A DNA stretch of 64,000 nt, taken from positions 62,001 to 126,000 of the forward strand of contig NZ_RKHG01000001.1 of NCBI RefSeq assembly GCF_003752415.1, in the 5' to 3' direction. The position numbers and the translations under genes were made by a program. This DNA comes from Luteococcus japonicus (GTDB taxonomy: Bacteria; Actinomycetota; Actinomycetes; Propionibacteriales; Propionibacteriaceae). The notes below the pieces were generated by a model that did not search any database, was not told the DNA's origin, and saw nothing but the letters and a program-made list of their open reading frames with translations. Shown piece after piece: positions 1 to 64,000 of the stretch (the first letter of the stretch is position 1; the number at the start of each line of letters is the position of its first letter).

Positions 1-349
1 CGCGGGCGATGCGGTACCAGGTCGACAACGACGCCACCGGATCCCCGGCGTCCAACGCGTCGAACCACGCCTGATACGCGCTGATTCCCTGCTGCGCCGC
101 CGAGCGCAACAGGCCGATGATGCGCTGCTGGTCCTGCTCCCCGACCCGGTTCGGGTAGGCCCGCCCCCGGTGTGGTGTCGGGCTGGCGATCCCGGGACGG
201 GGATGACTGCGGTAGTGCCACGACGAACGCGACAACCCGATCACCGACAACGATCGCCGCAGGCTCCAACCCGCCTGGCGCAGGTCGTCCACCAGCGCCT
301 GTTCGGCCGCCAAGAACCGCTCCTGCTCGGCGCTGACCTGCCCCGTCAC
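1..349 (-). CDS. IS3-family transposase OrfB, cut by left edge
   Basis: This is the N-terminal 116 codons of the second frame of an IS3-family element; the catalytic DDE core would lie beyond the left edge. The GTG start overlaps the OrfA stop by four bases (GTGA), the usual arrangement for coupled or frameshifted OrfAB expression in IS3. The visible part has the helical, Arg-rich N-terminus of these proteins, with SRSSWHYRSHPRP near residues 42-54 and STWYRIAR at the edge. The frame is open throughout, so the copy may be active, but the other end cannot be seen. Confidence 0.8.
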   Translation of the reverse strand, partial: MTGQVSAEQERFLAAEQALVDDLRQAGWSLRRSLSVIGLSRSSWHYRSHPRPGIASPTPHRGRAYPNRVGEQDQQRIIGLLRSAAQQGISAYQAWFDALDAGDPVASLSTWYRIAR

Positions 350-726
350 TCGCCGTTGGTGGGCCCCTGCCTGACGGACAGCTGCTGCAAGAGCCCGATA
401 GCTTTTCCCAACGCATCATTGGCCCGGGTCAACGACTCGATCTGCTCCCGAGCCTGCCGCGCCTCTTCCTCACGAGCCTGACGCTCGATGGCCAACTGCG
501 CCTTCAACCGGGCGAACTCCGCCCCATCCGTGGCACTCATACGCGCAGTATCGCGAGGCTCCAACCCCAACTCCAAGTCCCCATACAAGTACTGCCGACG
601 CCACGACTGCATCCGCCGCTGGGAAACCCCATGCTCATCCAGCCACCGCCCCTTCGACCCCTGCGGCAACACCAAGTACTCAGCCACCAACTCCGCCCGC
701 TCCCTCGCGGTCCGCTGCTCAATCAT
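346..726 (-). CDS. IS3-family transposase OrfA (DNA-binding subunit)
   Basis: A 126-residue protein with an N-terminal helix-turn-helix (about residues 10-45, including WLDEHGVSQRRMQSWRRQYL) and a C-terminal coiled coil rich in Ala, Glu and Arg (about residues 70-115). This is the layout of IS3 OrfA, which binds the element ends and joins OrfB by programmed frameshifting. The open frame runs on upstream into the MlrC fragment without a stop, but the ATG chosen here follows a purine-rich GGGAGG and fits the family length. It lies just inside the element end, directly against a disrupted peptidase gene. Confidence 0.8.
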   Translation of the reverse strand: MIEQRTARERAELVAEYLVLPQGSKGRWLDEHGVSQRRMQSWRRQYLYGDLELGLEPRDTARMSATDGAEFARLKAQLAIERQAREEEARQAREQIESLTRANDALGKAIGLLQQLSVRQGPTNGE

Positions 727-768
727 CACGGCACCTCCCTGACTCACAACCAGCTTGCCAATCAGGGG

Positions 769-1329
769 GTCGGGCTCCAGGTAGCCCATCTTGACCACCA
801 CGATGTCCATCGCCGACGGGTCGACTCGCATCCGCTGGTACTGCACGCTCTGGGCGTACTGGGTGCGGCGGCTGGTCACGATCACCTCCAGTCCACCGTG
901 GACCAGGCGGGCCGACGTCCCACCATCCGGGGTGTCCGTGACCTGGGCCACCGTCGCGGTCAGGGCTTGTGGGCCCGGATCGCGGGAGTCGATCACCCCG
1001 CCGATGGTGAACTCGCCCTGATTTCCCTCGCCCAACTCGATGGCGTGCTGGACGGTGGCCGGGTCGACGATCGAGGCGAGGACGGCGCGCAGCTCTCCCG
1101 AGCTGATGGCCGGCTCGCCCGCCAGGGCCGCCAGGGCAGCGGTGCAGTCGTCGGCGCCGCCTGCCCCCGGATTGTCGCCGGAGTCGGAGATGAAGAAGGG
1201 GCGCTGCTTTGAGCGGACGGCGTTGTCCATGTCGAGGTCTTCTGGACGGCGAGCGTAGGAACTTCCATCATCAAGGGGACCTGGATCCCTGTCACCACCC
1301 GCGTCCCGCCTACCGACCCACACCCTCAT
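769..1329 (-). pseudogene. MlrC-like M81 metallopeptidase fragment
   Basis: The reading frame carries about 150 residues matching the C-terminal domain of M81/MlrC peptidases. Visible features are the SDSGDNPGAGGADD block, a GEFTIGG segment, GGLEVIVTSRRTQ and DIVVVKMGYLEPD. MlrC proteins are about 500 residues, so the N-terminal catalytic domain is missing. The last 30 or so residues are replaced by IS3 sequence. The first 30 residues of the open frame resemble nothing and may not be translated. M81 proteins cleave small cyclic or amidated peptides, but no activity is expected from this remnant. Confidence 0.7.
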
Positions 1330-1426
1330 CTGTGAAGAGCCCCATTACCTGCCAGAACTTCTCCACCACCGCGACTGGACAGCCTACGCTCCAGCGCCTT
1401 TGGGCTGGGCCCTGTGGGGGTAAAGG

Positions 1427-2065
1427 TCAGCGAATCAGGCGGCGTTCGCGAGCGACCTTAGCGGCAGAAGTGCGGTTGTCGACGCCGAGCTTGGCGTAGA
1501 GGTTGACAAGGTGGCCCTTGACCGTGGATTCGGAGATGAACAAGCGACGGGCGATGTCACGGTTGCCGGCGCCGGTGGCAAGCAGGCCGAGGATCTCGGT
1601 TTCCCGGGTGCTTAGACCGGTGTCGGGGTGGGCAGCGCGCCCCATAACGCGCATCGCGACCTCGGGAGACAGGGTCGGGCGACCAGATGCAGCGTCCAGT
1701 ACCGAGCGCACCAGGGCGTCGGTTGGGGTGTCCTTCAGGAGGTAGCCCACGGCCCCGGCATCCAGTGCGCCGAAAATGTCGGTGTCTGCGTCAAATGTCG
1801 TGAGGATGAGTACTCGTACGTCCGGGTGTGCGGCCCGAAGCGCCCGAGTGGCTTCTATACCGCTGATCCCGGCGCCGAGTTGCAGGTCCATGAGGACGAG
1901 GTCGGGTGCGTCCCCGCGCCGTTCAAGGGCCTGGACGAGGGTGAGGGCCTCCTCGCCGGACCCGGCTTGGCCGATGACCTCGATACCCGGGTCGGCGGCG
2001 AGCAGCATCCGCATGCCGTCGCGTAGCACGGGGTGATCATCGACAAGAATGATGCGGGCGGTCAT
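1427..2065 (-). CDS. NarL/FixJ-type response regulator
   Basis: A 212-residue two-domain regulator. The receiver domain has acidic residues at DDHP (9-12), the phospho-acceptor Asp60 in LVLMDLQLG, and a conserved Lys in YLLKDTP. The C-terminal LuxR-type helix-turn-helix has TRETEILGLLATGAGNRDIA followed by ESTVKGHLVNLYAKLGV. Its start overlaps the stop of the upstream histidine kinase by four bases, so the two are translated together and are a cognate pair. A divergent ABC exporter lies on the other side of the kinase and is the likely target, as in antibiotic- or peptide-resistance modules. The inducing signal is unknown. Confidence 0.93.
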   Translation of the reverse strand: MTARIILVDDHPVLRDGMRMLLAADPGIEVIGQAGSGEEALTLVQALERRGDAPDLVLMDLQLGAGISGIEATRALRAAHPDVRVLILTTFDADTDIFGALDAGAVGYLLKDTPTDALVRSVLDAASGRPTLSPEVAMRVMGRAAHPDTGLSTRETEILGLLATGAGNRDIARRLFISESTVKGHLVNLYAKLGVDNRTSAAKVARERRLIR

Positions 2066-3357
2066 GGGCGGACCTCCGGGGCGTCACGAATGGCAGGAGT
2101 GGGGGTTAGGTGCGCGGTGAGGGCGACCGTGGTGCCCTCGCCGGGAGAGGAGTCGATGATGACGTCGATGGCGACCTCCTCCATGCGGGAGTGCAAGGCC
2201 TGCAAGCCGAAGTGGGCGTCGGCGTCCACGGTGCGCGGGTCGAACCCGACCCCGTTGTCGATTACGTCCACGACGACCCGGTCATCGAACCAGCCGATCC
2301 CGATCTGGCAGCGGGTGGCCTGGGCGTGCCGCAGCACGTTCGACATGGATGCCTGGATCCCCCGATGCAGGGCAGCCACGATGTGGTCGTCGACGTGGCG
2401 CGGCGGGGTTCCCTCCACGACGACATCGACGGTCAGCGTCTCGCCGGCGGCCTCGCTGAGACGAAGGGCGTCCTGCGCGATCAACCGGGCGGAGTCTTCC
2501 AAGGTCGCCTCGCCGGGGTGAGCGAGGTCGCGGATGAAGCGGCGGGTCTCGATCAGGTTGTCACGGGCGGTCGACTCGATGAGGGCCAGGGCTTCCGGAT
2601 TTTGCGGTCCGGCGGTGCGGGCCAACACCACTATGGAGGCGAGGGCCTGTCCGAGGGTGTCGTGGATCTCCCGGGCCAGACGTTCGCGTTCCGCCAGCAC
2701 CCCTTGGGTGCGTTCGGTCGCAGCAAGGCAGTCCTGTGCCTCACGCAACCGCGCCACGAGCTCGCGTTGCCGTTGTGCGTCCTCCCTGAGCTGCATGAAT
2801 ACCGTCCATCCGATGAGCGCCACGCACGCCGGGACGAGCATGCCCAGCCACACGTCGAGGGCGGTGGTAACGCCCGCGGTGTGTCCGTGCAGCAGTCCCA
2901 ATCCGACCGACAGTACGACGAGTCCGGCGACCACCATCGCGCCGGCCACGCCCGGCAGCAGCGCTAGGGCCAGCAAGTGCAGCGGCAAGGCCACCCACAC
3001 GAAACCGTCGGTGACGAGCACCCCCGCGCTCCACACAAGGGCCATCGCGACGAGCCATATCCACACGGCCGCACTTGCCTCCGAACCCCCGGACAGGAGC
3101 CTGTCGCGAGATGCGCCGTCGCGCAGACCAGCGCTGTCGGGCGCCACTCGAAGACCGAGGAGGTAGACGGCAAGGAACACGACGGCCACGCCCGTGGCCG
3201 CCGTGGTTCGACCCAGCCCGTGCACCGACCCGCCCCCGACGGCCGCGGCGTGGAGCACGGCCGCGGCCAACAGCGTCACGACAACGAAGTGCATGGCGTG
3301 CCGCAACGTGAACGTCAAGTGGTCGGCCTGCGCCGGACGAATCGCGATTGGGTGCAC
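2062..3357 (-). CDS. Sensor histidine kinase (HisKA_3 type)
   Basis: A 431-residue membrane kinase. About six hydrophobic segments span residues 20-190, with no large extracellular loop, which suggests an intramembrane-sensing kinase. A linker coiled coil (195-225) leads to the HisKA_3 dimerisation helix with the phospho-acceptor His232 in AREIHDTLGQ. A HATPase_c domain near the C-terminus has DNGVGFDP and a GLQALHSRMEE segment. It phosphorylates the downstream NarL-type regulator, whose start it overlaps. The gap to the divergent ABC permease gene is 157 bases and should hold both promoters. No ligand can be deduced. Confidence 0.92.
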   Translation of the reverse strand: MHPIAIRPAQADHLTFTLRHAMHFVVVTLLAAAVLHAAAVGGGSVHGLGRTTAATGVAVVFLAVYLLGLRVAPDSAGLRDGASRDRLLSGGSEASAAVWIWLVAMALVWSAGVLVTDGFVWVALPLHLLALALLPGVAGAMVVAGLVVLSVGLGLLHGHTAGVTTALDVWLGMLVPACVALIGWTVFMQLREDAQRQRELVARLREAQDCLAATERTQGVLAERERLAREIHDTLGQALASIVVLARTAGPQNPEALALIESTARDNLIETRRFIRDLAHPGEATLEDSARLIAQDALRLSEAAGETLTVDVVVEGTPPRHVDDHIVAALHRGIQASMSNVLRHAQATRCQIGIGWFDDRVVVDVIDNGVGFDPRTVDADAHFGLQALHSRMEEVAIDVIIDSSPGEGTTVALTAHLTPTPAIRDAPEVRP

Positions 3358-3514
3358 GCTTCCACGTTAACGCGCGCCGGTGGTGGCCGGCGTCTCTCGT
3401 AGCGTTGTTGGCGGGGGCCGGTCCGAAAGGACTGGTCCCACCCGACCACACGGCTCCACGAATCCGACCGCTGGCGGGCCGGAACGCGGTCCGGGGGGCC
3501 TCGAATATGGATAC

Positions 3515-4588
3515 ATGTTTGTCGCTATTCGAGAGATCCGCACCGCGTGGGGCCGCTTCGGCCTTATGGTCGCGGTCGTCGCCATGATCACCTTTCTGCT
3601 GGTCACGTTGACCGGCCTGACCCAGGGACTGGGCAACCAGTCGACCTCCGCCATTACTACGCTGCCCGCGGACCGAGTGGTGTTGACCCCCACTGACGGG
3701 GACAAGGCGTCCTACGGTGATTCCGTGGTCACCCGCGATCAACAGGCGGCGTGGACCGGCGCGGCGGGCGTGACGGTCTCGCCCCTGGCCATCGGTCACG
3801 TCCGCATCGAGAAGACCGGGTCCGAGTCGGCCGCCACGGCAGCGGTGTTCGCCGCCCCCGCTGGCTCCGAACTTGTGGGCGACCTGGCGAACGACCGGAT
3901 CGTCCTGCCGCGGGAAACCGCGGACGCCCTCGGTGTTGACGCGGGACGGACGGTCGCGGTCAACGGCAGCGTCCTCACCGTCGATCGTGTGGAGGAGACC
4001 CGCTGGTACTCCCACTCACCGGTAGCGACGATCACCGCGCCCACGTTCGCGCGGATGAACCACACCGCTGACGACCAGGTCGGCTCCGCCCTCATCGCGC
4101 GCGTTGATGACTCCGTCACCGATGACGCCCTCGCCCGGGTCAACGCCAAGGCCGGCACCGTCTCATATCCGGTGAAGGACTCGCTCGTGGCCCTGCCCGG
4201 ATACAACAACGAGCGCTCCTCCCTGCTGCTCATCCAAGGCTTCCTGTATGGGATTTCCGCCCTCGTCGTCCTGTCCTTCGTCAGTGTGTGGACGATCCAG
4301 CGCACCCGGGACCTCGCCGTGTTGCGCGCCCTCGGTGGTTCGCGCCGCTATGTCCTCTTCGATGCCCTCGGCCAGGCTGCGCTCCTGCTCGTCGTCGGCG
4401 CGCTCATCGGTGGCCTGCTCGGCGCCGCGCTCGTTGGTGGCCTGGCCGGGGTCGCGCCCGTCCTGCTCCAGACCCTCACCGTCGCCGGCCCAGTCGTAGG
4501 GATCGCGACCCTTGGCCTGATTGGGTCGTGGATCGCCACCCGCCGCGTGTCCCGTGTCGACCCCCTGCTCGCCCTTGGAGGCAACTGA
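3515..4588 (+). CDS. FtsX-like ABC transporter permease
   Basis: A 357-residue permease with one N-terminal membrane helix (about residues 14-36), a long extracytoplasmic MacPCD-like region (40-220) and three C-terminal helices (about 240-345). This is the MacB/FtsX four-helix topology. It ends in a typical RRVSRVDPLLAL tail. The ATG was chosen because the frame upstream is Gly/Arg-rich and unlike a protein, and the Met is followed by the common amphipathic FVAIREIRTAW. Its stop overlaps the ATPase start by one base (TGATG). The pair probably exports or detoxifies a peptide or lipid under control of the divergent two-component system. Confidence 0.88.
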   Translation: MFVAIREIRTAWGRFGLMVAVVAMITFLLVTLTGLTQGLGNQSTSAITTLPADRVVLTPTDGDKASYGDSVVTRDQQAAWTGAAGVTVSPLAIGHVRIEKTGSESAATAAVFAAPAGSELVGDLANDRIVLPRETADALGVDAGRTVAVNGSVLTVDRVEETRWYSHSPVATITAPTFARMNHTADDQVGSALIARVDDSVTDDALARVNAKAGTVSYPVKDSLVALPGYNNERSSLLLIQGFLYGISALVVLSFVSVWTIQRTRDLAVLRALGGSRRYVLFDALGQAALLLVVGALIGGLLGAALVGGLAGVAPVLLQTLTVAGPVVGIATLGLIGSWIATRRVSRVDPLLALGGN

Positions 4589-5340
4589 TGCCCACCTCAA
4601 TCCTCACCACCAACACCGCGGCACCCGGCCAGATCGGCGCCGCACCAGCCGCGCTCACCCTGCACGACGTCGTCGTCCGATACGCCGATGGAACCGATGA
4701 GACGGGCGCCACCCGCTGGTTCACGGCCCTCGACCACGTGTCAATGCAGGCCCTCCCCGGCACGATGACGGCGATCCTCGGCCCGTCTGGATCCGGCAAG
4801 TCCACCCTGCTGTCCGTCATCGCCGGGCTCGTCGTGCCAACCTCCGGTGAGGTCTCCGTGGCCGGTACCCGACTCGACAAGCTGAACGAGAACGCCCGCA
4901 CGGCCTTGCGCCGCGACCACGTTGGCATCGCCTTCCAGCAGCCCAACCTGCTGCCGTCCCTCATGACCACGGAACAACTCACCGTCATGGCCCATCTGGC
5001 CGGAGCCTCACGATCGGAAATGAAACAGGCCCGCATACGCGCCGCCGAACTCCTCGACCTCGTCGGGCTCACCGACCAAGGCGACCGACGCCCCCACCAA
5101 CTGTCGGGCGGCCAGCGTCAACGCGTCAACATCGCCCGCGCGCTCATGCGCCACCCCGAGGTCCTTCTCGCCGACGAACCCACGAGCGCCCTCGACCACG
5201 AACGTTCACGCTCCATCATCGAACTACTCACCCGCGTCACCCGCGAGACCGGCGTGGCGACACTCATGGTCACCCACGACACCGAATTCGCCGACGACGC
5301 AGACGATGTCGTCCACATGCGAGACGGCCACATCAGTTGA
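4588..5340 (+). CDS. ABC transporter ATP-binding protein (LolD/MacB type)
   Basis: A 250-residue ATPase with Walker A GPSGSGKST (about residues 67-75), a Q-loop in FQQPNLLPSL, the signature LSGGQRQR, Walker B VLLADEPTSALD and a switch His in MVTHD. The length and the short N-terminal extension fit the MacB/LolD group that energises FtsX-like permeases. It is translationally coupled to the permease and is the last gene of the exporter operon. A hairpin lies about 20 bases after the stop. Confidence 0.93.
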   Translation: MPTSILTTNTAAPGQIGAAPAALTLHDVVVRYADGTDETGATRWFTALDHVSMQALPGTMTAILGPSGSGKSTLLSVIAGLVVPTSGEVSVAGTRLDKLNENARTALRRDHVGIAFQQPNLLPSLMTTEQLTVMAHLAGASRSEMKQARIRAAELLDLVGLTDQGDRRPHQLSGGQRQRVNIARALMRHPEVLLADEPTSALDHERSRSIIELLTRVTRETGVATLMVTHDTEFADDADDVVHMRDGHIS

Positions 5341-5353
5341 GAAAGCGTGCGCG

Positions 5354-5384
5354 GGGCCGTCGGGGAGAGGAACTCGCCGACCCC
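5354..5384 (+). terminator. Possible hairpin terminator after the exporter operon
   Basis: A GTCGG-x-GAG / CTC-x-CCGAC stem with a five-base loop lies just after the ATPase stop, with outer G/C pairing. There is no clear T-run, so rho-independent function is uncertain. Confidence 0.35.
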
Positions 5385-5530
5385 GTGTCGCGCTCCTCGA
5401 ACGGTAGAACACCGTGGCCTACGCCATCCTGCTGTCACCCGCGGTGCCCGCGGTCCAGGCATCTCCCACCGAGTGCAAGGACAGTCTCGACCTAACGGGA
5501 GTATCCGATTAACCGTGTAAGTGGCGGTTT

Positions 5531-6230
5531 CTACTGGTGGGTGCTGGCCGCGGGCATGCGGTCAGCGAAGGTGGTGGCGAACGCGTTCACTCCTGGCTTC
5601 CAGCGCATGCCCCCAGCGGGTCTGGCCGGTGCCCTGGGCGTCCAACGATCTCACGGTCAGATACAAGGTCTTCAGCGCGGCCTGCTCGTTCGGGAAGTGC
5701 CCTCTGGCTCGGACAGCCCTGCGGAAGCGAGCATTCAACGACTCGATCGCGTTCGTGGAGCACAGGACCTTGCGGATCTCGACGTAATAGTCCAAGAACG
5801 GCACGAACTCGGTCCAGGCATTGCGCCAGAGACTGATCATCGCCGGGTAGGCCTTGCCCCACTTCTGCGCGAACTCCTCGAACGCGACCTCGGCCGCCTC
5901 CACGCTTGGAGCCTCGTAAACGGGCCTGAGGTTGACGGCGATCTCGGGCCAGTGCCGCTTCGACGCATAGCCGAAACTGTCGCGCAACAAGTGGATCAGA
6001 CAGGTCTGCACCTTCGCCTCGCCGAACACGTTGCCGATGCTGTCCGAGAGGCCCTTCAACCCGTCGCAGACCATGAAGAACACGTCCTTCACAACCCGGT
6101 TCTTGAGTTCTGTGAGGCAGGCGAACCAGAACTTCGCCGACTCGCCGTCGCCGTTGCCGGGCCAGATCCCCAAGATGTCCTTGTGACCCTCCAGGTCGAC
6201 ACCGATCGCGGCATAGTATGACAACTGCAC
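5531..6230 (-). pseudogene. IS256-family transposase remnant (N-terminus lost, frameshifted)
   Basis: About 230 residues of the C-terminal catalytic half of an IS256/Mutator-type transposase: YAAIGVDLEGHKDILGIWPG, CDGLKG, HLLRDSFGY and TNAIESLNARFRRAVRARGHFP. Family members are about 400 residues, so the N-terminal half is missing. The frame also shifts near the end: removing one base from the C run at 5610-5614 (a G run in the coding sense) restores the normal ending NAFATTFADRMPA up to the TAG at 5531. No activity is expected. A possible element end with a GTATCCGATTAACCGTG motif lies about 20 bases beyond that stop. Confidence 0.85.
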
Positions 6231-6476
6231 CAGCGTTGCTCGCGGTTACGAGACATTGCTCGGCAACTGCTGGTTGCCGAAAATGGTGTTCGGCCAGCGG
6301 CAGTTCTGCCCGCGGCCGTCACCGTCCTCCATCCTAGGCTGGACCCGATCTCGAAGGAGCCCTCGCCGCGGTCCGGCATCAGCATGGATACCTCGACATG
6401 GGTCGCCTGTGGACGAAACCCCTGCATGGGGGGTGGTCAGAGCGGCCCGCTCCATCCATTCCGTGTCCAGGGCCCG

Positions 6477-6932
6477 TCATCCCAGGATGCGCTGCAAGAC
6501 CCGCGCGTAACCGGAGGCCACCGGCCCCCGCGCGAGCGCGGCAAGTGCGTTCGGAATGCCACGCGCGCCAAATTCCTGCTCCCAGTGCAGCCTGCTCCCG
6601 AGGCCCGCGGCCTCGACGCGCGCTCGAATGGTGCCGGTGAGGATCGGGCCGGTCTTCTCCACCACGGCCACCAGGGGCGGTTGCCAGGTCTCCACCACCA
6701 TCCGGTCGTCGAACCACACCGGGCCGAGCTGGGTGCGGGCGACGAACCGATGACCCTCCCGCAGTGGGGAGCCGTCGCTGCTCCCCACCCGGGTGAGCGG
6801 GACTGCAGCGGTGTGCCGGTCCAGGTCCCAGAGCCGATCCCAGAGCTCGGTGGGGGTCAGCCGCGAGTCCAGCGTCACCTCGAAGCTGGCGCGGGGCGTG
6901 AAGGACTTGATGTTCCCTTGGGATGGCGTCAC
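6477..6932 (-). CDS. SRPBCC-family lipid/ligand-binding protein
   Basis: A 151-residue START/polyketide-cyclase-like protein. The N-terminal beta strand plus SRLTPTELWDRLWDLDRHT, the central GHRFVARTQLGP and WFDDRMVVETWQPP, and a long C-terminal helix match the helix-grip fold of SRPBCC proteins. The frame is open much further upstream, but that stretch is antisense to a glycosyltransferase fragment and has poor composition. I therefore use the GTG before TPSQGNIKSF, although the start is not certain. Such proteins bind hydrophobic ligands; no ligand or partner can be named. It sits between two damaged regions. Confidence 0.65.
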   Translation of the reverse strand: MTPSQGNIKSFTPRASFEVTLDSRLTPTELWDRLWDLDRHTAAVPLTRVGSSDGSPLREGHRFVARTQLGPVWFDDRMVVETWQPPLVAVVEKTGPILTGTIRARVEAAGLGSRLHWEQEFGARGIPNALAALARGPVASGYARVLQRILG

Positions 6933-7062
6933 CTCGCGACGGTACCAACCATTCGACTGCCCGCCCGGCACGGTTGCCGGTGAGACCAGCCCTTGGCCCG
7001 CTGGATAGTCTCGGTTCCATGCAGCCCGACAGCACCGAGCCGACGACGGGCACCGTCCCACC

Positions 7063-7595
7063 GTGCTGGTGGTGACCACGGCCATTCCCGCCCACAGCCT
7101 GAACGCCACCCAGTCGGTGCGGGGTCTGGTGGCCGGCGGGGCACGCGTTCTGTGGAGCACGACGCCGAGTTTTGCCGCGCAGGCAGCCCGCCACGGCGCG
7201 CACCCGGTGCCGCCGGTCCCCGAACCACCACGGCTGGGCGTGGCTGACGAGACCCACGGTGCGCTCAGGGGCCTGCGGCAGGTGCGACGGATGTACCGGG
7301 ACGACCTCGCAGCCCCGGTCGAGGCCCAGGTCCTCCACCTGCTGGGGCTCGTGGAGGAGCACCACGTCGACGTCATCCTCAGCGACACCTGATGTTTGGT
7401 TCCGGGAATGCCGCGGAGGTGGCGGGCTGCGCCTGGGTGACGTTGGGCGACGGACCCCTGGCCCGGCCCGACCCGCTGGTCCCGCCACTGGGGACGGGGC
7501 TGTGGTTGATGGATGGACCGGCCGGTCGTCACCGCAACCGCACCGTGAAGCGGATCAGTGACCGGATGGTCTTCGCCCCCGGCTGGTTCCCACCA
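7063..7595 (+). pseudogene. GT1-type glycosyltransferase, 5' fragment with frameshift
   Basis: The first part reads VLVVTTAIPAHSLNATQ, GGARVLWST and DVILSDT, typical of the N-terminal Rossmann domain of UGT/MGT-type glycosyltransferases. It stops at a TGA near 7392. One frame over, the protein continues as LMFGSGNAAEVAG, PPLGTGLWLMDGPAGRHRNRTVKR. Adding one base at about 7389 joins the two parts. Similarity ends near 7595, so the nucleotide-sugar-binding C-terminal half is absent. A second truncated glycosyltransferase meets it tail to tail. Non-functional. Confidence 0.7.
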
Positions 7596-7598
7596 GCA

Positions 7599-7994
7599 TC
7601 AGTTCCGGGTCAGGCTGCGGCGACGTGCCAGCGTGTGGCCCATCTGCCGGGTGATCCCGCCGCTGACGATCGCGTCCGCCCCGACGGTGGCAGCGCACAG
7701 CGTGTCGACGACAACAGGGGCGGAGCGAGCGGCATGGTGGCGCATGCCCGCCCACATCAGTCCCGGCTGGGCGATCATGGCGTCGCGCAGCACGGGTGAG
7801 TGAGGCCACAGCGCCTCGTCGCCCAGTGGCACCGACTGGCAGTCCAGGCCCGCGGCCTCCACCAGGTCGCGCCACGGCTCCAGGACGACCAGCACCCCCT
7901 CGTGCCCCGCCCCACGAAGCGCCTGACCCACGGCGATGAACGGGGCCACGTCACCCCGGGAACCGATCGAGATCAGGCAGAAACGGGCCGTCAT
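7599..7994 (-). pseudogene. GT28/GT1-type glycosyltransferase, N-terminal fragment
   Basis: A 131-residue open frame that begins as a full-length glycosyltransferase would (MTARFCLISIGSRGDVAPFIAVGQAL). This is the glycine-rich N-terminus of sterol/flavonoid-type GT28 enzymes, which are about 400 residues. It ends abruptly after HTLARRRSLTRN, before the donor-binding domain. Its start overlaps the stop of the upstream methyltransferase by one base (TGATG), so the two formed an operon. The opposing fragment ends within a few bases, which points to a deletion that removed both 3' halves. Confidence 0.72.
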
Positions 7995-8767
7995 CAGCGG
8001 CGATGCTCGTGCGGGGCGCTGGCATGGATGATGTGGAGGATGTCGCGCTGCCAGCCCCGCACGGTGCGCGAGGCCACATCGCTGAAGCCTGCGCGGTGGA
8101 GCTGATCTGCGAGTTCCGGCATGGTGCTGAAGTCGTCCACCGAGCTGTGGAGGTACTCGTACACCCCGGCGTCGTCGGTGAGCACCTTGGCCAGGGGCAG
8201 GATCACACCCCGGTTGACGGCATGCCAGCGACGCTGCGCGTCGGCGGATCCGCGCACCGAGTAGTCCTCAGCCACGAAGGGCGCCCCGGGCCCGAGCGCC
8301 GCCGCGATCCCGGCCAGGGTGGCGTCCAGGTCTGTTACATTGCGCAGGAGGTAACAGGCAAGGGCCCCATGGGCGGGCGGCAGGCCCAGTTCGTCGAGGC
8401 TCTCACCGCAACCGTGCACGAAGGTCACTCCTTGGGGCCAGCGATGACGCTCTGCCTGGGCCAGCATTCCCGTTGAGGCGTCGACGCCGATGATCTGTGG
8501 CGTCATCCCGCGCCTGCGGGCAGCGCGCAACAGCTCCAGGGTGGAGAGCCCTGATCCGCAGCCCAGGTCCAGCAGCGTGGGCGTGGGGTGTTCGATGCTG
8601 GCCACCAGCAACTCGGCTGCGGTGCGCAGGTGGCGGCGGTAGCCCGGATTCAAGGCCACCATGAGGTCATAGCGGCCAGCGGCCTGGTCGAAGCCGTCCG
8701 ACAGGTCCTCACGGGTCGGCGGGCTGCTGGCAGGGCGCTGCGGCGTGCTGCTCACGGTGCTGTTCAC
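7994..8767 (-). CDS. Class I SAM-dependent methyltransferase
   Basis: A 257-residue Methyltransf_25/UbiE-like enzyme. Motif I is LLDLGCGSGLSTLELL at about residue 70, motif II has IIGVDASTGMLAQAE, and the post-core region carries AEDYSVRGSADAQRRW. The GTG start (VNSTVSSTPQ) was chosen because GAGGAGG lies five bases upstream; the longer frame has no such site. The opening GFDQAAGRYDLMVALNPGYRRHL resembles quinone and small-lipid methyltransferases. The acceptor is unknown. A linked glycosyltransferase, now truncated, suggests it once decorated a lipid or pigment. Confidence 0.8.
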   Translation of the reverse strand: MNSTVSSTPQRPASSPPTREDLSDGFDQAAGRYDLMVALNPGYRRHLRTAAELLVASIEHPTPTLLDLGCGSGLSTLELLRAARRRGMTPQIIGVDASTGMLAQAERHRWPQGVTFVHGCGESLDELGLPPAHGALACYLLRNVTDLDATLAGIAAALGPGAPFVAEDYSVRGSADAQRRWHAVNRGVILPLAKVLTDDAGVYEYLHSSVDDFSTMPELADQLHRAGFSDVASRTVRGWQRDILHIIHASAPHEHRR

Positions 8768-8904
8768 GGTGGCCTCCTCAGTGTCCGGGAGCTCCACGAT
8801 GGCACACCCGCGAGGCTCCGGTTGGATCCTTGGGCCGGGCGTGGATACTGGGACTGGCCGCCCAACCCACTTCGGTGCCGCATCTCCCACCTCAGGAGCA
8901 CACC

Positions 8905-9380
8905 ATGTCCCAGCTGATCACCACCTATCTCCAGGACCACCTCGCAGGATCCACCGCTGGCATCGAATCCTTCGACCGCGTAGCCGAGGGCCATTCCGAC
9001 GAGGCTGTTCGCAGCGTCGTCGCGGCCCTGGCCGACGAGATCCCCGTGCGGACAAGGCCTCGCTCGAGGGCATCATGGAGCGCATCGGTGCCAAGCCCTC
9101 CACCGTGAAGAATGCCGGGGCATGGCTGGGGGAGAAGGCAGGCCGCCTGAAGCCCAACGAGCGCCTCGCCCAGCGCTCCCCGCTGTCGGACCTCGTCGAG
9201 CTGGAGATGCTCGTCACTGCGGTCCACGGCAAGGGTCTGCTCTGGAAGGGTCTGGTGCAGCTCAATGACCAGCGGCTCGACTTGGCGGGACTCGAGGAAC
9301 TGGCCCGTCGTGCCGACCACCAGGAGGCGACGCTGGAAGAGCTCCGCCGCAGCCAGGTGGGCAAGCTGTTGGTCGAGTGA
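8905..9380 (+). pseudogene. Conserved actinobacterial protein with a frameshift
   Basis: The N-terminus (MSQLITTYLQDHLAGS, then IESFDRVAEGHSDEAVR) and C-terminus (ADKASLEGIMERIGAKP, GAWLGEKAGRLKPNERL, SPLSDLVELEMLVTAVHGK) belong to one helical protein of about 157 residues that I have seen as a hypothetical family in actinobacteria. They are in different frames; a one-base change at the C run 9042-9045 joins them. An AGGAG lies just before the ATG. The biochemical role is unknown. It may be a real lesion or a sequencing error. Confidence 0.65.
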
Positions 9381-9422
9381 GGGCCCCGTGTGACACCAGG
9401 ACAACCAACGAAAGGAAGACCC

Positions 9423-9620
9423 ATGACGAGCACCCCCGAATCCCCCCGCGACCTCGCCGACCAGGTCCAGGAGGCGCTGGCCCACCCCACGGAGCAGTTC
9501 TCCGAGGGCCAGACTGCGGGAAACGCCATCCGCAACTCCGCGGACGAAGTGGCGCAGCAGGCCTCCGACATCGATGCCGGTGACATCGACGACCTCGTCG
9601 AGCGCCAAGCCAACTCCTGA
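9423..9620 (+). CDS. Small acidic hypothetical protein
   Basis: A 65-residue, strongly acidic, Gln/Asp-rich protein with no membrane segment, Cys or recognisable motif. It is preceded by GAAAGGAAGACCC, a usable ribosome-binding site, and follows the frameshifted conserved gene by 42 bases in the same direction. Composition and third-position GC look coding. Function is unknown. Confidence 0.55.
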   Translation: MTSTPESPRDLADQVQEALAHPTEQFSEGQTAGNAIRNSADEVAQQASDIDAGDIDDLVERQANS

Positions 9621-9688
9621 GGTCCCGCACCCCCCTGGGCTGCCATCCTTCGCCAGGTCCGGCGAATCTGGCTGCCCGGGGTAGGCCG

Positions 9689-10783
9689 TCATCCCGTAGG
9701 GTCCGACCCTCCCGAGGCTGCTCGGAGCACCGCCAGATGTGCCTCGACGCACGCGTCCAGGCCGGCGGCCTCCGCGGCGGCGCGGCGCACCAGGGCACGA
9801 TCAAGACGCTCAGCCACGGTCACGGCCGCCGCCAGCGCCTCCAGCCGGTCCGCATCGACGGCGTCGGAGTGGTCGGGCACGACCACCCCGGCGCCATCGG
9901 CCACGGCCTCACTGACCCCGCCTCGCCCCAGGGCCACCACCGGGGTACCGCACAGGGCCTGCTCCACGCACACCAGGCCGAAGGGTTCGTCCCAGTCCGG
10001 GGTCACCAGCGCCACGGCACTGGCCCCGACGACGCGCGCCAGCTCCCGCCTGTCCAGGTGACCGGCCATCGTCACCCGTTCGTCCAGCAGCGGCTCCAGT
10101 ACCCGACGCACGTAGCCCTGGTCGCTCGGCGGCCCCACCAGGACCAGGCGACGCCCCAGCCGACGGGCAACCTGGACGGCTCGGTGGGGGGCCTTCTCCG
10201 GGGCCAACCGCCCCACCCACACCAAGTCCCCGTCGGGGGATCCGGGTCCCAACGGCCACACCGAGGGGTCCACTCCGTTGGGCACCACCGCAACCTCCCT
10301 CAGCGTCGTCCACTGCGCGGCGAGGGCTCGTGACACGGCCACGTACCGGGCCGTTGGTGCCGCCAGCGCCGCCCCCAGTTCCATCCAGGGGAAGGGCGGT
10401 GTGTGCAAGGTGGTGACCACCGGCGCCGGAAGGGCCCCCGACAGTGACATCGGGAGGTGGTGCAAGGTGTGGTTCGCGATCACGTCCAGGTCACTGCGGG
10501 CGGCCAACATGGCGCACGAGGCGGTGAAGGCGTGGTGGTCCGCGAGGAACCAGGCTTCGGGTATCTGGGCGTCCCGCAGCGCCACCTCCGACAGCGGCGG
10601 CAAGGGCGGATAGGTGAACAGTTCATCGGCCAAGGTGTCCGGCGTGCCGGCGGCGGCGTGCAGGGCGACGTAGTGGCCCCGGGCCCTGAAGCCCGTCACG
10701 AGCTCGGCGGTGATGGACTCCATGCCTCCCGCGTAGGGGCGCGCCAGGCAGTTGCGGTTCGTGGCCAGGACGGCGATCCTCAC
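9689..10783 (-). CDS. Glycosyltransferase family 4
   Basis: A 364-residue GT-B enzyme. The N-terminus RIAVLATNRNCLARPYAGGMES is the glycine-rich acceptor loop. VPNGVDPSVWP begins the donor domain, VWVGRLAPEKAPHRAV is the GT4 hallmark, and the EPFGLVCVEQALCGTPVVAL segment carries the EX7E-type donor-binding pair. The GTG start overlaps the preceding gene's stop by four bases. It is the last gene of the nine-gene glycan operon. It probably moves a hexose from a nucleotide sugar to a glycan or lipid; the substrate is unknown. Confidence 0.88.
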   Translation of the reverse strand: MRIAVLATNRNCLARPYAGGMESITAELVTGFRARGHYVALHAAAGTPDTLADELFTYPPLPPLSEVALRDAQIPEAWFLADHHAFTASCAMLAARSDLDVIANHTLHHLPMSLSGALPAPVVTTLHTPPFPWMELGAALAAPTARYVAVSRALAAQWTTLREVAVVPNGVDPSVWPLGPGSPDGDLVWVGRLAPEKAPHRAVQVARRLGRRLVLVGPPSDQGYVRRVLEPLLDERVTMAGHLDRRELARVVGASAVALVTPDWDEPFGLVCVEQALCGTPVVALGRGGVSEAVADGAGVVVPDHSDAVDADRLEALAAAVTVAERLDRALVRRAAAEAAGLDACVEAHLAVLRAASGGSDPTG

Positions 10784-11574
10784 GGCCCCGCCTGTCCGGC
10801 AGCGTCGTCCTCGCACAGGCTGTCCTGCGTCGGCAGTGCCTTCAGGTAGCGGGAGAAGCCGGCCGGTGCCCGGCCCCGCAGGCGACTCGACGTGACGACG
10901 CGGTGGCGGTCAGTGGAGCTCACGACCACCCCCTGTTGACGCCGCAGTCGCTCCACCAGGTCCACGTCCTCATGGGCGCCAATGGCGGCGAAGCCTCCCA
11001 CCGCCAGGTAGGCGCTTGCCCGGAAGCCGAGGTTCGCGCCGTGCACGTGGTGATGGCCCTCTCGCAGGTCGTGGCGCTGCAGCCAGGCCCGCATCCTCCC
11101 GGGATCGAGGCGCCCGTCGGGGACGACCGTGCCCACGAGCACGTCGATGCCCGCGGTGGCGCAGCGCACCTGCTCGTCGAGCCAGTTGCGGGGCACGTGG
11201 GTGTCGGCGTCGGTACAAGCGATCCACAGCGACCGGGGATCCTCCGTCCCGTGCTGCGCCAGGGCCCAGTCGACCCCCGCTCGCCGTGCGGCCCCCACAT
11301 TGCGAACCGTGACCGGCAGCGTGTCGCAGCCGTGCGCCCGAGCCACCTCGGCGCTCCGGTCGGTGCACCCGTCCAGCACCACGAGGCGACGCACCACCAC
11401 GTCGGGACGGATGGCCGCCAGCGCGACGACGGCCCCGTCCAGATGCTTGAGGGTGCCTGGGAGGGCGTCTTGTTCGTTGCAGGCCGGCACCACCACGGTG
11501 AGGGAGGTGACACGCGTGGGGTGGCCTCTCTCATCCGGGCCCCGTGCTGCGGACATTCGTGCCAGGGCGCTCAC
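10780..11574 (-). CDS. Glycosyltransferase family 2
   Basis: A 264-residue GT-A enzyme with TVVVPACNEQDALPGTLKHLD at the N-terminus, a VVLDGCTDRSAEVA nucleotide-binding turn, the metal-binding DxD variant CTDADTHVP, and the acceptor motif GAHEDVDLVERL. The GTG start lies in a GTGA overlap with the upstream PIG-L gene. The longer frame would run deep into that gene. Similar GT2 proteins sit beside PIG-L deacetylases in other actinobacteria as far as I recall, which suggests a shared glycolipid or glycan pathway. Substrate not deducible. Confidence 0.87.
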   Translation of the reverse strand: MSALARMSAARGPDERGHPTRVTSLTVVVPACNEQDALPGTLKHLDGAVVALAAIRPDVVVRRLVVLDGCTDRSAEVARAHGCDTLPVTVRNVGAARRAGVDWALAQHGTEDPRSLWIACTDADTHVPRNWLDEQVRCATAGIDVLVGTVVPDGRLDPGRMRAWLQRHDLREGHHHVHGANLGFRASAYLAVGGFAAIGAHEDVDLVERLRRQQGVVVSSTDRHRVVTSSRLRGRAPAGFSRYLKALPTQDSLCEDDAAGQAGP

Positions 11575-12953
11575 CTCCCACCTCGTGTCACCGCTGGTCG
11601 ATGCGGCGCGCTGAGGGTGATGGTCACGTCGTCGTCGGTGTAGCGGGCCGTCGTGGGCCACAGGCTGTCCAACTGGGCCTCGACGAGCCGTCCATCCAGG
11701 GGGATCTCACGAGTGGGTCGTCGCCAATGGGCCGCCAGAACGGTGCCATCGCCGTCCAACAGGCTCATCACGGCCGACAGAGTCGCCATCAGCGCGGCTC
11801 CATCGAGGAAGTATCCGACCTCGGAGAGCACCACCAGGTCAACGGGGCCCTCCAGCTCCGGCAGGACCGACGGCAGGGAACCCTGACGCCAGTCGACATT
11901 GGTGATGTGGCGATCGCGGGCCACTCGCAGGGCCTCGGCCGAGTGGTCCACAGCCACGACCTCGCGCGCCTGGGCGGCCAGGGCCGCGGTCAGGCGCCCG
12001 GTGGAACAACCCAGGTCGAGCACCCGTCCCAGCATCTGGTGCGGCAGGATGGCCTCCACCAGGGCCTGGCGGCGTGCCTCGTACCAGCTGGTCTCGACGT
12101 GCCACGGGTCGTCACCGTGCTCGAACATTGCGTTGAACTCACCCGGCGCGACGGTACCCGGCACGCGGCGGTGGGGCAGCGCGCCGTCGGGATCGATGAG
12201 CACGTCGGCCACCCGCTCGGCACGCTGTCGGGCCTGACCGGTCAGTACCGGGCCGGCCCCGGGGGCCCTGCCGAATGGGGTGTGCTGGCTCTCGAAGCAG
12301 TCCAGCGCACGGCCCCGACGGTGCAGCGCGTCGGCACCCGGGCAGGACAGCACCAGGTCAGCGACGGGGAGGTCTTCGTGGGTGCCCCAGTGCCATAGCC
12401 ACACCGGGTAGGCGATGCAGGAGACACCGGTGTCGACGGCGGCGGCCCGTGCCACCCGGCCCAGGGCGTCGTGGTCGGCACGCCCGTCGTGGGACCAAGG
12501 AGCGACCAGCAACAGGCCTTCGTGCCGGTGCCACTGCAGCAGGTCGTCTATCAGCTCCTTCAGCGCCAGGTGGGTGTCCGCCTCGCCCAGTCGCCCGTCG
12601 GGCAGGCCCCAGTGTTCGGCAGGCGCCAGACCCAGTTCGTCCAGGGCTGCGGTGAGTTCGTCGCTTCGGACATCGGCCAGGTCGGTCCGCGAGAGGCAGG
12701 GGGAGTGGGGGTGCGAGGCCTCCCCGCGGGTGGCGATGACGACCTCGATCGCCGCGCCGGTTGCTGCCAAGGCTGCCAGCGTCGCCCCCAACCCCAGGGT
12801 CTCGTCGTCGGGGTGTGCCGAGAGCACGACGATGCGGTCGAAGCGTTCGCCCAGGCCGGTCAGGTCGACGACGGGCAGCTCAGCCCAGGGTACTGCGGTC
12901 AGCCACTGGCCCTCCGGTCGGCCGTCTTCGGCCGCGCTCCAGCGCTCACCCAT
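11571..12953 (-). CDS. PIG-L deacetylase fused to SAM methyltransferase
   Basis: A 460-residue bifunctional protein. Residues 30-250 form a PIG-L/LmbE domain with the zinc motif HPDDETLGLG and the second metal site SHDGRADHDALG. These enzymes remove acetyl groups from GlcNAc-type sugars. Residues 280-450 form a NodS-like class I methyltransferase with VLDLGCSTGRLTAALA and a VVLSEVGYFLDG post-motif. The start ATG (MGERWSAAEDG) overlaps the upstream stop by eight bases. The fusion implies deacetylation of an amino sugar followed by methylation of the same molecule. It is the central modifying enzyme of the operon. Confidence 0.88.
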   Translation of the reverse strand: MGERWSAAEDGRPEGQWLTAVPWAELPVVDLTGLGERFDRIVVLSAHPDDETLGLGATLAALAATGAAIEVVIATRGEASHPHSPCLSRTDLADVRSDELTAALDELGLAPAEHWGLPDGRLGEADTHLALKELIDDLLQWHRHEGLLLVAPWSHDGRADHDALGRVARAAAVDTGVSCIAYPVWLWHWGTHEDLPVADLVLSCPGADALHRRGRALDCFESQHTPFGRAPGAGPVLTGQARQRAERVADVLIDPDGALPHRRVPGTVAPGEFNAMFEHGDDPWHVETSWYEARRQALVEAILPHQMLGRVLDLGCSTGRLTAALAAQAREVVAVDHSAEALRVARDRHITNVDWRQGSLPSVLPELEGPVDLVVLSEVGYFLDGAALMATLSAVMSLLDGDGTVLAAHWRRPTREIPLDGRLVEAQLDSLWPTTARYTDDDVTITLSAPHRPAVTRGGR

Positions 12954-13260
12954 CGCAACGCCCCATTGACTGGCGGCCGAGATCGACCAGGCTGCGTTCG
13001 GCATGGTGCTGGCGCAGGTAGACGGTCAGGTCACCCACCAGCCGGGCATGCCGCTCGTCGCCCGTCATGGGTCCCGGCCCCAGGGCGTGGCCGGCGATGG
13101 TGAGCGCCTGCTCCCCGACCTCGGCGACCACGCACCGCACCCGCGCGGCCAGGAGTGCGCCCTTCCTCAGGGTGTGGAGGTAGTGCCTGAAACCTGGTGG
13201 GTCGGCCAGACCCGCACCCACAGCGGACAGATGCGGGGCAAGTGCCAGGGCGGCGGTCAC
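12946..13260 (-). CDS. Acyl-CoA-dehydrogenase-like C-terminal module (short)
   Basis: A 104-residue protein resembling only the C-terminal helical part of acyl-CoA dehydrogenases, with GFRHYLHTLRKGALLAAR and DLTVYLRQHHAERSLVDLG. A full enzyme is about 380 residues and needs an N-terminal FAD-binding half that is not here. The GTG start is in a GTGA overlap with the upstream glycosyltransferase, so it is translated as a separate small protein, unless a deletion removed the front of a larger gene. It may be a relic or a repurposed helical subunit. Confidence 0.55.
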   Translation of the reverse strand: MTAALALAPHLSAVGAGLADPPGFRHYLHTLRKGALLAARVRCVVAEVGEQALTIAGHALGPGPMTGDERHARLVGDLTVYLRQHHAERSLVDLGRQSMGRCDG

Positions 13261-14660
13261 GTCGCCCCGGGGCAGGGTGTCAACGTCGGTAATGGGGTCC
13301 TTCTGGTGGGGGGCTTGGTGGGTGGGGTTTGATCCTGGGGTTGAGGTGGTTGGGGGACAGGTGGGCAGGACGGGCCGGGGAAGTCTCCGTTGGCAAGGCC
13401 GCGCCACAACTCCTCGACGCTCGTGGCGGGCGTGGGCACTGGGGTCCACTGTGAGGGGGCCGGATGCAATGGCCAGGTGCGACCGGTGGGCACGTGGCAG
13501 GCGGTCAGTGGAGCTTGGGACCCGGGATCTTCGAGGCCGTCGGCAAGATCTTGACCCGCGGCAACGGCCTGTCCGATCAGTCCTGCCAAGGTGATGCCGG
13601 ACAGCACACCCACCTCGCGTGCCCGGACCAGCCAGCGAACCCCGGCCGGTGGCTCCCCGACGGTGTGGATCCGGGGATCAGCCAGCGCATCTGCGACGAC
13701 CTCATCAAGGCCCGTCACCCAGACATGGCAGTCGGTGTTCGTCACCAGCGGGGCCAGGATCGACAGCGTCTGCGCCGGGGTGAGCGCCACTGCCTGCAGG
13801 GTCACCGCGACGTCAGGGACGGTCCAGACCAGGCGGGGGTCACGGGCTCCGGGAACGGTGATCAACGGGGCCAGACGCAGGGCCTCAGCGTCCTTGTCCA
13901 CGCGGCGCTGCTCCGTGCTGTCGCGGCCGGCGAAGTCAGGGCCGTCGTGCCAGGCCACTGCCTGCGGCACGTGGCACAAGGATCCCCCGGACAGGCGCCA
14001 GCGGTGCGCCAGCTCCCAGTCCTCACCGCCGTAACCGCGGAATTCCGCAAAGCCACCAAGCTCGGCGAAGTGCTGGGCGGGCAGGGCCATGGCGGCGGAG
14101 ATGACGAAACGGTAGGAGGTGTCGTCAGCCCCGGCCAGATTGCGGGTGATGGCGTAACCCTCGGCCAGCCACTGTGGCTCCTCCAGCACAGGAGGCCGCG
14201 GTGGCATGTCCCCCTCGGCACTGCCCCGAGGGTGCGCGTCCAGCCACCGCCGCACCATGTCGAGGTCCCAGCCGGTCAGGTCCGCGTGGCGGCGTCGTCC
14301 GACGCACAGCATCGGTCGGGCGGCCGAGACCACCGCATGGTGCATGGCGGCCAGGAAACCGGCTTCCGGCATCATGTCCCCGTCCAGGAAGACCGGCACC
14401 TGGCCGCGGGCGGTCCCGGCTCCCAGGTTGCGGGCCGCCGCCGCACGAAAACCGTCATCGGACTGCCGGACGATCCGTACCGCGTAGGGGTGGGTGCCGA
14501 CGCGTGGCGGCTCGGGGGAGCCGTCATCCGCCACGACCACCTCGAAGCACCCGGCGGGGAAGTCCTGCATGTCGAGGGCGACCAGCAACCGGTCGAGTCC
14601 ATTCTGGTCGCGGTACCAGGGCACCACGACGCTGACCTCGGGCGCATCAAGGCCGTTCAC
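13257..14660 (-). CDS. Glycosyltransferase family 2 with Pro-rich tail
   Basis: A 467-residue protein. Residues 8-230 are a GT-A fold: VSVVVPWYRDQNGLDRLL, VVADDGSPEPP, the DxD in VFLDGDMMPE, and FRGYGGEDWELAHRW as the catalytic ED motif of chondroitin-polymerase-like GT2 enzymes. Residues 280-400 look like a separate alpha/beta region without clear motifs. The last 40 residues are almost only Pro, Thr, Gln and charged residues. The GTG start overlaps the upstream frame by four bases. The acceptor is unknown. Confidence 0.85.
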   Translation of the reverse strand: MNGLDAPEVSVVVPWYRDQNGLDRLLVALDMQDFPAGCFEVVVADDGSPEPPRVGTHPYAVRIVRQSDDGFRAAAARNLGAGTARGQVPVFLDGDMMPEAGFLAAMHHAVVSAARPMLCVGRRRHADLTGWDLDMVRRWLDAHPRGSAEGDMPPRPPVLEEPQWLAEGYAITRNLAGADDTSYRFVISAAMALPAQHFAELGGFAEFRGYGGEDWELAHRWRLSGGSLCHVPQAVAWHDGPDFAGRDSTEQRRVDKDAEALRLAPLITVPGARDPRLVWTVPDVAVTLQAVALTPAQTLSILAPLVTNTDCHVWVTGLDEVVADALADPRIHTVGEPPAGVRWLVRAREVGVLSGITLAGLIGQAVAAGQDLADGLEDPGSQAPLTACHVPTGRTWPLHPAPSQWTPVPTPATSVEELWRGLANGDFPGPSCPPVPQPPQPQDQTPPTKPPTRRTPLPTLTPCPGAT

Positions 14661-15693
14661 CGGGTCACCCCCGCGCTCAGCAACCGGTCCAGGGCAGCCC
14701 ATGCCTCGGCGGGGGTGGGGCCCACCGGGGTGCCCGGGGCCAGCCAGGTCGAACCGGGATCGAGGAGGCAGGCCCGCACATCCGCAGTAGGGTCGGCAAT
14801 GATCCTCACCACACCGGGGCAGCGCGCCAGCAGTTCTCGAACCCAGGGACCGTCTGACACCAAGGGGCGTCGCCCGGCCGCGATCCAACTGCCGATCGAG
14901 CCGGAGGCCGACAGATGTGCGTGGTGGGCCAGCGGAACCGCCACCTGCCGCGCGCGCTCCACCAGCGCCTCGTCGTCCAGATAACCGGTGAGCTCCCAGG
15001 ACAGATCGCGGCCGTGGCACTGGCGGGCCAGAACCTCCACGAGGTCCTCATGCCCCTGGGCGACGGTCCCGAGCGCCAGCACGCCCCGCAGGCCGGCACC
15101 GGAGGCGGCCTCGATGGCCTCGGCGTGCCCCTTGCCCGGATAGACGAAACCGAGGACGGCCACGACGGGTTCGGGGCCACGACCGTCGTCGACCGGTGAC
15201 GCCATCGGCTCGACCAGCGGCAGGGGCACGACAAACACCTTGCGCAGCTGGGCCTCGCGCTCGGCCGAACTCGTCCCCGGGGGGAGGCAGGCACCCAGCA
15301 ACTGCCGCTCGTGCTCGCTCGCGACCACCACCAGACGCGCAGACCTGAGGACCGGGTACAGGCATGCCGCCGTCGCGTGTACCGAACTGCGCCCTCGGCC
15401 GGGCTCGGCACGTCGTGCAGGGTGACACTGGTGGGACACCGCTCGGCCAGCGCCTCCACGACACCGGGCGTGTCACCGAGCAGCTCATCGTTCAGGTGGA
15501 GGTGCACCCCCGCGGCCGGAGGGAGGGCAGTGAGGACCTCGTCGACGCCCATTCGCGGACCATCGGGAAGGCGCACGACGCGAACACCGGGCGCGTGGGT
15601 CAGCAGCCCGAGTGCGTGGCGCACGATGCCGTGGTCGTCCGGGCCGGGCACCACGTGCACCACACCGTCGGCGGCCTGATTGGGGGCGTTCAC
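14657..15693 (-). pseudogene. GT4-like glycosyltransferase split by a frameshift
   Basis: The GTG start (VNAPNQAADGVVHVVPGPDDHG) overlaps the upstream stop, and the frame runs to SVTLHDVPSPAEGAVRYTRR. The remainder continues in another frame as AACLYPVLRSARLVVVASEHE, VVAVLGFVYPGKGHAEAIEAA and SGSIGSWIAAGRRPLVSD. A one-base change between 15361 and 15380 would fuse them into about 345 residues, the normal size of such an enzyme. The stop still overlaps the next gene in the same way as elsewhere in the operon, so the lesion is recent or an error. Without correction the protein is not made whole. Confidence 0.75.
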
Positions 15694-16589
15694 CGGGCGC
15701 CCTGCACGGTCTGCCAGCCGTCCCCGGTGCGCCGTACCAGTCCGAGGCCCTCGAACTCCTCCAGCCAGCCGGTCATGCAATCGCTGCCCCACCGTGCTCG
15801 AAAGAGCGCGGCATTGCGCACGATGTCCTCCACATGTTCGACGGGAGGCCGCGAGACGGGGTGGTGCTGGTGGTAGGCGTCGGCACCGCCAACCCAGCAG
15901 ATCCCGCCACCGGCCGTTCCCAGGCGGCGGGCGAAGTCGGTGTCCTCGCCGCCGTAACCCTCGTAGGCCTCGTCGAAGCCACCAGCCGCGGCGTGGTCGG
16001 CGGCGGTGATCGCATAGCTCAACGACCAGAACAACCGCAGGTCAGTTCCGGGGACCAGCGCGCCGGCCGCCGGGTCGGGACGGGCAGTGTGTGGGGCCCG
16101 GTGCGAGCGCACCATCTGCCAGTCAATGCGTGGCGTGCTGGCGGGGTCGCTGCCCGGCAGGTCGACTCGAGCGTTGGGGCCGAGGTAGGTCACCGGCCCG
16201 CACCAGACCACCGGTCCGCTGCCCAGGCCCGGTGGGCGGGGCGAGGACATGGCGTCGGCGTAACGCTGCAACAGGAACGGATCGGCCAGGCAGTCGACGT
16301 CCAACAGGACCAGATTGGCGCTGTCAGCGGCCGCCACGCCCAGGTTGCGGGCCCGGGCCAGCGGAAGTCGGGAGGGATCGGCATCCATCGCCACGAGGGT
16401 GATGGGCAGCCCCAGCTCTGCACCGGTGGGCTCGGCCAGGGCTCCCGCCCGGTCGTCGGCCATCGCGACCACGACCACCCGCGTGGCGGGCAGGACCTGG
16501 TCGGCCAGCGAGGACAGGCAGCGCCGCAGATGTTCATGGCGGCCGTGGACGATGACCACGACGGCGAGCTCGGGTGATCCGCTGTTCAT
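15690..16589 (-). CDS. Glycosyltransferase family 2
   Basis: A 299-residue GT-A enzyme: LAVVVIVHGRHEHLRRCL, PLARARNLGVAAADSANLVLLDVDC (the DxD region), and EGYGGEDTDFARRLG as the catalytic motif. A galactosyltransferase-type C-terminal segment follows. The ATG lies in an ATGA overlap. It is related in layout to the other large GT2 of this operon (same GYGGED motif), so the two may add neighbouring residues to one glycan. Confidence 0.87.
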   Translation of the reverse strand: MNSGSPELAVVVIVHGRHEHLRRCLSSLADQVLPATRVVVVAMADDRAGALAEPTGAELGLPITLVAMDADPSRLPLARARNLGVAAADSANLVLLDVDCLADPFLLQRYADAMSSPRPPGLGSGPVVWCGPVTYLGPNARVDLPGSDPASTPRIDWQMVRSHRAPHTARPDPAAGALVPGTDLRLFWSLSYAITAADHAAAGGFDEAYEGYGGEDTDFARRLGTAGGGICWVGGADAYHQHHPVSRPPVEHVEDIVRNAALFRARWGSDCMTGWLEEFEGLGLVRRTGDGWQTVQGAR

Positions 16590-17595
16590 CGGCCCTCCTG
16601 GGCATCGAGCAGGCCGGGGTGCGCGCGTGCCACGTCGGAGATGGCGGCGGCGGCGCGGCGTGCGCCGAGTCCGTCGTGCCAGCGCGCCCAGCCCTGGCCG
16701 CCGAGGGCAAGGGCCTGCTCCACGAGGGCGAGCCACTGTTCGTGGTCGGGTGATCGTTCGCAGCACACGGCCAGACCGGCGGCCTCCAGGGCGCGGGCGG
16801 TGTGCAGTTGCTCGTCGAAGGGTCGGGGCTCGGCGACGACGACGGCCGGCCGTCGGGCTGCTGCCACCTCGGCGACGGCATTCTGGCCGGCGTGACAGAT
16901 GACGACGGAGGCAGCGTGCAGCTCCCCCCAGACCTCGTCACCGGTTCCTGACGGCTTGTACCAATTCCAGCCGGGCATGGCCGCCGCCAGGCGCGCCGGA
17001 TCGGGGCCGGTGCCACCCCCACGGCCCCACAGCACCAGCCCGTGCTGTCCAGGGAAGCCTCGGGAAGCGGGGCCGAGTCGAAGCGGGTGAGGGCTCCGAC
17101 GTGGTCAGTCTTGTCCAGCCAGACCACGGGCCACCAGGGCTCCGGGCAGTCGGCCGGCCAGGGTGCGAGCAACCGCGTCGCCACCCCGTAGCAGGCGCGG
17201 TGGGCCGTGTCGTCTCGCTGACCGCGCATGGCGACGACGACGGTGGGCACGCCCAGCAACCGGGCAAGCAGCGTCACCTCCACTGAGACATCGACGACCA
17301 GCACCTCGGGGCGGTGTGCGACCAACCATCGGGCCAGGGCACCCATCCGGGACCGGTAGGCGTCATGGTCCAGCGGGGCCCAGTGCAGGGTACCGCCCGC
17401 GGTGGGATCCTGGTGGTTGCCCTCGACGGGCACGGCGTCGTCTGCCAGTTCCACCCACGCGCCCTGCCACCCCTGCGGGCGCGGCAGGGTGGATAGTCCC
17501 GTCACCTCGTGGCCGAGCGCCGTCACCTCGTGGCAGATGGCTGTGGCCCGCGAGACATGACCTGCCCCGTGGTGGTGGACGTAGTAGCCGATCAT
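16586..17595 (-). pseudogene. MurG-like GT-B glycosyltransferase split by a frameshift
   Basis: The front part starts MIGYYVHHHGAGHVSRATAI, a GT28/MurG-like glycine- and His-rich loop, and continues to WLDKTDHVGALTRFDS. The back part, in another frame, has LVLWGRGGGTGPD, VVICHAGQNAVAEVAAARRPAV and EPRPFDEQLHTARAL, the donor-binding half. A one-base change at 17041-17060 restores about 336 residues. The 5' and 3' gene overlaps match the rest of the operon. It is either a fresh null mutation or a sequencing error in a G/C-rich stretch. Confidence 0.78.
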
Positions 17596-18710
17596 TGCGC
17601 CACCGATCCGTCGCGCCGCGAGGTCGCCACCTGGCGATAGATCCGGCGATGGGCGGCCCGCACCCCCTCGGCCTCGGCGCGCCGTTCCTCCCGGGTCGCG
17701 GTCCACTCGACACGCCCATCCAGGGCGACTCGCAGTGCACCCGGCAGGGTGTCCTCGATGTCGTCGAGACTGAAGGTGGGGCAAGCGTGCTGGTCGTGGT
17801 AGCAGCCCACGGCCCGCGCCACGACGGCGGTTCCCACGTCGCGGCAGGCTTCCAGGTAGCCCGAGTGGGTGCCGAAACGGTAGGGGAGCACCACGGCGGA
17901 AAGTGAGGAGAGGTGGTCCAGCAACCCGTCGTCGGAGTACCGCTCGTGAGGTGCCACCGTGACGCCCGCTTCATCGCCCTTGCCGGCCTGCCAGCCACGC
18001 AGCAACCGCGCCAGATCCGGGTCTCGAGTCTCCAGACCGTCGAGCACCTCGGCGTGGATTCCAACACGCAGGTCGCAATCGCAGCCCGTGACCGCCGTGG
18101 CAACTTGGGCCAGCTCGGCCGCATGCATCGTGTTGGTGCGCAAGCCCTTCAGATCCACACCCACAAGCGGCCGTCGGCCCTGCCCACGGCGCCTGCCACG
18201 TGGTCCGGCCACGCCGCCGATCCGACCCAACGGCGCGACGTGTGGGTGCGGCAGCACGACGGCCTCTCGACCCCAACGTCTCCGGATCTCGGTGGCGGCG
18301 GACGCGGTCAGGGTCACCACGACCTCGGCCTCGCGGATGAGCAGGTCGAGGCGCTCCGCATGGTGAGCATCCTCCTCCAGGTGCGGGTTGCGCAGGTCGT
18401 GCACGGTCACCACAAGGGCGATGCCGCGGCGGTCGAGCTCGTCGATGGTGGCCAGCATGTCGTGCAGCGGCACCTGCTCGACGCCGAAGTGCACGTGGAC
18501 GACGTCGGCGCCGTCAAGTGCAGCCTCGCGTCGTGCCGGGTCGAAGAGCGCCGGAGGCCACCAGAGCCCGTCAGCACCGGTGATCTCCTGCAGCACCACC
18601 ACTTCATCGTGCGACTCCCCGTGGGGGCCGATCGCGCGGGCGACATATGGGTGGTCGGCGGGTACGCACCGCACGGCGAGCTCTGGAGCGGCGGTGTCGC
18701 GATTGTGCAC
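17592..18710 (-). CDS. Glycosyltransferase-like protein (GT-B), first gene of glycan operon
   Basis: A 372-residue protein. ADVVHVHFGVEQVPLHDML, LVVTVHDLRNPHLEEDAHH and VLPHPHVAPLG match the acceptor half of GT4 enzymes. The donor half has YSDDGLLDHLSSLSAVVLPYRFGTHSGYLEACRDVGTAVV in place of the usual EX7E segment, so the donor may be unusual. It heads the run of overlapping minus-strand genes. The next gene upstream ends 113 bases before it in the same direction, so read-through from there is possible. Confidence 0.75.
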   Translation of the reverse strand: MHNRDTAAPELAVRCVPADHPYVARAIGPHGESHDEVVVLQEITGADGLWWPPALFDPARREAALDGADVVHVHFGVEQVPLHDMLATIDELDRRGIALVVTVHDLRNPHLEEDAHHAERLDLLIREAEVVVTLTASAATEIRRRWGREAVVLPHPHVAPLGRIGGVAGPRGRRRGQGRRPLVGVDLKGLRTNTMHAAELAQVATAVTGCDCDLRVGIHAEVLDGLETRDPDLARLLRGWQAGKGDEAGVTVAPHERYSDDGLLDHLSSLSAVVLPYRFGTHSGYLEACRDVGTAVVARAVGCYHDQHACPTFSLDDIEDTLPGALRVALDGRVEWTATREERRAEAEGVRAAHRRIYRQVATSRRDGSVAQ

Positions 18711-18823
18711 CTACCGAGTCTCGCACCGGTGGCCGAGGCGCGCCACCCACGCAGGGGTGGGCCCAGCGCCCCCAGCCCGGCAACCCGCCGGCAACAATCC
18801 GTGCAGCTCGGGGCTGCTGGCAA

Positions 18824-20233
18824 TCACCGGCTCCGACGCCACAACTCGGCCGCCAGCCCCGTCGCGAAGGTCGTCCACGCGGCATACGGGCAGAGCAGCA
18901 CACCGCGTTCCCGGCGCTTGCCGACCCTGCGGACGAGGTCGGTGGAGCTGGCGGCGAGGGCTGCGGCGACGACGGCCGCCGGGCCCAGGGTCCTGCCCCG
19001 CCAGAAGACCCAGCACCACAAGCTGTTGAGCACCAGGTTGAGTCTGAGCGCCGCGGCGAAGCGCCGGGCCTCATCGGTGCGGTCTTGTTCCATCAGATCG
19101 GTCAGGTGCAGGGCGCTGATGACGGTGATGTCGGCATAGAGCGCCGTCCAGACCGGTCCGAACAGGGCGTTCGAGGGCTGCCACGCCGGGGTGTCGAGGC
19201 GCTTGAACCAACCGGTGTTGGGGATGGTCGCGACGGCCCCCAGGGCGGCCGTCGCCCCGACGGCGGCCGAGGTGGCGGCCAGCACCTTGGCGAAGCGGTA
19301 CTGGTCGTGGCCCCCACTGGCGAGCTGCACGGCCTGTTCGAACGTCCTGGTTCCACCCGGCGGCGGACCGACCAGCTCATCGAGGTCACGTTCTGCGACG
19401 ACGGTGTCGTGGTGGAGCGACTCGATCAGCGGGCGCGCCATCGCGGCCTCGATCGGGGTCACCAGGCTGATCCAGTACGAGGCGAGCCGGGGAGTCCACA
19501 CCGGGGCCGTGATCGACGGACGGGGGCCCATGTGCTGCACGCGGGCGTAGCGGTCCATCATCTCGGCATAGGTGAGGACGTCAGGGCCGCCGACGTCGAA
19601 GGTGCGGTTCTGCTCGGCCGGGAGGTCTGCGGCGGCAACGAGGTAGTGCACGACGTCGTCCACGTGGATCGGCTGGATGGTGTTGTCCAGCCATCGCGGG
19701 CCGACCGAGCCGGGCAGGCGCTCGGAGAGGCAGCGCAGCATGTCGAAGGAGGCAGAACCGTCGCCCAGCACGACGCCCGCCTGGATCGCGGCCGTGGGAA
19801 CACCGCTGGCCATCAGGATCTCGCCCACCTCGACCCTGCTCGCCAGGTGGGGGGAGAGTTCTTCACCCTCTGGGTGCAGTCCGCCGAGGTAGACGAGGCG
19901 ACCGACCTGCTCGTCCTTGGCGGCGCGGGCGAAGGTGGTCGCGATGTGACGATCCTGCTCGGCGAAGTCCTCCTCACTGCCCATCGAGTGGATGAGGAAC
20001 CAGGCTGCCTCGGCGCCGTGCATGGCCTCCCGCAGGGCACCGTCGTCACTGGCATCACCCTGGACGACGTGCACGCGCTCGCCCCACTCGGGAAGCTTGC
20101 GGGGATCGCGGGCGAGAACCCGGACGTCCCAGCCATTGTCGAGCAGTCGTTCGACCACCTGCCCCCCGACGTAGCCGCTCGCGCCTGTCACCATTCCCAC
20201 TCGTGTCACCATTCCCAAACGTGCCTGTGTCAT
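18824..20233 (-). CDS. NAD(P)-binding Rossmann protein fused to TspO/MBR domain
   Basis: A 469-residue fusion. Residues 5-290 are an NmrA/YbjT-like atypical SDR (GMVTGASGYVGGQVVERLL, VYLGGLHPEGEELSPHLASR). The last 140 residues form a five-helix TspO/MBR domain with GWFKRLDTPAWQPSNALFG, PVWTALY and LNLVLNSLWCWVFW. TspO binds porphyrins and in Rhodobacter modulates pigment genes in response to oxygen and light. The SDR half may reduce or sense a related ligand. The start is the Met before TQARLGMVTRVG; a Met 24 bases upstream or 21 downstream is also possible. It sits at the edge of the carotenoid/photoprotection island. Confidence 0.85.
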   Translation of the reverse strand: MTQARLGMVTRVGMVTGASGYVGGQVVERLLDNGWDVRVLARDPRKLPEWGERVHVVQGDASDDGALREAMHGAEAAWFLIHSMGSEEDFAEQDRHIATTFARAAKDEQVGRLVYLGGLHPEGEELSPHLASRVEVGEILMASGVPTAAIQAGVVLGDGSASFDMLRCLSERLPGSVGPRWLDNTIQPIHVDDVVHYLVAAADLPAEQNRTFDVGGPDVLTYAEMMDRYARVQHMGPRPSITAPVWTPRLASYWISLVTPIEAAMARPLIESLHHDTVVAERDLDELVGPPPGGTRTFEQAVQLASGGHDQYRFAKVLAATSAAVGATAALGAVATIPNTGWFKRLDTPAWQPSNALFGPVWTALYADITVISALHLTDLMEQDRTDEARRFAAALRLNLVLNSLWCWVFWRGRTLGPAAVVAAALAASSTDLVRRVGKRRERGVLLCPYAAWTTFATGLAAELWRRSR

Positions 20234-20376
20234 GGGCATCAGCCTGCCGTACCGCAAGGCGGTACCTCCGGCCTTTCTGCTCTCGGCGCATGAGGGTCTC
20301 CACGGCGGTGTGGGTGCACGGGGGCGCGTTAGGTTGGGATCTTCACCGGGAACCGGACCGCACCGAGGAGGGCCCG

Positions 20377-21108
20377 ATGGGACCAGACGAGATCAGCAGG
20401 TTCGTGCATGACTCGCTGCTGGAACCGGCCATCGAGTCGTCACCGGCCCGGCTGGACGGTCCGCTCAGGCGACGCGTGGTGTGTCTCGTGACCGTGGTGG
20501 CGGGCGCGTTGCTCCTGCGTGCCTCGTTGTCCGTGGCGCCAGGTGATCGACTCTTCTACCCGGCCACCGCCTCGCTCGCCCTGCTGTGGCTGGTGGGCGC
20601 GCGCCTGTCCGGACCTGTCGTGCCAGGTCACGCTCACTCCAGTCGTGGGGGCCGGGCGAGCCACGCAGTGGTGCAGTCACTGGTGTGGGGCGGGCTGTTG
20701 CTGGTGATCTTCCTGGCCGGCGCGCTGGTGGTCTCCCAGGTGCCGTGGCTGTCGGTTCCGGTGCAGGACCTGCTGGACCACGCCCGACGTGGATCGTTGC
20801 CCATCGTGGCCCTGCTCACCGCCCTCAACGGGCTGGGGGAGGAGTACTTCTTCCGAGGTGCCCTCTTCCAGGCCCTGCCCCGACACCGCCAGGTGCTGGT
20901 GAGCACCGTGCTGTACAGCGTGGTGACGGCCTTCTCCGGCATTCCTCTGCTGGTGCTGGCGGCGGCCATGCTGGGCGCCGTGGTGGGGCTGCAGCGTCGG
21001 GCCACCGGTGGTTTCCTCGCGCCGACGATCACGCATCTCGTCTGGTCGCTGGGGATGCTCTTCCTGCTGCCGAGCGCCCTGTCGCTCGGCGCGGCGCTGT
21101 TCGGCTGA
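20377..21108 (+). CDS. CPBP-family intramembrane metalloprotease
   Basis: A 243-residue membrane protein with about six hydrophobic segments. The CPBP (Abi/CAAX) motif 1 is GEEYFFRGALFQAL near residue 152, and the later His-containing motif is PTITHLVWSLGML. Members cleave prenylated or membrane peptides, or protect against bacteriocins. The ATG was chosen because GAGGAGG lies six bases upstream. It is divergent from the TspO fusion across a 143-base gap, so both promoters should be there. Confidence 0.85.
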   Translation: MGPDEISRFVHDSLLEPAIESSPARLDGPLRRRVVCLVTVVAGALLLRASLSVAPGDRLFYPATASLALLWLVGARLSGPVVPGHAHSSRGGRASHAVVQSLVWGGLLLVIFLAGALVVSQVPWLSVPVQDLLDHARRGSLPIVALLTALNGLGEEYFFRGALFQALPRHRQVLVSTVLYSVVTAFSGIPLLVLAAAMLGAVVGLQRRATGGFLAPTITHLVWSLGMLFLLPSALSLGAALFG

Positions 21109-21153
21109 AAGACCCGGTCGCCCTCGGTGCTGACGAGGGGATCGCGGGACCGC

Positions 21154-21684
21154 TCAGCGGCCCAAAGAGGGGCCTGCCGCCAGTCTGATCGGGCCGCGCA
21201 CCGTGGCCAGGTCCACGTCGACACCCGTCTGCTGCACCCTGACCTCCCCGCGGGCGACGAGTTCACCGGCCACCTCCCGTGCGGTGTCCATCAGGCCGCG
21301 CCAGTCCTGGCCGCCCACGACGCGGGCCGCGTCACTGGGGCAGATGGTGCTGCCGTCGCGGTGCCGCAGCAGGGTGCGCATCGTGGACGCGAGGCGGCCT
21401 CGGCGACCATCGGGTGTCTGTTGCCACCACGGGTCTCCCCGCTCGCCGAGGGCCACCTTGGCGTCCTGGACGCAGGGGCGGACAGCGTCACCGCGGGTAC
21501 GCACCTCGCGGCGGGCTCGCATCAGTTCCGCGACGAGTTCTGCGCGCAGGGCGTCGGGGATCGACGGATCACTGGCCCGCCACCTGCGGCCGTTGACGAT
21601 GATGTGGTGCCCATCGGGTGTGGTTGGTGGTCCGGGAGGTGCCGCTTGGGGCCCGTTCACCGTGGAATCCGGCTCATCGCGCAT
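21154..21684 (-). CDS. DUF3253-domain protein
   Basis: A 176-residue protein. Residues 20-95 (HHIIVNGRRWRASDPSIPDALRAELVAELM, then DAKVALGERGDPWW) form an N-terminal helical region. Residues 98-176 are a DUF3253 winged-helix-like domain with GSTICPSDAARVVGG, WRGLMDTAREVAGELVARGEVRVQQ and RGPIRLA. The biochemical function is unknown. I recall such genes beside photolyase or cryptochrome genes in other actinobacteria, as here. It follows the PPOX-family gene in the same direction by 29 bases and probably shares its transcript. Confidence 0.8.
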   Translation of the reverse strand: MRDEPDSTVNGPQAAPPGPPTTPDGHHIIVNGRRWRASDPSIPDALRAELVAELMRARREVRTRGDAVRPCVQDAKVALGERGDPWWQQTPDGRRGRLASTMRTLLRHRDGSTICPSDAARVVGGQDWRGLMDTAREVAGELVARGEVRVQQTGVDVDLATVRGPIRLAAGPSLGR

Positions 21685-21713
21685 CAGCGTCGAGGGGCGT
21701 CTGGACTTTGGGC

Positions 21714-22190
21714 TCAGAGGTCGACGGTGCCGTGCTCACCCGAATGTGCCTTCTCACCGGTGACGGCGGCTTTCAGCATCGTGAAGACCGCCACGGGCGC
21801 TGCATCGGAGTCCCAGTAGCTGGCGCTGTCCGGCACCACGGCCAGCACCACGTTCTCCGGGTCCTCCGGGCCGCTGTCGGTGTGGGCGGTGGTGGCCACA
21901 TTCCACAGCTGCTTCTTCAGCTCGACGTCGTCGCGCAGCTCACCGGTACCGGTGAGCGAGACGAAGGTGCCCGAGTCCACGAAGGCGAGGTTGACGCCCT
22001 GAGCGTCGGCCTGCTGGGCGACGTCGGTGCTGCGCTGGGTGATGAACAGGATCGTCAGGTCGTCCTCTATCCGCAAGGGGGTCATCGGGCGGCTCATCAC
22101 ACGCCCGGCCTCCGTGGTGGCCAACATGGCGAAACGGATGTCCTTGATCAGGTCGCGGATCTTCTGCTGGCCGGCGCTGGACTGCGTCAT
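21714..22190 (-). CDS. Pyridoxamine 5'-phosphate oxidase-family (FMN) protein
   Basis: A 158-residue protein of the general-stress-26/PPOX split-barrel type: KIRDLIKDIRFAMLATTEAGRVMSRPMTP, then LTILFITQRSTDVAQQ and GTFVSLTGTGELRDD. These proteins bind FMN or F420 and are often stress-induced; true pyridoxal-phosphate synthesis is unlikely at this length. The start (MTQSSAGQQ) has AGGAGACCGAC just upstream. Upstream, 170 bases without a gene separate it from the photolyase. Confidence 0.85.
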   Translation of the reverse strand: MTQSSAGQQKIRDLIKDIRFAMLATTEAGRVMSRPMTPLRIEDDLTILFITQRSTDVAQQADAQGVNLAFVDSGTFVSLTGTGELRDDVELKKQLWNVATTAHTDSGPEDPENVVLAVVPDSASYWDSDAAPVAVFTMLKAAVTGEKAHSGEHGTVDL

Positions 22191-22360
22191 GTCGGTCTCC
22201 TGGTGCTGATCGGCGCCGACCGTCGCGGCACCTCGTCGTGACATTCCAACAGGTCACGGCCCTTGCTGGACAGTGAATCTGCCCACGGCGGAAGTGGGGG
22301 CCACCGCATGGTCACCGTGTGGTGCGGCGTCACCCGTCGCGACGACCCTGTCGGCCGCCC

Positions 22361-23761
22361 TCATCGCCGCTGACGGACCTCCTCGTAGGCCTCCAGGGCC
22401 TCCTGCCGGGACTGCTTCAGGTCGACGACGGGTGTCAGCGGCCTGGGCCTCGCGTCGCGGAGCCACCGGGTGGTGTAGGCGCCGTCCGCGTCGAAGCGGG
22501 CCCTTTGGAGCTCGGGATTGAAGACCCGGAAATAGGGCGCCGCGTCGGCACCGCAGCCGGCCACCCACTGCCAGGAGACCGGATTGTTGGCCTCGTCGGC
22601 GTCCACCAGGGTGTTCCAAAACCACTGCTCGCCCAGCCACCAGGGCTGCAGCAGGTTCTTGGTGAGCAGTGAGGCGGTGACCATGCGCACCCGGTTGTGC
22701 ATCCAACCCGTCTGCCACAGCTGCAGCATGCCCGCATCCACCAGGTCGTATCCGGTGCGTCCCTGCTGCCAGGACCGCAGGCGCTCCTCGTCCGGTTCGT
22801 AGGGAAAGGCCTCGAACTGGGGCCGCATCGGGCGGGTCGAGAGGTCGTCGAGGTGGAAGGTCAGGTGCCAGCAGAACTCGCGCCAGTAGAGCTGCCGCAG
22901 CCAGGCTTGGCGGTCGGTCGCGGGGACGTCAGCCCGGTTGGTTGCCTCGAGCAGCTGCCTCGGGGAAACCTCCCCGGTGCGCAGATGGGGCGACAGGCGG
23001 CTGGTTGAGTCGTGGTCCGCGGGCAGGTCGTGTGAGGTTCGGTAGCCCGGTAGCCATTGCTCGATCGCGTCGAGGCGGGCCAGCGCCTCGTCCTCTCCGG
23101 GGGACCAGTGCTGTGCGACCGTGTCTCGCCACCACTGCGGGTGGTCGTCGAGCAGGTCCAGGTCGTCGATCTGGCGGGTGACGCCCTCACCCAGGTCGTC
23201 GGGCAGAGCCATCGCGCTGTCTGTGGCCTGCGGCGGGGTGTCCGGGGCCGGCAGGCAGGCACCCACGTCGAGCTCCGAGGCTTGGCGGTGGAATGGGGTG
23301 AAGACCGTGTAGTGCCCGCCGGTGGTGGTGGACAGCGTCCAGGGCTCCACCAGCAGGCTGCCGGGGTGGCTGTGCGCCGCCAGGCCAGCCGCCAACAGTC
23401 CGGCCTTCACCTCGACGTCCAGCGCGCGGGCTGCCGGGGCGTACCGGCGAGTCCACCTGACGGTGCTTGCTCCCAGTCGTTGCGCGAGGTCGGGCAGGAT
23501 CTGGCGCGCGTCACCCTGGGCGAAGAGCAAGGGGATGCCCAGTTCGGCCAAGGACTGTGACAGCGCGACAAGACTCTGGTGGTACCACCAGCGACTCGCT
23601 GCTCCCAACGGGCGCGGTCCCCGGACCTCACCTGTGGCATCGCGCTGGCCGGATTCGCGGATCCACAGTGCCACCACCACCCCGTCGTCCTGCAGTGCAG
23701 CACTCAATGCCGGGTGGTCGTGGACCCTGAGGTCGTCGCGCAGCCACAGCAGGGTCGTCAC
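22361..23761 (-). CDS. phrB: Deoxyribodipyrimidine photolyase
   Basis: A 466-residue class I photolyase that repairs UV-induced cyclobutane pyrimidine dimers with light and FADH-. Residues 1-130 are the antenna-chromophore Rossmann domain (LLWLRDDLRVHDHPALSAAL). The FAD-binding helical domain has LRTGEVSPRQLLEATN, QLYWREFCWHLTFH, WMHNRVRMVTASLLTKNL and DADEANNPVSWQWVAGCG with the conserved Trp residues. Its ATG overlaps the stop of the upstream FAD oxidoreductase by four bases. Light-linked genes on both sides suggest control by the CarH-type regulator in this island. Confidence 0.95.
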   Translation of the reverse strand: MTTLLWLRDDLRVHDHPALSAALQDDGVVVALWIRESGQRDATGEVRGPRPLGAASRWWYHQSLVALSQSLAELGIPLLFAQGDARQILPDLAQRLGASTVRWTRRYAPAARALDVEVKAGLLAAGLAAHSHPGSLLVEPWTLSTTTGGHYTVFTPFHRQASELDVGACLPAPDTPPQATDSAMALPDDLGEGVTRQIDDLDLLDDHPQWWRDTVAQHWSPGEDEALARLDAIEQWLPGYRTSHDLPADHDSTSRLSPHLRTGEVSPRQLLEATNRADVPATDRQAWLRQLYWREFCWHLTFHLDDLSTRPMRPQFEAFPYEPDEERLRSWQQGRTGYDLVDAGMLQLWQTGWMHNRVRMVTASLLTKNLLQPWWLGEQWFWNTLVDADEANNPVSWQWVAGCGADAAPYFRVFNPELQRARFDADGAYTTRWLRDARPRPLTPVVDLKQSRQEALEAYEEVRQRR

Positions 23762-24504
23762 TGCGCGGTCCTCCCCTCGGGCATCTGGGTGAGCAGGCGA
23801 CGGATGACCTTGCTGGCGGCCGCTTGCCCGGAGGCGATCGCCTCGTCGATGGAGGCATTTCCGAACTGGTCACCGCAAAGCACCGCCTCGTCTCGATACC
23901 CGATGCGGCCGTGGGCGAACTGTCCCGGGGCGACGGCGGGCAGCGTGTGGGGTATCCGGTGCGCCGCAAGGGTGCGCCACCCGTCGGTGTCCGCGCCGTA
24001 GATGTGCCCCAGGTGCGCGAGCACCTGCTGCTCGTCAACACCGCCATCGGCCTCCTCGCGATCGGCCCGATCACCATCGGTCATGTCACCGTCGGCAAGG
24101 GTCAGGGCCGTGACGAGGTGCTGGCCGGCAGGTGCGTGGTCCGGTGCGGCGTGGCTCACCACCGCGGTGGTGACCACCGGGCCGGATGGCTCGCCGTCGA
24201 CGTGAATGGCGCCGCTGTGACTGGGGGCCCGGTCCGTGGCGAACCACCAGGTGGTGGTCGGGTGCGTCACTGGAGGCTGCTCGCCGGCCAGCACCCCGGT
24301 GGCGCGCAGATGGGGATGGGCGGGGTTGAGCACCTGGAAGCCTCGCTCCAGCAGGAAGCCGTCCACCTCGTCGCTGTTGGCCCGTCCGCCAACGCGGTCC
24401 GTGGCTTCCAGCACCACGGTCTCGAAGCCTGCATCCTCCAGGGTGGCGGCACAGGCCAGGCCAGCCAAGCCCGCTCCCACCACGATCACGTCATGATGGC
24501 TCAT
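23758..24504 (-). CDS. FAD-dependent oxidoreductase with a large internal deletion
   Basis: A 248-residue relative of the amine-oxidase/CrtI-like flavoproteins. The N-terminus is intact: DVIVVGAGLAGLACAATLEDAG, then VGGRANSDEVDGFLLERGFQVLNPAHP. The C-terminus is intact: AVLCGDQFGNASIDEAIASGQAAA. Family members run to about 420 residues, and the middle (substrate and FAD-contact regions, about 170 residues) is missing between GVLAGEQPP and THPTTTWWFATD. The frame is kept, so a stable short protein could be made, but normal catalysis is doubtful. A GAGGAGGAAACC site precedes the ATG. It is coupled to phrB. Confidence 0.75.
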   Translation of the reverse strand: MSHHDVIVVGAGLAGLACAATLEDAGFETVVLEATDRVGGRANSDEVDGFLLERGFQVLNPAHPHLRATGVLAGEQPPVTHPTTTWWFATDRAPSHSGAIHVDGEPSGPVVTTAVVSHAAPDHAPAGQHLVTALTLADGDMTDGDRADREEADGGVDEQQVLAHLGHIYGADTDGWRTLAAHRIPHTLPAVAPGQFAHGRIGYRDEAVLCGDQFGNASIDEAIASGQAAASKVIRRLLTQMPEGRTAQ

Positions 24505-24748
24505 CGGGTTTCCTCCTCGTTCCGGGGATCGTCTGCCTTGGGCGAAACGGATGGGTACATCCCTCGATGGGGACCTGGGGCAAACCTAGCGTCATGTCCG
24601 GTGCCCGGACGTGGTGCTTGGGACGCTGTCCGCCCGCAGCGGATTGCCACGTACGGGTAGGAATGGGCGACAGTAGTGGCATGGATGAGTACTCTGCACT
24701 GACCGTCCTCACCTCCGGCCTGTGGCCAGACCAGCACGGGATGACCGC
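24505..24748. promoter_or_regulatory. Divergent promoter region, FAD oxidoreductase-phrB / crtY-P450
   Basis: This 244-base gap separates two divergent light-linked operons and must hold both promoters. It contains a short inverted repeat, GGATG-GGTA-CATCC (24550-24563). I see no clear sigma-70 hexamers. A 23-codon frame (24681-24752) ends in GTGA overlap with the crtY start and could be a coupled leader, but its ribosome-binding site is poor. Confidence 0.4.
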
Positions 24749-25837
24749 GTGAGTGCCGAGGTCGCGGTGGTTGGCCTGGGCCCGGCTGGCCGGGCCCTGA
24801 CCCATCGGCTCCTGGCCCGCGGAGTGCGCGTCATGGCCGTGGACCCGCACCCGGACCGCCCTTGGGCAGCGACCTACGGGGGCTGGCGGCATCAGCTCCC
24901 GTCCTGGATCGACGACACCGCGGTGGGCGCCACCAGCGGCGACACCCGCCTGGTGGCGCGGGGCAACCATGTGCTCGCCGGCGAGTACCTGGTGCTGGAC
25001 AACGAACGGCTGCAGCGGTCGCTGGTCCTCGACGGTGCCACGGTCGAGGCGCGGTGGGTGTCCGACAAGGAGCTGGTCTGTTTGGCCCCCCGAGTGGTCG
25101 ACTGCCGGGGCAACCGGGTGGGTGTGCCCGGTGGGGTGGCTGTGTCCCAGACGGCCTTCGGGGTCCGGCTGGATCCGCACCAGGCGCGGCCCCTGCTGGC
25201 TGGTGCCGAGGCCGTCCTGATGGACTGGCGGCCCTTCGACGGAACATCGCACTGGGGAATCAGGTCACCCAGCTTCTGCTACGTGGTGCCCTTGCCGGAT
25301 GGCAGGATCCTCGCCGAGGAGACATGTCTGGCGGGCCGACCCGCGCTGTCCCAGCACGAACTGGCCTCACGACTGCACCACAGGCTGAGGGTCCATGGGA
25401 TCGAACCGCCGGGACAGCACGATGCCGACGTGGAGCGGGTGCACATCCCGATGCTCCCGCGCCCCGGCGCACGCCACGGTTTCGGCGCTGCCGGCCGTGA
25501 GGTCAATCCCATCAGCGGCTACAGCGTCTTCTCCTCCCTCGCCCGCGCCGACGAGGTGGCCGATTGCCTCGCGAACGGGCAACCGTGGAGCAGTCGGACC
25601 TCTGCATGGCGAACCCAGGCTCTGGAATCCCTGCTCCAGCTCTCGCCCGAGGCAGTCGTCGATCTCTTCGACGCCTTTGGTCGGCTCTCTCCCGGGAGCC
25701 AGCAGGCCGTGCTCGATCCGGGCACTCCTGACGGGCCACTGCTGCGGGGTCTGACGCAGCAGTGGATGTTGATGTCGGGTCGAAACAGGCTCGTTGGCGC
25801 CACCGCCCGCGGCCTGTTCCAGCGAGGTCGATCATGA
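24749..25837 (+). CDS. crtY: Lycopene cyclase, CrtY/CrtL type
   Basis: A 362-residue FAD/NAD(P)-linked cyclase that closes both ends of lycopene to beta-ionone rings, giving beta-carotene. The N-terminal dinucleotide fold is VAVVGLGPAGRALTHRLLARGV. The family marks YGGWRHQLPSW, FLMDWR-like AVLMDWRPFD and SFCYVVPLPDGRILAEETCLAGRP follow. The late PISGYSVFSSL matches the conserved GYS region. The monomeric form resembles Streptomyces CrtY, not the split CrtYc/Yd of many actinobacteria. The start is a GTG; an in-frame GTG 27 bases upstream is possible. The stop overlaps the P450 start (ATGA). Confidence 0.88.
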   Translation: MSAEVAVVGLGPAGRALTHRLLARGVRVMAVDPHPDRPWAATYGGWRHQLPSWIDDTAVGATSGDTRLVARGNHVLAGEYLVLDNERLQRSLVLDGATVEARWVSDKELVCLAPRVVDCRGNRVGVPGGVAVSQTAFGVRLDPHQARPLLAGAEAVLMDWRPFDGTSHWGIRSPSFCYVVPLPDGRILAEETCLAGRPALSQHELASRLHHRLRVHGIEPPGQHDADVERVHIPMLPRPGARHGFGAAGREVNPISGYSVFSSLARADEVADCLANGQPWSSRTSAWRTQALESLLQLSPEAVVDLFDAFGRLSPGSQQAVLDPGTPDGPLLRGLTQQWMLMSGRNRLVGATARGLFQRGRS

Positions 25838-27054
25838 CGGCACGGCGCGCGGTCCGCGCGGACGAACAGTCCGGCAGGCGGGTGGAGAAGGTCGGCGGCA
25901 TTTGGCGCGTCGGATCCCTGGAGGCAGCGCGGCAGGTGCTGCGAGCGCGCCACCAGACGACACAGGCCGGGTTCACGGCAGAGTTCATTCCCCAGGGACG
26001 CATGGAGCACCGCCCCATCCTCATCTCGGACGGCCCCGTCCATGACGAGCAACGCAGCCAGATCGCCCGGTTCCTCGCCCCGGCGGTGGTGGAGGAACGC
26101 TACGGGGAGATGATCGACGCCTGCGCGGATCGGCTGCTGGATGCGGTGGGCGTCGGTGGCGAGGTGGAGCTGCACGACTTGGCGCTGCACTACACGGTGG
26201 AGGTGACCGCCGAGATCGTTGGGCTCACCCACAGGTCGGCCCAGCGAGGCCCCGTTGCACGAGATCGAGCGGTGCGCGCCATGTCACGTCGGCTTGTGGC
26301 CTTCTTCGACCAACCTCCCTTCGACCTGTCGCGCAAGGACCTGGGGCGCAGTGGCAGGCAATGGGCACGGGCCGCTCACAAGGGTCTGTGGCCGCTGCTC
26401 ACCTTCTACCTTGCCGACGTGCGTCCGGCCATCCGGGAGCGGCGTCGCAATCCCAGCAACGACGTCATTGGCCACCTGGCCAGCCAGGGATGGTCCAGCA
26501 CGAACATCCTGGTTGAGGCCGTCACCTACGGCACTGCCGGGATGGTGACGACGCGGGAGTTCATCTGCATGGCGGCGTGGCACCTGATGACCAACCCGGC
26601 CCTGGCGCAGCGCTATGTCGTCGCGGGGGCGCGCGAGCGCCTGGCAATCCTGGCCGAGCTGATCCGTCTGGAACCCGTCGTGGGCCACCTCTACCGACGG
26701 ACGTGTGCGGAGATCGTCATCACCGACGGCGGCGTCTCGCACACCATCCCGGCAGGGGACCTGGTCGACGTGTCCGTGCGTGACGCCAACGCCGATCCAC
26801 TCGCCATGCAGGACCCCTTGGAGCTGTGTCCCGCTCGCGAGCTGCCCCGGGGAGTTCGCGCCGCTGTGCTCAGCTTCGGTGACGGGGCCCACAGATGCCC
26901 CGGCGAGACGCTGGCGCTCCTGGAGGCCGACGTGCTGCTGACGCGGCTGCTGGCACGCAACCCGCAGATGCTGAGGGAACCGTCGATCGGCTGGGACGAC
27001 CTGGTCAGCGGTTACGAGCTGCGCGGCATGGCAGTGGTCCTCGACCAAGGCTGA
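25834..27054 (+). CDS. Cytochrome P450 coupled to lycopene cyclase
   Basis: A 406-residue bacterial P450. The I-helix has YGTAGMVTTREF, the K-helix LIRLEPVVGHLYRR, and the heme loop SFGDGAHRCPGE with the axial Cys355. Its ATG overlaps the crtY stop by four bases, so cyclase and P450 are made together. In Brevibacterium linens a P450 has been proposed to hydroxylate isorenieratene to 3-hydroxy and 3,3'-dihydroxy forms, and that is the most likely job here. No ferredoxin gene is adjacent. Substrate assignment is inference. Confidence 0.9.
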   Translation: MTARRAVRADEQSGRRVEKVGGIWRVGSLEAARQVLRARHQTTQAGFTAEFIPQGRMEHRPILISDGPVHDEQRSQIARFLAPAVVEERYGEMIDACADRLLDAVGVGGEVELHDLALHYTVEVTAEIVGLTHRSAQRGPVARDRAVRAMSRRLVAFFDQPPFDLSRKDLGRSGRQWARAAHKGLWPLLTFYLADVRPAIRERRRNPSNDVIGHLASQGWSSTNILVEAVTYGTAGMVTTREFICMAAWHLMTNPALAQRYVVAGARERLAILAELIRLEPVVGHLYRRTCAEIVITDGGVSHTIPAGDLVDVSVRDANADPLAMQDPLELCPARELPRGVRAAVLSFGDGAHRCPGETLALLEADVLLTRLLARNPQMLREPSIGWDDLVSGYELRGMAVVLDQG

Positions 27055-27069
27055 CAGCCCAGCCGGGGG

Positions 27070-27112
27070 CACCCCACCGGAACCGCTGTGTGACGCGCTA
27101 CCGGGGTGTTTT
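27070..27112 (+). terminator. Possible terminator between convergent P450 and crtU
   Basis: CACCCC and GGGGTG arms flank a long loop and are followed by TTTTC in the 57-base gap between the two convergent operons. The stem is short and the loop long, so the call is weak. Confidence 0.3.
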
Positions 27113-28665
27113 CACGGCTTGGCACGACGCAGCATCGGGGGAGTGAGTCGCTGTGCGGTCAGCAGGCCGTGCATCGGGACGGTCCACAGGTCATGGCCTC
27201 GGCCGCCCCATTGCGCCAGAAGGTGGTTGGCGGCCAGGAATCCGGTGGTGGCGGCCCGCTCCATCAGCGCCACCGGCAGATCTGTGCGGACCCAGTCGCC
27301 GGCCAGCGTGACCGTGGGCCACGGCGTCTCGACCCCAGGTCGCCGCGACCACGGTTCGGGGGTGACGAGGGTGCAGTCATCCTGCACCAGGACCTCGCGG
27401 TGCAGGATGTTCGCCGGGCGTGTCTCGGGGTAGGCGCGATGCAGTTCCTGCAGCAGCTCGTCGACCAGCTGGTCGCGTCGGTGAGGATTCTCCATCAGGT
27501 CCCCAGCACAGGCATAGGCGTGCAGCTCCACCACCGAACCTGTGTGCTCCGCGGCCCATTGCGCCGCGCCAAGCTCGAACCGTTCGAGCAGCGAGACGTT
27601 GTCCAAGGGGCCGTATCCGGCGGTGCCCAGGAAGGCCGGGCGATCGGCGTCAACCGGACGGTCGAGCCAGAGCCTCACGACGACGAACGGCGGGGCGTTG
27701 CGGGTTGCCCCCACCCGCTCGCGCCACTTCACGACCTCGTGGTCCTCACCGGGGATGGTCGCGCACAGGCGGCGCGCCACGCGCGGATCCGTGGCGATGG
27801 TCACCGCGTCGGCGGCATGGTCGCCGTGATCGGTGTGGGCGATGATTGCGTCGGGGCCTGCTTCGATGTCCGTGACCGCCGTATCTGTGCGGACATCGAC
27901 GCCAAGGCGCGTCAGGTGGGCGCCGAGGGGAGCCCACAGCGTGCTGTCGTAGTCATCGTCAGGGACGTCGAAGAGCAGGCCCTCGGCCGACCCCACGAAG
28001 TAGGTGTGGAACATTGCCACGAGCTCGCCGGCGGCGAATTGGTAGGGGTCGGCGAAGAACGACCGGGCGAAGACCTCCAGCGCCAGGTCTCGTGCCGTCT
28101 CCGGGAAGCGCAACCGGTCCAGGAAGGCGCCCGCCGACTCACCGTCGTAGCGGTCGTAGGTGCCCGGGAAGTGGACCTGGAGCATCTCGAGCGCGGCGAT
28201 CTTGTCGACCTTCGCCAGGGCGCGTGCCGAGAAGGCTGGACTGCGGCGGACGAACTCCAGGACATTGATTGGCGGTGTGGTGGGCAGGCCGGTGAAGCTG
28301 TCCCGGGTGCCGTCCGGACGTTGGAGAGGGTAGTCGTTGATGGCAACTAGGCGTTCGAGGTCGGGGTCAGCACGGCGAAGCAGCGCTCGCAGGTTGTAGT
28401 ACTGCCGGAAGAAGGCGTGGAAGCCGCGGCTCATCGTGCGCTGGCCGTCGACGGGCCAGGACTGCACCCGGCCGCCCAGACGCGGTCCAGCTTCCAAGAG
28501 CGTGACGTGGACTCCGCGTTCGGCAAGCGCCGTGGCAGCGGCAAGGCCGGCGATGCCACCTCCCACGACCACCACCGTTCGGTCGTGCACCACGTCATCC
28601 CCAGCGTGACCGGGGTGGCGCACCGCGTGGCGATCGATGCCCGGTCGGCCGGTTGTCGGGATCAT
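27112..28665 (-). CDS. crtU: Beta-carotene desaturase/methyltransferase (isorenieratene synthase)
   Basis: A 517-residue flavoprotein that desaturates each beta-ionone ring and moves a methyl group to make aromatic phi-rings, turning beta-carotene into isorenieratene. Marks are the FAD motif VVVVGGGIAGLAAATALAERGV, LLEAGPRLGGRV, and the CrtU signature RTMSRGFHAFFRQYYNLR followed by DYPLQRPDGTRDSF. FPGTYDRYDGESAGAFLD and a C-terminal AGDWVRTDLPVALMERAATTG also match. The ATG overlaps the crtB stop by four bases. It is the last gene of the idi/crtE-crtI-crtB-crtU operon and converges on the P450. Confidence 0.93.
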   Translation of the reverse strand: MIPTTGRPGIDRHAVRHPGHAGDDVVHDRTVVVVGGGIAGLAAATALAERGVHVTLLEAGPRLGGRVQSWPVDGQRTMSRGFHAFFRQYYNLRALLRRADPDLERLVAINDYPLQRPDGTRDSFTGLPTTPPINVLEFVRRSPAFSARALAKVDKIAALEMLQVHFPGTYDRYDGESAGAFLDRLRFPETARDLALEVFARSFFADPYQFAAGELVAMFHTYFVGSAEGLLFDVPDDDYDSTLWAPLGAHLTRLGVDVRTDTAVTDIEAGPDAIIAHTDHGDHAADAVTIATDPRVARRLCATIPGEDHEVVKWRERVGATRNAPPFVVVRLWLDRPVDADRPAFLGTAGYGPLDNVSLLERFELGAAQWAAEHTGSVVELHAYACAGDLMENPHRRDQLVDELLQELHRAYPETRPANILHREVLVQDDCTLVTPEPWSRRPGVETPWPTVTLAGDWVRTDLPVALMERAATTGFLAANHLLAQWGGRGHDLWTVPMHGLLTAQRLTPPMLRRAKP

Positions 28666-29588
28666 TGTTCCTCCATGCAGGTGGTGGGATCAGGGCGCGT
28701 GGTCACGCCAGGCGACGCAGAGATGACGTCGCGACCGGCCCAGGCGCGTGCAGCCAGCGCGGCCTTCTCTCGCGTCGGGACGCGACGGCGTTCGGTGAAC
28801 ACGTCGTAGTCGGCGTCCTCGATGCGCACCAGGATGCGGCGGTACAGCTCGAGGGCGGTTGCCACGCAACGTCGTGAGGAATCGGGCAGCATGGGAAGGC
28901 CAGTCTCTGCCTCACGGTAGAGCTCCCGGTTCCGCTCGATCTGCATTGCCATCAGGCTGCGCCACTGGGGGGTGACGACCCGTTGCCACGGATCTGCGCC
29001 GTGGGTGGCCAGTTCGTCGGCCGGGAGGTAGACACGTCCGCGGTCCAGGTCCTCTCCGACATCACGCAGGAAGTTGGTCAGCTGGAAGGCGTGCCCGAGC
29101 ATCCTCGCCGGGTGCGTGGCCTCGGACGTGAGGGGCTCGAGGACCGGAAGCATCATCTCCCCGATGACCGCTGCGGAACCCTCCATGTACCGGTCGCGCA
29201 GGTCGGGCCATGAGGCCCAGGTCGTCATGACCAGATCCAGGGCCATCGCGTCGAAGAAGCGGTCGAAGCATTCCAGATCAGTTCCGCGACGTGTGAGGCT
29301 GTCCGCGACGGCGGCCAGCACCGGATCCGGCGATGTCCCCCTGTCAACGGCGTCCCTGAAGGCGCCGCGGAAGGCGGCCAATCGTTCAGTGGGGCTTCCC
29401 TGCGGGATCCCGGCGATCTCCCGGTCGGGTTCGTCCAGGATGTCGTCGGCCAGACGACACAGGGCATAGACGGCGTACACGTCCCGCCGTTGCTCCTTCG
29501 GCAGCAGCATGGCGCCCCAGTAGTACGTGGTGCCGTGCTGGCGGGTCAGCGCAGCACACCGACGGTAGCCCGCGGCCAAGGCGTTCAT
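28662..29588 (-). CDS. crtB: Phytoene synthase
   Basis: A 308-residue trans-isoprenyl head-to-head synthase that condenses two GGPP molecules to 15-cis-phytoene. The first Asp-rich motif is LADDILDEPD (about residues 46-55). The second is in HAFQLTNFLRDVGEDLDRG, followed by RVYLPADEL. TYYWGAMLLPKEQRRDVYAVYALCR is the usual N-terminal substrate-binding block. Its start and stop overlap crtI and crtU by four bases each, which fixes the order of translation in the operon. Confidence 0.95.
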   Translation of the reverse strand: MNALAAGYRRCAALTRQHGTTYYWGAMLLPKEQRRDVYAVYALCRLADDILDEPDREIAGIPQGSPTERLAAFRGAFRDAVDRGTSPDPVLAAVADSLTRRGTDLECFDRFFDAMALDLVMTTWASWPDLRDRYMEGSAAVIGEMMLPVLEPLTSEATHPARMLGHAFQLTNFLRDVGEDLDRGRVYLPADELATHGADPWQRVVTPQWRSLMAMQIERNRELYREAETGLPMLPDSSRRCVATALELYRRILVRIEDADYDVFTERRRVPTREKAALAARAWAGRDVISASPGVTTRPDPTTCMEEQ

Positions 29589-31072
29589 CGCAGACCCTCG
29601 ATGATGCGTTGTGCGGCGAGTTTGCCGGAGATCAACACCATCGGGATCCCGACTCCCGGAGTGGTTCCAGATCCCGCGAAGGCAAGGCCTGGCACTCGTC
29701 GGTCAATGTTCCGGGGTCGGAACGGACCGCTCTGGCGCAGGGTGTGGGACAGGGCGAAGGGCGTTCCGGCGGCCATTCCCTGTTCCTGCCAGTCCAGCGG
29801 GGTCACGAGCTGCTCGGTGCGGATGGCCGTGGGATAGCCCGCCGACTGCAGGAAGGACAGCATCCGCTCACGCATGGCTGGGGCCTCGCGCTCCCAGTCC
29901 ACGTGACCGACCTTCAGGTTGGGCACGGGTTCCAGGACATAGAGGCTCTGGCACCCTTCGGGGGCTGCGGCGGGGTCATGGATCGACGGGATGGCCACAT
30001 ACCGCGACGGGTCCCTCATGGGTCGTCCAGCAACCATCAGGTCGTCGAAGGCCTCGTCCCACTGGTCTCCGAAGTGGATGTTGTGGTGGAGGGCTCCGGC
30101 GGGGATCTCGGTGCCTTCGACACCGAGGTGCCAGACCACGGCCGACGGCGAGTACTCACCGTGCCGTGCCACCCACGGCGCGCGCAGGCCCGGGAGCATG
30201 CGTTCGTAGGCGGTGGGTAGATCGGCCGTGACCACGACGGCATCGGCGACGAGCTGCTCCCCATCGTCCAGGACGACGCCGCGGGCTGCTCCGCTGGCGT
30301 CCCGCAGGATGTGGTCCACCGATGTGGAGTAGCGAATGTGGACGCCGTGGGACTCCAGGGCTGCGGCCATGGCCTTGGGCACCGCATGCATGCCGCCTCG
30401 GGGGAACCAGACGCCCTGCACCGAATCCATGTAGGTGATGACCGAGTACAGCGCGAGGGCCTTGGCCGGAGCGAGGCCCGCGTACATGGCCTGGAAGCTG
30501 AACAGCTTGTGGAGGCGTTCGTCGTCGAAGCGGCGGTTTACCTCGGGTCCGAGCTTTGCGAAAGCCCTGAGCCGCAACAGTTTCAGCGCGGCGCTCGGCG
30601 AGCTGAACAGTGACAGCGGAGAGGAGAAGTTCTTGTCGATGAAGTGCGGTAGTTCAACATCGTTGAGCTCTTGCAGCCAGTCGACGAAGGTGTCGAAGGC
30701 TGCGGCGTCCTTTGTCCCGCATTCACGGGCGATCTCCTCGCGCATGAGCTCGCGGCCCGGCCGCACGTCAAGGGTCGAACCGTCGGCAAAGACGCCGTGG
30801 TAGCAGGGGTCCAGCAGGTCGAGTGTGACGTGGTCCTCAACGTGTTCCCCGAGGGCGGCGAAGGCCTCCTCCAACAGGGGGACCATGGTGAAGACGACCG
30901 GGCCCGTGTCGAAGCGGAAGCCGTCCTGCTCCAAGGTGCCGTTGCGCCCGCCCGGGAAGGACTCCCGCTCGACGATGGTCACCCGGTGACCGGCTCCCCG
31001 CAGATGCATGGCGGCTGCCAGGCCCGAGAGGCCAGCGCCGACGACCACGGTGGTGGTGCCCGTGCCGTTCAT
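29585..31072 (-). CDS. crtI: Phytoene desaturase
   Basis: A 495-residue bacterial-type CrtI that introduces four double bonds into phytoene to give lycopene. The FAD motif is VVVGAGLSGLAAAMHLRGAGH, with FPGGRNGTLEQDGFRFDTGP next. The C-terminal signature GSGTTPGVGIPMVLISGKLAAQRI is the conserved carotenoid-desaturase ending. I chose the second Met because its ATG sits in an ATGA overlap with the upstream crtE stop, as at every other junction of this operon. Confidence 0.95.
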   Translation of the reverse strand: MNGTGTTTVVVGAGLSGLAAAMHLRGAGHRVTIVERESFPGGRNGTLEQDGFRFDTGPVVFTMVPLLEEAFAALGEHVEDHVTLDLLDPCYHGVFADGSTLDVRPGRELMREEIARECGTKDAAAFDTFVDWLQELNDVELPHFIDKNFSSPLSLFSSPSAALKLLRLRAFAKLGPEVNRRFDDERLHKLFSFQAMYAGLAPAKALALYSVITYMDSVQGVWFPRGGMHAVPKAMAAALESHGVHIRYSTSVDHILRDASGAARGVVLDDGEQLVADAVVVTADLPTAYERMLPGLRAPWVARHGEYSPSAVVWHLGVEGTEIPAGALHHNIHFGDQWDEAFDDLMVAGRPMRDPSRYVAIPSIHDPAAAPEGCQSLYVLEPVPNLKVGHVDWEREAPAMRERMLSFLQSAGYPTAIRTEQLVTPLDWQEQGMAAGTPFALSHTLRQSGPFRPRNIDRRVPGLAFAGSGTTPGVGIPMVLISGKLAAQRIIEGLR

Positions 31073-32733
31073 CGGTTGCGCCACGCGATCTGTCCGGCGG
31101 CTTCGGTGAGCCCAGCGATGCAGGTCTCCTCAAGTGGTGGTCCGAGGAAGGCGACGGCGCGATCGTGCTCGGCGGATATCAGCTCCTCCATCCGGTTGCG
31201 CACGCCGGCCCGCTCCAGGGCCTTGGCGAGGTGGGAGGCCTCCCGTTGGCCGAACCGCTCCGATCCGACCCGTCCGAGCAGGTCCGCGTCGCTCCCTTCG
31301 AGGACGTCCGAGGCCAGGCTCAGGACCATTGTTGCCTTGCCTTCGACCAGGTCGTCGCTGGCGGGCTTGCCGGTCACCTCGGGATCGCCCCAGACGCCCA
31401 ACAGGTCGTCGCGCAGGGCGAAGGCAGCGCCGGCGTGGTCGGCGTAGCGTGCGAGGACATCGAGCACGGTGTCGTTGGCGTCTGCGGCCATGGCACCCAG
31501 CTGGAGCGGCCGGTCGATCGTGTAGCGTCCCGACTTGAGCCGCGCGACGTGGGTGGCGTGGTCGCGGTCCCTGCGCCCCGCTGCCGCACCTGTCAGGTCG
31601 GCCCGCTGGCCCACCATGAGCTCAGTGCACAACTGGTACCAGACGTCCCTCATCGGGCGGGGAGCCTCGGCCATGATCTGGTCCGCCAGCATGTGCGCCA
31701 GGTCGCCCAGAAGAATGGCGATGTTGTTACCGAAGACGCTGCTGGAGCCCAGAACCCCTGCATCCTCGTGGTGGCGGCTGGCTGCGATGTGCGCTGCGGG
31801 CAGGCCCCGCCGAATCTGCGACTCGTCCATCACGTCGTCGTGGATCAGGCCGAAGAGGTGGAGCAGCTCCAGTGCGGCGGCCGCCCGCACCGCCTGGGCC
31901 ATCTGCTGACCGTTGGCGGCGCTGCCGCCTCCTGCGAGAAATCCCCACCACACCATGGTTGCCCTGAACCTCTTGCCCTTGCCGATCAGGTGGGCGCTCA
32001 ACATCGCAGGCAGGTCGTCGGGCAGCACGTCGAGGCCGACCGGCTGGGCATCGGGGTGCCATCTCGCGTCAAGGCCGCCCAGCTGCTCCACCAACTCGTC
32101 CTCCACGGCTGCCAGGAACCCGGTCAGGTCTACGGGGCAGCATTGCGCGGAGGTCGGGGTGAGGCCCCTGGGCCGGTCCGCGAGCTGCTCCACCTGGAGC
32201 ACTGACCAAGGGCTGAACACTTGGGGAGTAGCTGTCACCGCCGCGCCCAGCGCTTCCCATTCCACCCAGGCCCAGTCCATGACCTCGTCAGGGTCAGGGT
32301 TCAGCTCACCCCCGTCGGTACGGGCGACGTAGACGGGGCAGATCTCGTTCTCGACGATTCCACCCGCATCGACGGCGCGGTAGCGGAAGTCCGGCAGCAC
32401 AGGTCGCGGGTCCTGGATCTCGATGCCCAGCTCCTCGAAGGCCCGGCGACGAATCGCGTCCCGGTCGTCCTCCTCGGGGCGAGGGTGGCCGCAGCAGGCA
32501 TTGGTCCAGACGCCCGGCCAGGTGACCTTCGTGAGGGCACGACGAGTGATCAGCACGCGACCTCGATCGTCGAACAGGTAGCAGGAGAACGCCCGGTGCA
32601 AGGGGGTGGTGCTCGTGTGGACGGCCAGGCGGGCCGACGTCCCCACAGGGGTGCCCTGGTCGTCGAGCAGGATGACGAGGTCGTCCACGGCTTCGTCCAC
32701 CATGGAACCGCTGTTCGTGCTGAGGTTGATCAT
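31069..32733 (-). CDS. crtE: IPP isomerase (type 1) fused to GGPP synthase
   Basis: A 554-residue two-domain enzyme. Residues 15-190 are a Nudix-type IPP isomerase with the catalytic Cys80/81 region TNACCGHPRPEEDD, the Glu pair in GGIVENEICPVYVA and the WAWVEWE element. Residues 205-554 are a trans-prenyltransferase with GKGKRFRATM, the first Asp-rich motif DDVMD at 299-303 and the second in RDDLLGVWGD at 441-450. One chain therefore makes DMAPP from IPP and builds GGPP from it. AGGAG lies six to eight bases before the ATG. It is the first gene of the crt operon, divergent from the CarH-type regulator. Confidence 0.95.
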   Translation of the reverse strand: MINLSTNSGSMVDEAVDDLVILLDDQGTPVGTSARLAVHTSTTPLHRAFSCYLFDDRGRVLITRRALTKVTWPGVWTNACCGHPRPEEDDRDAIRRRAFEELGIEIQDPRPVLPDFRYRAVDAGGIVENEICPVYVARTDGGELNPDPDEVMDWAWVEWEALGAAVTATPQVFSPWSVLQVEQLADRPRGLTPTSAQCCPVDLTGFLAAVEDELVEQLGGLDARWHPDAQPVGLDVLPDDLPAMLSAHLIGKGKRFRATMVWWGFLAGGGSAANGQQMAQAVRAAAALELLHLFGLIHDDVMDESQIRRGLPAAHIAASRHHEDAGVLGSSSVFGNNIAILLGDLAHMLADQIMAEAPRPMRDVWYQLCTELMVGQRADLTGAAAGRRDRDHATHVARLKSGRYTIDRPLQLGAMAADANDTVLDVLARYADHAGAAFALRDDLLGVWGDPEVTGKPASDDLVEGKATMVLSLASDVLEGSDADLLGRVGSERFGQREASHLAKALERAGVRNRMEELISAEHDRAVAFLGPPLEETCIAGLTEAAGQIAWRNR

Positions 32734-32867
32734 GGCGCTCTCCTGTACGGGGGTCTCGCCCGATGCTATGGGTGCCGGTCAGTGCGAGACACTGACCTAC
32801 TCAGAAATCTACGCACAACAGCACTAGTGAGCAAATCTGTGCGCAGAAATCTTGATAGAATTTCCGT
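32734..32867. promoter_or_regulatory. carH / crt divergent control region with repeated motif
   Basis: This gap holds three copies of AAATCT in the same orientation, at 32805, 32833 and 32847: spacings of 28 and 14 bases, i.e. multiples of 14. The two outer copies share AGAAATCT. A TAGAAT -10-like hexamer (32856-32861) ends only six bases before the carH ATG, so carH may be nearly leaderless. The direct-repeat layout is like the multi-site operators that tetrameric CarH proteins cover in the dark. Binding is inferred. Confidence 0.55.
32777..32797. promoter_or_regulatory. Perfect palindrome upstream of idi-crtE
   Basis: GGTCAGTG and CACTGACC form perfect 8-base arms around the centre CGAGA. 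It lies 43 bases upstream of the crtE ATG, where a repressor site or a 5'-UTR hairpin could act. It is distinct from the AAATCT repeats on the regulator side. Confidence 0.5.
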
Positions 32868-33728
32868 ATGGAGACGACAACCGCCCACGACATGAGCATC
32901 GGTGACGTGGCTGCTGCTGCGGGGATCAGTGCCTCGACGCTGCGCTCATGGGAGGTGCGGTACCAGCTGGTCGACCCGATTCGCTCGTATGGTCTGACCC
33001 GTCGCTACACCGAGGCGCAGTTGGAGACCATCCGAACGATGAAGCAACTGGTGGACTCCGGGCTGCCCGCGCGCAAGGCCGCAGCGATGCTCCGTCAGGC
33101 GGCGCCTGCTCAGCCCCGCGTCTCACAGGCGGGGCCGCTCGGCGACTCCGGGCTGCTGGTGCGCCATGGGGCAGCTCCGGCGCAGTTGCGACGGGCGATC
33201 GACGAGGTCTTCGCCTCTGCGCCGTTCGAGACAGTCCTGTCCATGTGGCTCATGCCGAACCTGCGCACCCTCGGCGACGCGTGGGCGGACGGGCAGTTGG
33301 ACATTGCCACGGAGCACCTCATCAGCATTCTGATCCGACACAAGCTCGGGACCTTGCTCGACGCGCTCCCTTCGGACGGGCCACGGGTCCTGGTGGGCCT
33401 TCCCGCGGGCGCCCGGCACGAGATCCCGTCGCTCGCTCTGGCCATCTGTCTGCGTCGGCGACACTTCGACGCCCAATTCCTGGGAGCTGACACCCCAGAG
33501 GAGAGCTGGGCGGCCGCCTGCGCCATGCTCACGCCACAGGCCATCGTGCTGGGCACGCTCCTGCCAGCGGACACCCACAGCGCGCAGTCCGCGATCCAGG
33601 CCTGCAGCGGCCGGGTGCCGCTGATCTACGTCGGCGGCCCACAGATGCCTGACACGGACCTGGCCACGCATCTTCCCGATGACATCCCCATGGCGGCGGA
33701 TGTCATCGCCGCCTCCCTCGCCAGCTAG
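32868..33728 (+). CDS. carH: CarH/LitR-type B12-dependent photoreceptor repressor
   Basis: A 286-residue MerR-family regulator. Residues 9-75 are the winged helix (MSIGDVAAAAGISASTLRSWEVRY). Residues 100-160 are the four-helix cobalamin cap with the W-x9-EH motif (Trp139, Glu149, His150) that marks light-sensing CarH proteins. Residues 170-285 are a B12-binding Rossmann domain with His184 in GARHE as the probable lower axial ligand. In known CarH, adenosylcobalamin drives tetramer formation and repression in the dark, and light breaks the Co-C bond and releases DNA. It is divergent from the crt operon and probably represses it and itself. Confidence 0.93.
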   Translation: METTTAHDMSIGDVAAAAGISASTLRSWEVRYQLVDPIRSYGLTRRYTEAQLETIRTMKQLVDSGLPARKAAAMLRQAAPAQPRVSQAGPLGDSGLLVRHGAAPAQLRRAIDEVFASAPFETVLSMWLMPNLRTLGDAWADGQLDIATEHLISILIRHKLGTLLDALPSDGPRVLVGLPAGARHEIPSLALAICLRRRHFDAQFLGADTPEESWAAACAMLTPQAIVLGTLLPADTHSAQSAIQACSGRVPLIYVGGPQMPDTDLATHLPDDIPMAADVIAASLAS

Positions 33729-33774
33729 TTCCACCATCTGCACAACCCAAGTGCCATCAGCCAAGGAGCCATCA

Positions 33775-34845
33775 GTGAGCAATCCATCCAACGGGGCCGC
33801 CCCTACCCATCCACTCGCCCCCTATGACGCCCTTCTGCTGGTGTCTTTCGGGGGTCCGGAGGGGCCCGATGAGGTGATCGACTTCCTCGAGATCGTCACG
33901 AAGGGCTCCGGTGTGCCTCGTGAGCGGCTGGAGCATGTGGGGGAGCACTACTTCCGCTTCGGTGGTCGCAGCCCGATCAACGACCAGAACAGGGCACTCA
34001 TCGCCGCCCTGCACTCGGAACTGGCGGACCGCGGCGCAGACATGCCCATCTACTGGGGAAACCGCAACTGGCATCCCTTCATCACCCAGGCGCTGGAGGA
34101 GATCGTCACCGCTGGTCATCATCGGGTCCTGATGCTGACCACCAGCGCCTACCCCAGCTACTCGGGCTGCCGGTCCTACCGTGAGGACGTGCAGGAAGCC
34201 CTCGACGAGCTCGATGCGCCAATGGTCATCGACCGCATCGGTAACTACGGACTGGACGACGGTTTCGTCACCGCCAACGCCCAGGCGCTGCAGGCCGCTC
34301 TCGGCGAACTGCCCGGCGCTCACGTGCTCTTCGTCACCCACTCGATCCCCACCGCCATGGACGAGGCATCCGGGCCCGTCGGCGAGTCGGGCGCCTACGT
34401 GCGCCGGCACCTCGACGTGGCCGGGCGGGTGGCAACCGTCGCAGGGGGTGCCAGCGGTCACGAGCTGGTCTTCTGCTCGCGCTCCGGGCGCCCCGAGACT
34501 CCGTGGCTCGAACCGGACGTGAACGATCGCCTCGCAGAGCTACATGAGAAGGGAATCGACAGGGTGGTGATCGCTCCCATCGGTTTCGTGAGTGATCACA
34601 TGGAGGTCATCTATGACCTCGACACCGAGGCGCGGCAGACCTGTGACGAGTTGGGCATGACGATGGTCCGCGCGGCAACGGTGGGGACCATGCAACCCTT
34701 CGTCGCGGCGCTGATTGACCGGGCCATGTCCCGCGCGGACCAGGCACGAGTGCAGCCTGGGTGCCCGCTGCAGACCCCCGAGGGGTGCGGTGGCCACGGG
34801 TGCTGCGCCAACTCGCGGGCGCCACTGACCCCGGCGCTCGACTGA
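33775..34845 (+). CDS. hemH: Ferrochelatase (coproporphyrin-type)
   Basis: A 356-residue enzyme that inserts Fe2+ into a porphyrin; in actinobacteria the substrate is coproporphyrin III. Marks are YDALLLVSFGGPEGPDEV, the metal-site His in LFVTHSIPTAMDEASG, and VVIAPIGFVSDHMEVIYDLD. The C-terminal Cys-rich stretch (CPLQ...GCGGHGCC) fits the [2Fe-2S] cluster of actinobacterial ferrochelatases. The start is a GTG preceded by AAGGAG. It follows carH by 46 bases, so it may be transcribed with the photoreceptor and supply heme or limit free porphyrin in light. Confidence 0.93.
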   Translation: MSNPSNGAAPTHPLAPYDALLLVSFGGPEGPDEVIDFLEIVTKGSGVPRERLEHVGEHYFRFGGRSPINDQNRALIAALHSELADRGADMPIYWGNRNWHPFITQALEEIVTAGHHRVLMLTTSAYPSYSGCRSYREDVQEALDELDAPMVIDRIGNYGLDDGFVTANAQALQAALGELPGAHVLFVTHSIPTAMDEASGPVGESGAYVRRHLDVAGRVATVAGGASGHELVFCSRSGRPETPWLEPDVNDRLAELHEKGIDRVVIAPIGFVSDHMEVIYDLDTEARQTCDELGMTMVRAATVGTMQPFVAALIDRAMSRADQARVQPGCPLQTPEGCGGHGCCANSRAPLTPALD

Positions 34846-34862
34846 GATTGCCACGACCTCGG

Positions 34863-35120
34863 TCAGCGTGAGGGAATGAGAAGCCACGGGCGAGCTGTCC
34901 ACCATCGGCACACCCAATCCACCAGTGTCGTCATGTCCGGGGCAATTCCTCCCTTGAGAATGAAGTCGCCTTGGTGCGGGGTGAGGCTGAGGCGGTGCTG
35001 GAAGGACTCCAGCAGGTGCCGGGTCAACAATTCCTGGGTGGGCGCGGCAGTTCGTTGCTTGGCTGCCGTGGAGCGGGCCAAGAACTGCAGTCGGCGAAAC
35101 GTTTGGTCCCCGGTGGTCAT
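34863..35120 (-). pseudogene. AbiEii-type nucleotidyltransferase toxin, truncated
   Basis: An 85-residue remnant. The first 60 residues (FRRLQFLARSTAAKQRTAAP, then LTRHLLESFQHRL and GDFILKGG) match the N-terminus of AbiEii/AbiGii toxins. The frame then diverges after LKGG, in the place where the nucleotidyltransferase core should begin, and ends after 25 unrelated residues. Full toxins are about 280-300 residues. The ATG overlaps the antitoxin stop by four bases, the normal AbiE arrangement. The toxin is dead. It converges on hemH with a 17-base gap. Confidence 0.8.
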
Positions 35121-35668
35121 GACAGGACCTCCAGCGCATCGAACACGGGTCGCTTCGCCCGGGGGATCTGGATTGCGAGTTGGGCGATCTCGGCGGGTTT
35201 GCCTCCCCGGCGCAGCCATTCCTTCAGTGCGTCTCGTGCCGTTTCATAGCCGAGCTGCCCGCGCAGCCGGAAGGCATCCACGATGCTGCGTTCAGGGCTG
35301 TAGAGCTCAATCAGCTCTGATGACCCGTCGATGGTGACCAGGTCACGCCCCAGCTCGAACGTGTCGGGGTCGAAGGCGTGCCACGTCAAGGTCGGAGTTC
35401 TCTTGGGAATCCTGGTTCCCCGTGGCAGGGCGACCTGCAGGGAGGTCGGAATCTCGTCGACCAGATCGTGATGGGCCAGGGCCGAGACCAGACAGATGGT
35501 GGCGTGTGGTCGCAGTGCCACCGCCTGCAGCTTGTCCTGGTCCACGGCGGTCCGATCGCTCTTCCGGTAGACACCAGGGGCAATTCGCTGCAGCTCTCCT
35601 CGTTGGAGCGCCCGATGAGCTGCGACAGGTGACAGGTCGCGGCGCCTAAGCCGGAGCAAGTCGGACAT
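35117..35668 (-). CDS. AbiEi-type antitoxin/transcriptional regulator
   Basis: A 183-residue AbiEi protein: an N-terminal winged helix (LLRLRRRDLSPVAAHRALQRGELQRIAPGVYRK) and a C-terminal domain with ATICLVSALAHHDLVDEIP, TWHAFDPDTFELGRDLVTIDG and YSPERSIVDAFRLRGQLG. These antitoxins also repress their own operon. AGGAGGTG lies five bases before the ATG. The gene is intact although its toxin is truncated, so it is an orphan antitoxin that might still protect against related systems. Confidence 0.88.
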   Translation of the reverse strand: MSDLLRLRRRDLSPVAAHRALQRGELQRIAPGVYRKSDRTAVDQDKLQAVALRPHATICLVSALAHHDLVDEIPTSLQVALPRGTRIPKRTPTLTWHAFDPDTFELGRDLVTIDGSSELIELYSPERSIVDAFRLRGQLGYETARDALKEWLRRGGKPAEIAQLAIQIPRAKRPVFDALEVLS

Positions 35669-35697
35669 CAGGCACCTCCTTCTGAAATGAAGCGTAC

Positions 35698-35715
35698 ACA
35701 GATAACTGTATCTGT
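35698..35715. promoter_or_regulatory. Palindromic operator upstream of abiEi
   Basis: ACAGATA and TATCTGT form perfect 7-base arms around ACTG, 29 bases upstream of the antitoxin ATG. A TACAGT -10-like sequence on the minus strand lies inside it. AbiEi proteins are known to bind inverted repeats in their own promoter. Confidence 0.6.
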
Positions 35716-35997
35716 AGACGATTCTATCCATCCGAGTTCATGGACGGGATGCGTGGAAGGAACCGCGCTGCGACGGCGATGTGCTGTTGGTGGTCATGCA
35801 CCTTCAAGCCAGAGACCATCGCCTCGTGCCTGCTGTGGTGCGCGCCGTCGCCGAGGTGGAGGGGGAACGCCTGGTGAAGCAGGGGGAACTGAGGTCGTGT
35901 GCGACTCGGCGGCGAGTCTCATGCACAATGGGTGTCAACTCTTTCGAGGAGGATGCGGCGCTCAAGCCAAGTGCACGTGGAGTGCACGACACAAAGA
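35716..35997. other. Gene-free stretch before tRNA-fMet
   Basis: I found no convincing gene here. Short open frames on both strands have poor composition and no ribosome-binding site. Codon structure is absent and GC is slightly lower near the AbiE promoter. It may be leftover sequence from the insertion of the AbiE module next to the tRNA gene. Confidence 0.4.
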
Positions 35998-36043
35998 CAA
36001 TGTGCCGCTGACTGATCCATAAGACCTAGTCAGCGGCACATTG
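35998..36043 (-). terminator. Strong inverted repeat at the 3' end of tRNA-fMet
   Basis: Two perfect 16-base arms (CAATGTGCCGCTGACT and its complement) enclose a 14-base loop. It starts eight bases beyond the tRNA 3' end, and in the minus direction is followed by TCTTTGTG. It most likely terminates the tRNA transcript, though the T-run is weak. Confidence 0.6.
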
Positions 36044-36050
36044 CGGTTAG

Positions 36051-36124
36051 TAGCGGGGACAGGATTTGAACCTGTGACCTCTGGGTTATGAGCCCAGCGA
36101 GCTACCGAGCTGCTCCACCCCGCG
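36051..36124 (-). tRNA. Initiator tRNA-Met (CAT)
   Basis: A complete cloverleaf: acceptor CGCGGGG paired with CCCCGC, D-arm GGAGCAGCTCGGTAGCTC, anticodon stem-loop CTGGG-CTCATAA-CCCAG and T-loop GGTTCAAATCC. The three G:C pairs next to the anticodon loop and the unpaired first base (C1 against T72) mark it as the initiator. The CCA end is not encoded. Confidence 0.95.
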
Positions 36125-36222
36125 TCGGTGAAAACAACATTACAGGGATCCGAACGAAACGCAAAATCGAGGGCTGTGGCGGGCCCCAAGGCGTGCGGAT
36201 GGAGCGGGCCCAGAGGGGGATT

Positions 36223-36250
36223 CGACGTGCGGAGTGCACTGCGCACGTCG
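36223..36250 (-). terminator. Hairpin downstream of the FUSC-like gene
   Basis: CGACGTGCG and CGCACGTCG give perfect 9-base arms around a 10-base loop. It lies 80 bases past the stop of the minus-strand FUSC-like gene. No T-run is visible. It could end that transcript or be part of a dispersed repeat. Confidence 0.4.
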
Positions 36251-36255
36251 GAGAA

Positions 36256-36274
36256 CCCTTCGACAGGCTCAGGG
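36256..36274. repeat. Possible dispersed REP-like motif
   Basis: CCCTTCGACAGGCTCAGGG is a sequence I have met as an intergenic repeat in other high-GC genomes. It occurs once in this window. Its ends (CCCT/AGGG) can pair. The call is based on memory of the motif only. Confidence 0.35.
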
Positions 36275-36329
36275 ATCGTGATGGGCAGCCGGGTCCATGG
36301 TGGGACGGGCCCAGGGATCCACGGGGCGA

Positions 36330-37481
36330 TCAGTCGACATCGGGCACCAGGGCCCGGGCCTCCACATAGTCCAGACCGGTGAGTTCCAGCAGGTCGACGA
36401 GCATCGAGCGCAGCTGGGCAAAGATCACCAGTCCGGAGAGGGTCCCGTGCATGCCGGCGGCCGACGTGGCATCGGCCAGCGCAATGATCCGTGGGCGGGC
36501 GCGTTCGGGGATGCGACGTGCGGACAGCTCCTGCGCGCAGAAGTCGGTGACATCGGCCAGCTGGTCCACCAGGTCCAGGTAGTCGAAGGGCACGGCCTCC
36601 TTGCGCCACGTGGCGATGGCGGCACGGCGGGCGAAGACCCGCAGGTTGCGCACCAGCCGGTCCAGCGGCGCGACGAGCTCTGCGATCGCCTGCGTCTGTT
36701 CGCGATGTCCGCGAAGGAAGGGGGAGTAGCGGGTCACCGCGACGCCCTCCGCAGCCGCGTCAGACAACTTGGTCAGCCGGCTCTGGGTGGCACGGGCCCG
36801 CTCCAGCACCTGTTCCCCGGCAGCGTCGTCCATCTCCCGCAGCGCCTCAGCGGCGCGACGTACGGTGCCGGCGCAGTGCTCCAGGACCTCGGCGGCCCGC
36901 AGTCGCGGCCTCTGCACCGGGCCGGTGGGGGCCACGGTGGCGAAGAGCAGGGCCAGGCAACAGCCCAGGAGGGCATCCTCCCAGCGGCTGAGTCCCTCGT
37001 TGGGGGCGGGCATCAGCGTCATGACCGTCGCCGCCTGGATTCCCGACTGGTTGATCATCAACGGTTTCGCGTTGAACCAGGTGGCCACCGACATCGCCAC
37101 GAGACAGACCAGGCTGATCTGCCAGGGCCCCGTTCCGAAGAGCGTGACGAAGATGTCGCCGGTCAACACGCCGATGAAGACGCCGGAGGAGACCTCGATC
37201 ACGCGGGTGAGCCGTTGGCCGAAGCTGAAGCCCAGGCAGATGATGGCAGCCACCGAGGCAAAGAAGGGCATCTCGTGCCCCAGCAGGTTGCGGCCCAGGA
37301 ACCACGCAAGCCCTGCCGCCATGGAGATCTGGCAGATCATGAACAGCCGGCTGCGCCACCGCTCGACCCGACGACGCTGTTCCTGCAACCCCAGCCGGGC
37401 CGCGCTCTCCGAGAGGTCGAAGGCGCGCAGGGCGACGTCGTGGAAGACCTCGCCGGGACGGTACGCGCCGTTGCCACCCAT
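36330..37481 (-). CDS. FUSC/aromatic-acid-exporter-like membrane protein
   Basis: A 383-residue protein. After a charged 40-residue N-terminus, four to six hydrophobic segments span about residues 47-185 (SRLFMICQISMAAGLAWFL, FFASVAAIICLGFSFGQRL). LTRVIEVSSGVFIGVLTGDIF follows as the family's short conserved helix. The last 190 residues are a soluble, mostly helical domain rich in Ala, Arg and Leu. This is half of the FUSC/YhcP topology. Export of small organic acids is the usual suggestion, not shown here. It is divergent from the peptide-importer operon. Confidence 0.8.
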   Translation of the reverse strand: MGGNGAYRPGEVFHDVALRAFDLSESAARLGLQEQRRRVERWRSRLFMICQISMAAGLAWFLGRNLLGHEMPFFASVAAIICLGFSFGQRLTRVIEVSSGVFIGVLTGDIFVTLFGTGPWQISLVCLVAMSVATWFNAKPLMINQSGIQAATVMTLMPAPNEGLSRWEDALLGCCLALLFATVAPTGPVQRPRLRAAEVLEHCAGTVRRAAEALREMDDAAGEQVLERARATQSRLTKLSDAAAEGVAVTRYSPFLRGHREQTQAIAELVAPLDRLVRNLRVFARRAAIATWRKEAVPFDYLDLVDQLADVTDFCAQELSARRIPERARPRIIALADATSAAGMHGTLSGLVIFAQLRSMLVDLLELTGLDYVEARALVPDVD

Positions 37482-37642
37482 TGCGGTCCTCTCTCGTCAG
37501 CTCTCTGGCACATTCTGCCCCGTCCACGTCTCGTGTTGGGCGCGGGTACGGCTGGGGGCATCGGTGTGAAGGGTAGAGTTTCGTCGAACTGTGGCAGGTG
37601 TGCCCGGTTTGCACGGCCTTCAACGAACGCAGGAGAAGATCC

Positions 37643-39172
37643 ATGGGACCCGTCCGGATCCGTCGACGCAGCGCCCTCGCGGGCGGCATTGCCCTGGTGC
37701 TCGCCGGCACCGCGGGCTGCACCTCCAAGCCGTCCGGTGAGAACACCGAGCAGGCGCGCAATCTTGTGATCGGTGCCACTGCCCAGCCGCAGTCCATGGA
37801 CCCCACCACCCAGAGTGGTGCGGCCATCCCGCAGGCCCTGCTCTACAACCTCTACGAGACGCTGGTGAAGATCGACGGGGAGGGCAAGCTCAAGCCGCTG
37901 CTCGCCAAGGCCTGGACCGTCTCCCCGGATCGTCTGACCTACACCTTCACCCTGCAGCCGGGCGCCAAGTTCTCCACCGGGGAGCCCGTCACCGCCCAGG
38001 CAGTGGTGGACAACATCAACCGGATCAAGTCCGGCAAGAAGATCCTTGCCCTGCTCGCCAAGCAGATGTCCGTGGTGGCCGATGCCGCCGCCACGGACGA
38101 CCAGACCGTCACCGTCAAGCTCTCCCGGCCCTCGCAGTCCTGGCTGTACAACATGGCCTCCGCGGCTGGGGTCATCGCGGATCCCAACTCCTTCGACACA
38201 CTGGCCAGCAAGCCCGTCGGCTCCGGCCCCTTCTCCTTCGGGGAGTGGAAGCAGGGCGAGAGTGTCTCCCTGGACCGCAACCAGGAGTACTGGGGCACCG
38301 CGGCCCGCTTCGACAAGGCGACCTTCCGCTACTTCGCCGACGCCAACTCGATGAGCTCCGCGATGCTGTCCGGAGAACTGGACGTCATCAGCGACCTGAC
38401 GGCCCCCGAGGCACTGGACCAGTTCAGTGACACCTCGAAGTACACCATCGTCGAGGGCACCAGCAATGGCGAGGTCTTACTCGGCATGAACCAGGGCAAG
38501 GGTGGCAATCCGGCCCTGAAGAACCTCAAGGTGCGCCAGGCCATCAACCACGCCATCGATTGCCAGGCCCTGCTGAATGCTGTCTGGGGTGGCAAGGGCA
38601 CCTTGATCGGCTCCATGGTCCCGCCCACCGACCCGTGGTACGAGGACCTGTCCAAGACCTACGACTATGACCCCGCCAAGGCCAAGCAGCTCCTCGCGGA
38701 GGCCAAGGTCAGCGGTCTCAAGCTGCGGCTTCGCGTCCCGACCCTGCCCTACGGTCCCAGTGCCGCACAGTTCATCGCCAGCCAGCTCAAGGCCGTCGGC
38801 ATCACCGTCAGCGTCGAGGAGCTGGACTGGGCGCGCTGGCTGAAGGAGGTGCACGGTGACGGCAACTACGACATGACCATCGTCAACCACGTCGAGCCGC
38901 GAGACATCGTGCAGTTCGCCGATCCCAGCTACTACTGGCACTACGACAACCCCGCCTTCGCCAAGCTCATCGCCCAGGCGGATGCCGCCGACAACACCCA
39001 GTACGTCAACCTGATGAAGCAGGCGGCCAGGACGATCGCCACGGATGCCGCCGCCGGGTTCCTGTGGCTCTTCCCGCACATCGCCGTCGCCAAGGCCGAC
39101 ATCACCGGCATGGTTGCCAACGCCACCAATTCCAGCTTCGACGTCACGATGCTGGCCTCCCGCAACGGCTGA
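37643..39172 (+). CDS. Peptide/nickel-type ABC substrate-binding lipoprotein
   Basis: A 509-residue SBP_bac_5 protein. The signal peptide ends in a lipobox (LAGTAGC; lipidated Cys31), so it is anchored outside the membrane. Mature-region marks are GATAQPQSMDPTTQSG, AIPQALLYNLYETLVKID, LAKAWTVSPDRLTYTFTLQPGAKFS and the KVRQAINHAIDCQALL helix. The Met start has AGGAGAAGATCC upstream. It is the first gene of a five-gene importer (binding protein, two permeases, two ATPases). The substrate class is oligopeptide, dipeptide or metal-ligand complex; no closer call is possible. Confidence 0.92.
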   Translation: MGPVRIRRRSALAGGIALVLAGTAGCTSKPSGENTEQARNLVIGATAQPQSMDPTTQSGAAIPQALLYNLYETLVKIDGEGKLKPLLAKAWTVSPDRLTYTFTLQPGAKFSTGEPVTAQAVVDNINRIKSGKKILALLAKQMSVVADAAATDDQTVTVKLSRPSQSWLYNMASAAGVIADPNSFDTLASKPVGSGPFSFGEWKQGESVSLDRNQEYWGTAARFDKATFRYFADANSMSSAMLSGELDVISDLTAPEALDQFSDTSKYTIVEGTSNGEVLLGMNQGKGGNPALKNLKVRQAINHAIDCQALLNAVWGGKGTLIGSMVPPTDPWYEDLSKTYDYDPAKAKQLLAEAKVSGLKLRLRVPTLPYGPSAAQFIASQLKAVGITVSVEELDWARWLKEVHGDGNYDMTIVNHVEPRDIVQFADPSYYWHYDNPAFAKLIAQADAADNTQYVNLMKQAARTIATDAAAGFLWLFPHIAVAKADITGMVANATNSSFDVTMLASRNG

Positions 39173-39176
39173 GCCA

Positions 39177-40142
39177 TTGACCCGCTCCCGACTGATCGCG
39201 GGCAGGCTCGCCACCTTCCTGGCGAGCCTGCTGGCTGCTTCGGTGGTCATCTTCTGCTTGGTGAACCTGCTACCGGGCGACGTGGCCACCGCCATCCTGG
39301 GTGACCAGGCCGATGCCGAGTCCCTGGCCGCGCTGCGCGCCCAGCTGGGCCTGGACCGGCCGCTGGTGGTGCGCTACCTGGAGTGGATGGGTGACATGCT
39401 CACCGGGAACTTCGGGACCAGTGTGGGCACCGGCCAGAGCGTCGTGGGCATGATCGCCCCCAAGCTGGGCGTCACCCTGTGGCTGGTGGGTCTGGGCATG
39501 ATGCTGGCCATTGCCGTCGCGGTGCCGGTGGGCATGGTCGCGGCCCTGCGGCGCCGACGCTGGAGCGGTGCCCTGATGTCCGCCCTCAGCCAACTGGGGA
39601 TGGCGGTTCCCGCCTTCCTGGCCGGCATCCTGCTGGTGGTGCTCTTCGCCGTGGAGCTTCACTGGCTCCCGGCCAATGGCTACACGCCGCTGAGCAGCAA
39701 TCCCGTCGAATGGGCCCGGCATCTGGTGCTCCCGGTGCTCTCACTGGCCCTGGTGCAGGCCAGCGTGCTGACCCGCTATGTGCGCAGCGCCTTCATCGAG
39801 GTGCTGGGGGAGGACTGGTTCCGTACCGCCCGCTCGGTGGGCTGGACGACGCGCAACGCGATGGTTCGTCATGGGCTGCGCAACGCGGCCCTCAGCGTGG
39901 TGACCGTGCTGGGCCTGCAGCTGGCCACCCTCTTTGTCGGCGCCATCGTGGTGGAGAGCGTCTTCGCGCTGCCGGGCCTCGGCCGCCTGCTGCTCGGTGC
40001 CGTCCAGCAGCGGGAACTGGTGCTGGTGCAGGCGATCGTGATGATCCTGGTTGCCCTGGTGCTGGTGATCAATGCGCTGGTCGACCTGTCCTACATGGCC
40101 ATCGACCCGCGGCTCCGCAGCACGGAGGGGGAGGCCCGGTGA
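39177..40142 (+). CDS. ABC permease (DppB/OppB type)
   Basis: A 321-residue inner-membrane permease with six membrane helices. The N-terminal helix FLASLLAASVVIFCLVNLLPGD is typical of OppB. The EAA loop reads EDWFRTARSVGWTTRNAMVRHGLRNA. The start is a TTG five bases after the binding-protein stop; no ATG or GTG fits better. Its stop overlaps the next permease start by one base. It forms the channel with the following gene. Confidence 0.9.
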   Translation: MTRSRLIAGRLATFLASLLAASVVIFCLVNLLPGDVATAILGDQADAESLAALRAQLGLDRPLVVRYLEWMGDMLTGNFGTSVGTGQSVVGMIAPKLGVTLWLVGLGMMLAIAVAVPVGMVAALRRRRWSGALMSALSQLGMAVPAFLAGILLVVLFAVELHWLPANGYTPLSSNPVEWARHLVLPVLSLALVQASVLTRYVRSAFIEVLGEDWFRTARSVGWTTRNAMVRHGLRNAALSVVTVLGLQLATLFVGAIVVESVFALPGLGRLLLGAVQQRELVLVQAIVMILVALVLVINALVDLSYMAIDPRLRSTEGEAR

Positions 40143-40957
40143 TGCGTCGCCTGCCCCTGTGGTCCGGGGCCGTGCTGGTCGGCGGTCTGGTGCTTACCGC
40201 TCTGGTCTCACTGCTGTGGACTCCCTTCGATCCCACGGCCGTCGACCCCACCCAACGCCTGCAGGCGCCCGGCTGGCCGCACCTGCTGGGCACCGACGCG
40301 ATGGGCATCGACGTATTCTCCCGACTGATGGCGGGGGCGAGGATCTGCCTGCTGGTGGGGGTGGTCGCGGTGTCGATCGCCGCCGTGATCGGTGTTCCCC
40401 TGGGCATGCTCGCAGGCATGAAGCGGGGCCGGTTGGGACAGTTCGTGATGCGCTGCACCGACGTGCTCTATGCCTTCCCCGCACTGCTGCTCGCCATCCT
40501 GCTGGCCGCGGCCGTCGGTGGGTCCACCGTGACCGGCATGATCGCCATCGGCATCGCGACGGTCCCGGTCTTCGTGCGGATCACCCGGGCCGCCTGCCTG
40601 CAGGTGATGAGCCAGGACTACGTCATGGCGGCACGCAGCTGCGGCACCACCTGGCCCACCATCGCGCGGCGCCACGTCTGGCCCAACATCGCGCCGCTGG
40701 TGGGGGTGCAGGCCTCAGTCAGCTTCGCCATGGCCATCCTCGCCGAGGCCGCCCTGAGCTACCTGGGCCTGGCCACGGCGATCACCACCCCCAGCTGGGG
40801 CCGGATGCTGTACGAGGCGCAGAGCAAGCAACTGTTCAGCCATCCCGAACAGGTCATCTGGCCCGGCATAGCGATCGCCCTGGCCGTCCTCGGCTTCAAC
40901 CTGCTCGGTGACGGGCTGCGAGAACTGCTTGACCCACGGCTGCGGGAGGTGCAGTGA
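40142..40957 (+). CDS. ABC permease (DppC/OppC type)
   Basis: A 271-residue permease, shorter at the N-terminus than many OppC proteins. The first helix is followed by HLLGTDAMGIDVFSRLMAGARICLLVG, the OppC hallmark. The EAA loop is QDYVMAARSCGTTWPTIARRHVWPN, and it ends in LLGDGLRELLDPRL. The ATG is in a GTGATG cluster overlapping the upstream stop; the GTG one codon earlier is an alternative. Confidence 0.92.
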   Translation: MRRLPLWSGAVLVGGLVLTALVSLLWTPFDPTAVDPTQRLQAPGWPHLLGTDAMGIDVFSRLMAGARICLLVGVVAVSIAAVIGVPLGMLAGMKRGRLGQFVMRCTDVLYAFPALLLAILLAAAVGGSTVTGMIAIGIATVPVFVRITRAACLQVMSQDYVMAARSCGTTWPTIARRHVWPNIAPLVGVQASVSFAMAILAEAALSYLGLATAITTPSWGRMLYEAQSKQLFSHPEQVIWPGIAIALAVLGFNLLGDGLRELLDPRLREVQ

Positions 40958-41829
40958 TGGCGACCATGACGGCGGGCCAGCCGCTGCTGCAGGTGCAGGA
41001 CCTCGACGTCTGCTTCGGCCGTCGGCGCATTCCGGCGGTGCGGGGCCTGTCCTTCGAACTGGGGCGAGGCCAGCGGCTGGGGCTGATTGGTGAGTCCGGC
41101 TCCGGCAAGAGCGTCACGTCACTGGCCGTCATGGGCCTGCTGCCGGACAATGCCCACGTCTCGGGTTCGGTGCAGGTCAACGCCCACGAGGTGATCGGCA
41201 GCTCCGACAAGGAACTGTCGCGCCTTCGGGGCGATGTGATGAGCATGGTCTTCCAGGAACCCATGACCGCCCTGGACCCGACGATGACCTGTGGCCGTCA
41301 GGTGGCCGAGGTGCTGCGGCTGCACCAGGGTGCCGCTCCGGGGGCCGCGCGCCAGGCCGTCGTCGACATGTTGGAGCGCGTCGGTCTGCCCATTGCGTCG
41401 AGGATCGCCGACGCCTATCCCCATGAACTGTCCGGCGGGCAGCGGCAGCGGGTGATGATGGCGATGGCCCTGGTGAACGCACCGGACCTGGTGATCTGCG
41501 ACGAGCCCACCACAGCCCTGGACGTGACCGTCCAGGCCCGCGTGCTCAAGGTCCTCGACGAACAGCTGGATGCCGCGGGAGCGGCCTGCCTGTTCATCTC
41601 GCACGACCTGGCGGTGGTCAGCCAGGTCTGCGACGAGGTGATGGTGATGTGGCACGGACGCGTCGTGGAACGCGGCAGCATCGCCCAGGTCCTCGGTGAC
41701 CCGCAGCACGGCTACACCAAGGGACTGGTGGCCACCGCCCGGTTGGACCTCGTGGAACCCGGGCAGCGGCTCCCCGTCGTGGAGGACTTCTGGGATGGCG
41801 CCGCCCAACGCGCCGAGGAGGACAGATGA
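40957..41829 (+). CDS. ABC ATPase (DppD/OppD type)
   Basis: A 290-residue ATPase: Walker [10 protein letters not shown]-loop [14 protein letters not shown], signature [12 protein letters not shown], Walker [13 protein letters not shown] and switch His in ISHD. The [14 protein letters not shown] tail is the OppD-type C-terminal motif, but the Cys-rich iron-sulfur stretch of some homologues is missing. The ATG overlaps the permease stop by one base. Confidence 0.93.
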
Positions 41830-42629
41830 GCGTCCAGGAGGACCGGCTGGCACTGTACGAACTGCACGGTGTGGACCGCACCTACGGCGGTGGCTCCCAG
41901 GCCGTGCACGCGGTCAGTGACGTCGACCTCGCGGTGGATGCCGGGGACCGCCTCGGCATCGTCGGGGAATCGGGCTCCGGGAAGTCGACGCTGATCCGGA
42001 TGATGGCGGCCCTGGACCGCCCCACCCGCGGCGAGATCCTCTTTCGTGGCACCGACATCGCCTCGCTGCCGGACAAGCGCATGGGTGACCTGCGCTCCAG
42101 CGTCCAGATGGTCTTCCAGGATCCGCGCAGCTCGCTGAACCCACGGATGCGGGTGGGGGAGATCATCACCGAACCCCTGCGCAGCCCGCTGCTGCGCCAG
42201 CGAGATGACGTGCCGGTGGACCATGGCCACCGCCTGCGCGAGGTGATGGAGCAGGTGGGCCTGCCGGCCGACAAGGCCGACGCCTACCCACACGAGTTCT
42301 CCGGAGGTCAGCGTCAGCGGATCGCCATCGCCCGTGCGTTGGCCCCGAAACCCGATGTCCTGATCGCCGACGAACCGGTCAGTGCCCTGGATGTCTCCGT
42401 GCGGGGCCACGTGCTGAACCTCTTGCGGGAGCTGGTCGCCGAGTATGCGCTGACCATGCTGTTCGTCTCGCACGACCTCCGGGTGGTGCGTCACGCGTGC
42501 GATCGTGTGGTGGTGATGCGCCACGGCCAGATCGTGGAGCAGGGGCCGATCGAGCAGGTCTATGAGGACCCGCAGCATCCCTACACCCAGGAGCTGTTGG
42601 CGGCGGTGCCCACCATCCGGTTGCGGTGA
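41826..42629 (+). CDS. ABC ATPase (DppF/OppF type)
   Basis: A 267-residue ATPase: Walker [25 protein letters not shown], signature FSGGQRQRIAIARAL, Walker B VLIADEPVSALDVS, switch His in VSHD, and an EDPQHPYTQELL tail. It pairs with the preceding ATPase to drive the importer, overlapping it by four bases. It is the last gene of the operon; serA follows in the same direction after 43 bases. Confidence 0.93.
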   Translation: MSVQEDRLALYELHGVDRTYGGGSQAVHAVSDVDLAVDAGDRLGIVGESGSGKSTLIRMMAALDRPTRGEILFRGTDIASLPDKRMGDLRSSVQMVFQDPRSSLNPRMRVGEIITEPLRSPLLRQRDDVPVDHGHRLREVMEQVGLPADKADAYPHEFSGGQRQRIAIARALAPKPDVLIADEPVSALDVSVRGHVLNLLRELVAEYALTMLFVSHDLRVVRHACDRVVVMRHGQIVEQGPIEQVYEDPQHPYTQELLAAVPTIRLR

Positions 42630-42672
42630 GACATGCATCACAGCATTGACCAGCGCGGATAGACTTCCGCGG

Positions 42673-43860
42673 GTGAAGGTACTCCTGCTCGAGAACATCC
42701 ATTCCGAAGCCACCCGCATCCTGACCGAGGCCGGTCTCGAGGTTGATGCACGTCCCGGTGCCCTGGGCGAGGACGAGCTCATCGAGGCACTGCAGGGGGT
42801 CAGTCTGGTGGGCATCCGCTCCGCGACGCACCTGACCGAACGCGTCATCCAGTCCTGCCCCGACCTGATTGCCGCCGGCTGTTTCTGCATCGGCACCAAC
42901 CAGGTGAATCTGGGTGCGGCGGCCAATGCCGGCGTCCCGGTCTTCAACGCCCCCTACAGCAACACGCGTTCCGTCGTGGAGCTGGCGATCGGCGAGATCA
43001 TCTCCCTGGCGCGCCGGCTGAACGAGAAGAACCGGTTGATGCACGAGGGCGTCTGGGACAAGTCCGCCGCCGGTTCCCACGAGGTCCGGGGTCGCACCCT
43101 GGGCATCGTCGGATACGGCAACATCGGCGCCCAGCTTTCGGTGCTGGCCGAGAGCCTGGGCATGAGTGTCATCTTCTACGACATCGCGGACAAGCTCGCG
43201 TTGGGCAATGCTCGTCGTTGCGAGAGCCTCGACGAGCTGCTGGCCGAGGCGGATGTGGTGACCTTGCACGTCGATGGGCGGGCCGCGAACAAGGACTTCT
43301 TCGGCGAGGCGCAGTTCGAGATGATGAAGGACCGCGCGATCTTCCTGAACCTGTCCCGCGGCCACGTCTACGACGTAGATGCCCTGGTCCGCCACCTGAA
43401 GTCCGGCCACATCGCCGGGGCCGGGCTGGACGTCTTCCCGACCGAGCCGAAGAAGGCTGGCTCGCCCTTCAGCTCCGAACTGCAGAACATCCCCAACGTG
43501 ATCCTGACCCCGCACGTCGGCGGTTCCACCAAGGAGGCGCAGGTGGACATCGGCCGTTTCGTGGCGGGCAAGCTGTTGGACCACGTGAACACCGGCGGCA
43601 CCCAGATGAGCGTGAACGTGCCGCAGATCAACACCGAGCCCTTCGAGGGCACCCGGGTCCTGCACATGCACCACAACGTGCCCGGCGTGATGGCCCGGTT
43701 GAACAATGTCTTCGCCAACCACGACGGCAACATCACCTTCCAGACGCTGTCCACCCGGGGCAACATCGGCTACGCCATCACCGACGTGAGCGGTGAGCAC
43801 CCGAACCTGCAGCACGAGCTGGCGGAGCTGGAGGAGACCATCCGGGTCCGCGTGATCTGA
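42673..43860 (+). CDS. serA: D-3-phosphoglycerate dehydrogenase
   Basis: A 395-residue enzyme of the short (E. coli-like) type that oxidises 3-phosphoglycerate with NAD+, the first step of serine synthesis. Marks are GIRSATHLTERV, IGTNQVNLGAAANAGVPVFNAP, the Rossmann motif LGIVGYGNIGAQLS, the catalytic LNLSRGHVYDVDALV and LTPHVGGSTKEAQ. The last 70 residues are an ACT-like serine-sensing domain (HNVPGVMARLNNVFANHDGNI). The start is a GTG with a weak upstream site. A strong convergent terminator follows. Confidence 0.95.
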   Translation: MKVLLLENIHSEATRILTEAGLEVDARPGALGEDELIEALQGVSLVGIRSATHLTERVIQSCPDLIAAGCFCIGTNQVNLGAAANAGVPVFNAPYSNTRSVVELAIGEIISLARRLNEKNRLMHEGVWDKSAAGSHEVRGRTLGIVGYGNIGAQLSVLAESLGMSVIFYDIADKLALGNARRCESLDELLAEADVVTLHVDGRAANKDFFGEAQFEMMKDRAIFLNLSRGHVYDVDALVRHLKSGHIAGAGLDVFPTEPKKAGSPFSSELQNIPNVILTPHVGGSTKEAQVDIGRFVAGKLLDHVNTGGTQMSVNVPQINTEPFEGTRVLHMHHNVPGVMARLNNVFANHDGNITFQTLSTRGNIGYAITDVSGEHPNLQHELAELEETIRVRVI

Positions 43861-43886
43861 TCCGGCCCCAGCGGCCTCTGGACGTC

Positions 43887-43934
43887 GAAGGTGGCCCCGT
43901 CCTCATGCGAGCTCATGAGGGCGGGGCCACCTTC
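43887..43934. terminator. Bidirectional terminator between serA and hisN
   Basis: A long hairpin with arms GAAGGTGGCCCCG and CGGGGCCACCTTC, one mismatch, an inner CCTCATG/CATGAGG and a 6-base loop. It lies between convergent genes and can serve both. Confidence 0.85.
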
Positions 43935-43959
43935 TCGTGCATGGCGGGCCCGGTGCGGT

Positions 43960-44787
43960 TCAGGCGTCGAGGTCGCCCTCCGGCCGGGCATCGGGGCGCA
44001 GGGCGTGCACGACGGACTCGTGCAGCAGGCGGTTGGTGGCGATCGCACCCGGGCCCTTGGGGCCGTCGGCACCGTCCAGGTTGGTGAAGCGGCCACCGGC
44101 CTCGCGCACGATGACGTCCAGTGCGGCCATGTCGTGCAGCGCCAGTTCGGGTTCGGCTGCCAGGTCCACGGCGCCCTCGGCCACCAGCATGTAGCTCCAG
44201 AAGTCGCCGTAGGCGCGGGTACGCCAGCTCTCCCGCAGCAGGTTGACGAAGTTCTGTCCGCGGCCGGAGGTCATCCAGCCGTCGACGGAGGAGTAGCTGA
44301 AGGAGGCGTCGTGCAGCGTCGAGACCTGCGAGACGTGGATCAGCTCGCCCTTCATCAGGCTCTTGCCGGCATAGGCGCCGTCGCCCTTGCTGGCCCACCA
44401 GCGTCGTCCCAGGGCCGGGGCGCTGACCACGGAGGCCACCACCTCGTCGTGGACCATCAGGGCGATCAGCGTGGCCCAGACGGGCACGCCGCGCACGAAG
44501 TTCTTGGTGCCGTCGATCGGGTCGATCACCCAGCGTCGGGGTCCCCACCCGGTGTCGTCGCCCTCCTCGCCGTGCACTGCGTCGCGGGGGCGGGCCTTGG
44601 CCAGCGTCGAGCGGATCGCCTCCTCGACGGCGACGTCGGCGTCGGAGACCGGCGTCATGTCGGGCTTGGTGTCGATGCGCAGGTCTCCGGACTTGAACCG
44701 ACTCATCGTGATGGAGTCGGCATTGTCCGCCATCAGGTGTGCCAGGCGCAGGTCATCGGTGAAGTTGTCGCGGTTCAGGGGGGCCAT
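43960..44787 (-). CDS. hisN: Histidinol-phosphatase, inositol-monophosphatase fold
   Basis: A 275-residue Mg2+-dependent phosphatase. The metal site is VHGEEGDDTGW followed by WVIDPIDGTKNFVRGVPVWATLIAL; the late AALDVIVREAGGRFTNLDG completes it. Actinobacterial proteins of this subgroup act on histidinol phosphate, which completes the histidine pathway, and that is the most likely role. A more general inositol-phosphate activity cannot be excluded. The gene stands alone between the convergent terminator and a gene-free stretch. Confidence 0.85.
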   Translation of the reverse strand: MAPLNRDNFTDDLRLAHLMADNADSITMSRFKSGDLRIDTKPDMTPVSDADVAVEEAIRSTLAKARPRDAVHGEEGDDTGWGPRRWVIDPIDGTKNFVRGVPVWATLIALMVHDEVVASVVSAPALGRRWWASKGDGAYAGKSLMKGELIHVSQVSTLHDASFSYSSVDGWMTSGRGQNFVNLLRESWRTRAYGDFWSYMLVAEGAVDLAAEPELALHDMAALDVIVREAGGRFTNLDGADGPKGPGAIATNRLLHESVVHALRPDARPEGDLDA

Positions 44788-45225
44788 GGGGCAAAGACTA
44801 GCGGTCCGGTCTCAATCCCGACCCTAGGAGGATGCGGTCTGGCGCTGTGCCTGGCATTGAACGTGGGCGATGCGTCCACGTGGGTGTTGTTGCGATCCCC
44901 GTCCTTCCTGATCCTCGCCCTCCCGAGGGGGGCGCTGCCCGCGTAGCCAGTTTGGAAGACTGGGGCTCAGGTCTGTTGCGTTCCTCGTCCCTCCCGAAGG
45001 AGGGACGCTGCCCTGCCTGAGCAGGGGAAATAGAGCCCTGTGTCGGCCGCCTCAGCAGCTGCACGCTGTTGGGCTGCGAGTCTGGCGACTTCCGTTCGTG
45101 TTGGCGCTATGAGCCCATGCAGTCATGGAAGCAACAATTCCATGGAGCGGCCCGGCTTACTGGCAGGAATCCACGAGGCTCGCGATCAATTCGGCGCTTC
45201 GCCAGAACAGTGTGTGGGCCCCCGC
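44788..45225. other. Gene-free stretch with stable hairpins between rsgA and hisN
   Basis: No gene is supported in these 438 bases. Two near-copies of a segment reading CCTCG-CCCTCCCGA-GG...CGCTGCCC occur at about 44914 and 44983. The second forms a perfect 8-base hairpin (44987-45006) with a CGAA loop, i.e. UUCG on the minus-strand RNA, and a second hairpin CCCTGC-CTGA-GCAGGG (45011-45026) is next to it. They probably end the aroA-rsgA transcript ahead of hisN. Confidence 0.5.
44987..45026 (-). terminator. Tandem hairpins downstream of rsgA
   Basis: Two adjacent stem-loops, one with a UUCG loop in the minus-strand RNA. There is no T-run, so termination may need Rho, or the hairpins may protect the 3' end. 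Confidence 0.45.
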
Positions 45226-46251
45226 TCAGAGCTCCCAGTCCTTGAGCCGGCCGGCCTGCCACATGCGTCGGTAGCTGTCGAGCCGTTCGGGCGCCAGGTC
45301 GCCGCGTGCGACGGCAGAGTCCAGGCCGCACTCGGGATCATTGGTGCCGTGCTGGCAACCGCGCGGGCACTGGTCGGTGAAGGCGGACAGGTCACCGAAG
45401 GAGGCGAGCACCGATTCGGGCGTGACGTGGGACAGTCCGAAGCTGCGCACCCCGGGGGTGTCGATCACCCAGCCGTCCTCGTCGGGCAGCTCGAGGGCGA
45501 TGGCGCTGGTCGACGTGTGCCGGCCGCGTCCGGTGACGTCGTTGACGACTCCAGTGGACCTGTTGACCCCGGGGATCAGGGCGTTGACCAGGGTTGACTT
45601 GCCGACGCCGGAGTGGCCGACGAAGACGGTGACGTGTCCTGCCAGGAGTTCGCGGACCGGGGCGAGGTCGCTTCCCGGGGAGGTCACCACGACGGGCACG
45701 TCCAGCGGCTCGTAGGCGGCGATCAGCTCGTCGGGGCTGGCCAGGTCCGCCTTGGTGAGGCACAGGATGGGCTTCACCCCGGCGTCATAGGCGGCCACCA
45801 TGATCCGGTCGATCATCCCCACTCGCGGCGGGGGGTCGGCCAGCGCGGTGACGATCATGATCTGGTCCGCATTCGCGACGATGGGGCGCTCGAAGGGGTC
45901 ATTGTCATCGGCGGTGCGGCGTAGCACGGTGCGCCGCACCTCTACGGCGCAGATCCGGGCCAGGGTGCCCTCCTCGCCGCTCACGTCGCCATCCAGCCGC
46001 ACGATGTCGCCGACGATGGCGCCCTTGCGCCCAAGTTGGCGTGCCTTGGTGGCGGAGACCAGCACGTCATCGTCCAACTGGCAGCGGTAGCGTCCCCGGT
46101 CAATGGTGATCACGCGGGCCGTGGGGAGTTTCGAGTAGTCCGGACGATCCTTGGTGCGGGGCCGGGTGCGTTTGCCGGGACGGTCGAAGGACTCCATGTC
46201 ATCGGAGCGCACATTGCGCCCCATGGCTCCACGAATCGCGCGCGGGCTCAT
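45226..46251 (-). CDS. rsgA: Ribosome small-subunit-dependent GTPase RsgA
   Basis: A 341-residue circularly permuted GTPase that checks late assembly of the 30S subunit. An OB fold covers about residues 45-120. The G motifs appear in permuted order: LTKADL (G4), GHSGVGKSTLVNAL (G1), DTPGVRSFGL (G3). A zinc-binding CPRGCQHGTNDPEC knuckle is near the C-terminus. The ATG overlaps the aroA stop by four bases, an aroA-rsgA pairing that is common in actinobacteria. Transcription continues from aroA. Confidence 0.95.
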   Translation of the reverse strand: MSPRAIRGAMGRNVRSDDMESFDRPGKRTRPRTKDRPDYSKLPTARVITIDRGRYRCQLDDDVLVSATKARQLGRKGAIVGDIVRLDGDVSGEEGTLARICAVEVRRTVLRRTADDNDPFERPIVANADQIMIVTALADPPPRVGMIDRIMVAAYDAGVKPILCLTKADLASPDELIAAYEPLDVPVVVTSPGSDLAPVRELLAGHVTVFVGHSGVGKSTLVNALIPGVNRSTGVVNDVTGRGRHTSTSAIALELPDEDGWVIDTPGVRSFGLSHVTPESVLASFGDLSAFTDQCPRGCQHGTNDPECGLDSAVARGDLAPERLDSYRRMWQAGRLKDWEL

Positions 46252-47570
46252 CGGTGGTCTTCCGGGCTGTTCACCATGGTGCTCCACAGGGTGTCGAAGT
46301 GGTTGATGGTCTTGCTGGTGCAGGCGACGTCGTCAACGGTGCAGCCGGGCACCAGTAGTCCGACCAGCACCGCGGTGTGTACCAGGCGGTGGTCGGCGTA
46401 GCTGAGCAGGTCCGCCGGGCGGAGTCCTTCGCCAGCAAGGCCGGCGCCGTGGATCTCCAGTCCGTCGTCGGTCTGCCGCACGTTGCCACCGGCGCGGTGC
46501 AGCTCGGTCTCCAGGGCGGCCAGTCGGTCCGTCTCGTGGCCTCGGATGTGGGCGACGCCGCGGATGGTGGAGGTGCCCTCGGCGAACAGGCACAGGGCAG
46601 CGACGACGGGCGTCAGTTCGCTGGAGCCGTGCAGGTCGGCGTCGACGGCACGCAGCGTGCCCGTCCCGGTGACGGTCAGCTCGTCGCCGGCCAGCTCCAC
46701 GTGTGCGCCCATCCGGCGCAGCACGTCACGGACCTCGTCGCCGCCCTGTGTGGTGGCGGACGGCCAGCCGGGGACGGTGACGGATCCCGCGGTCAGGGCG
46801 GCGGCAGCCAGGAAGACGGCGGCGCTGGTCAGGTCGGGCTCGATCCGCTGGTCATTGGCCAGCACGGGCCCGGGAAGGACCTGCCAGTGGTCCGGTTCGG
46901 TCTCGGTGACCTGGACCCCACGGTCGCGAAGCATCTGCAGCGTCATCTCCACATGTGGCCTGCTGGGGATGCTCGCCCCGGTGGGCGAGTGGTGTCTCAG
47001 CACCAGCCCGTTCGGGAAACGAGCCCCGGCCAGCAGCAGCCCTGAGACGAACTGGCTGGAGCCCGAGGAGTCGATGGTGACCTCGCGGCCCTCCAGGAGC
47101 TCGGGGCCGGTCACGGTGCACGGGATGGCGTCGCCCTCGACGGTGGCGCCCAGCAGACGCAGCGCGTGCAGCACTGGTGCCAGGGGCCGGACACTGGCGG
47201 CGGCATCCCCGACGAAGCTCGTGCTGCCGTGTGCCAGCGCGGCCAGCGGCGGCACGAAGCGCATCACGGTTCCCGCCAGTCCGCAGTCGATGGGCTCCGG
47301 AGCGGGGGAGAAGCGCTGCGGGGGAGTGACCCGCAGAAGCCCCGCGTCGTCGTCGATCTGCACGCCCAGCGACACCAGCGCCCGGCGCATCAGCGCCGTG
47401 TCACGGGCGTCCAGGGCGCCGGTGATGGTGCTGGGTCCGTCGGCCAGAGCGGCCAGGAGCAGGGCGCGGTTGGTCTCGGACTTGGACCCCGGGACCTCCA
47501 CCCGGGCATGGACGGGCCCCGGCGCGACGGGAATCGGCCAGGGCCCGGCAGTGTCTTGCAGCGTCTTCAC
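46248..47570 (-). CDS. aroA: 3-phosphoshikimate 1-carboxyvinyltransferase (EPSP synthase)
   Basis: A 440-residue enzyme joining shikimate-3-phosphate and PEP in aromatic amino-acid synthesis. Marks are VPGSKSETNRALLLAALADGPS, the central GLAGTVMRFVPPLAALA (in place of GNAGTxxR), IDSSGSSQFVSGLLLAG, and the late IRGHETDRLAALETEL and SYADHRLVHTAVL. The GTG start (VKTLQDTAG) gives the usual length. The GLAGT and SETNR variants are those of the actinobacterial subgroup as far as I recall. It is coupled to rsgA. Confidence 0.95.
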   Translation of the reverse strand: MKTLQDTAGPWPIPVAPGPVHARVEVPGSKSETNRALLLAALADGPSTITGALDARDTALMRRALVSLGVQIDDDAGLLRVTPPQRFSPAPEPIDCGLAGTVMRFVPPLAALAHGSTSFVGDAAASVRPLAPVLHALRLLGATVEGDAIPCTVTGPELLEGREVTIDSSGSSQFVSGLLLAGARFPNGLVLRHHSPTGASIPSRPHVEMTLQMLRDRGVQVTETEPDHWQVLPGPVLANDQRIEPDLTSAAVFLAAAALTAGSVTVPGWPSATTQGGDEVRDVLRRMGAHVELAGDELTVTGTGTLRAVDADLHGSSELTPVVAALCLFAEGTSTIRGVAHIRGHETDRLAALETELHRAGGNVRQTDDGLEIHGAGLAGEGLRPADLLSYADHRLVHTAVLVGLLVPGCTVDDVACTSKTINHFDTLWSTMVNSPEDHR

Positions 47571-47583
47571 ACAGGTGATTGTG

Positions 47584-48198
47584 TCAGCTGAACAGTCCCG
47601 TGATGGTGTCGGCAATCTCGTTCGCCTGCTGGTTGGCGTTCTTGTTAGCCTTCTTGGTGCTCTTGGCCAGCTGCTTCTTATGCTGCGCGGCGGTCTTCTC
47701 GAGCTGCTTCTTCTGGTCGGACACCTCGCGGCTGAGTGCCTGCACCTGCTTGTTGGCGCGGTATCCCAGCGAGGGCTTGCCCTGGGTGTCCTGGCTGGCG
47801 ATCATCGCGGCGCCCAGCAGGGCGACATTGCGCAGCATGACCGAGCGTGCAGCGGCCTTCTCCTCGGCCGTGGCGCCCTTGGCGGGGCGGGAGGCCAGCA
47901 CGTGCGGAACCATCGAGGCGCCCAGCAGGCCGGCGGAGAGCCTGCGTCCGAGGCCGGTGGCGAGGCCCAGACCACCCAGCACCTGGGCGACACCGGTGGC
48001 GCGCACGAGCGTCTTGGTCTCCTCCGGCACGTAGTTGGCCACGCTCGGCGGTGCCACCTGCTGTACCAGTGGCACCACCTTGCGGACGATGGGCTCGGCG
48101 TCGGCGACCAGCGCGTCAGGCTTGGTCGCGGCCTTGGCCCCGTTGACGACGAAGAAACTGGCGAGCATGGTCCGCCCGGCTGCACGAGTAAGGTTCAT
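47584..48198 (-). CDS. DoxX-family membrane protein with Lys-rich coiled-coil tail
   Basis: A 204-residue protein. Residues 1-135 are a four-helix DoxX-like membrane domain (AGRTMLASFFVVNGAKAATKP, ATGVAQVLGGLGLATGLGRRLSAGLLG). The last 60 residues are a coiled coil with many Lys and Gln (QLEKTAAQHKKQLAKSTKKA). DoxX proteins link to redox and thiol stress in mycobacteria; the tail is not part of the core family. The ATG has GAAGGGAG upstream. The stop lies just upstream of aroA in the same direction. Confidence 0.75.
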   Translation of the reverse strand: MNLTRAAGRTMLASFFVVNGAKAATKPDALVADAEPIVRKVVPLVQQVAPPSVANYVPEETKTLVRATGVAQVLGGLGLATGLGRRLSAGLLGASMVPHVLASRPAKGATAEEKAAARSVMLRNVALLGAAMIASQDTQGKPSLGYRANKQVQALSREVSDQKKQLEKTAAQHKKQLAKSTKKANKNANQQANEIADTITGLFS

Positions 48199-48279
48199 GC
48201 TCCCTTCATACCGGAGCGGCTGGGTCGACGCCAAGCGATTGCGCAGGTGGCGAAATCGGGCACTGGTTAGATGGTGCGC

Positions 48280-49065
48280 ATGTGCGGACGCTACGCGGCC
48301 TCGGCCAGTCAGGACCTGCTCGTGGAGACCTTCGAGGTCGACGAGGTGGTGGAGCTGGAGACGCTGCCGCCACTGGCCCCGCGCTACAACATCGCGCCGA
48401 CCGATCCGGTTCCCGCGGTGATGGAGCGACGGGACAAGAACTGGGGTGAGGTGCGACGCAAGCTGGCCCGGCCCCGCTGGGGGCTGGTGCCCAGCTGGGC
48501 CAAGGACCGCTCTCGCGCTGCCGGCCTGATCAATGCCCGCAGCGAGACCGTCGCGGAGAAGCCGTCCTTCCGCAAGGCCTTCGCCACCCGGCGTTGTCTC
48601 GTGCCGGCCGACGGATACTACGAGTGGTACACGGGCCCGGCCACAGGGAAGGGACGCCCGGTCAAGCAACCCTTCTGGATCCACCCGCTGCCCCGCATGG
48701 GGGAGCCGGACCTGATGGTGATGGCCGGTCTCTACGAGTTCTGGCGCGATCCGACGCTGCCGCAGGACCATCCAGAGGCATGGCTCACCACCTGCACCGT
48801 GATCACCACGCAGGCCACTGATGCCCTGGGCCACATCCACGACCGGATGCCGATGCAGGTGCGGCGCGCGGACTGGGACCACTGGCTGGATCCTGCACTC
48901 ACCGACCCGCTGGCCGCCCATGACCTGCTGCACGCCCCCGTCCCGGAAGAGATGACCGCATGGGCCGTCTCCCGGCTGGTGGGCAATGTCCGCAATGACG
49001 GGCCGGAACTGATCGTGCCGCTGCCCAGCGTAGAGGACCTCCCCACCCAGGAGGAGTTGCTGTGA
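48280..49065 (+). CDS. HMCES/YedK-type abasic-site-shielding protein
   Basis: A 261-residue SRAP-domain protein. After Met removal Cys2 (MCGRYAAS) becomes the N-terminal residue that forms a thiazolidine crosslink with abasic sites in single-stranded DNA. Other marks are PRYNIAPTDPVPAV, PRWGLVPSWAKD, INARSETVAEKPSFRKAF, the catalytic Glu in RRCLVPADGYYEWY and the His in IHDRMPM. I use the Met directly before Cys, not the ATG nine bases upstream, because the chemistry needs Cys at position 2. The next gene overlaps by four bases. Confidence 0.93.
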   Translation: MCGRYAASASQDLLVETFEVDEVVELETLPPLAPRYNIAPTDPVPAVMERRDKNWGEVRRKLARPRWGLVPSWAKDRSRAAGLINARSETVAEKPSFRKAFATRRCLVPADGYYEWYTGPATGKGRPVKQPFWIHPLPRMGEPDLMVMAGLYEFWRDPTLPQDHPEAWLTTCTVITTQATDALGHIHDRMPMQVRRADWDHWLDPALTDPLAAHDLLHAPVPEEMTAWAVSRLVGNVRNDGPELIVPLPSVEDLPTQEELL

Positions 49066-49733
49066 GCCACGTGATCGAAGTCGAGACGTCCCAGGGGCCG
49101 GGCCGGATGGTGGTCGATGGGGTCTGTGAGCGCCCCTCGCGCCTGCTGGTGCTGGGTCACGGAGCAGGCGGGGGCATCGAGGCCCCTGACCTGCTGCAGC
49201 TTGCGCATCGGCTGCCCTCGGACACGTCTGGGTCGATCACCGTGGCACGCTTCGAGCAGCCCTGGCGCACCGCGGGCCGCAAGGTCGCCGTCGCTCCCCG
49301 GCGGCTCGATGAGGCGATGTGTGAGGCCCTGCCCCAGCTGGTTGACCGTCTCCGGCCCGGCACCCTCGTGCTGGGTGGTCGTTCGGCGGGAGCGCGGGTG
49401 GCCTGCCGGACAGGGCGCGAACTTGGTGCGGCGGGCATCGTCGCCCTGTCCTTCCCCTTGCACCCGCCCGGCCGCCCCGAGAAGTCCCGCGCGGACGAAC
49501 TGCTGGGGTTGGCCCTGCCGGCGCTGGTGGTGCAGGGGGAGCGCGACCCCTTTGGTGGCCCGGCTGAGTTCGCTGGGCTGCTGGCCGAGGAGGCAGAGCT
49601 GCAGCTGCTCGCTGTCGCCGGCGCCAGGCACGAGCTGGTGCCACCGGTGCGGGGCCGGCAGGAGCCGGAGTTGGTGTGGGCCGCCATCGCGTCGCGGGTC
49701 GCGGCCTTCGTGCGCGGCACGGCAGGGGAATAA
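49062..49733 (+). CDS. Alpha/beta hydrolase of the KANL3/Tex30-like type
   Basis: A 223-residue hydrolase-fold protein. [17 protein letters not shown] holds the oxyanion loop and [14 protein letters not shown] the nucleophile elbow with Ser. [14 protein letters not shown] supplies the acidic residue and AGARHELVP the His. The substrate is unknown. The GTG start is in a GTGA overlap with the YedK-type gene, so the two are co-translated. The SigH-type promoter for the next gene lies across its stop codon. Confidence 0.85.
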
Positions 49734-49753
49734 ACCGCCGTACCGGCTGCGTT
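49726..49753 (+). promoter_or_regulatory. SigH/SigR-type promoter upstream of sigH
   Basis: GGGAATA, 17 bases, then CGTT matches the -35/-10 consensus used by actinobacterial SigH/SigR sigma factors. It sits 86 bases before the sigH ATG, so sigH is probably autoregulated, as known for these factors. Confidence 0.7.
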
Positions 49754-49839
49754 CTGCCGCCGTGATGAAGTTGCGAGAACGCCCAGGGCGAACGGACGAT
49801 GCGGCCACACGGGCCGAGGATTCGGTACTGTCGTACGTG

Positions 49840-50517
49840 ATGACTCTCCCAGGTGCAACCCATGACGAGCCGGACGCAGAGACCGTCCGCGCAGCCGACC
49901 CTGCCGTCGACGAGCTGGAGGCGGCCTTCGCGGAGGAGACCGACGAGCAGCGCGCGGAGCGCTTCGAACGCGATGCGATGGTCTACCTCGACCAGCTCTA
50001 CGGTGCCGCCCTGCGGATGACCCGCAATCCGGCGGATGCCGAGGACGTGGTGCAGGAGACCTATGCCAAGGCCTTCAGCTCCTTCAAGCAGTTCACGCCG
50101 GGTACGAACCTGAAGGCCTGGCTCTACCGCATCCTCACCAATACCTACATCAACACCTACCGCAAGGCGCAGCGCCAGCCCAAGACCACTGGTGGTGCCG
50201 ACGTCGAGGACTGGCAGCTCGCCCAGGCGGAGTCGCACACCTCGACGGGTCTGCGCTCGGCCGAGATGGAGGCGCTGGACCGGATTCCCGACGGTGACGT
50301 GCTGGACGCGCTGAACTCGTTGGCGCCGGACTTCCGCACCGCGGTCCTGCTGGCCGACGTGGAGGGCTTTGCCTACAAGGAGATCGCCGAGATCATGGGC
50401 ACGCCCATCGGTACCGTGATGTCCCGCCTGAACCGGGGCCGTTCGCAGCTGCGGAGCAAGCTGGCCGAGCACGCAGCCGCGCAGGGCATCGGACGCCGGG
50501 GAGGCCCCGATGACTGA
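49840..50517 (+). CDS. sigH: RNA polymerase ECF sigma factor, SigH/SigR type
   Basis: A 225-residue group-4 sigma factor for thiol-oxidative and heat stress. Region 2 is [26 protein letters not shown] with [25 protein letters not shown]. Region 4 is [42 protein letters not shown]. An acidic 50-residue N-terminal extension precedes them. The downstream gene encodes a zinc-binding anti-sigma factor overlapping by eight bases. The expected regulon is thioredoxin, mycothiol and protease genes. Confidence 0.93.
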
Positions 50518-50779
50518 TCCCGCGATGAGCCACGCCGAGGACCACGACGCCTGTACCGAGGCACTCGGGCATGTGCAGGCCTTCCTGCACGGTGAACTGA
50601 CCGAGTGCGACGCCGACCTCGTGCGCCATCACCTTGATGCGTGCGAGAAGTGCCTGGAGAACTACGACATCGAGCAGACCATCGCGACTCTGATCAAGCG
50701 TTGCAATCCGCCGCAGGCCGCCAGCACCCAACTGCGGATGAGGATCATCAGCATGTCGCTGACCCTGCACGAGCGTTGA
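50510..50779 (+). CDS. rsrA: Zinc-binding anti-sigma factor, RsrA/RshA type
   Basis: An 89-residue ZAS protein that holds SigH inactive in reducing conditions and releases it on disulfide formation. The HxxxCxxC motif is at His41, Cys45 and Cys48, with a further Cys15 and Cys68 typical of the redox switch. A Met five codons downstream (MSHAEDHDA) is an alternative start. It is followed by a clear terminator. Confidence 0.92.
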
Positions 50780-50795
50780 ACAGCACGCATCACAG

Positions 50796-50831
50796 GAAGA
50801 AGCCCCCGATCATCAGACCGGGGGCTTCTTC
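50796..50831. terminator. Bidirectional terminator between rsrA and bL37
   Basis: GAAGAAGCCCCCG / CGGGGGCTTCTTC, 13-base perfect arms with a 10-base loop, between convergent genes. A-rich and T-rich flanks in the stem suit termination in both directions. Confidence 0.88.
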
Positions 50832-50847
50832 GTTCACAGTTGCGGAA

Positions 50848-50922
50848 TCAGGCGTTGGGACGCTTGCCGTGATTCGCGCCACTGTTCTTGCGAGACCGAC
50901 GCTTGCGTCCACGCTTGCTCAT
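50848..50922 (-). CDS. 50S ribosomal protein bL37
   Basis: A 24-residue, very basic protein (MSKRGRKRRSRKNSG, then ANHGKRPNA). It matches the small ribosomal protein bL37 seen in mycobacterial 50S structures, and is far below usual gene-calling limits. GAGGAG lies eight bases before the ATG, and a strong terminator follows. It is divergent from pdtaS across a 150-base gap. Known only from actinobacteria to my knowledge. Confidence 0.85.
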   Translation of the reverse strand: MSKRGRKRRSRKNSGANHGKRPNA

Positions 50923-51072
50923 GACAACTCCTCGTTCAAGAAATCTGTGGTCAGTAGACGGCCACCGTGTGGTGGCCTCCCCCGGCCGAGCCGGGCACGA
51001 GTACTGATTATTCCATCTGCTGCGCCCCAGACCAAGTAGGACCATCGGTCGGGCGCTGGCTAGGGTGGGGTC

Positions 51073-52548
51073 ATGTTGTCGATGGCGCACGTGATGACCG
51101 AGCACACGGACCTGTCCGAGAGCGACAGGCAGTGGCTCAGGGGCCTGGTCAACGAGTGGCACCTGTTCGCGGACGTCTCCTTCTCAGACCTGATCCTGTG
51201 GGTCCCCGACGTCGACGACAACATCTTCTGGGCCGCCGCACAGATCCGCCCCACGACCGGCCCCACCGCGTTGGAGGACGACGTGGTGGGCGATGACATC
51301 TCCTACGACGCTGAACACCTGGTCACCGCGGCGTACATGTGCCAAGAGATCAGCGAGACCAGCGACAACCAGCTCAGTGCCGGCATCCCGGTGGACGTCT
51401 GGGCCATCCCGGTGATGCGCGGCGGACGCTGCATCGCCGTCGTCGAACGGCACACCAACCAGATGGGTGTGCGCGCCCCCGGTGCGCTGGAGGACTGCTA
51501 CCTGGACACCGCGGACATCCTCGCGCAGATGCTGCAGCACGGGGCGTTTCCCATCTCCCCACCCAGTGAGCACACCTTCAGCCCGCGAGTGGGTGACGGG
51601 CTGCTCAGCCTCGACGACTGCGGGGTCATCCGTTTCGCAAGCCCGAATGCCGTCTCCGCCTACCGCAAGTTGGGTCATGCCGGAGACCTGGAGGGTGAGG
51701 AGTTCCGGCAGCTCACCCAGTCCCTGGTGGAAGGTCTCGAGGACGTCGGTCAAAGCTTCGGCCAGGACCTGTCGGGCCGAGCGGCGCGGGAACTGGAGGT
51801 CTCGAACTCCCGGGCGAGCGTCCGCTTGCGGATCATCCCGCTGCTCTCCTACGACGACCGGCCGCCGGGCATCCTGGTGCTCTGCCGCGACACCACGCAG
51901 CTGCGTCTGCAGCAGCGCCAGCTGGTCACCAAGGACGCCACGATCCGCGAGATCCACCACCGCGTGAAGAACAACCTGCAGACCGTCGCCGCCCTGCTGC
52001 GCCTGCAGTCCCGCCGCATCCAGTCGGAGGAGGCGAAGGGCGCCCTCAAGGACGCGATGAGCCGGGTGAGCGCCATCGCAGTGGTGCACGAGATCCTGTC
52101 CCAGGCCTTCGATGAGGCGGTGGCCTTCGACGACGTCGCGGACCGCATCCTGCGGATGGTGGGCGACGTGTCCGCCTCCTCCGGCAAGGTGCACGCCCGA
52201 CGGGAGGGAAGCTTCGGGATGATTCCTGCCGACGTGGCCACCAACCTGTCCCTGGTGGTGACCGAGCTGTGCCAGAACGCCGTCGAGCACGGCCTCGAGT
52301 CCTCCTCCGGGGACGTGACGGTGCGGCCCGTGCGCACCGGCGACGAGCTGGTCGTCGACGTGCTGGATGCAGGCCTGGGCATTCTCGAGGACTTCGACAT
52401 GCGTGCCAGCCACAGTCTGGGCCTGTCCATCGTGCGCACGCTGGTGGAGGACCTGGGTGGGACCTTCACACTGGGCAACCGTGACGACGGTCCGGGAGCC
52501 CGTGCGCGCGTGGTGCTGCCGCTGGCGGAGCACCGGGGTGGCAACTGA
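51073..52548 (+). CDS. pdtaS: PdtaS-type cytoplasmic sensor histidine kinase
   Basis: A 491-residue soluble kinase without membrane helices. Residues 15-155 are a GAF-like sensor domain, 170-285 a PAS domain (LSLDDCGVIRFASPNAVSAY), and 290-370 the HisKA_2 domain with the phospho-acceptor His in IREIHHRVKNNLQTVAALLRLQSRR. The rest is HATPase_c (LSLVVTELCQNAVEHGL, GLGILEDFD, SLGLSIVRTLV). In mycobacteria PdtaS acts with the RNA-binding regulator PdtaR; that partner is not in this window. ATG, GTG and TTG codons cluster near the start, so the first residues are uncertain. Confidence 0.9.
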   Translation: MLSMAHVMTEHTDLSESDRQWLRGLVNEWHLFADVSFSDLILWVPDVDDNIFWAAAQIRPTTGPTALEDDVVGDDISYDAEHLVTAAYMCQEISETSDNQLSAGIPVDVWAIPVMRGGRCIAVVERHTNQMGVRAPGALEDCYLDTADILAQMLQHGAFPISPPSEHTFSPRVGDGLLSLDDCGVIRFASPNAVSAYRKLGHAGDLEGEEFRQLTQSLVEGLEDVGQSFGQDLSGRAARELEVSNSRASVRLRIIPLLSYDDRPPGILVLCRDTTQLRLQQRQLVTKDATIREIHHRVKNNLQTVAALLRLQSRRIQSEEAKGALKDAMSRVSAIAVVHEILSQAFDEAVAFDDVADRILRMVGDVSASSGKVHARREGSFGMIPADVATNLSLVVTELCQNAVEHGLESSSGDVTVRPVRTGDELVVDVLDAGLGILEDFDMRASHSLGLSIVRTLVEDLGGTFTLGNRDDGPGARARVVLPLAEHRGGN

Positions 52549-52556
52549 GCCCACAC

Positions 52557-52596
52557 ACGAGGACAGCCGCCCGGCGAACCGGGCGGCTGTCCTCGT
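52557..52596. terminator. Bidirectional terminator between pdtaS and whiB1
   Basis: ACGAGGACAGCCGCCCGG and its complement form an 18-base perfect stem with a CGAA loop. It lies between convergent genes and should serve both. Confidence 0.9.
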
Positions 52597-52613
52597 TGAT
52601 CAGCTGTGTGGGG

Positions 52614-52865
52614 TCAGGAATTCCGGAGGCGGGAGCGGGCCTGGCGACGCTTCATGGCTCGTCGCTCGTCCTCGCTGAGGCCTCCCCAGACACCGTGGTC
52701 CTGACCGGCCTCGATGGCCCAGGCCAGACACTGTTCACGCACCTCGCAGCGTCGACAGACCTTCTTGGCCTCCTCGATCTGGAGGATGGCCGGGCCCGTG
52801 TTGCCGATCGGGAAGAACAGCTCCGGATCCTCGGTCAGGCAGGCAGCCTTGTGGCGCCAATCCAT
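52614..52865 (-). CDS. whiB1: WhiB1-type [4Fe-4S] transcription factor
   Basis: An 83-residue WhiB protein that binds an NO- and O2-sensitive [4Fe-4S] cluster and the primary sigma factor. The four ligands are Cys9, Cys37, Cys40 and Cys46. The GVWGG turn (58-62) and a basic C-terminal tail (MKRRQARSRLRNS) contact sigma and DNA. The length and sequence fit WhiB1, the essential housekeeping member. AAAGGAG lies eight bases before the ATG. The frame is open further upstream but without coding character. Confidence 0.93.
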   Translation of the reverse strand: MDWRHKAACLTEDPELFFPIGNTGPAILQIEEAKKVCRRCEVREQCLAWAIEAGQDHGVWGGLSEDERRAMKRRQARSRLRNS

Positions 52866-53047
52866 CAGTACTACTCCTTTGGAGAAAATTGCGACGGGCC
52901 GTAGTCCAGAACCTCTGACGAACAGAGGGAAACCCGGCAACCCACTGGATCCACGAACGAACCGTGAAACCAGCCTAGATGAGTTTGGCAACTCGGAGGC
53001 CCGTTGACAAGAGATTCTGCAATCCAATGCTCAGGGCGCATACAGTA

Positions 53048-53439
53048 ATGCAGGTGACTGACACCCGAACCAGCCCGCGCCGCTCGCTCGCCCAGACCTG
53101 TGCCACCGGTGGAACGGTCCTGGCGGCCCTGGTATTCCTGTTCGTCGGAGTCGGATCCCTGGGCGTCAACAATGGCGTCTTCTCCGCCGGGATCGCGCTG
53201 ATGCTGATCGGCTACGCAGCCCTGCTGGGGCTCATCGCGCAGGCAGCGCACACCGGCTGGGGCCCGGGCAATGGTGCCGTGGTCGCCAGCTCACTGCTGC
53301 ACATGTTGGTCGGTGTGTCCACCGCGCGGGGCTCGAACCAGTGGTGGCTGTGGATCTTCGTGGCGCTGGCCGCGGCCACCCTCGTCGGGGCGCTCAAGGC
53401 GCACCTCGACGAGGTGAAGGCCGACGGCCAGTCTGCCGC

Positions 53440-53449
<10 letters not shown>
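53048..53449 (+). CDS. Small four-helix membrane protein of unknown function
   Basis: A 133-residue protein with a short basic N-terminus and four hydrophobic segments (about residues 20-40, 46-67, 75-92, 98-115), then an acidic tail (HLDEVKADGQSAAQS). I recognise no family. A TTGACA is present about 40 bases upstream of the ATG, without a well-spaced -10. It overlaps the convergent galK gene by 10 bases at the 3' end. Confidence 0.65.
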
Positions 53450-54590
<1,141 letters not shown>

Positions 54591-54591
<1 letters not shown>

Positions 54592-54767
54592 CAATCGTCC
54601 TCGTCATCCAGCCGGGCGAGCCAGGTCGCCAGTCTTTCCACGCTGACCTCGAACTCGGGGTTCAGGTCAACGAAGATCTTCATCTGGTCTGCAAGCCAAG
54701 AGAAGCTGACTTCCTCGTCTCCTCGACGGGAAGCCAGCTCCTCCAGGCCACGGTCGGTGAAATACAC
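54591..54767 (-). CDS. DUF6104-family small protein
   Basis: A 58-residue acidic protein (FTDRGLEELASRRGDEEVSF, then DLNPEFEVSVERLATWLARLDDEDD) matching a small actinobacterial family of unknown role. I chose the GTG before YFTDRG, as homologues start there. It is located between kgd and galK, 16 bases after the kgd stop, so it may be part of the kgd transcript. Confidence 0.8.
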
Positions 54768-54783
54768 GACCCACAAACTACTA

Positions 54784-57700
54784 CTACTGGGCCAGGGCGC
54801 GCTCCATCAGGTCCTTCTCCTGGTCCGTGTGCACCTTGTGCGAGCCGACCGACGGGGCCGCGGCGACCTCACGGGAGATGACACGCATGGTGGACAGGTC
54901 GCGGGAGGGCAGGTGCTCCTTGACCGCGGCGGGCAGGTTGAGCGCCATGAAGGGCCACGGACCCTGGTTCTCGGGCTCGTCCTGCACGAAGCGTATGTCG
55001 GTGACGTGCTCGTAGGCCTTGAGCTCCTCGGCCAGCTCCTGCGCGGGCAGCGGGTAGAGCCGCTCGAGCGAGAGGATGGCCACCTGTCCGTCCAGACCGG
55101 CCTTCGCGCGGGCCGCGACGAGCTCCCAACGAACCTTGCCGGAGCAGAGCAGCACCGTGCGCACGGCGCTCGGGTCGCTGATCGTCGGATCGCCCAGCGC
55201 CGGATGCCACTTGCCGGAGGTGAACTCCTCGGGCTGGCTGGTGGCCAGCTTGTTGCGGAGCATGGACTTCGGGGTGGCGATCACCGTCGGGCGGTGCCAG
55301 TTGACGTAGGCGTGCTGGCGCAGCAGGTGGAAGTGGCTGGCCGGCGTCGACGGCTGGCAGACCGCGAGGTTGTTCTCGGCGCACAGCTGCAGCCACCGCT
55401 CGATGCGGCAGGAGCTGTGGTCAGGACCCTGACCCTCGTAGCCGTGCGGCAGGAGGAGCACGACACCGGACTTCTGGCCCCACTTGGCGAAGCCGGAGCT
55501 GATGTACTCGTCGGCGATGCTCTGGGCACCGTTCGCGAAGTCACCGAACTGGCTCTCCCACATGACCAGCGCCTCGGGCGCCGCAACGGAGTAGCCGTAC
55601 TCGAAGCCCATCACTGCGTACTCGCTGAGCAGCGAGTCGTAGATGTCGAAGTTCGCCTGGTCCTCGGTGAGGTGCTTCAGCGGGACGTAGGCCTCGTTGG
55701 TGCGACGGTCCACGATCGCTCCGAAACGCTGGCTGAAGGTGCCCCGGCGCGTGTCCTGACCGCTCATCCGGACCGGACGGCCCTCCATCAGCAGGGAACC
55801 CACCGCCAGCAGTTCGCCGGTCGCCCAGTCGATCGGGCCCTCCTTGATCTGCTTGGCGCGACGGGCCAGCTGCGGCAACACCTTCGCGTGGCCCTCGAAG
55901 CCCTCGGGCATCTCGAGATGAACCCGCGCCACCTGCTCGAGCATCTCCTGGGTGATGGCGGTGTTGTTGTCGCCCTCGTCCCATCGGCTCGGCTTGGTGG
56001 GGTAGAAGGGCACGCGGGTGTACTCGTCGTCGGGACCGGTGAGTTGCTTGGCCTCCTTGAAGACATCCTCCAGACGGGCGCGGAACTTGTTCATCACGTC
56101 TTCCGCATCCTGGGTGGTGATGTCACCTCGGCCGATCAGGCTCTCCGTGTACAGCTTGTGCGTGGAGCGCTTCTGCTCGATCAGGTCGTACATGTTCGGC
56201 TGGGTGAAGCTCGGGTCATCGCCCTCGTTGTGGCCGCGACGGCGGTAGCAGACCAGGTCGATCACTACGTCCTTGTTGAACCGCTGCCGGTACTCGAAGG
56301 CGATCCGGCCGGCGAGCACGCAGGCGTCCGGGTCATCGCCGTTGACATGGATGACGGGCGCCTGGATCACCTTGGCCACGTCGGTGCAGTAGACACTGGA
56401 GCGGGACTCCACCGGCGAGGTGGTGAAGCCCACCTGGTTGTTGACCACGACGTGCACCGTGCCGCCCACGCGGTAGCCGCGCAGCTGGCTCATCTGCAGC
56501 ACCTCGTAGACGACGCCCTGGCCGGCGAAGGCCGCGTCACCGTGCAGCAGGATCGGCAGGACCGGGTAGCCCTCGCCGTCGTTCAGTGCGCTGGGCAGGC
56601 GGTCCAGCTTGGCGCGGGTGATGCCTTCCAGCACCGGGTCCACGGTCTCCAGGTGCGACGGGTTGGCCGCCACCGAGGTGCGGATGGTGGCGCCGCTGGC
56701 GGCGGAGAACTTGCCCTCCGCGCCGAGGTGGTACTTCACGTCGCCCGAGCCCTGGGTACCGGCCATGCCGATGTTGCCCTCGAACTCCCGGAAGATCTGG
56801 CCGTAGCTCTTGCCGGCGATGTTGGCCAGCACGTTCAGACGGCCACGGTGCGGCATACCGATGCAGACCTCGTCCAGCGAGTTGTCGGCGGCCAGCTCGC
56901 AGATCTCGTCGAGCAGCACGATGGTGGACTCGCCACCCTCGAGGCTGAAGCGCTTCTGGCCGACGAACTTGGTCTGCAGGAAGGTCTCGAAGATCTCCGC
57001 CTCGTTGAGCTTGTCGAGGATGCGCAGGTGCTCCTCGCGGGGCAGGGGAGTGTGCGGCTTCTCGAACTTCTCCTGGAACCAGCGACGCTGTTCGGTGTCC
57101 GAGATGTGCATGTACTCGATGCCCATGGTGTGGCAGTAGGAGTCACGCAGGATGTCCAGGATCTCGCGCAGCGTCATGTAGCTGCGGGCCTCGCCAGCGA
57201 AGGTGCCGACCGCGAACTCGCGGTCCAGGTCCCACACAGTCAGGCCGTGGGTCTCCAGCTCGAGTTCGGGGTGGGTGCGCTGGCGGTACTCCAGCGGGTC
57301 GACGTCGGCCATGAGGTGGCCCAGGCTGCGGTAGGCCTGGATCAGCTCGACGACACGGGCCTCCTTGGGCACCTGACTGTAGCGGTGGGCGCTGACGTCG
57401 GTGTCCCAACGCAGCGGCGGGTAGGGGACGCGCAGGCTCTCGAAGATCTGGTCGTAGAAACCGTCCTCGCCCAGCAGCAGCCGGTGCATCTTGCGCAGGA
57501 ACTCACCGGACTGTGCGCCCTGGATGACGCGGTGGTCATAGGTGGAGGTCAGCGTGGTGATCTTGCTGACGCCCAGCTCGTTGATCCGGCTCTCGCTGGT
57601 GCCCTGGAACTCCGGCGGGTAGTCGATGGATCCGACGCCGACGATGACTCCCTGGCCATTCATCAGGCGGGGCACCGAGTGGTTGGTGCCCAGGCCACCG

Positions 57701-58632
57701 GGATTGGTCAGCGAGGCGGTGACGCCCTGGAAGTCCTCGACACCGAGCTTGCCGGTACGGCCCTTCTTGACGACCTCCTCGTAGGCGGCCCACCACTGCA
57801 TGAAGTCGAGCTGCTCGCAGCCCTTGATGGCGGGCACGACCAGGTTGCGGGTGCCGTCGGGCTTGACGAGGTCCATGGCCAGACCGATGTTGATCGACGG
57901 GTTCTCGATCAGGACGGGCTTGCCGTTCTCCTCGCCGTAGGCATTGTTCATGGCCGGGATGGCCTTGAGCGCCTGCACCATCGCGAAGCCGATGATGTGG
58001 GTGAAACTGACCTTGCCACCCTTCGAGCGCTTGAGGAAGTTGTTGATCACGGTGCGCTGGTCGATGACCAGCTTCATCGGGACCGACCGCACGGTGGTGG
58101 CCACCGGCATGGTCAGCGAGGCGTCCATGGCCTTGGCCGTGCGCATCGGCACGCCCTTCATGACCGTCTTCTTGGGCTCCTGGCTGGCCACCTTGGGGCG
58201 GTTGGCGGGATTCGGCGCATTGGCGCTCAGGCCCGAGGCGTGTCCGGGCGTGGACGGCGTCTCGGTGCGCACCTCGCGCTGCTCGACCTTGGTGGGCTTG
58301 GGGGCCTCGGCCGGGGCGGACTGTTTGGGCTGCGCTGGGTCGGACTGTTTGGGCTGCGCTGGGGCGGACTGTTTGGGCTGCGCTGGGGCGGACTGTTCGG
58401 GCTGCACCGGGGCGGACTGTTCGGGCTGCGCCGGGGTGGCCTGCTGCGGGGCGGCAGCAGGAGCGGGTGCGGCGGCGGGCGTCGCCTGCTGCGCCTGCGC
58501 CGGCGAGTTCTTGGCGAAATAGGCCGCCCACGCGGCATCCACGCTGCTCGGATCGGACTTGTACTGCTCGTACATTTCCTCGATCAGCCAGTCGTTGGCG
58601 CCGAAGTCACTGGAGGAGTCGTTGTTTGACAT
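54784..58632 (-). CDS. kgd: Multifunctional 2-oxoglutarate decarboxylase/dehydrogenase (E2o-E1o fusion)
   Basis: A 1282-residue actinobacterial SucA/Kgd/OdhA for the TCA cycle. Residues 1-40 are the short N-terminal 2-OGDH helix (FGANDWLIEEMYEQY). Residues 45-130 are a Pro/Gln/Ala linker encoded by tandem repeats. About 140-370 is an E2-type acyltransferase domain ending TYDHRVIQGAQSGEFLRKM. The rest is ThDP-dependent E1: GMPHRGRLNVLANI, FAGQGVVYEVLQMSQLRGYRVGG, and the transketolase-like pyrimidine domain with SEYAVMGFEYGYS and LPHGYEGQGPDHSS. In relatives the FHA protein OdhI/GarA inhibits it. Confidence 0.96.
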   Translation of the reverse strand: MSNNDSSSDFGANDWLIEEMYEQYKSDPSSVDAAWAAYFAKNSPAQAQQATPAAAPAPAAAPQQATPAQPEQSAPVQPEQSAPAQPKQSAPAQPKQSDPAQPKQSAPAEAPKPTKVEQREVRTETPSTPGHASGLSANAPNPANRPKVASQEPKKTVMKGVPMRTAKAMDASLTMPVATTVRSVPMKLVIDQRTVINNFLKRSKGGKVSFTHIIGFAMVQALKAIPAMNNAYGEENGKPVLIENPSINIGLAMDLVKPDGTRNLVVPAIKGCEQLDFMQWWAAYEEVVKKGRTGKLGVEDFQGVTASLTNPGGLGTNHSVPRLMNGQGVIVGVGSIDYPPEFQGTSESRINELGVSKITTLTSTYDHRVIQGAQSGEFLRKMHRLLLGEDGFYDQIFESLRVPYPPLRWDTDVSAHRYSQVPKEARVVELIQAYRSLGHLMADVDPLEYRQRTHPELELETHGLTVWDLDREFAVGTFAGEARSYMTLREILDILRDSYCHTMGIEYMHISDTEQRRWFQEKFEKPHTPLPREEHLRILDKLNEAEIFETFLQTKFVGQKRFSLEGGESTIVLLDEICELAADNSLDEVCIGMPHRGRLNVLANIAGKSYGQIFREFEGNIGMAGTQGSGDVKYHLGAEGKFSAASGATIRTSVAANPSHLETVDPVLEGITRAKLDRLPSALNDGEGYPVLPILLHGDAAFAGQGVVYEVLQMSQLRGYRVGGTVHVVVNNQVGFTTSPVESRSSVYCTDVAKVIQAPVIHVNGDDPDACVLAGRIAFEYRQRFNKDVVIDLVCYRRRGHNEGDDPSFTQPNMYDLIEQKRSTHKLYTESLIGRGDITTQDAEDVMNKFRARLEDVFKEAKQLTGPDDEYTRVPFYPTKPSRWDEGDNNTAITQEMLEQVARVHLEMPEGFEGHAKVLPQLARRAKQIKEGPIDWATGELLAVGSLLMEGRPVRMSGQDTRRGTFSQRFGAIVDRRTNEAYVPLKHLTEDQANFDIYDSLLSEYAVMGFEYGYSVAAPEALVMWESQFGDFANGAQSIADEYISSGFAKWGQKSGVVLLLPHGYEGQGPDHSSCRIERWLQLCAENNLAVCQPSTPASHFHLLRQHAYVNWHRPTVIATPKSMLRNKLATSQPEEFTSGKWHPALGDPTISDPSAVRTVLLCSGKVRWELVAARAKAGLDGQVAILSLERLYPLPAQELAEELKAYEHVTDIRFVQDEPENQGPWPFMALNLPAAVKEHLPSRDLSTMRVISREVAAAPSVGSHKVHTDQEKDLMERALAQ
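58317..58437 (-). repeat. 24-bp tandem repeat in the kgd linker
   Basis: Five near-identical 24-base units encode repeats of the form (Q)SAPAQPK/E. Three use Lys and two use Glu in the variable position, and one has Asp for Ala. It elongates the flexible linker between the N-terminal helix and the E2 domain, and copy number may differ between strains. Confidence 0.85.
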
Positions 58633-58702
58633 GTGTTGTGCGGTGGCTCGGGCCACCATCGCCTTCTTCCGGTGTGTGTTGGCCTGCGGCAGGCCCCTGC
58701 GC

Positions 58703-60019
58703 CTACCTGGATGCGATGTTATCCGTTACCCGGGTGGCTTGGGCAAACCTGTTTGTCATCAATCCTTCAACAGTCCACCAGACGGTGATGGCCGTCAAGC
58801 CCACGAGCCCCAGATTTCGGCCGACGAGCGCCGCCGTCGCGCCCCGGTCGGCTGTCTCGGGCACGATCAGGCCGAGGTAGTGGTTGGGGTAGACGTACTG
58901 GGTGGCCCAGGCGATCGCCAGGCATGTGACGGCCACCAGAGTGGCCCTGGCCCGGTGCTTGCCGCGGGGCGCGAGTCCAAGCCAGGCAGCGCTGACGGCC
59001 CCCAGCCACGCGACATATTGCGGGCTGAGGGTCTTGTTCGCGCTCAGCATGACGAGCACGATGGACAGGCAGGCCAGAGCCCGCAGGTCGGGGCTGGCCC
59101 CCTCCCGGAAGACCAGCACGGCGATGACTCCGGTGTAGAGGACACCCAGAGCCATGGCGACGGAGGAAAGTCGAAGAAGTGTTTCGACGTGCGGACCGAA
59201 GACCTCGAAGGCATTGAAGGGAGACATCCTCACGTCCCACCGGACCGCTGCATTGCCCGCCTGTTCCGGCCCGCCGAAGGCGCGCAGGAGGATCGGGACG
59301 CTCGCCCAGGCGCTCTCGATCTGAAGTCCCCGTCCGGACTGCCAGGACAGGGGTGAGACGAGCCGCATCGGGCCGGCGACGAGCAGGGAGGCCAGGGCCA
59401 GGCCCATGCCCGTCGCGCTGAACCAGACGAGGCGTTCCCGGGAAGAACGGTCACGCCCCAGCAGGGGGGCAATCAGCAGCGCCGGCCACAGCTTGATGCC
59501 GGCTCCCAAGGCCATCAGGGCCCCGGACAGCCCTGGCCGACGGGCCACCAGGAAGACCGCGACGCCCACCACCACGCCGGCCAGCAGGTCATAGCGGAAC
59601 CAGATCAGTGGCCCCATCGCAAAGGTGAAGACCATCCAGTAGATGGCCGCCACCTTGGAGCGGCCCTGCCACAACCAGACCGAGAAGCCTCCGTCGAGCA
59701 CGGCCATCAGCAGCGCGAAGAGCAGGCAGTAGAGCGAGACGTCGTCATCGATGGGCTGGCGCAGCACGTCCAGCAGCCAGACCACCGGCATCGGGTACTC
59801 GCGCAGCACCGTGGAGTAGTCCTGTGCGCCCTGCAACTGACCGAAGTAGTAGCGCACGTCGTTGATGATGAAGGTGTAGTCCTTCGCCCACTGGTGGAGC
59901 ATCCAGCAGCGGGAGAGCACCCAGAGCGCCACCCACGGGACGGCACTGCCCAGCAGCAGCCGACGGATGTCGGTGCCGAGCAGGGACGGGGGACTGGATT
60001 CGGGGGCGGGGGAGCTCAC
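58703..60019 (-). CDS. GT87/DUF2029-like polyprenol-linked mannosyltransferase
   Basis: A 438-residue protein with about ten membrane helices. It has the GT87 layout: an N-terminal extracytoplasmic loop after helix 1 with NDVRYYFGQLQG and an Asp, YPMPVVWLLDVLR, an AGIKLWPALLIAPLLG signature, and RLVSPLSWQSGRGLQIES. GT87 enzymes add mannose from polyprenyl-phosphate-mannose to cell-wall lipids. It follows a second copy by only nine bases, so both are co-transcribed. Exact acceptor unknown. Confidence 0.82.
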   Translation of the reverse strand: MSSPAPESSPPSLLGTDIRRLLLGSAVPWVALWVLSRCWMLHQWAKDYTFIINDVRYYFGQLQGAQDYSTVLREYPMPVVWLLDVLRQPIDDDVSLYCLLFALLMAVLDGGFSVWLWQGRSKVAAIYWMVFTFAMGPLIWFRYDLLAGVVVGVAVFLVARRPGLSGALMALGAGIKLWPALLIAPLLGRDRSSRERLVWFSATGMGLALASLLVAGPMRLVSPLSWQSGRGLQIESAWASVPILLRAFGGPEQAGNAAVRWDVRMSPFNAFEVFGPHVETLLRLSSVAMALGVLYTGVIAVLVFREGASPDLRALACLSIVLVMLSANKTLSPQYVAWLGAVSAAWLGLAPRGKHRARATLVAVTCLAIAWATQYVYPNHYLGLIVPETADRGATAALVGRNLGLVGLTAITVWWTVEGLMTNRFAQATRVTDNIASR

Positions 60020-60028
60020 GTTCTCCGT

Positions 60029-61390
60029 TCAGCGTTCGGCGTCTGTGGCCAACCGGGTGGCCTCGATCTGGCGCGGATGCAGGAAGCTCCAGATCCACGC
60101 CGCGATCTTGAACAGTACCCAGCACAGGACCACATTGCGGGCGGCCAGCACCAGCGTGGCGCCGTGCATGCCGGGCCGGTGACCCACCAGCGACGCATAT
60201 CCGATGGGGTAGATGATCTGGGTCAGCAGGGTGATCACCAGCGTCCACTCGCTGATCTCCGCCAGATGGTGCTCGTCGCTGCGGGCCCGGTGGCTGCCCT
60301 TGGGGTTCTCGCTGGCCATGGCCCAGCCCGCGGCCAGCGGGCCACCCACCCAGATGATGTACTGCGGACTGAATGTCTTGTTGGCCACGATCATCACGAA
60401 GATGACCAGCAGCATCAGGGCAGCTCCCTCGATCAGGCGCTGGTCCCCGCGGCGCAGCCACAGCAGGTAGCAGGCCACAGTGGCCAGCAGGCCCAGCGCC
60501 ATTGCCGCGGAGGCGAGGGTCTGGAAGAGCTCGGTGGCGGGCCCGGAGATCTCCCACGCGTTGAAGTCGCTGACGGCCACCCAGAAGGTCTCGGGGGTCA
60601 TCATCCGCCACAGCATCGGGATCGTGGCCCACACGCTCTCGATCTGCAGTCCGCGCTGACCCTGCCAGCCCAGGGGGGAGACGAGCCGGTCCCAGCCGGC
60701 CCAGACCAGACTGGCGATCGCGAGCAGGCATCCCGATCCCCAGAAGCCGAGGCTGGTGAGCAACCGGTTTCGCCGTGGTGAGCCGTGCTCCCGGTCCCCC
60801 AGGAGCGCTGGCCACAGCAGCGCCGGCCAGAGCTTGATTGCCGCGCCGATCCCGATCATCGCGCCCGACGCGACGGGTTGCTTCTTGCGCAGCAGGAGCA
60901 AGGCCCAGCCGGCCAGGACAGCCGTGATGATGTCGAAACGCAGGTAGGCGGTGGTGCCCACGAGAGGTACGAAGGCGGACCAGAAGGCGACGGCCTTGCC
61001 GCGCAGCCGCCCAGCGTCGTGCCACAGCGTCCAGGTGAAGGCGGCGTCCAGCAGGAACATCAGGCAGAAGAAGGCGGCCACATAGGCCCACCGGTGGCCG
61101 AAGCTCACCAGGTCCGGGAGCTTGAGCAGCCACAGGACGGGGGTGGGGTATTCGATCATCGTCGACTGGGGGCCGTTGAGGCCCATCCGGGTGATGTTCT
61201 CGTGGTAGTAGCGAGTGTCTCCCAGGGTGAAGAGCATGGCTGCCCATTCAAGGAAGAGGACGATGCGGCTGAACAGCCACACCTTCTTCATCAGGCGGGC
61301 ATCGTTGAGCCGTTCCGAGTCCCACCAGGCCCGCCACGGTGAGGTGGGGGTGAGGAAGCTGGCTTGTTCACTGGTGGAAGTCTGGCTCAC
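60029..61390 (-). CDS. GT87/DUF2029-like polyprenol-linked mannosyltransferase (paralogue)
   Basis: A 453-residue membrane protein, about ten helices, sharing with its neighbour the blocks EYPTPVLWLLKLP, GAAIKLWPALLWPALLG, RLVSPLGWQGQRGLQIESVW and ANKTFSPQYIIWVGGPLAA. The soluble N-terminus is longer. The resemblance points to an old tandem duplication. The pair may attach two sugars in sequence. tRNA-Arg lies 84 bases upstream. Confidence 0.82.
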   Translation of the reverse strand: MSQTSTSEQASFLTPTSPWRAWWDSERLNDARLMKKVWLFSRIVLFLEWAAMLFTLGDTRYYHENITRMGLNGPQSTMIEYPTPVLWLLKLPDLVSFGHRWAYVAAFFCLMFLLDAAFTWTLWHDAGRLRGKAVAFWSAFVPLVGTTAYLRFDIITAVLAGWALLLLRKKQPVASGAMIGIGAAIKLWPALLWPALLGDREHGSPRRNRLLTSLGFWGSGCLLAIASLVWAGWDRLVSPLGWQGQRGLQIESVWATIPMLWRMMTPETFWVAVSDFNAWEISGPATELFQTLASAAMALGLLATVACYLLWLRRGDQRLIEGAALMLLVIFVMIVANKTFSPQYIIWVGGPLAAGWAMASENPKGSHRARSDEHHLAEISEWTLVITLLTQIIYPIGYASLVGHRPGMHGATLVLAARNVVLCWVLFKIAAWIWSFLHPRQIEATRLATDAER

Positions 61391-61474
61391 TGGGGCCCCC
61401 GGTCGGCGGGCCGCGCCCGGGCCCAGTCACTACATGGACGAACACTGCTCTTGATGGACGAGAATCCGTCCTTC

Positions 61475-61549
61475 TGGCGCCCCCGGCAGGATTCGAACCT
61501 GCGCTCCCGCCTCCGGAGGGCGGTGCTCTATCCCCTGAGCTACGGGGGC
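61475..61549 (-). tRNA. tRNA-Arg (CCG)
   Basis: Acceptor GCCCCCG pairs with CGGGGGC, D-arm GCTCAGGGGATAGAGC, anticodon stem-loop CCGCC-CTCCGGA-GGCGG with anticodon CCG, T-arm GCAGG-TTCGAAT-CCTGC. The CCA end is encoded. It lies divergent from lysA. Confidence 0.95.
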
Positions 61550-61683
61550 CAGCCCCTGTTGGGGCGTGGACCACAGTAGCAGGCTCCGGCAGTGCTTCGT
61601 CACAAGGGTCGGGGTGGCGCGTCGCGTGTCAGCGTCTGGAACGTGGTCGAGGGTCGGTGGTGGCTTCTGGAAGGATCAGGGGT

Positions 61684-63087
61684 ATGACGCACACCCATGT
61701 CGCCGGCTCCATCCATGCCGACGCCACCGCGGCGGGACCGCAGTGGCTCAACCGCCCCACCGACGTCAACGAACTCGATCCCGCGCTGTGGAGCGCTTCG
61801 GTCGAGCGTGTCGATGGAGGAGAGGTGAGCGTGGCTGGTCTGGGCGTCAAGGAGATCGCCGAAGAGGTGGGCACTCCCGCCTATGTGGTCGACGAGGCGG
61901 ACTTCCGCGCAAGGGCTGCCGCCTTCCGTGAGGCCTTTGCCGGTTGGCAGGTCTACTACGCAGGCAAGAGCTTCCTGACCCGGAGCGTGGCGCGCTGGAT
62001 CCGGGAGGAGGACCTGTACCTCGACGTGTGCAGCGGGGGAGAGCTCACGGTGGCCCTGGCCGGCGGCATGGACCCGGCACGCATCGGCCTGCATGGCAAC
62101 AACAAGTCCGTCGACGAGCTGGCCCTGGCCTTGTCGAAGGGTGTGGGCAGGATCATCGTCGACTCGCTGGACGAGATCGGCCGGATCGAACAGCTCTGTG
62201 CGGCCAATGGCTGGCGCGCCCGGGTGATGGTGCGGGTGACCACCGGCGTGGAGGCACACACCCACGAGTACATTGCCACCGCGCACGAGGACCAGAAGTT
62301 CGGCTTCAGCATCACCAATGGGCAGGCGATGGTCGCAATGGTGCGCTGCCACTACAGCGAGCACATGGACCTGCTGGGGATCCACTCACACATCGGCTCG
62401 CAGATCTTCGACACCCACGGCTTCGAGGTGGCTGCCCGCCGCACCATGAAGCTCCTGGCCCAGTTCGCCGCGGCGACCGGGACGGAGCTGCCCGAGTTGG
62501 ACCTCGGTGGCGGCTTCGGCATCGCGTACACCCATGCCGACACCCCCGCAACGCCCGACGCCCTGGCCACCAGTCTGCGGGAGATCGTCGAGCATGAGGC
62601 GCGCGGATACAACATCGCCATCCCACAGATCAGCATCGAACCGGGCCGCGCCATCAGCGGCCCCACCACCATGGCGCTCTACACCGTGGGTACGGTGAAG
62701 GTGGTCGACATCGACGGGGGACAGAACCGGGTCTACGTGAGCATCGACGGTGGGATGAGTGACAACATCCGTCCCGCCCTCTATGCCGCTGAGTACTCGG
62801 CGGCCGTCGTCTCGCGCGCCTCCCGGGCCGAGCCCGTCCTGTGCCGCGTGGTCGGCAAGCACTGTGAGGGTGGCGACATCCTGGTCCGCGACGTCTTCCT
62901 GCCCGCGGACATCGCCCCCGGAGACCTGCTGGCGGTTCCCGCGTCGGGTGCCTACTCCCGGGCGATGGCCAGCAACTACAACATGCTGACCAAGCCTCCG
63001 GTCGTCGCGGTGCGCGACGGCGAACTGACCACATTGCTGCGCCGTGAGAGCCTCGAGGACCTGATGAGCCTCGACGTCGGCAACTGA
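61684..63087 (+). CDS. lysA: Diaminopimelate decarboxylase
   Basis: A 467-residue PLP enzyme for the last step of lysine synthesis. The PLP lysine is in QVYYAGKSFLTRSVARW; LGIHSHIGSQIFDTHGFEVA, LDLGGGFGIAYTH, EPGRAISGPTTMALYTVGTVK and the late CHYS-like region VVGKHCEGGDILVRDV complete the fold-III barrel and its sheet domain. A Met nine codons upstream is in frame, but the chosen ATG (MTHTHVAG) has GGAAGGATCAGGGGT before it. hom follows by 46 bases in the same operon. Confidence 0.95.
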   Translation: MTHTHVAGSIHADATAAGPQWLNRPTDVNELDPALWSASVERVDGGEVSVAGLGVKEIAEEVGTPAYVVDEADFRARAAAFREAFAGWQVYYAGKSFLTRSVARWIREEDLYLDVCSGGELTVALAGGMDPARIGLHGNNKSVDELALALSKGVGRIIVDSLDEIGRIEQLCAANGWRARVMVRVTTGVEAHTHEYIATAHEDQKFGFSITNGQAMVAMVRCHYSEHMDLLGIHSHIGSQIFDTHGFEVAARRTMKLLAQFAAATGTELPELDLGGGFGIAYTHADTPATPDALATSLREIVEHEARGYNIAIPQISIEPGRAISGPTTMALYTVGTVKVVDIDGGQNRVYVSIDGGMSDNIRPALYAAEYSAAVVSRASRAEPVLCRVVGKHCEGGDILVRDVFLPADIAPGDLLAVPASGAYSRAMASNYNMLTKPPVVAVRDGELTTLLRRESLEDLMSLDVGN

Positions 63088-63133
63088 GCAGCACTCCCCG
63101 CCCGAAACAATCCACGAAGGACGAAGGACGACG

Positions 63134-64000
63134 ATGAACAGGCTCGAACCCGTAGACCCCGCGAAGCTCGCGCCCCTGAAGGTTGCCCTGTTGGGCTGTG
63201 GCGTGGTGGGCAGCCAGGTGGCCCGCGTGATCACCGAACAGGCAGAGGACCTCACCAACCGGATCGGCTGTCGGCTCGAGCTGGTCGGCATCGCGGTGCG
63301 CAACCTGGACCGGGACTTCGGCGGCCTTGACCCGGAATTGTTCACCGATGACGCGAAGGCGCTGGTCTCGCGCGATGACCTGGACATCGTGATCGAGGTC
63401 GTCGGCGGCATCGAGCCCACCCGCGAGCTGGTGCTGACCGCCATCGACCACGGTGCCAGCATCGTCACCGCCAACAAGGCCCTGTTGGCCCAGGACGGGG
63501 AGGCACTGTTCACAGCTGCCGAGAGCCGGGGCGTCGACCTCTACTTTGAGGCGGCCGTCGCTGGCGCCATCCCGATCGTGAGGCCGCTGCGAGAGTCCCT
63601 GGTGGGTGACGAGATCACCACCGTGATGGGGATCGTGAACGGCACGACGAACTACATCCTGGACCAGATGACCACCACGGGGGCGGACTTCGACGATGCC
63701 CTCGCCGAGGCGCAGCGCCTGGGATATGCGGAGGCGGACCCCACCGCAGACGTGGAGGGCTATGACGCCGCGGCCAAGGCGGCCATCATGGCGACGCTCG
63801 CCTTCCACACCCGGGTGCGGGGTGCGGACGTCTACCGCGAGGGAATCACCTCGGTGACCAGCAACGACATCGTCCTGGCCCGCAAGCTGGGCTGCGTGGT
63901 CAAGATGCTGGCCGTCCTCAAGACCGACGTGCAGGGAGCGGTGAGCGTGCGGGTCCACCCCGCACTGGTTCCCTCCAGCCACCCGCTCGCCAGCGTCGGC
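63134..64000 (+). CDS. hom: Homoserine dehydrogenase, cut by right edge
   Basis: The first 289 residues of the NAD(P)-dependent enzyme that reduces aspartate semialdehyde to homoserine. The Rossmann motif is VALLGCGVVGSQVARVI; IEVVGGIEPTRELVLTAIDHG, VTANKALLAQ, MGIVNGTTNYILDQM and the catalytic EADPTADVEGYDAAAKAAIMA are all present. The ACT regulatory domain, if any, is beyond the edge. AAGGACGACG precedes the ATG. The lysA-hom order is widespread in actinobacteria, often followed by thrC and thrB. Confidence 0.96.
   Translation, partial: MNRLEPVDPAKLAPLKVALLGCGVVGSQVARVITEQAEDLTNRIGCRLELVGIAVRNLDRDFGGLDPELFTDDAKALVSRDDLDIVIEVVGGIEPTRELVLTAIDHGASIVTANKALLAQDGEALFTAAESRGVDLYFEAAVAGAIPIVRPLRESLVGDEITTVMGIVNGTTNYILDQMTTTGADFDDALAEAQRLGYAEADPTADVEGYDAAAKAAIMATLAFHTRVRGADVYREGITSVTSNDIVLARKLGCVVKMLAVLKTDVQGAVSVRVHPALVPSSHPLASVG

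Follow-up and report, generated by a model that had tools for sequence, protein, structure and literature searches.

The carotenoid (crt) operon in the window, a 64-kb stretch of Luteococcus japonicus DNA, is faced by a gene for a CarH-like regulator that differs from the usual crt-linked CarH of related bacteria in its clade, in the wing of its DNA-binding domain and in the sequence of the intergenic gap in front of it. The explanation that best accounts for the locus as a whole, to which we would give an even chance, is that a CarH-like repressor of a divergent clade took over the crt locus and acts through an AAATCT-type operator. The domains and signature residues of the protein, the gene order, the missing canonical operator array, the placement of the protein in a tree and its altered wing all point in this direction.

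The regulator is a protein of 286 amino acids encoded on the forward strand (32868 to 33728), with an N-terminal MerR DNA-binding domain and a C-terminal cobalamin-binding domain, which is the domain arrangement of CarH and the class I LitR proteins. The Pfam models MerR_1 (2.5e-14) and B12-binding_2 (3.1e-5) both score over their cut-offs, and the Rossmann B12-binding model matches weakly (19.8 bits against a cut-off of 32.1) in a region that is covered by the alignment with Thermus thermophilus CarH (TtCarH, PDB 3whp/5c8d; residues 8 to 258 of the regulator, E 2e-28). The best-matching NCBIfam family is by far CarH (8.9e-36), yet the score of 123.6 bits is far below the 400-bit cut-off of the curated equivalog (NF052513); the regulator is therefore named “CarH-like”, a homologue of CarH that lies outside the equivalog as judged by its score. 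An initial annotation had called a CarH-type B12 regulator with a W-x9-EH motif and a B12-ligand histidine. The motif is present as GDAWADGQLDIATEH and the histidine as part of GARHEIP, and with the domains, the TtCarH homology and the NCBIfam match these signature residues uphold the call in the form of a CarH/class-I-LitR-like protein. We consider it highly probable that this is a CarH-like adenosylcobalamin (AdoCbl) binding regulator.

On the reverse strand the gap is bounded by the divergent crt operon, whose first gene (31069 to 32733) is a single open reading frame of 554 amino acids that joins a NUDIX isopentenyl-diphosphate isomerase domain (PF00293) to a polyprenyl synthetase domain of the GGPP-synthase type (PF00348), here called the idi-crtE fusion. 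Downstream of it lie crtI-, crtB- and other crt-type genes. The same fusion stands opposite CarH in about 20 relatives, at 50 to 60% identity, and the divergent arrangement is conserved. The gap between carH and idi-crtE measures 134 bp (32734 to 32867), and it is likely that the regulator represses crt from here. On its other side the regulator is followed after 46 bp by hemH, encoding a ferrochelatase (33775 to 34845, forward strand; PF00762 1.2e-72, also matched by the NCBIfam ferrochelatase family), which is probably co-transcribed with it; in the relatives compared, a search up to 1.5 kb from carH found no hemH. The source genome also has a cobalamin adenosyltransferase gene (PF01923). 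No structured RNA or riboswitch from Rfam was found between 31000 and 35000, and no terminator or strict sigma-70 promoter was called.

The operators of known CarH proteins provide the reference against which the gap has to be read. Within the family and order to which the source genome belongs, the majority of CarH-like genes, many of them opposite the idi-crtE fusion, have tandem TGTCCAATGTT repeats of 11 bp upstream; read on the opposite strand, TGTCCAATGTT is the published nnnnTnnACAn repeat of 11 bp (PMC9304148). A weight matrix built on this motif found 87 sites in 23 of the 24 comparison loci, among which a spacing of 11 bp clearly predominates. The best site in the window gap scores −0.11, against a mean of 3.2 for shuffled sequence and values mostly between 13 and 19 in canonical loci, so that degenerate copies of the canonical repeat are ruled out by the matrix, and tandem 11-bp repeats with a TnnACA (in reverse TGTnnA) core are lacking from the gap. 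No tandem canonical copy within one mismatch occurs in the whole source genome. The statement in the initial annotation that known CarH operators differ from this one is in this way sharpened: 11-bp repeats stand in the loci of most relatives and are absent here. Proteins with a canonical wing and no upstream repeats also exist (L008, L015 and the q9 rows of L037 and L038). As a separate observation, the crt-linked carH genes of the family (L005 to L031, L042, L056 and L061) mostly have canonical arrays upstream, often two of them about 50 bp apart, and form a ready set for operator studies.

What the gap does contain is three copies of AAATCT on the forward strand. The first, R1 (32805 to 32810), lies in the context CAGAAATCTACGCA and resembles the AAATCTAGACA upstream of the L004 regulator, one of the two nearest relatives. 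The second, R2 (32833 to 32838), is at the −35 position of a candidate carH promoter with a 17-bp spacer, and the third, R3 (32847 to 32852), begins 14 bp from R2 and lies directly 5′ of the putative extended −10 element TGATAGAAT (32853 to 32861). The ATG at 32868 comes 6 nt after the −10 hexamer (TAGAAT), which suggests that the carH transcript is probably leaderless. Both this promoter and the candidate crt promoters described below were recognised by reading the sequence and were not called by a strict consensus scan. AAATCT occurs five times in the 64 kb (3.0 expected), with three of the five copies inside the gap. Dinucleotide shuffles of this 134-bp sequence yield at least three non-overlapping copies of some hexamer in 0.87% of cases, and at least three whose spacings share a divisor of 9 or more in 0.07%.

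The spacing of these copies had been taken as a 14-base operator code, with the repeats at multiples of 14. The three copies are where they were said to be, while the “multiples” rest on two intervals only (28 and 14 bp). The code itself finds no support in conservation, as the 14/28 spacing was seen in no other locus and the hexamer is single in the nearest relatives; AAATCT-N8-AAATCT is absent from the relatives' loci compared. A lack of conserved repeat spacing in relatives had been named at the outset as refuting the idea, and the phasing part fails on this count, in what is a weak test with only two distant clade relatives (43% identity). In the 3.45-Mb genome there is no second copy of the 14-bp pair up to one mismatch, so that no close copies mark a regulon elsewhere. 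We doubt that the exact 14-bp phasing matters. The element itself fares better in these relatives, with one same-strand copy upstream of each gene, AAATCTAGACA at −92 in L004 and ATATCTAGACA at −94 in L003, both containing A(A/T)ATCTAGACA. Read on the other strand this is TGTCTAGATTT, which retains a TGTnnA core, and the repeats in the window look like eroded forms that retain AGATTT. The recurrence weakly supports AAATCT as an element of the clade formed by the window protein, L003 and L004, in which the sharing of short-word motifs is only marginally above that in shuffles. Whether the AAATCT elements are part of the regulator's operator is, on present sequence, evenly balanced.

The stretch from the AAATCT elements to the crt start holds a second candidate, GGTCAGTG-CGAGA-CACTGACC (32777 to 32797), described initially as a perfect 21-base palindrome. 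It is instead an interrupted inverted repeat (8-5-8), whose 8-bp arms match perfectly around an asymmetric centre of 5 bp. A CarH-type light sensor could read this inverted repeat as a dyad, with the AAATCT trio incidental, and dyads are the usual targets of MerR proteins (PMC8156234). Arms of at least 8 bp with a spacer of at most 12 bp occur in 1.9% of shuffles of the gap, and the inverted repeat covers the −35 and spacer of one candidate crt promoter, whose −10 would be TAGCAT (32764 to 32769, reverse strand); an alternative crt −10, TAGATT (32806 to 32811, reverse strand), overlaps R1. Close to the promoter of L004 there is an inverted repeat as well, CTAGACAA-n9-TTGTCTAG. Against this, the window inverted repeat resembles neither the TGTCTAGATTT-like elements of the clade nor TnnACA and does not overlap the carH promoter, whereas the AAATCT trio is statistically the stronger feature and its hexamer recurs in L004, so that we regard the dyad as an unlikely target of the sensor. 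A search for copies that might mark a regulon found none close, with no other instance at 0 or 1 mismatches in the genome.

The complete difference between the inverted repeat and AAATCT, in sequence as well as in position, would also fit two regulators, an unrelated TetR- or MarR-like protein on the inverted repeat and the CarH-like protein on AAATCT, with control chiefly of carH itself and hemH. Relatives do vary in which regulator stands at the crt locus. As read from the sequence, a MarR-like open reading frame stands opposite idi-crtE in G007 (L078:3964-4542), and idi-crtE of G088, from the same genus, may have one upstream (L077, about 1380 to 1790), in a genome where no CarH-like match was found. 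In Corynebacterium, too, crt is under the MarR-type CrtR (PMC6739363, PMC5401885). No second regulator gene adjoins the window gap, however, and we think an arrangement of this kind improbable.

The relationships of the protein bear on how a CarH-like regulator without a canonical array came to face the crt operon. A maximum-likelihood tree of 56 rows places the window protein with L003 and L004 (support 99/99), its nearest relatives at 43% identity, and outside a crt-linked CarH clade of 29 rows (100/98). The branch of the window row is long (1.63), and forcing this row into the crt-linked clade costs 18.6 log-likelihood units with an AU test p of 0.061, which is no formal rejection; the placement is therefore strong but not conclusive. 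When the DNA-binding and cobalamin domains are taken separately, the best hits of both are L003 and L004. These three proteins alone share an altered wing, (I/T)RRY, which reads GLTRRY in the window protein against the canonical GGYRLY; elsewhere among the rows this place is taken by a Y/F-R motif, in most cases GGYRLY. All three also lack the 11-bp tandem array, and the change of wing and the change of operator amount to one evolutionary event in one clade, a correlation with n = 1. A protein pattern scan of the genome contigs gave no useful relative.

Another account of the gap takes the repeats as products of chance or of promoter composition in an AT-richer region, and the protein as a fast-diverging but ordinary CarH ortholog with an operator that has been lost or goes unrecognised. 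The repeats have only two spacings, neither of them conserved, R2 sits where a −35 element would be, and the AU result leaves room for ordinary orthology. The shuffles argue against it, since a hexamer trio, and still more a phased one, seldom arises in them, as do the best tree and both domains, which favour the L003/L004 clade, and a relative that keeps both paralogues; we find this account hard to credit. That relative is G006, where L004 lies away from crt and the canonical L042 stands opposite idi-crtE and has canonical repeats, TGTCGAATGTTTGTCTAATGTT. With an L003/L004-type protein at the window crt locus and MarR-like proteins in G007 and possibly G088, this group appears to have exchanged its crt regulator more than once. 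We consider it quite probable that here a divergent paralogue displaced the usual crt regulator. The absence of the canonical array apparently reflects the presence at this locus of a sister regulator that has diverged and has an altered wing, and the operator seems to have changed along with the regulator.

Two further features of the sister loci were observed. A similar small secreted protein (SxLHAVPxATVDVWANGKPLLTNF...) is encoded divergently beside both L003 and L004 (L068:7522-8499 and L041:4869-5777, both on the reverse strand). In G007 (L068:9360-11902) the sister regulator adjoins a heme-type radical SAM gene and a protoporphyrinogen oxidase gene, and light control of the conversion of porphyrin to heme is a possible theme of the clade.

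The signature published for light-responsive cobalamin-binding domains, GxxW, EH, GxxH and GxxxP (PMC11796333), is complete in the regulator as GDAW, EH, GARH and GADTP. AdoCbl-based light sensing is likely on these residues, and that the regulator is light-responsive is a claim we make with some confidence. In TtCarH, His132 takes over the ligation of cobalt in the light, and most of an H132A variant remains tetrameric after light (PMC10442372). The equivalent residue in the regulator is alanine, and the published ligand switch cannot operate unchanged here. The replacement is no peculiarity of the window protein, and neither is the loss of the AxHxxP loop, as both are common in relatives: in 54 of the 55 actinobacterial homologues another residue (Ala, Glu, Gln, Arg, Ser and others) stands in place of His132, with the other signature residues kept. 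Its absence is a lineage trait and His132 is not usable as a family criterion in these homologues, in which either another route leads from photolysis to release or a different signal is sensed. A sensor of AdoCbl or redox state rather than light, coupling carotenoid and heme synthesis to the state of cobalamin, would suit the missing His132, the linkage with hemH in the window and with heme genes in G007, and the example of the B12-independent CarA, but with every element of the light-responsive signature in place, and with most of the homologues lacking His132 facing crt or carrying canonical CarH operators, it is the least probable of the alternatives.

Under the preferred reading, a CarH-like (class I LitR-type) repressor of the divergent clade would have taken over the crt locus from a canonical CarH. 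In the dark and with AdoCbl bound it would most likely oligomerise and bind the carH-crtE gap, with AAATCT-type elements that overlap the regulator's own promoter as operator, and would there repress both carH-hemH and the divergent idi-crtE operon; light would cleave the Co-C bond and release the repression. The non-canonical operator, in place of a TGTCCAATGTT array, would accompany the changed wing. In its fullest form, that a photoreceptor of the CarH family with a changed wing left the 11-bp TGTnnA tandem code for an AAATCT(AGACA) operator without 11-bp spacing, displaced the canonical CarH and took hemH under the same control, the proposal is tentative and falls short of an even chance.

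Comparison with known systems helps to place the locus. T. thermophilus CarH (PDB 5C8D/5C8E, 3WHP) has the same MerR domain, cap and Rossmann cobalamin domain, Wx9EH motif and lower ligand (His177), likewise with carotenoid genes opposite, but differs in possessing His132, in its wing (GGHRLY) and in the tandem nnnnTnnACAn repeats. The canonical crt-linked proteins (L005 to L031 and L042) share the idi-crtE fusion, the domains and the absence of His132 with the window, and are set apart by their own clade, the GGYRLY wing and the TGTCCAATGTT arrays. L003 and L004 agree with it in their RRY wing, their lack of a canonical tandem and an upstream element of the A(A/T)ATCTAGACA type, and differ in lying away from the crt locus, beside the secreted-protein gene, with a single element and no 14-bp phasing. 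The operators of myxobacterial CarH and CarA are a precedent for plasticity, with degenerate repeats, but are still 11-bp repeats with a TnnACA core (PMC9304148). The class II LitR proteins of Pseudomonas (PplR1 and PmlR2; PMC9758184) show that an operator in the LitR family can have another geometry, TGTACA-N12-TGTACA; unlike the window protein they have no B12-binding Rossmann domain, a LOV partner senses the light, and the core is different.

If the proposal is correct, the locus would be a compact natural case of a photoreceptor-repressor that changed its DNA specificity together with its operator, and since a sister paralogue retains the old code in a related genome, specificity could be tested directly by swapping wings between the two. 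Green-light control systems based on CarH would also gain an orthogonal operator. The lack of His132, regarded as central to the light response of CarH, in nearly all of the actinobacterial homologues compared bears on the generality of the Thermus mechanism.

A minor observation concerns TCTCAGTGCTTAACACTGAGC, which is present in three identical copies, in either orientation, in the source genome (G000:C1:504297, 2802662 and 3241425); these are perhaps ends of a mobile element.
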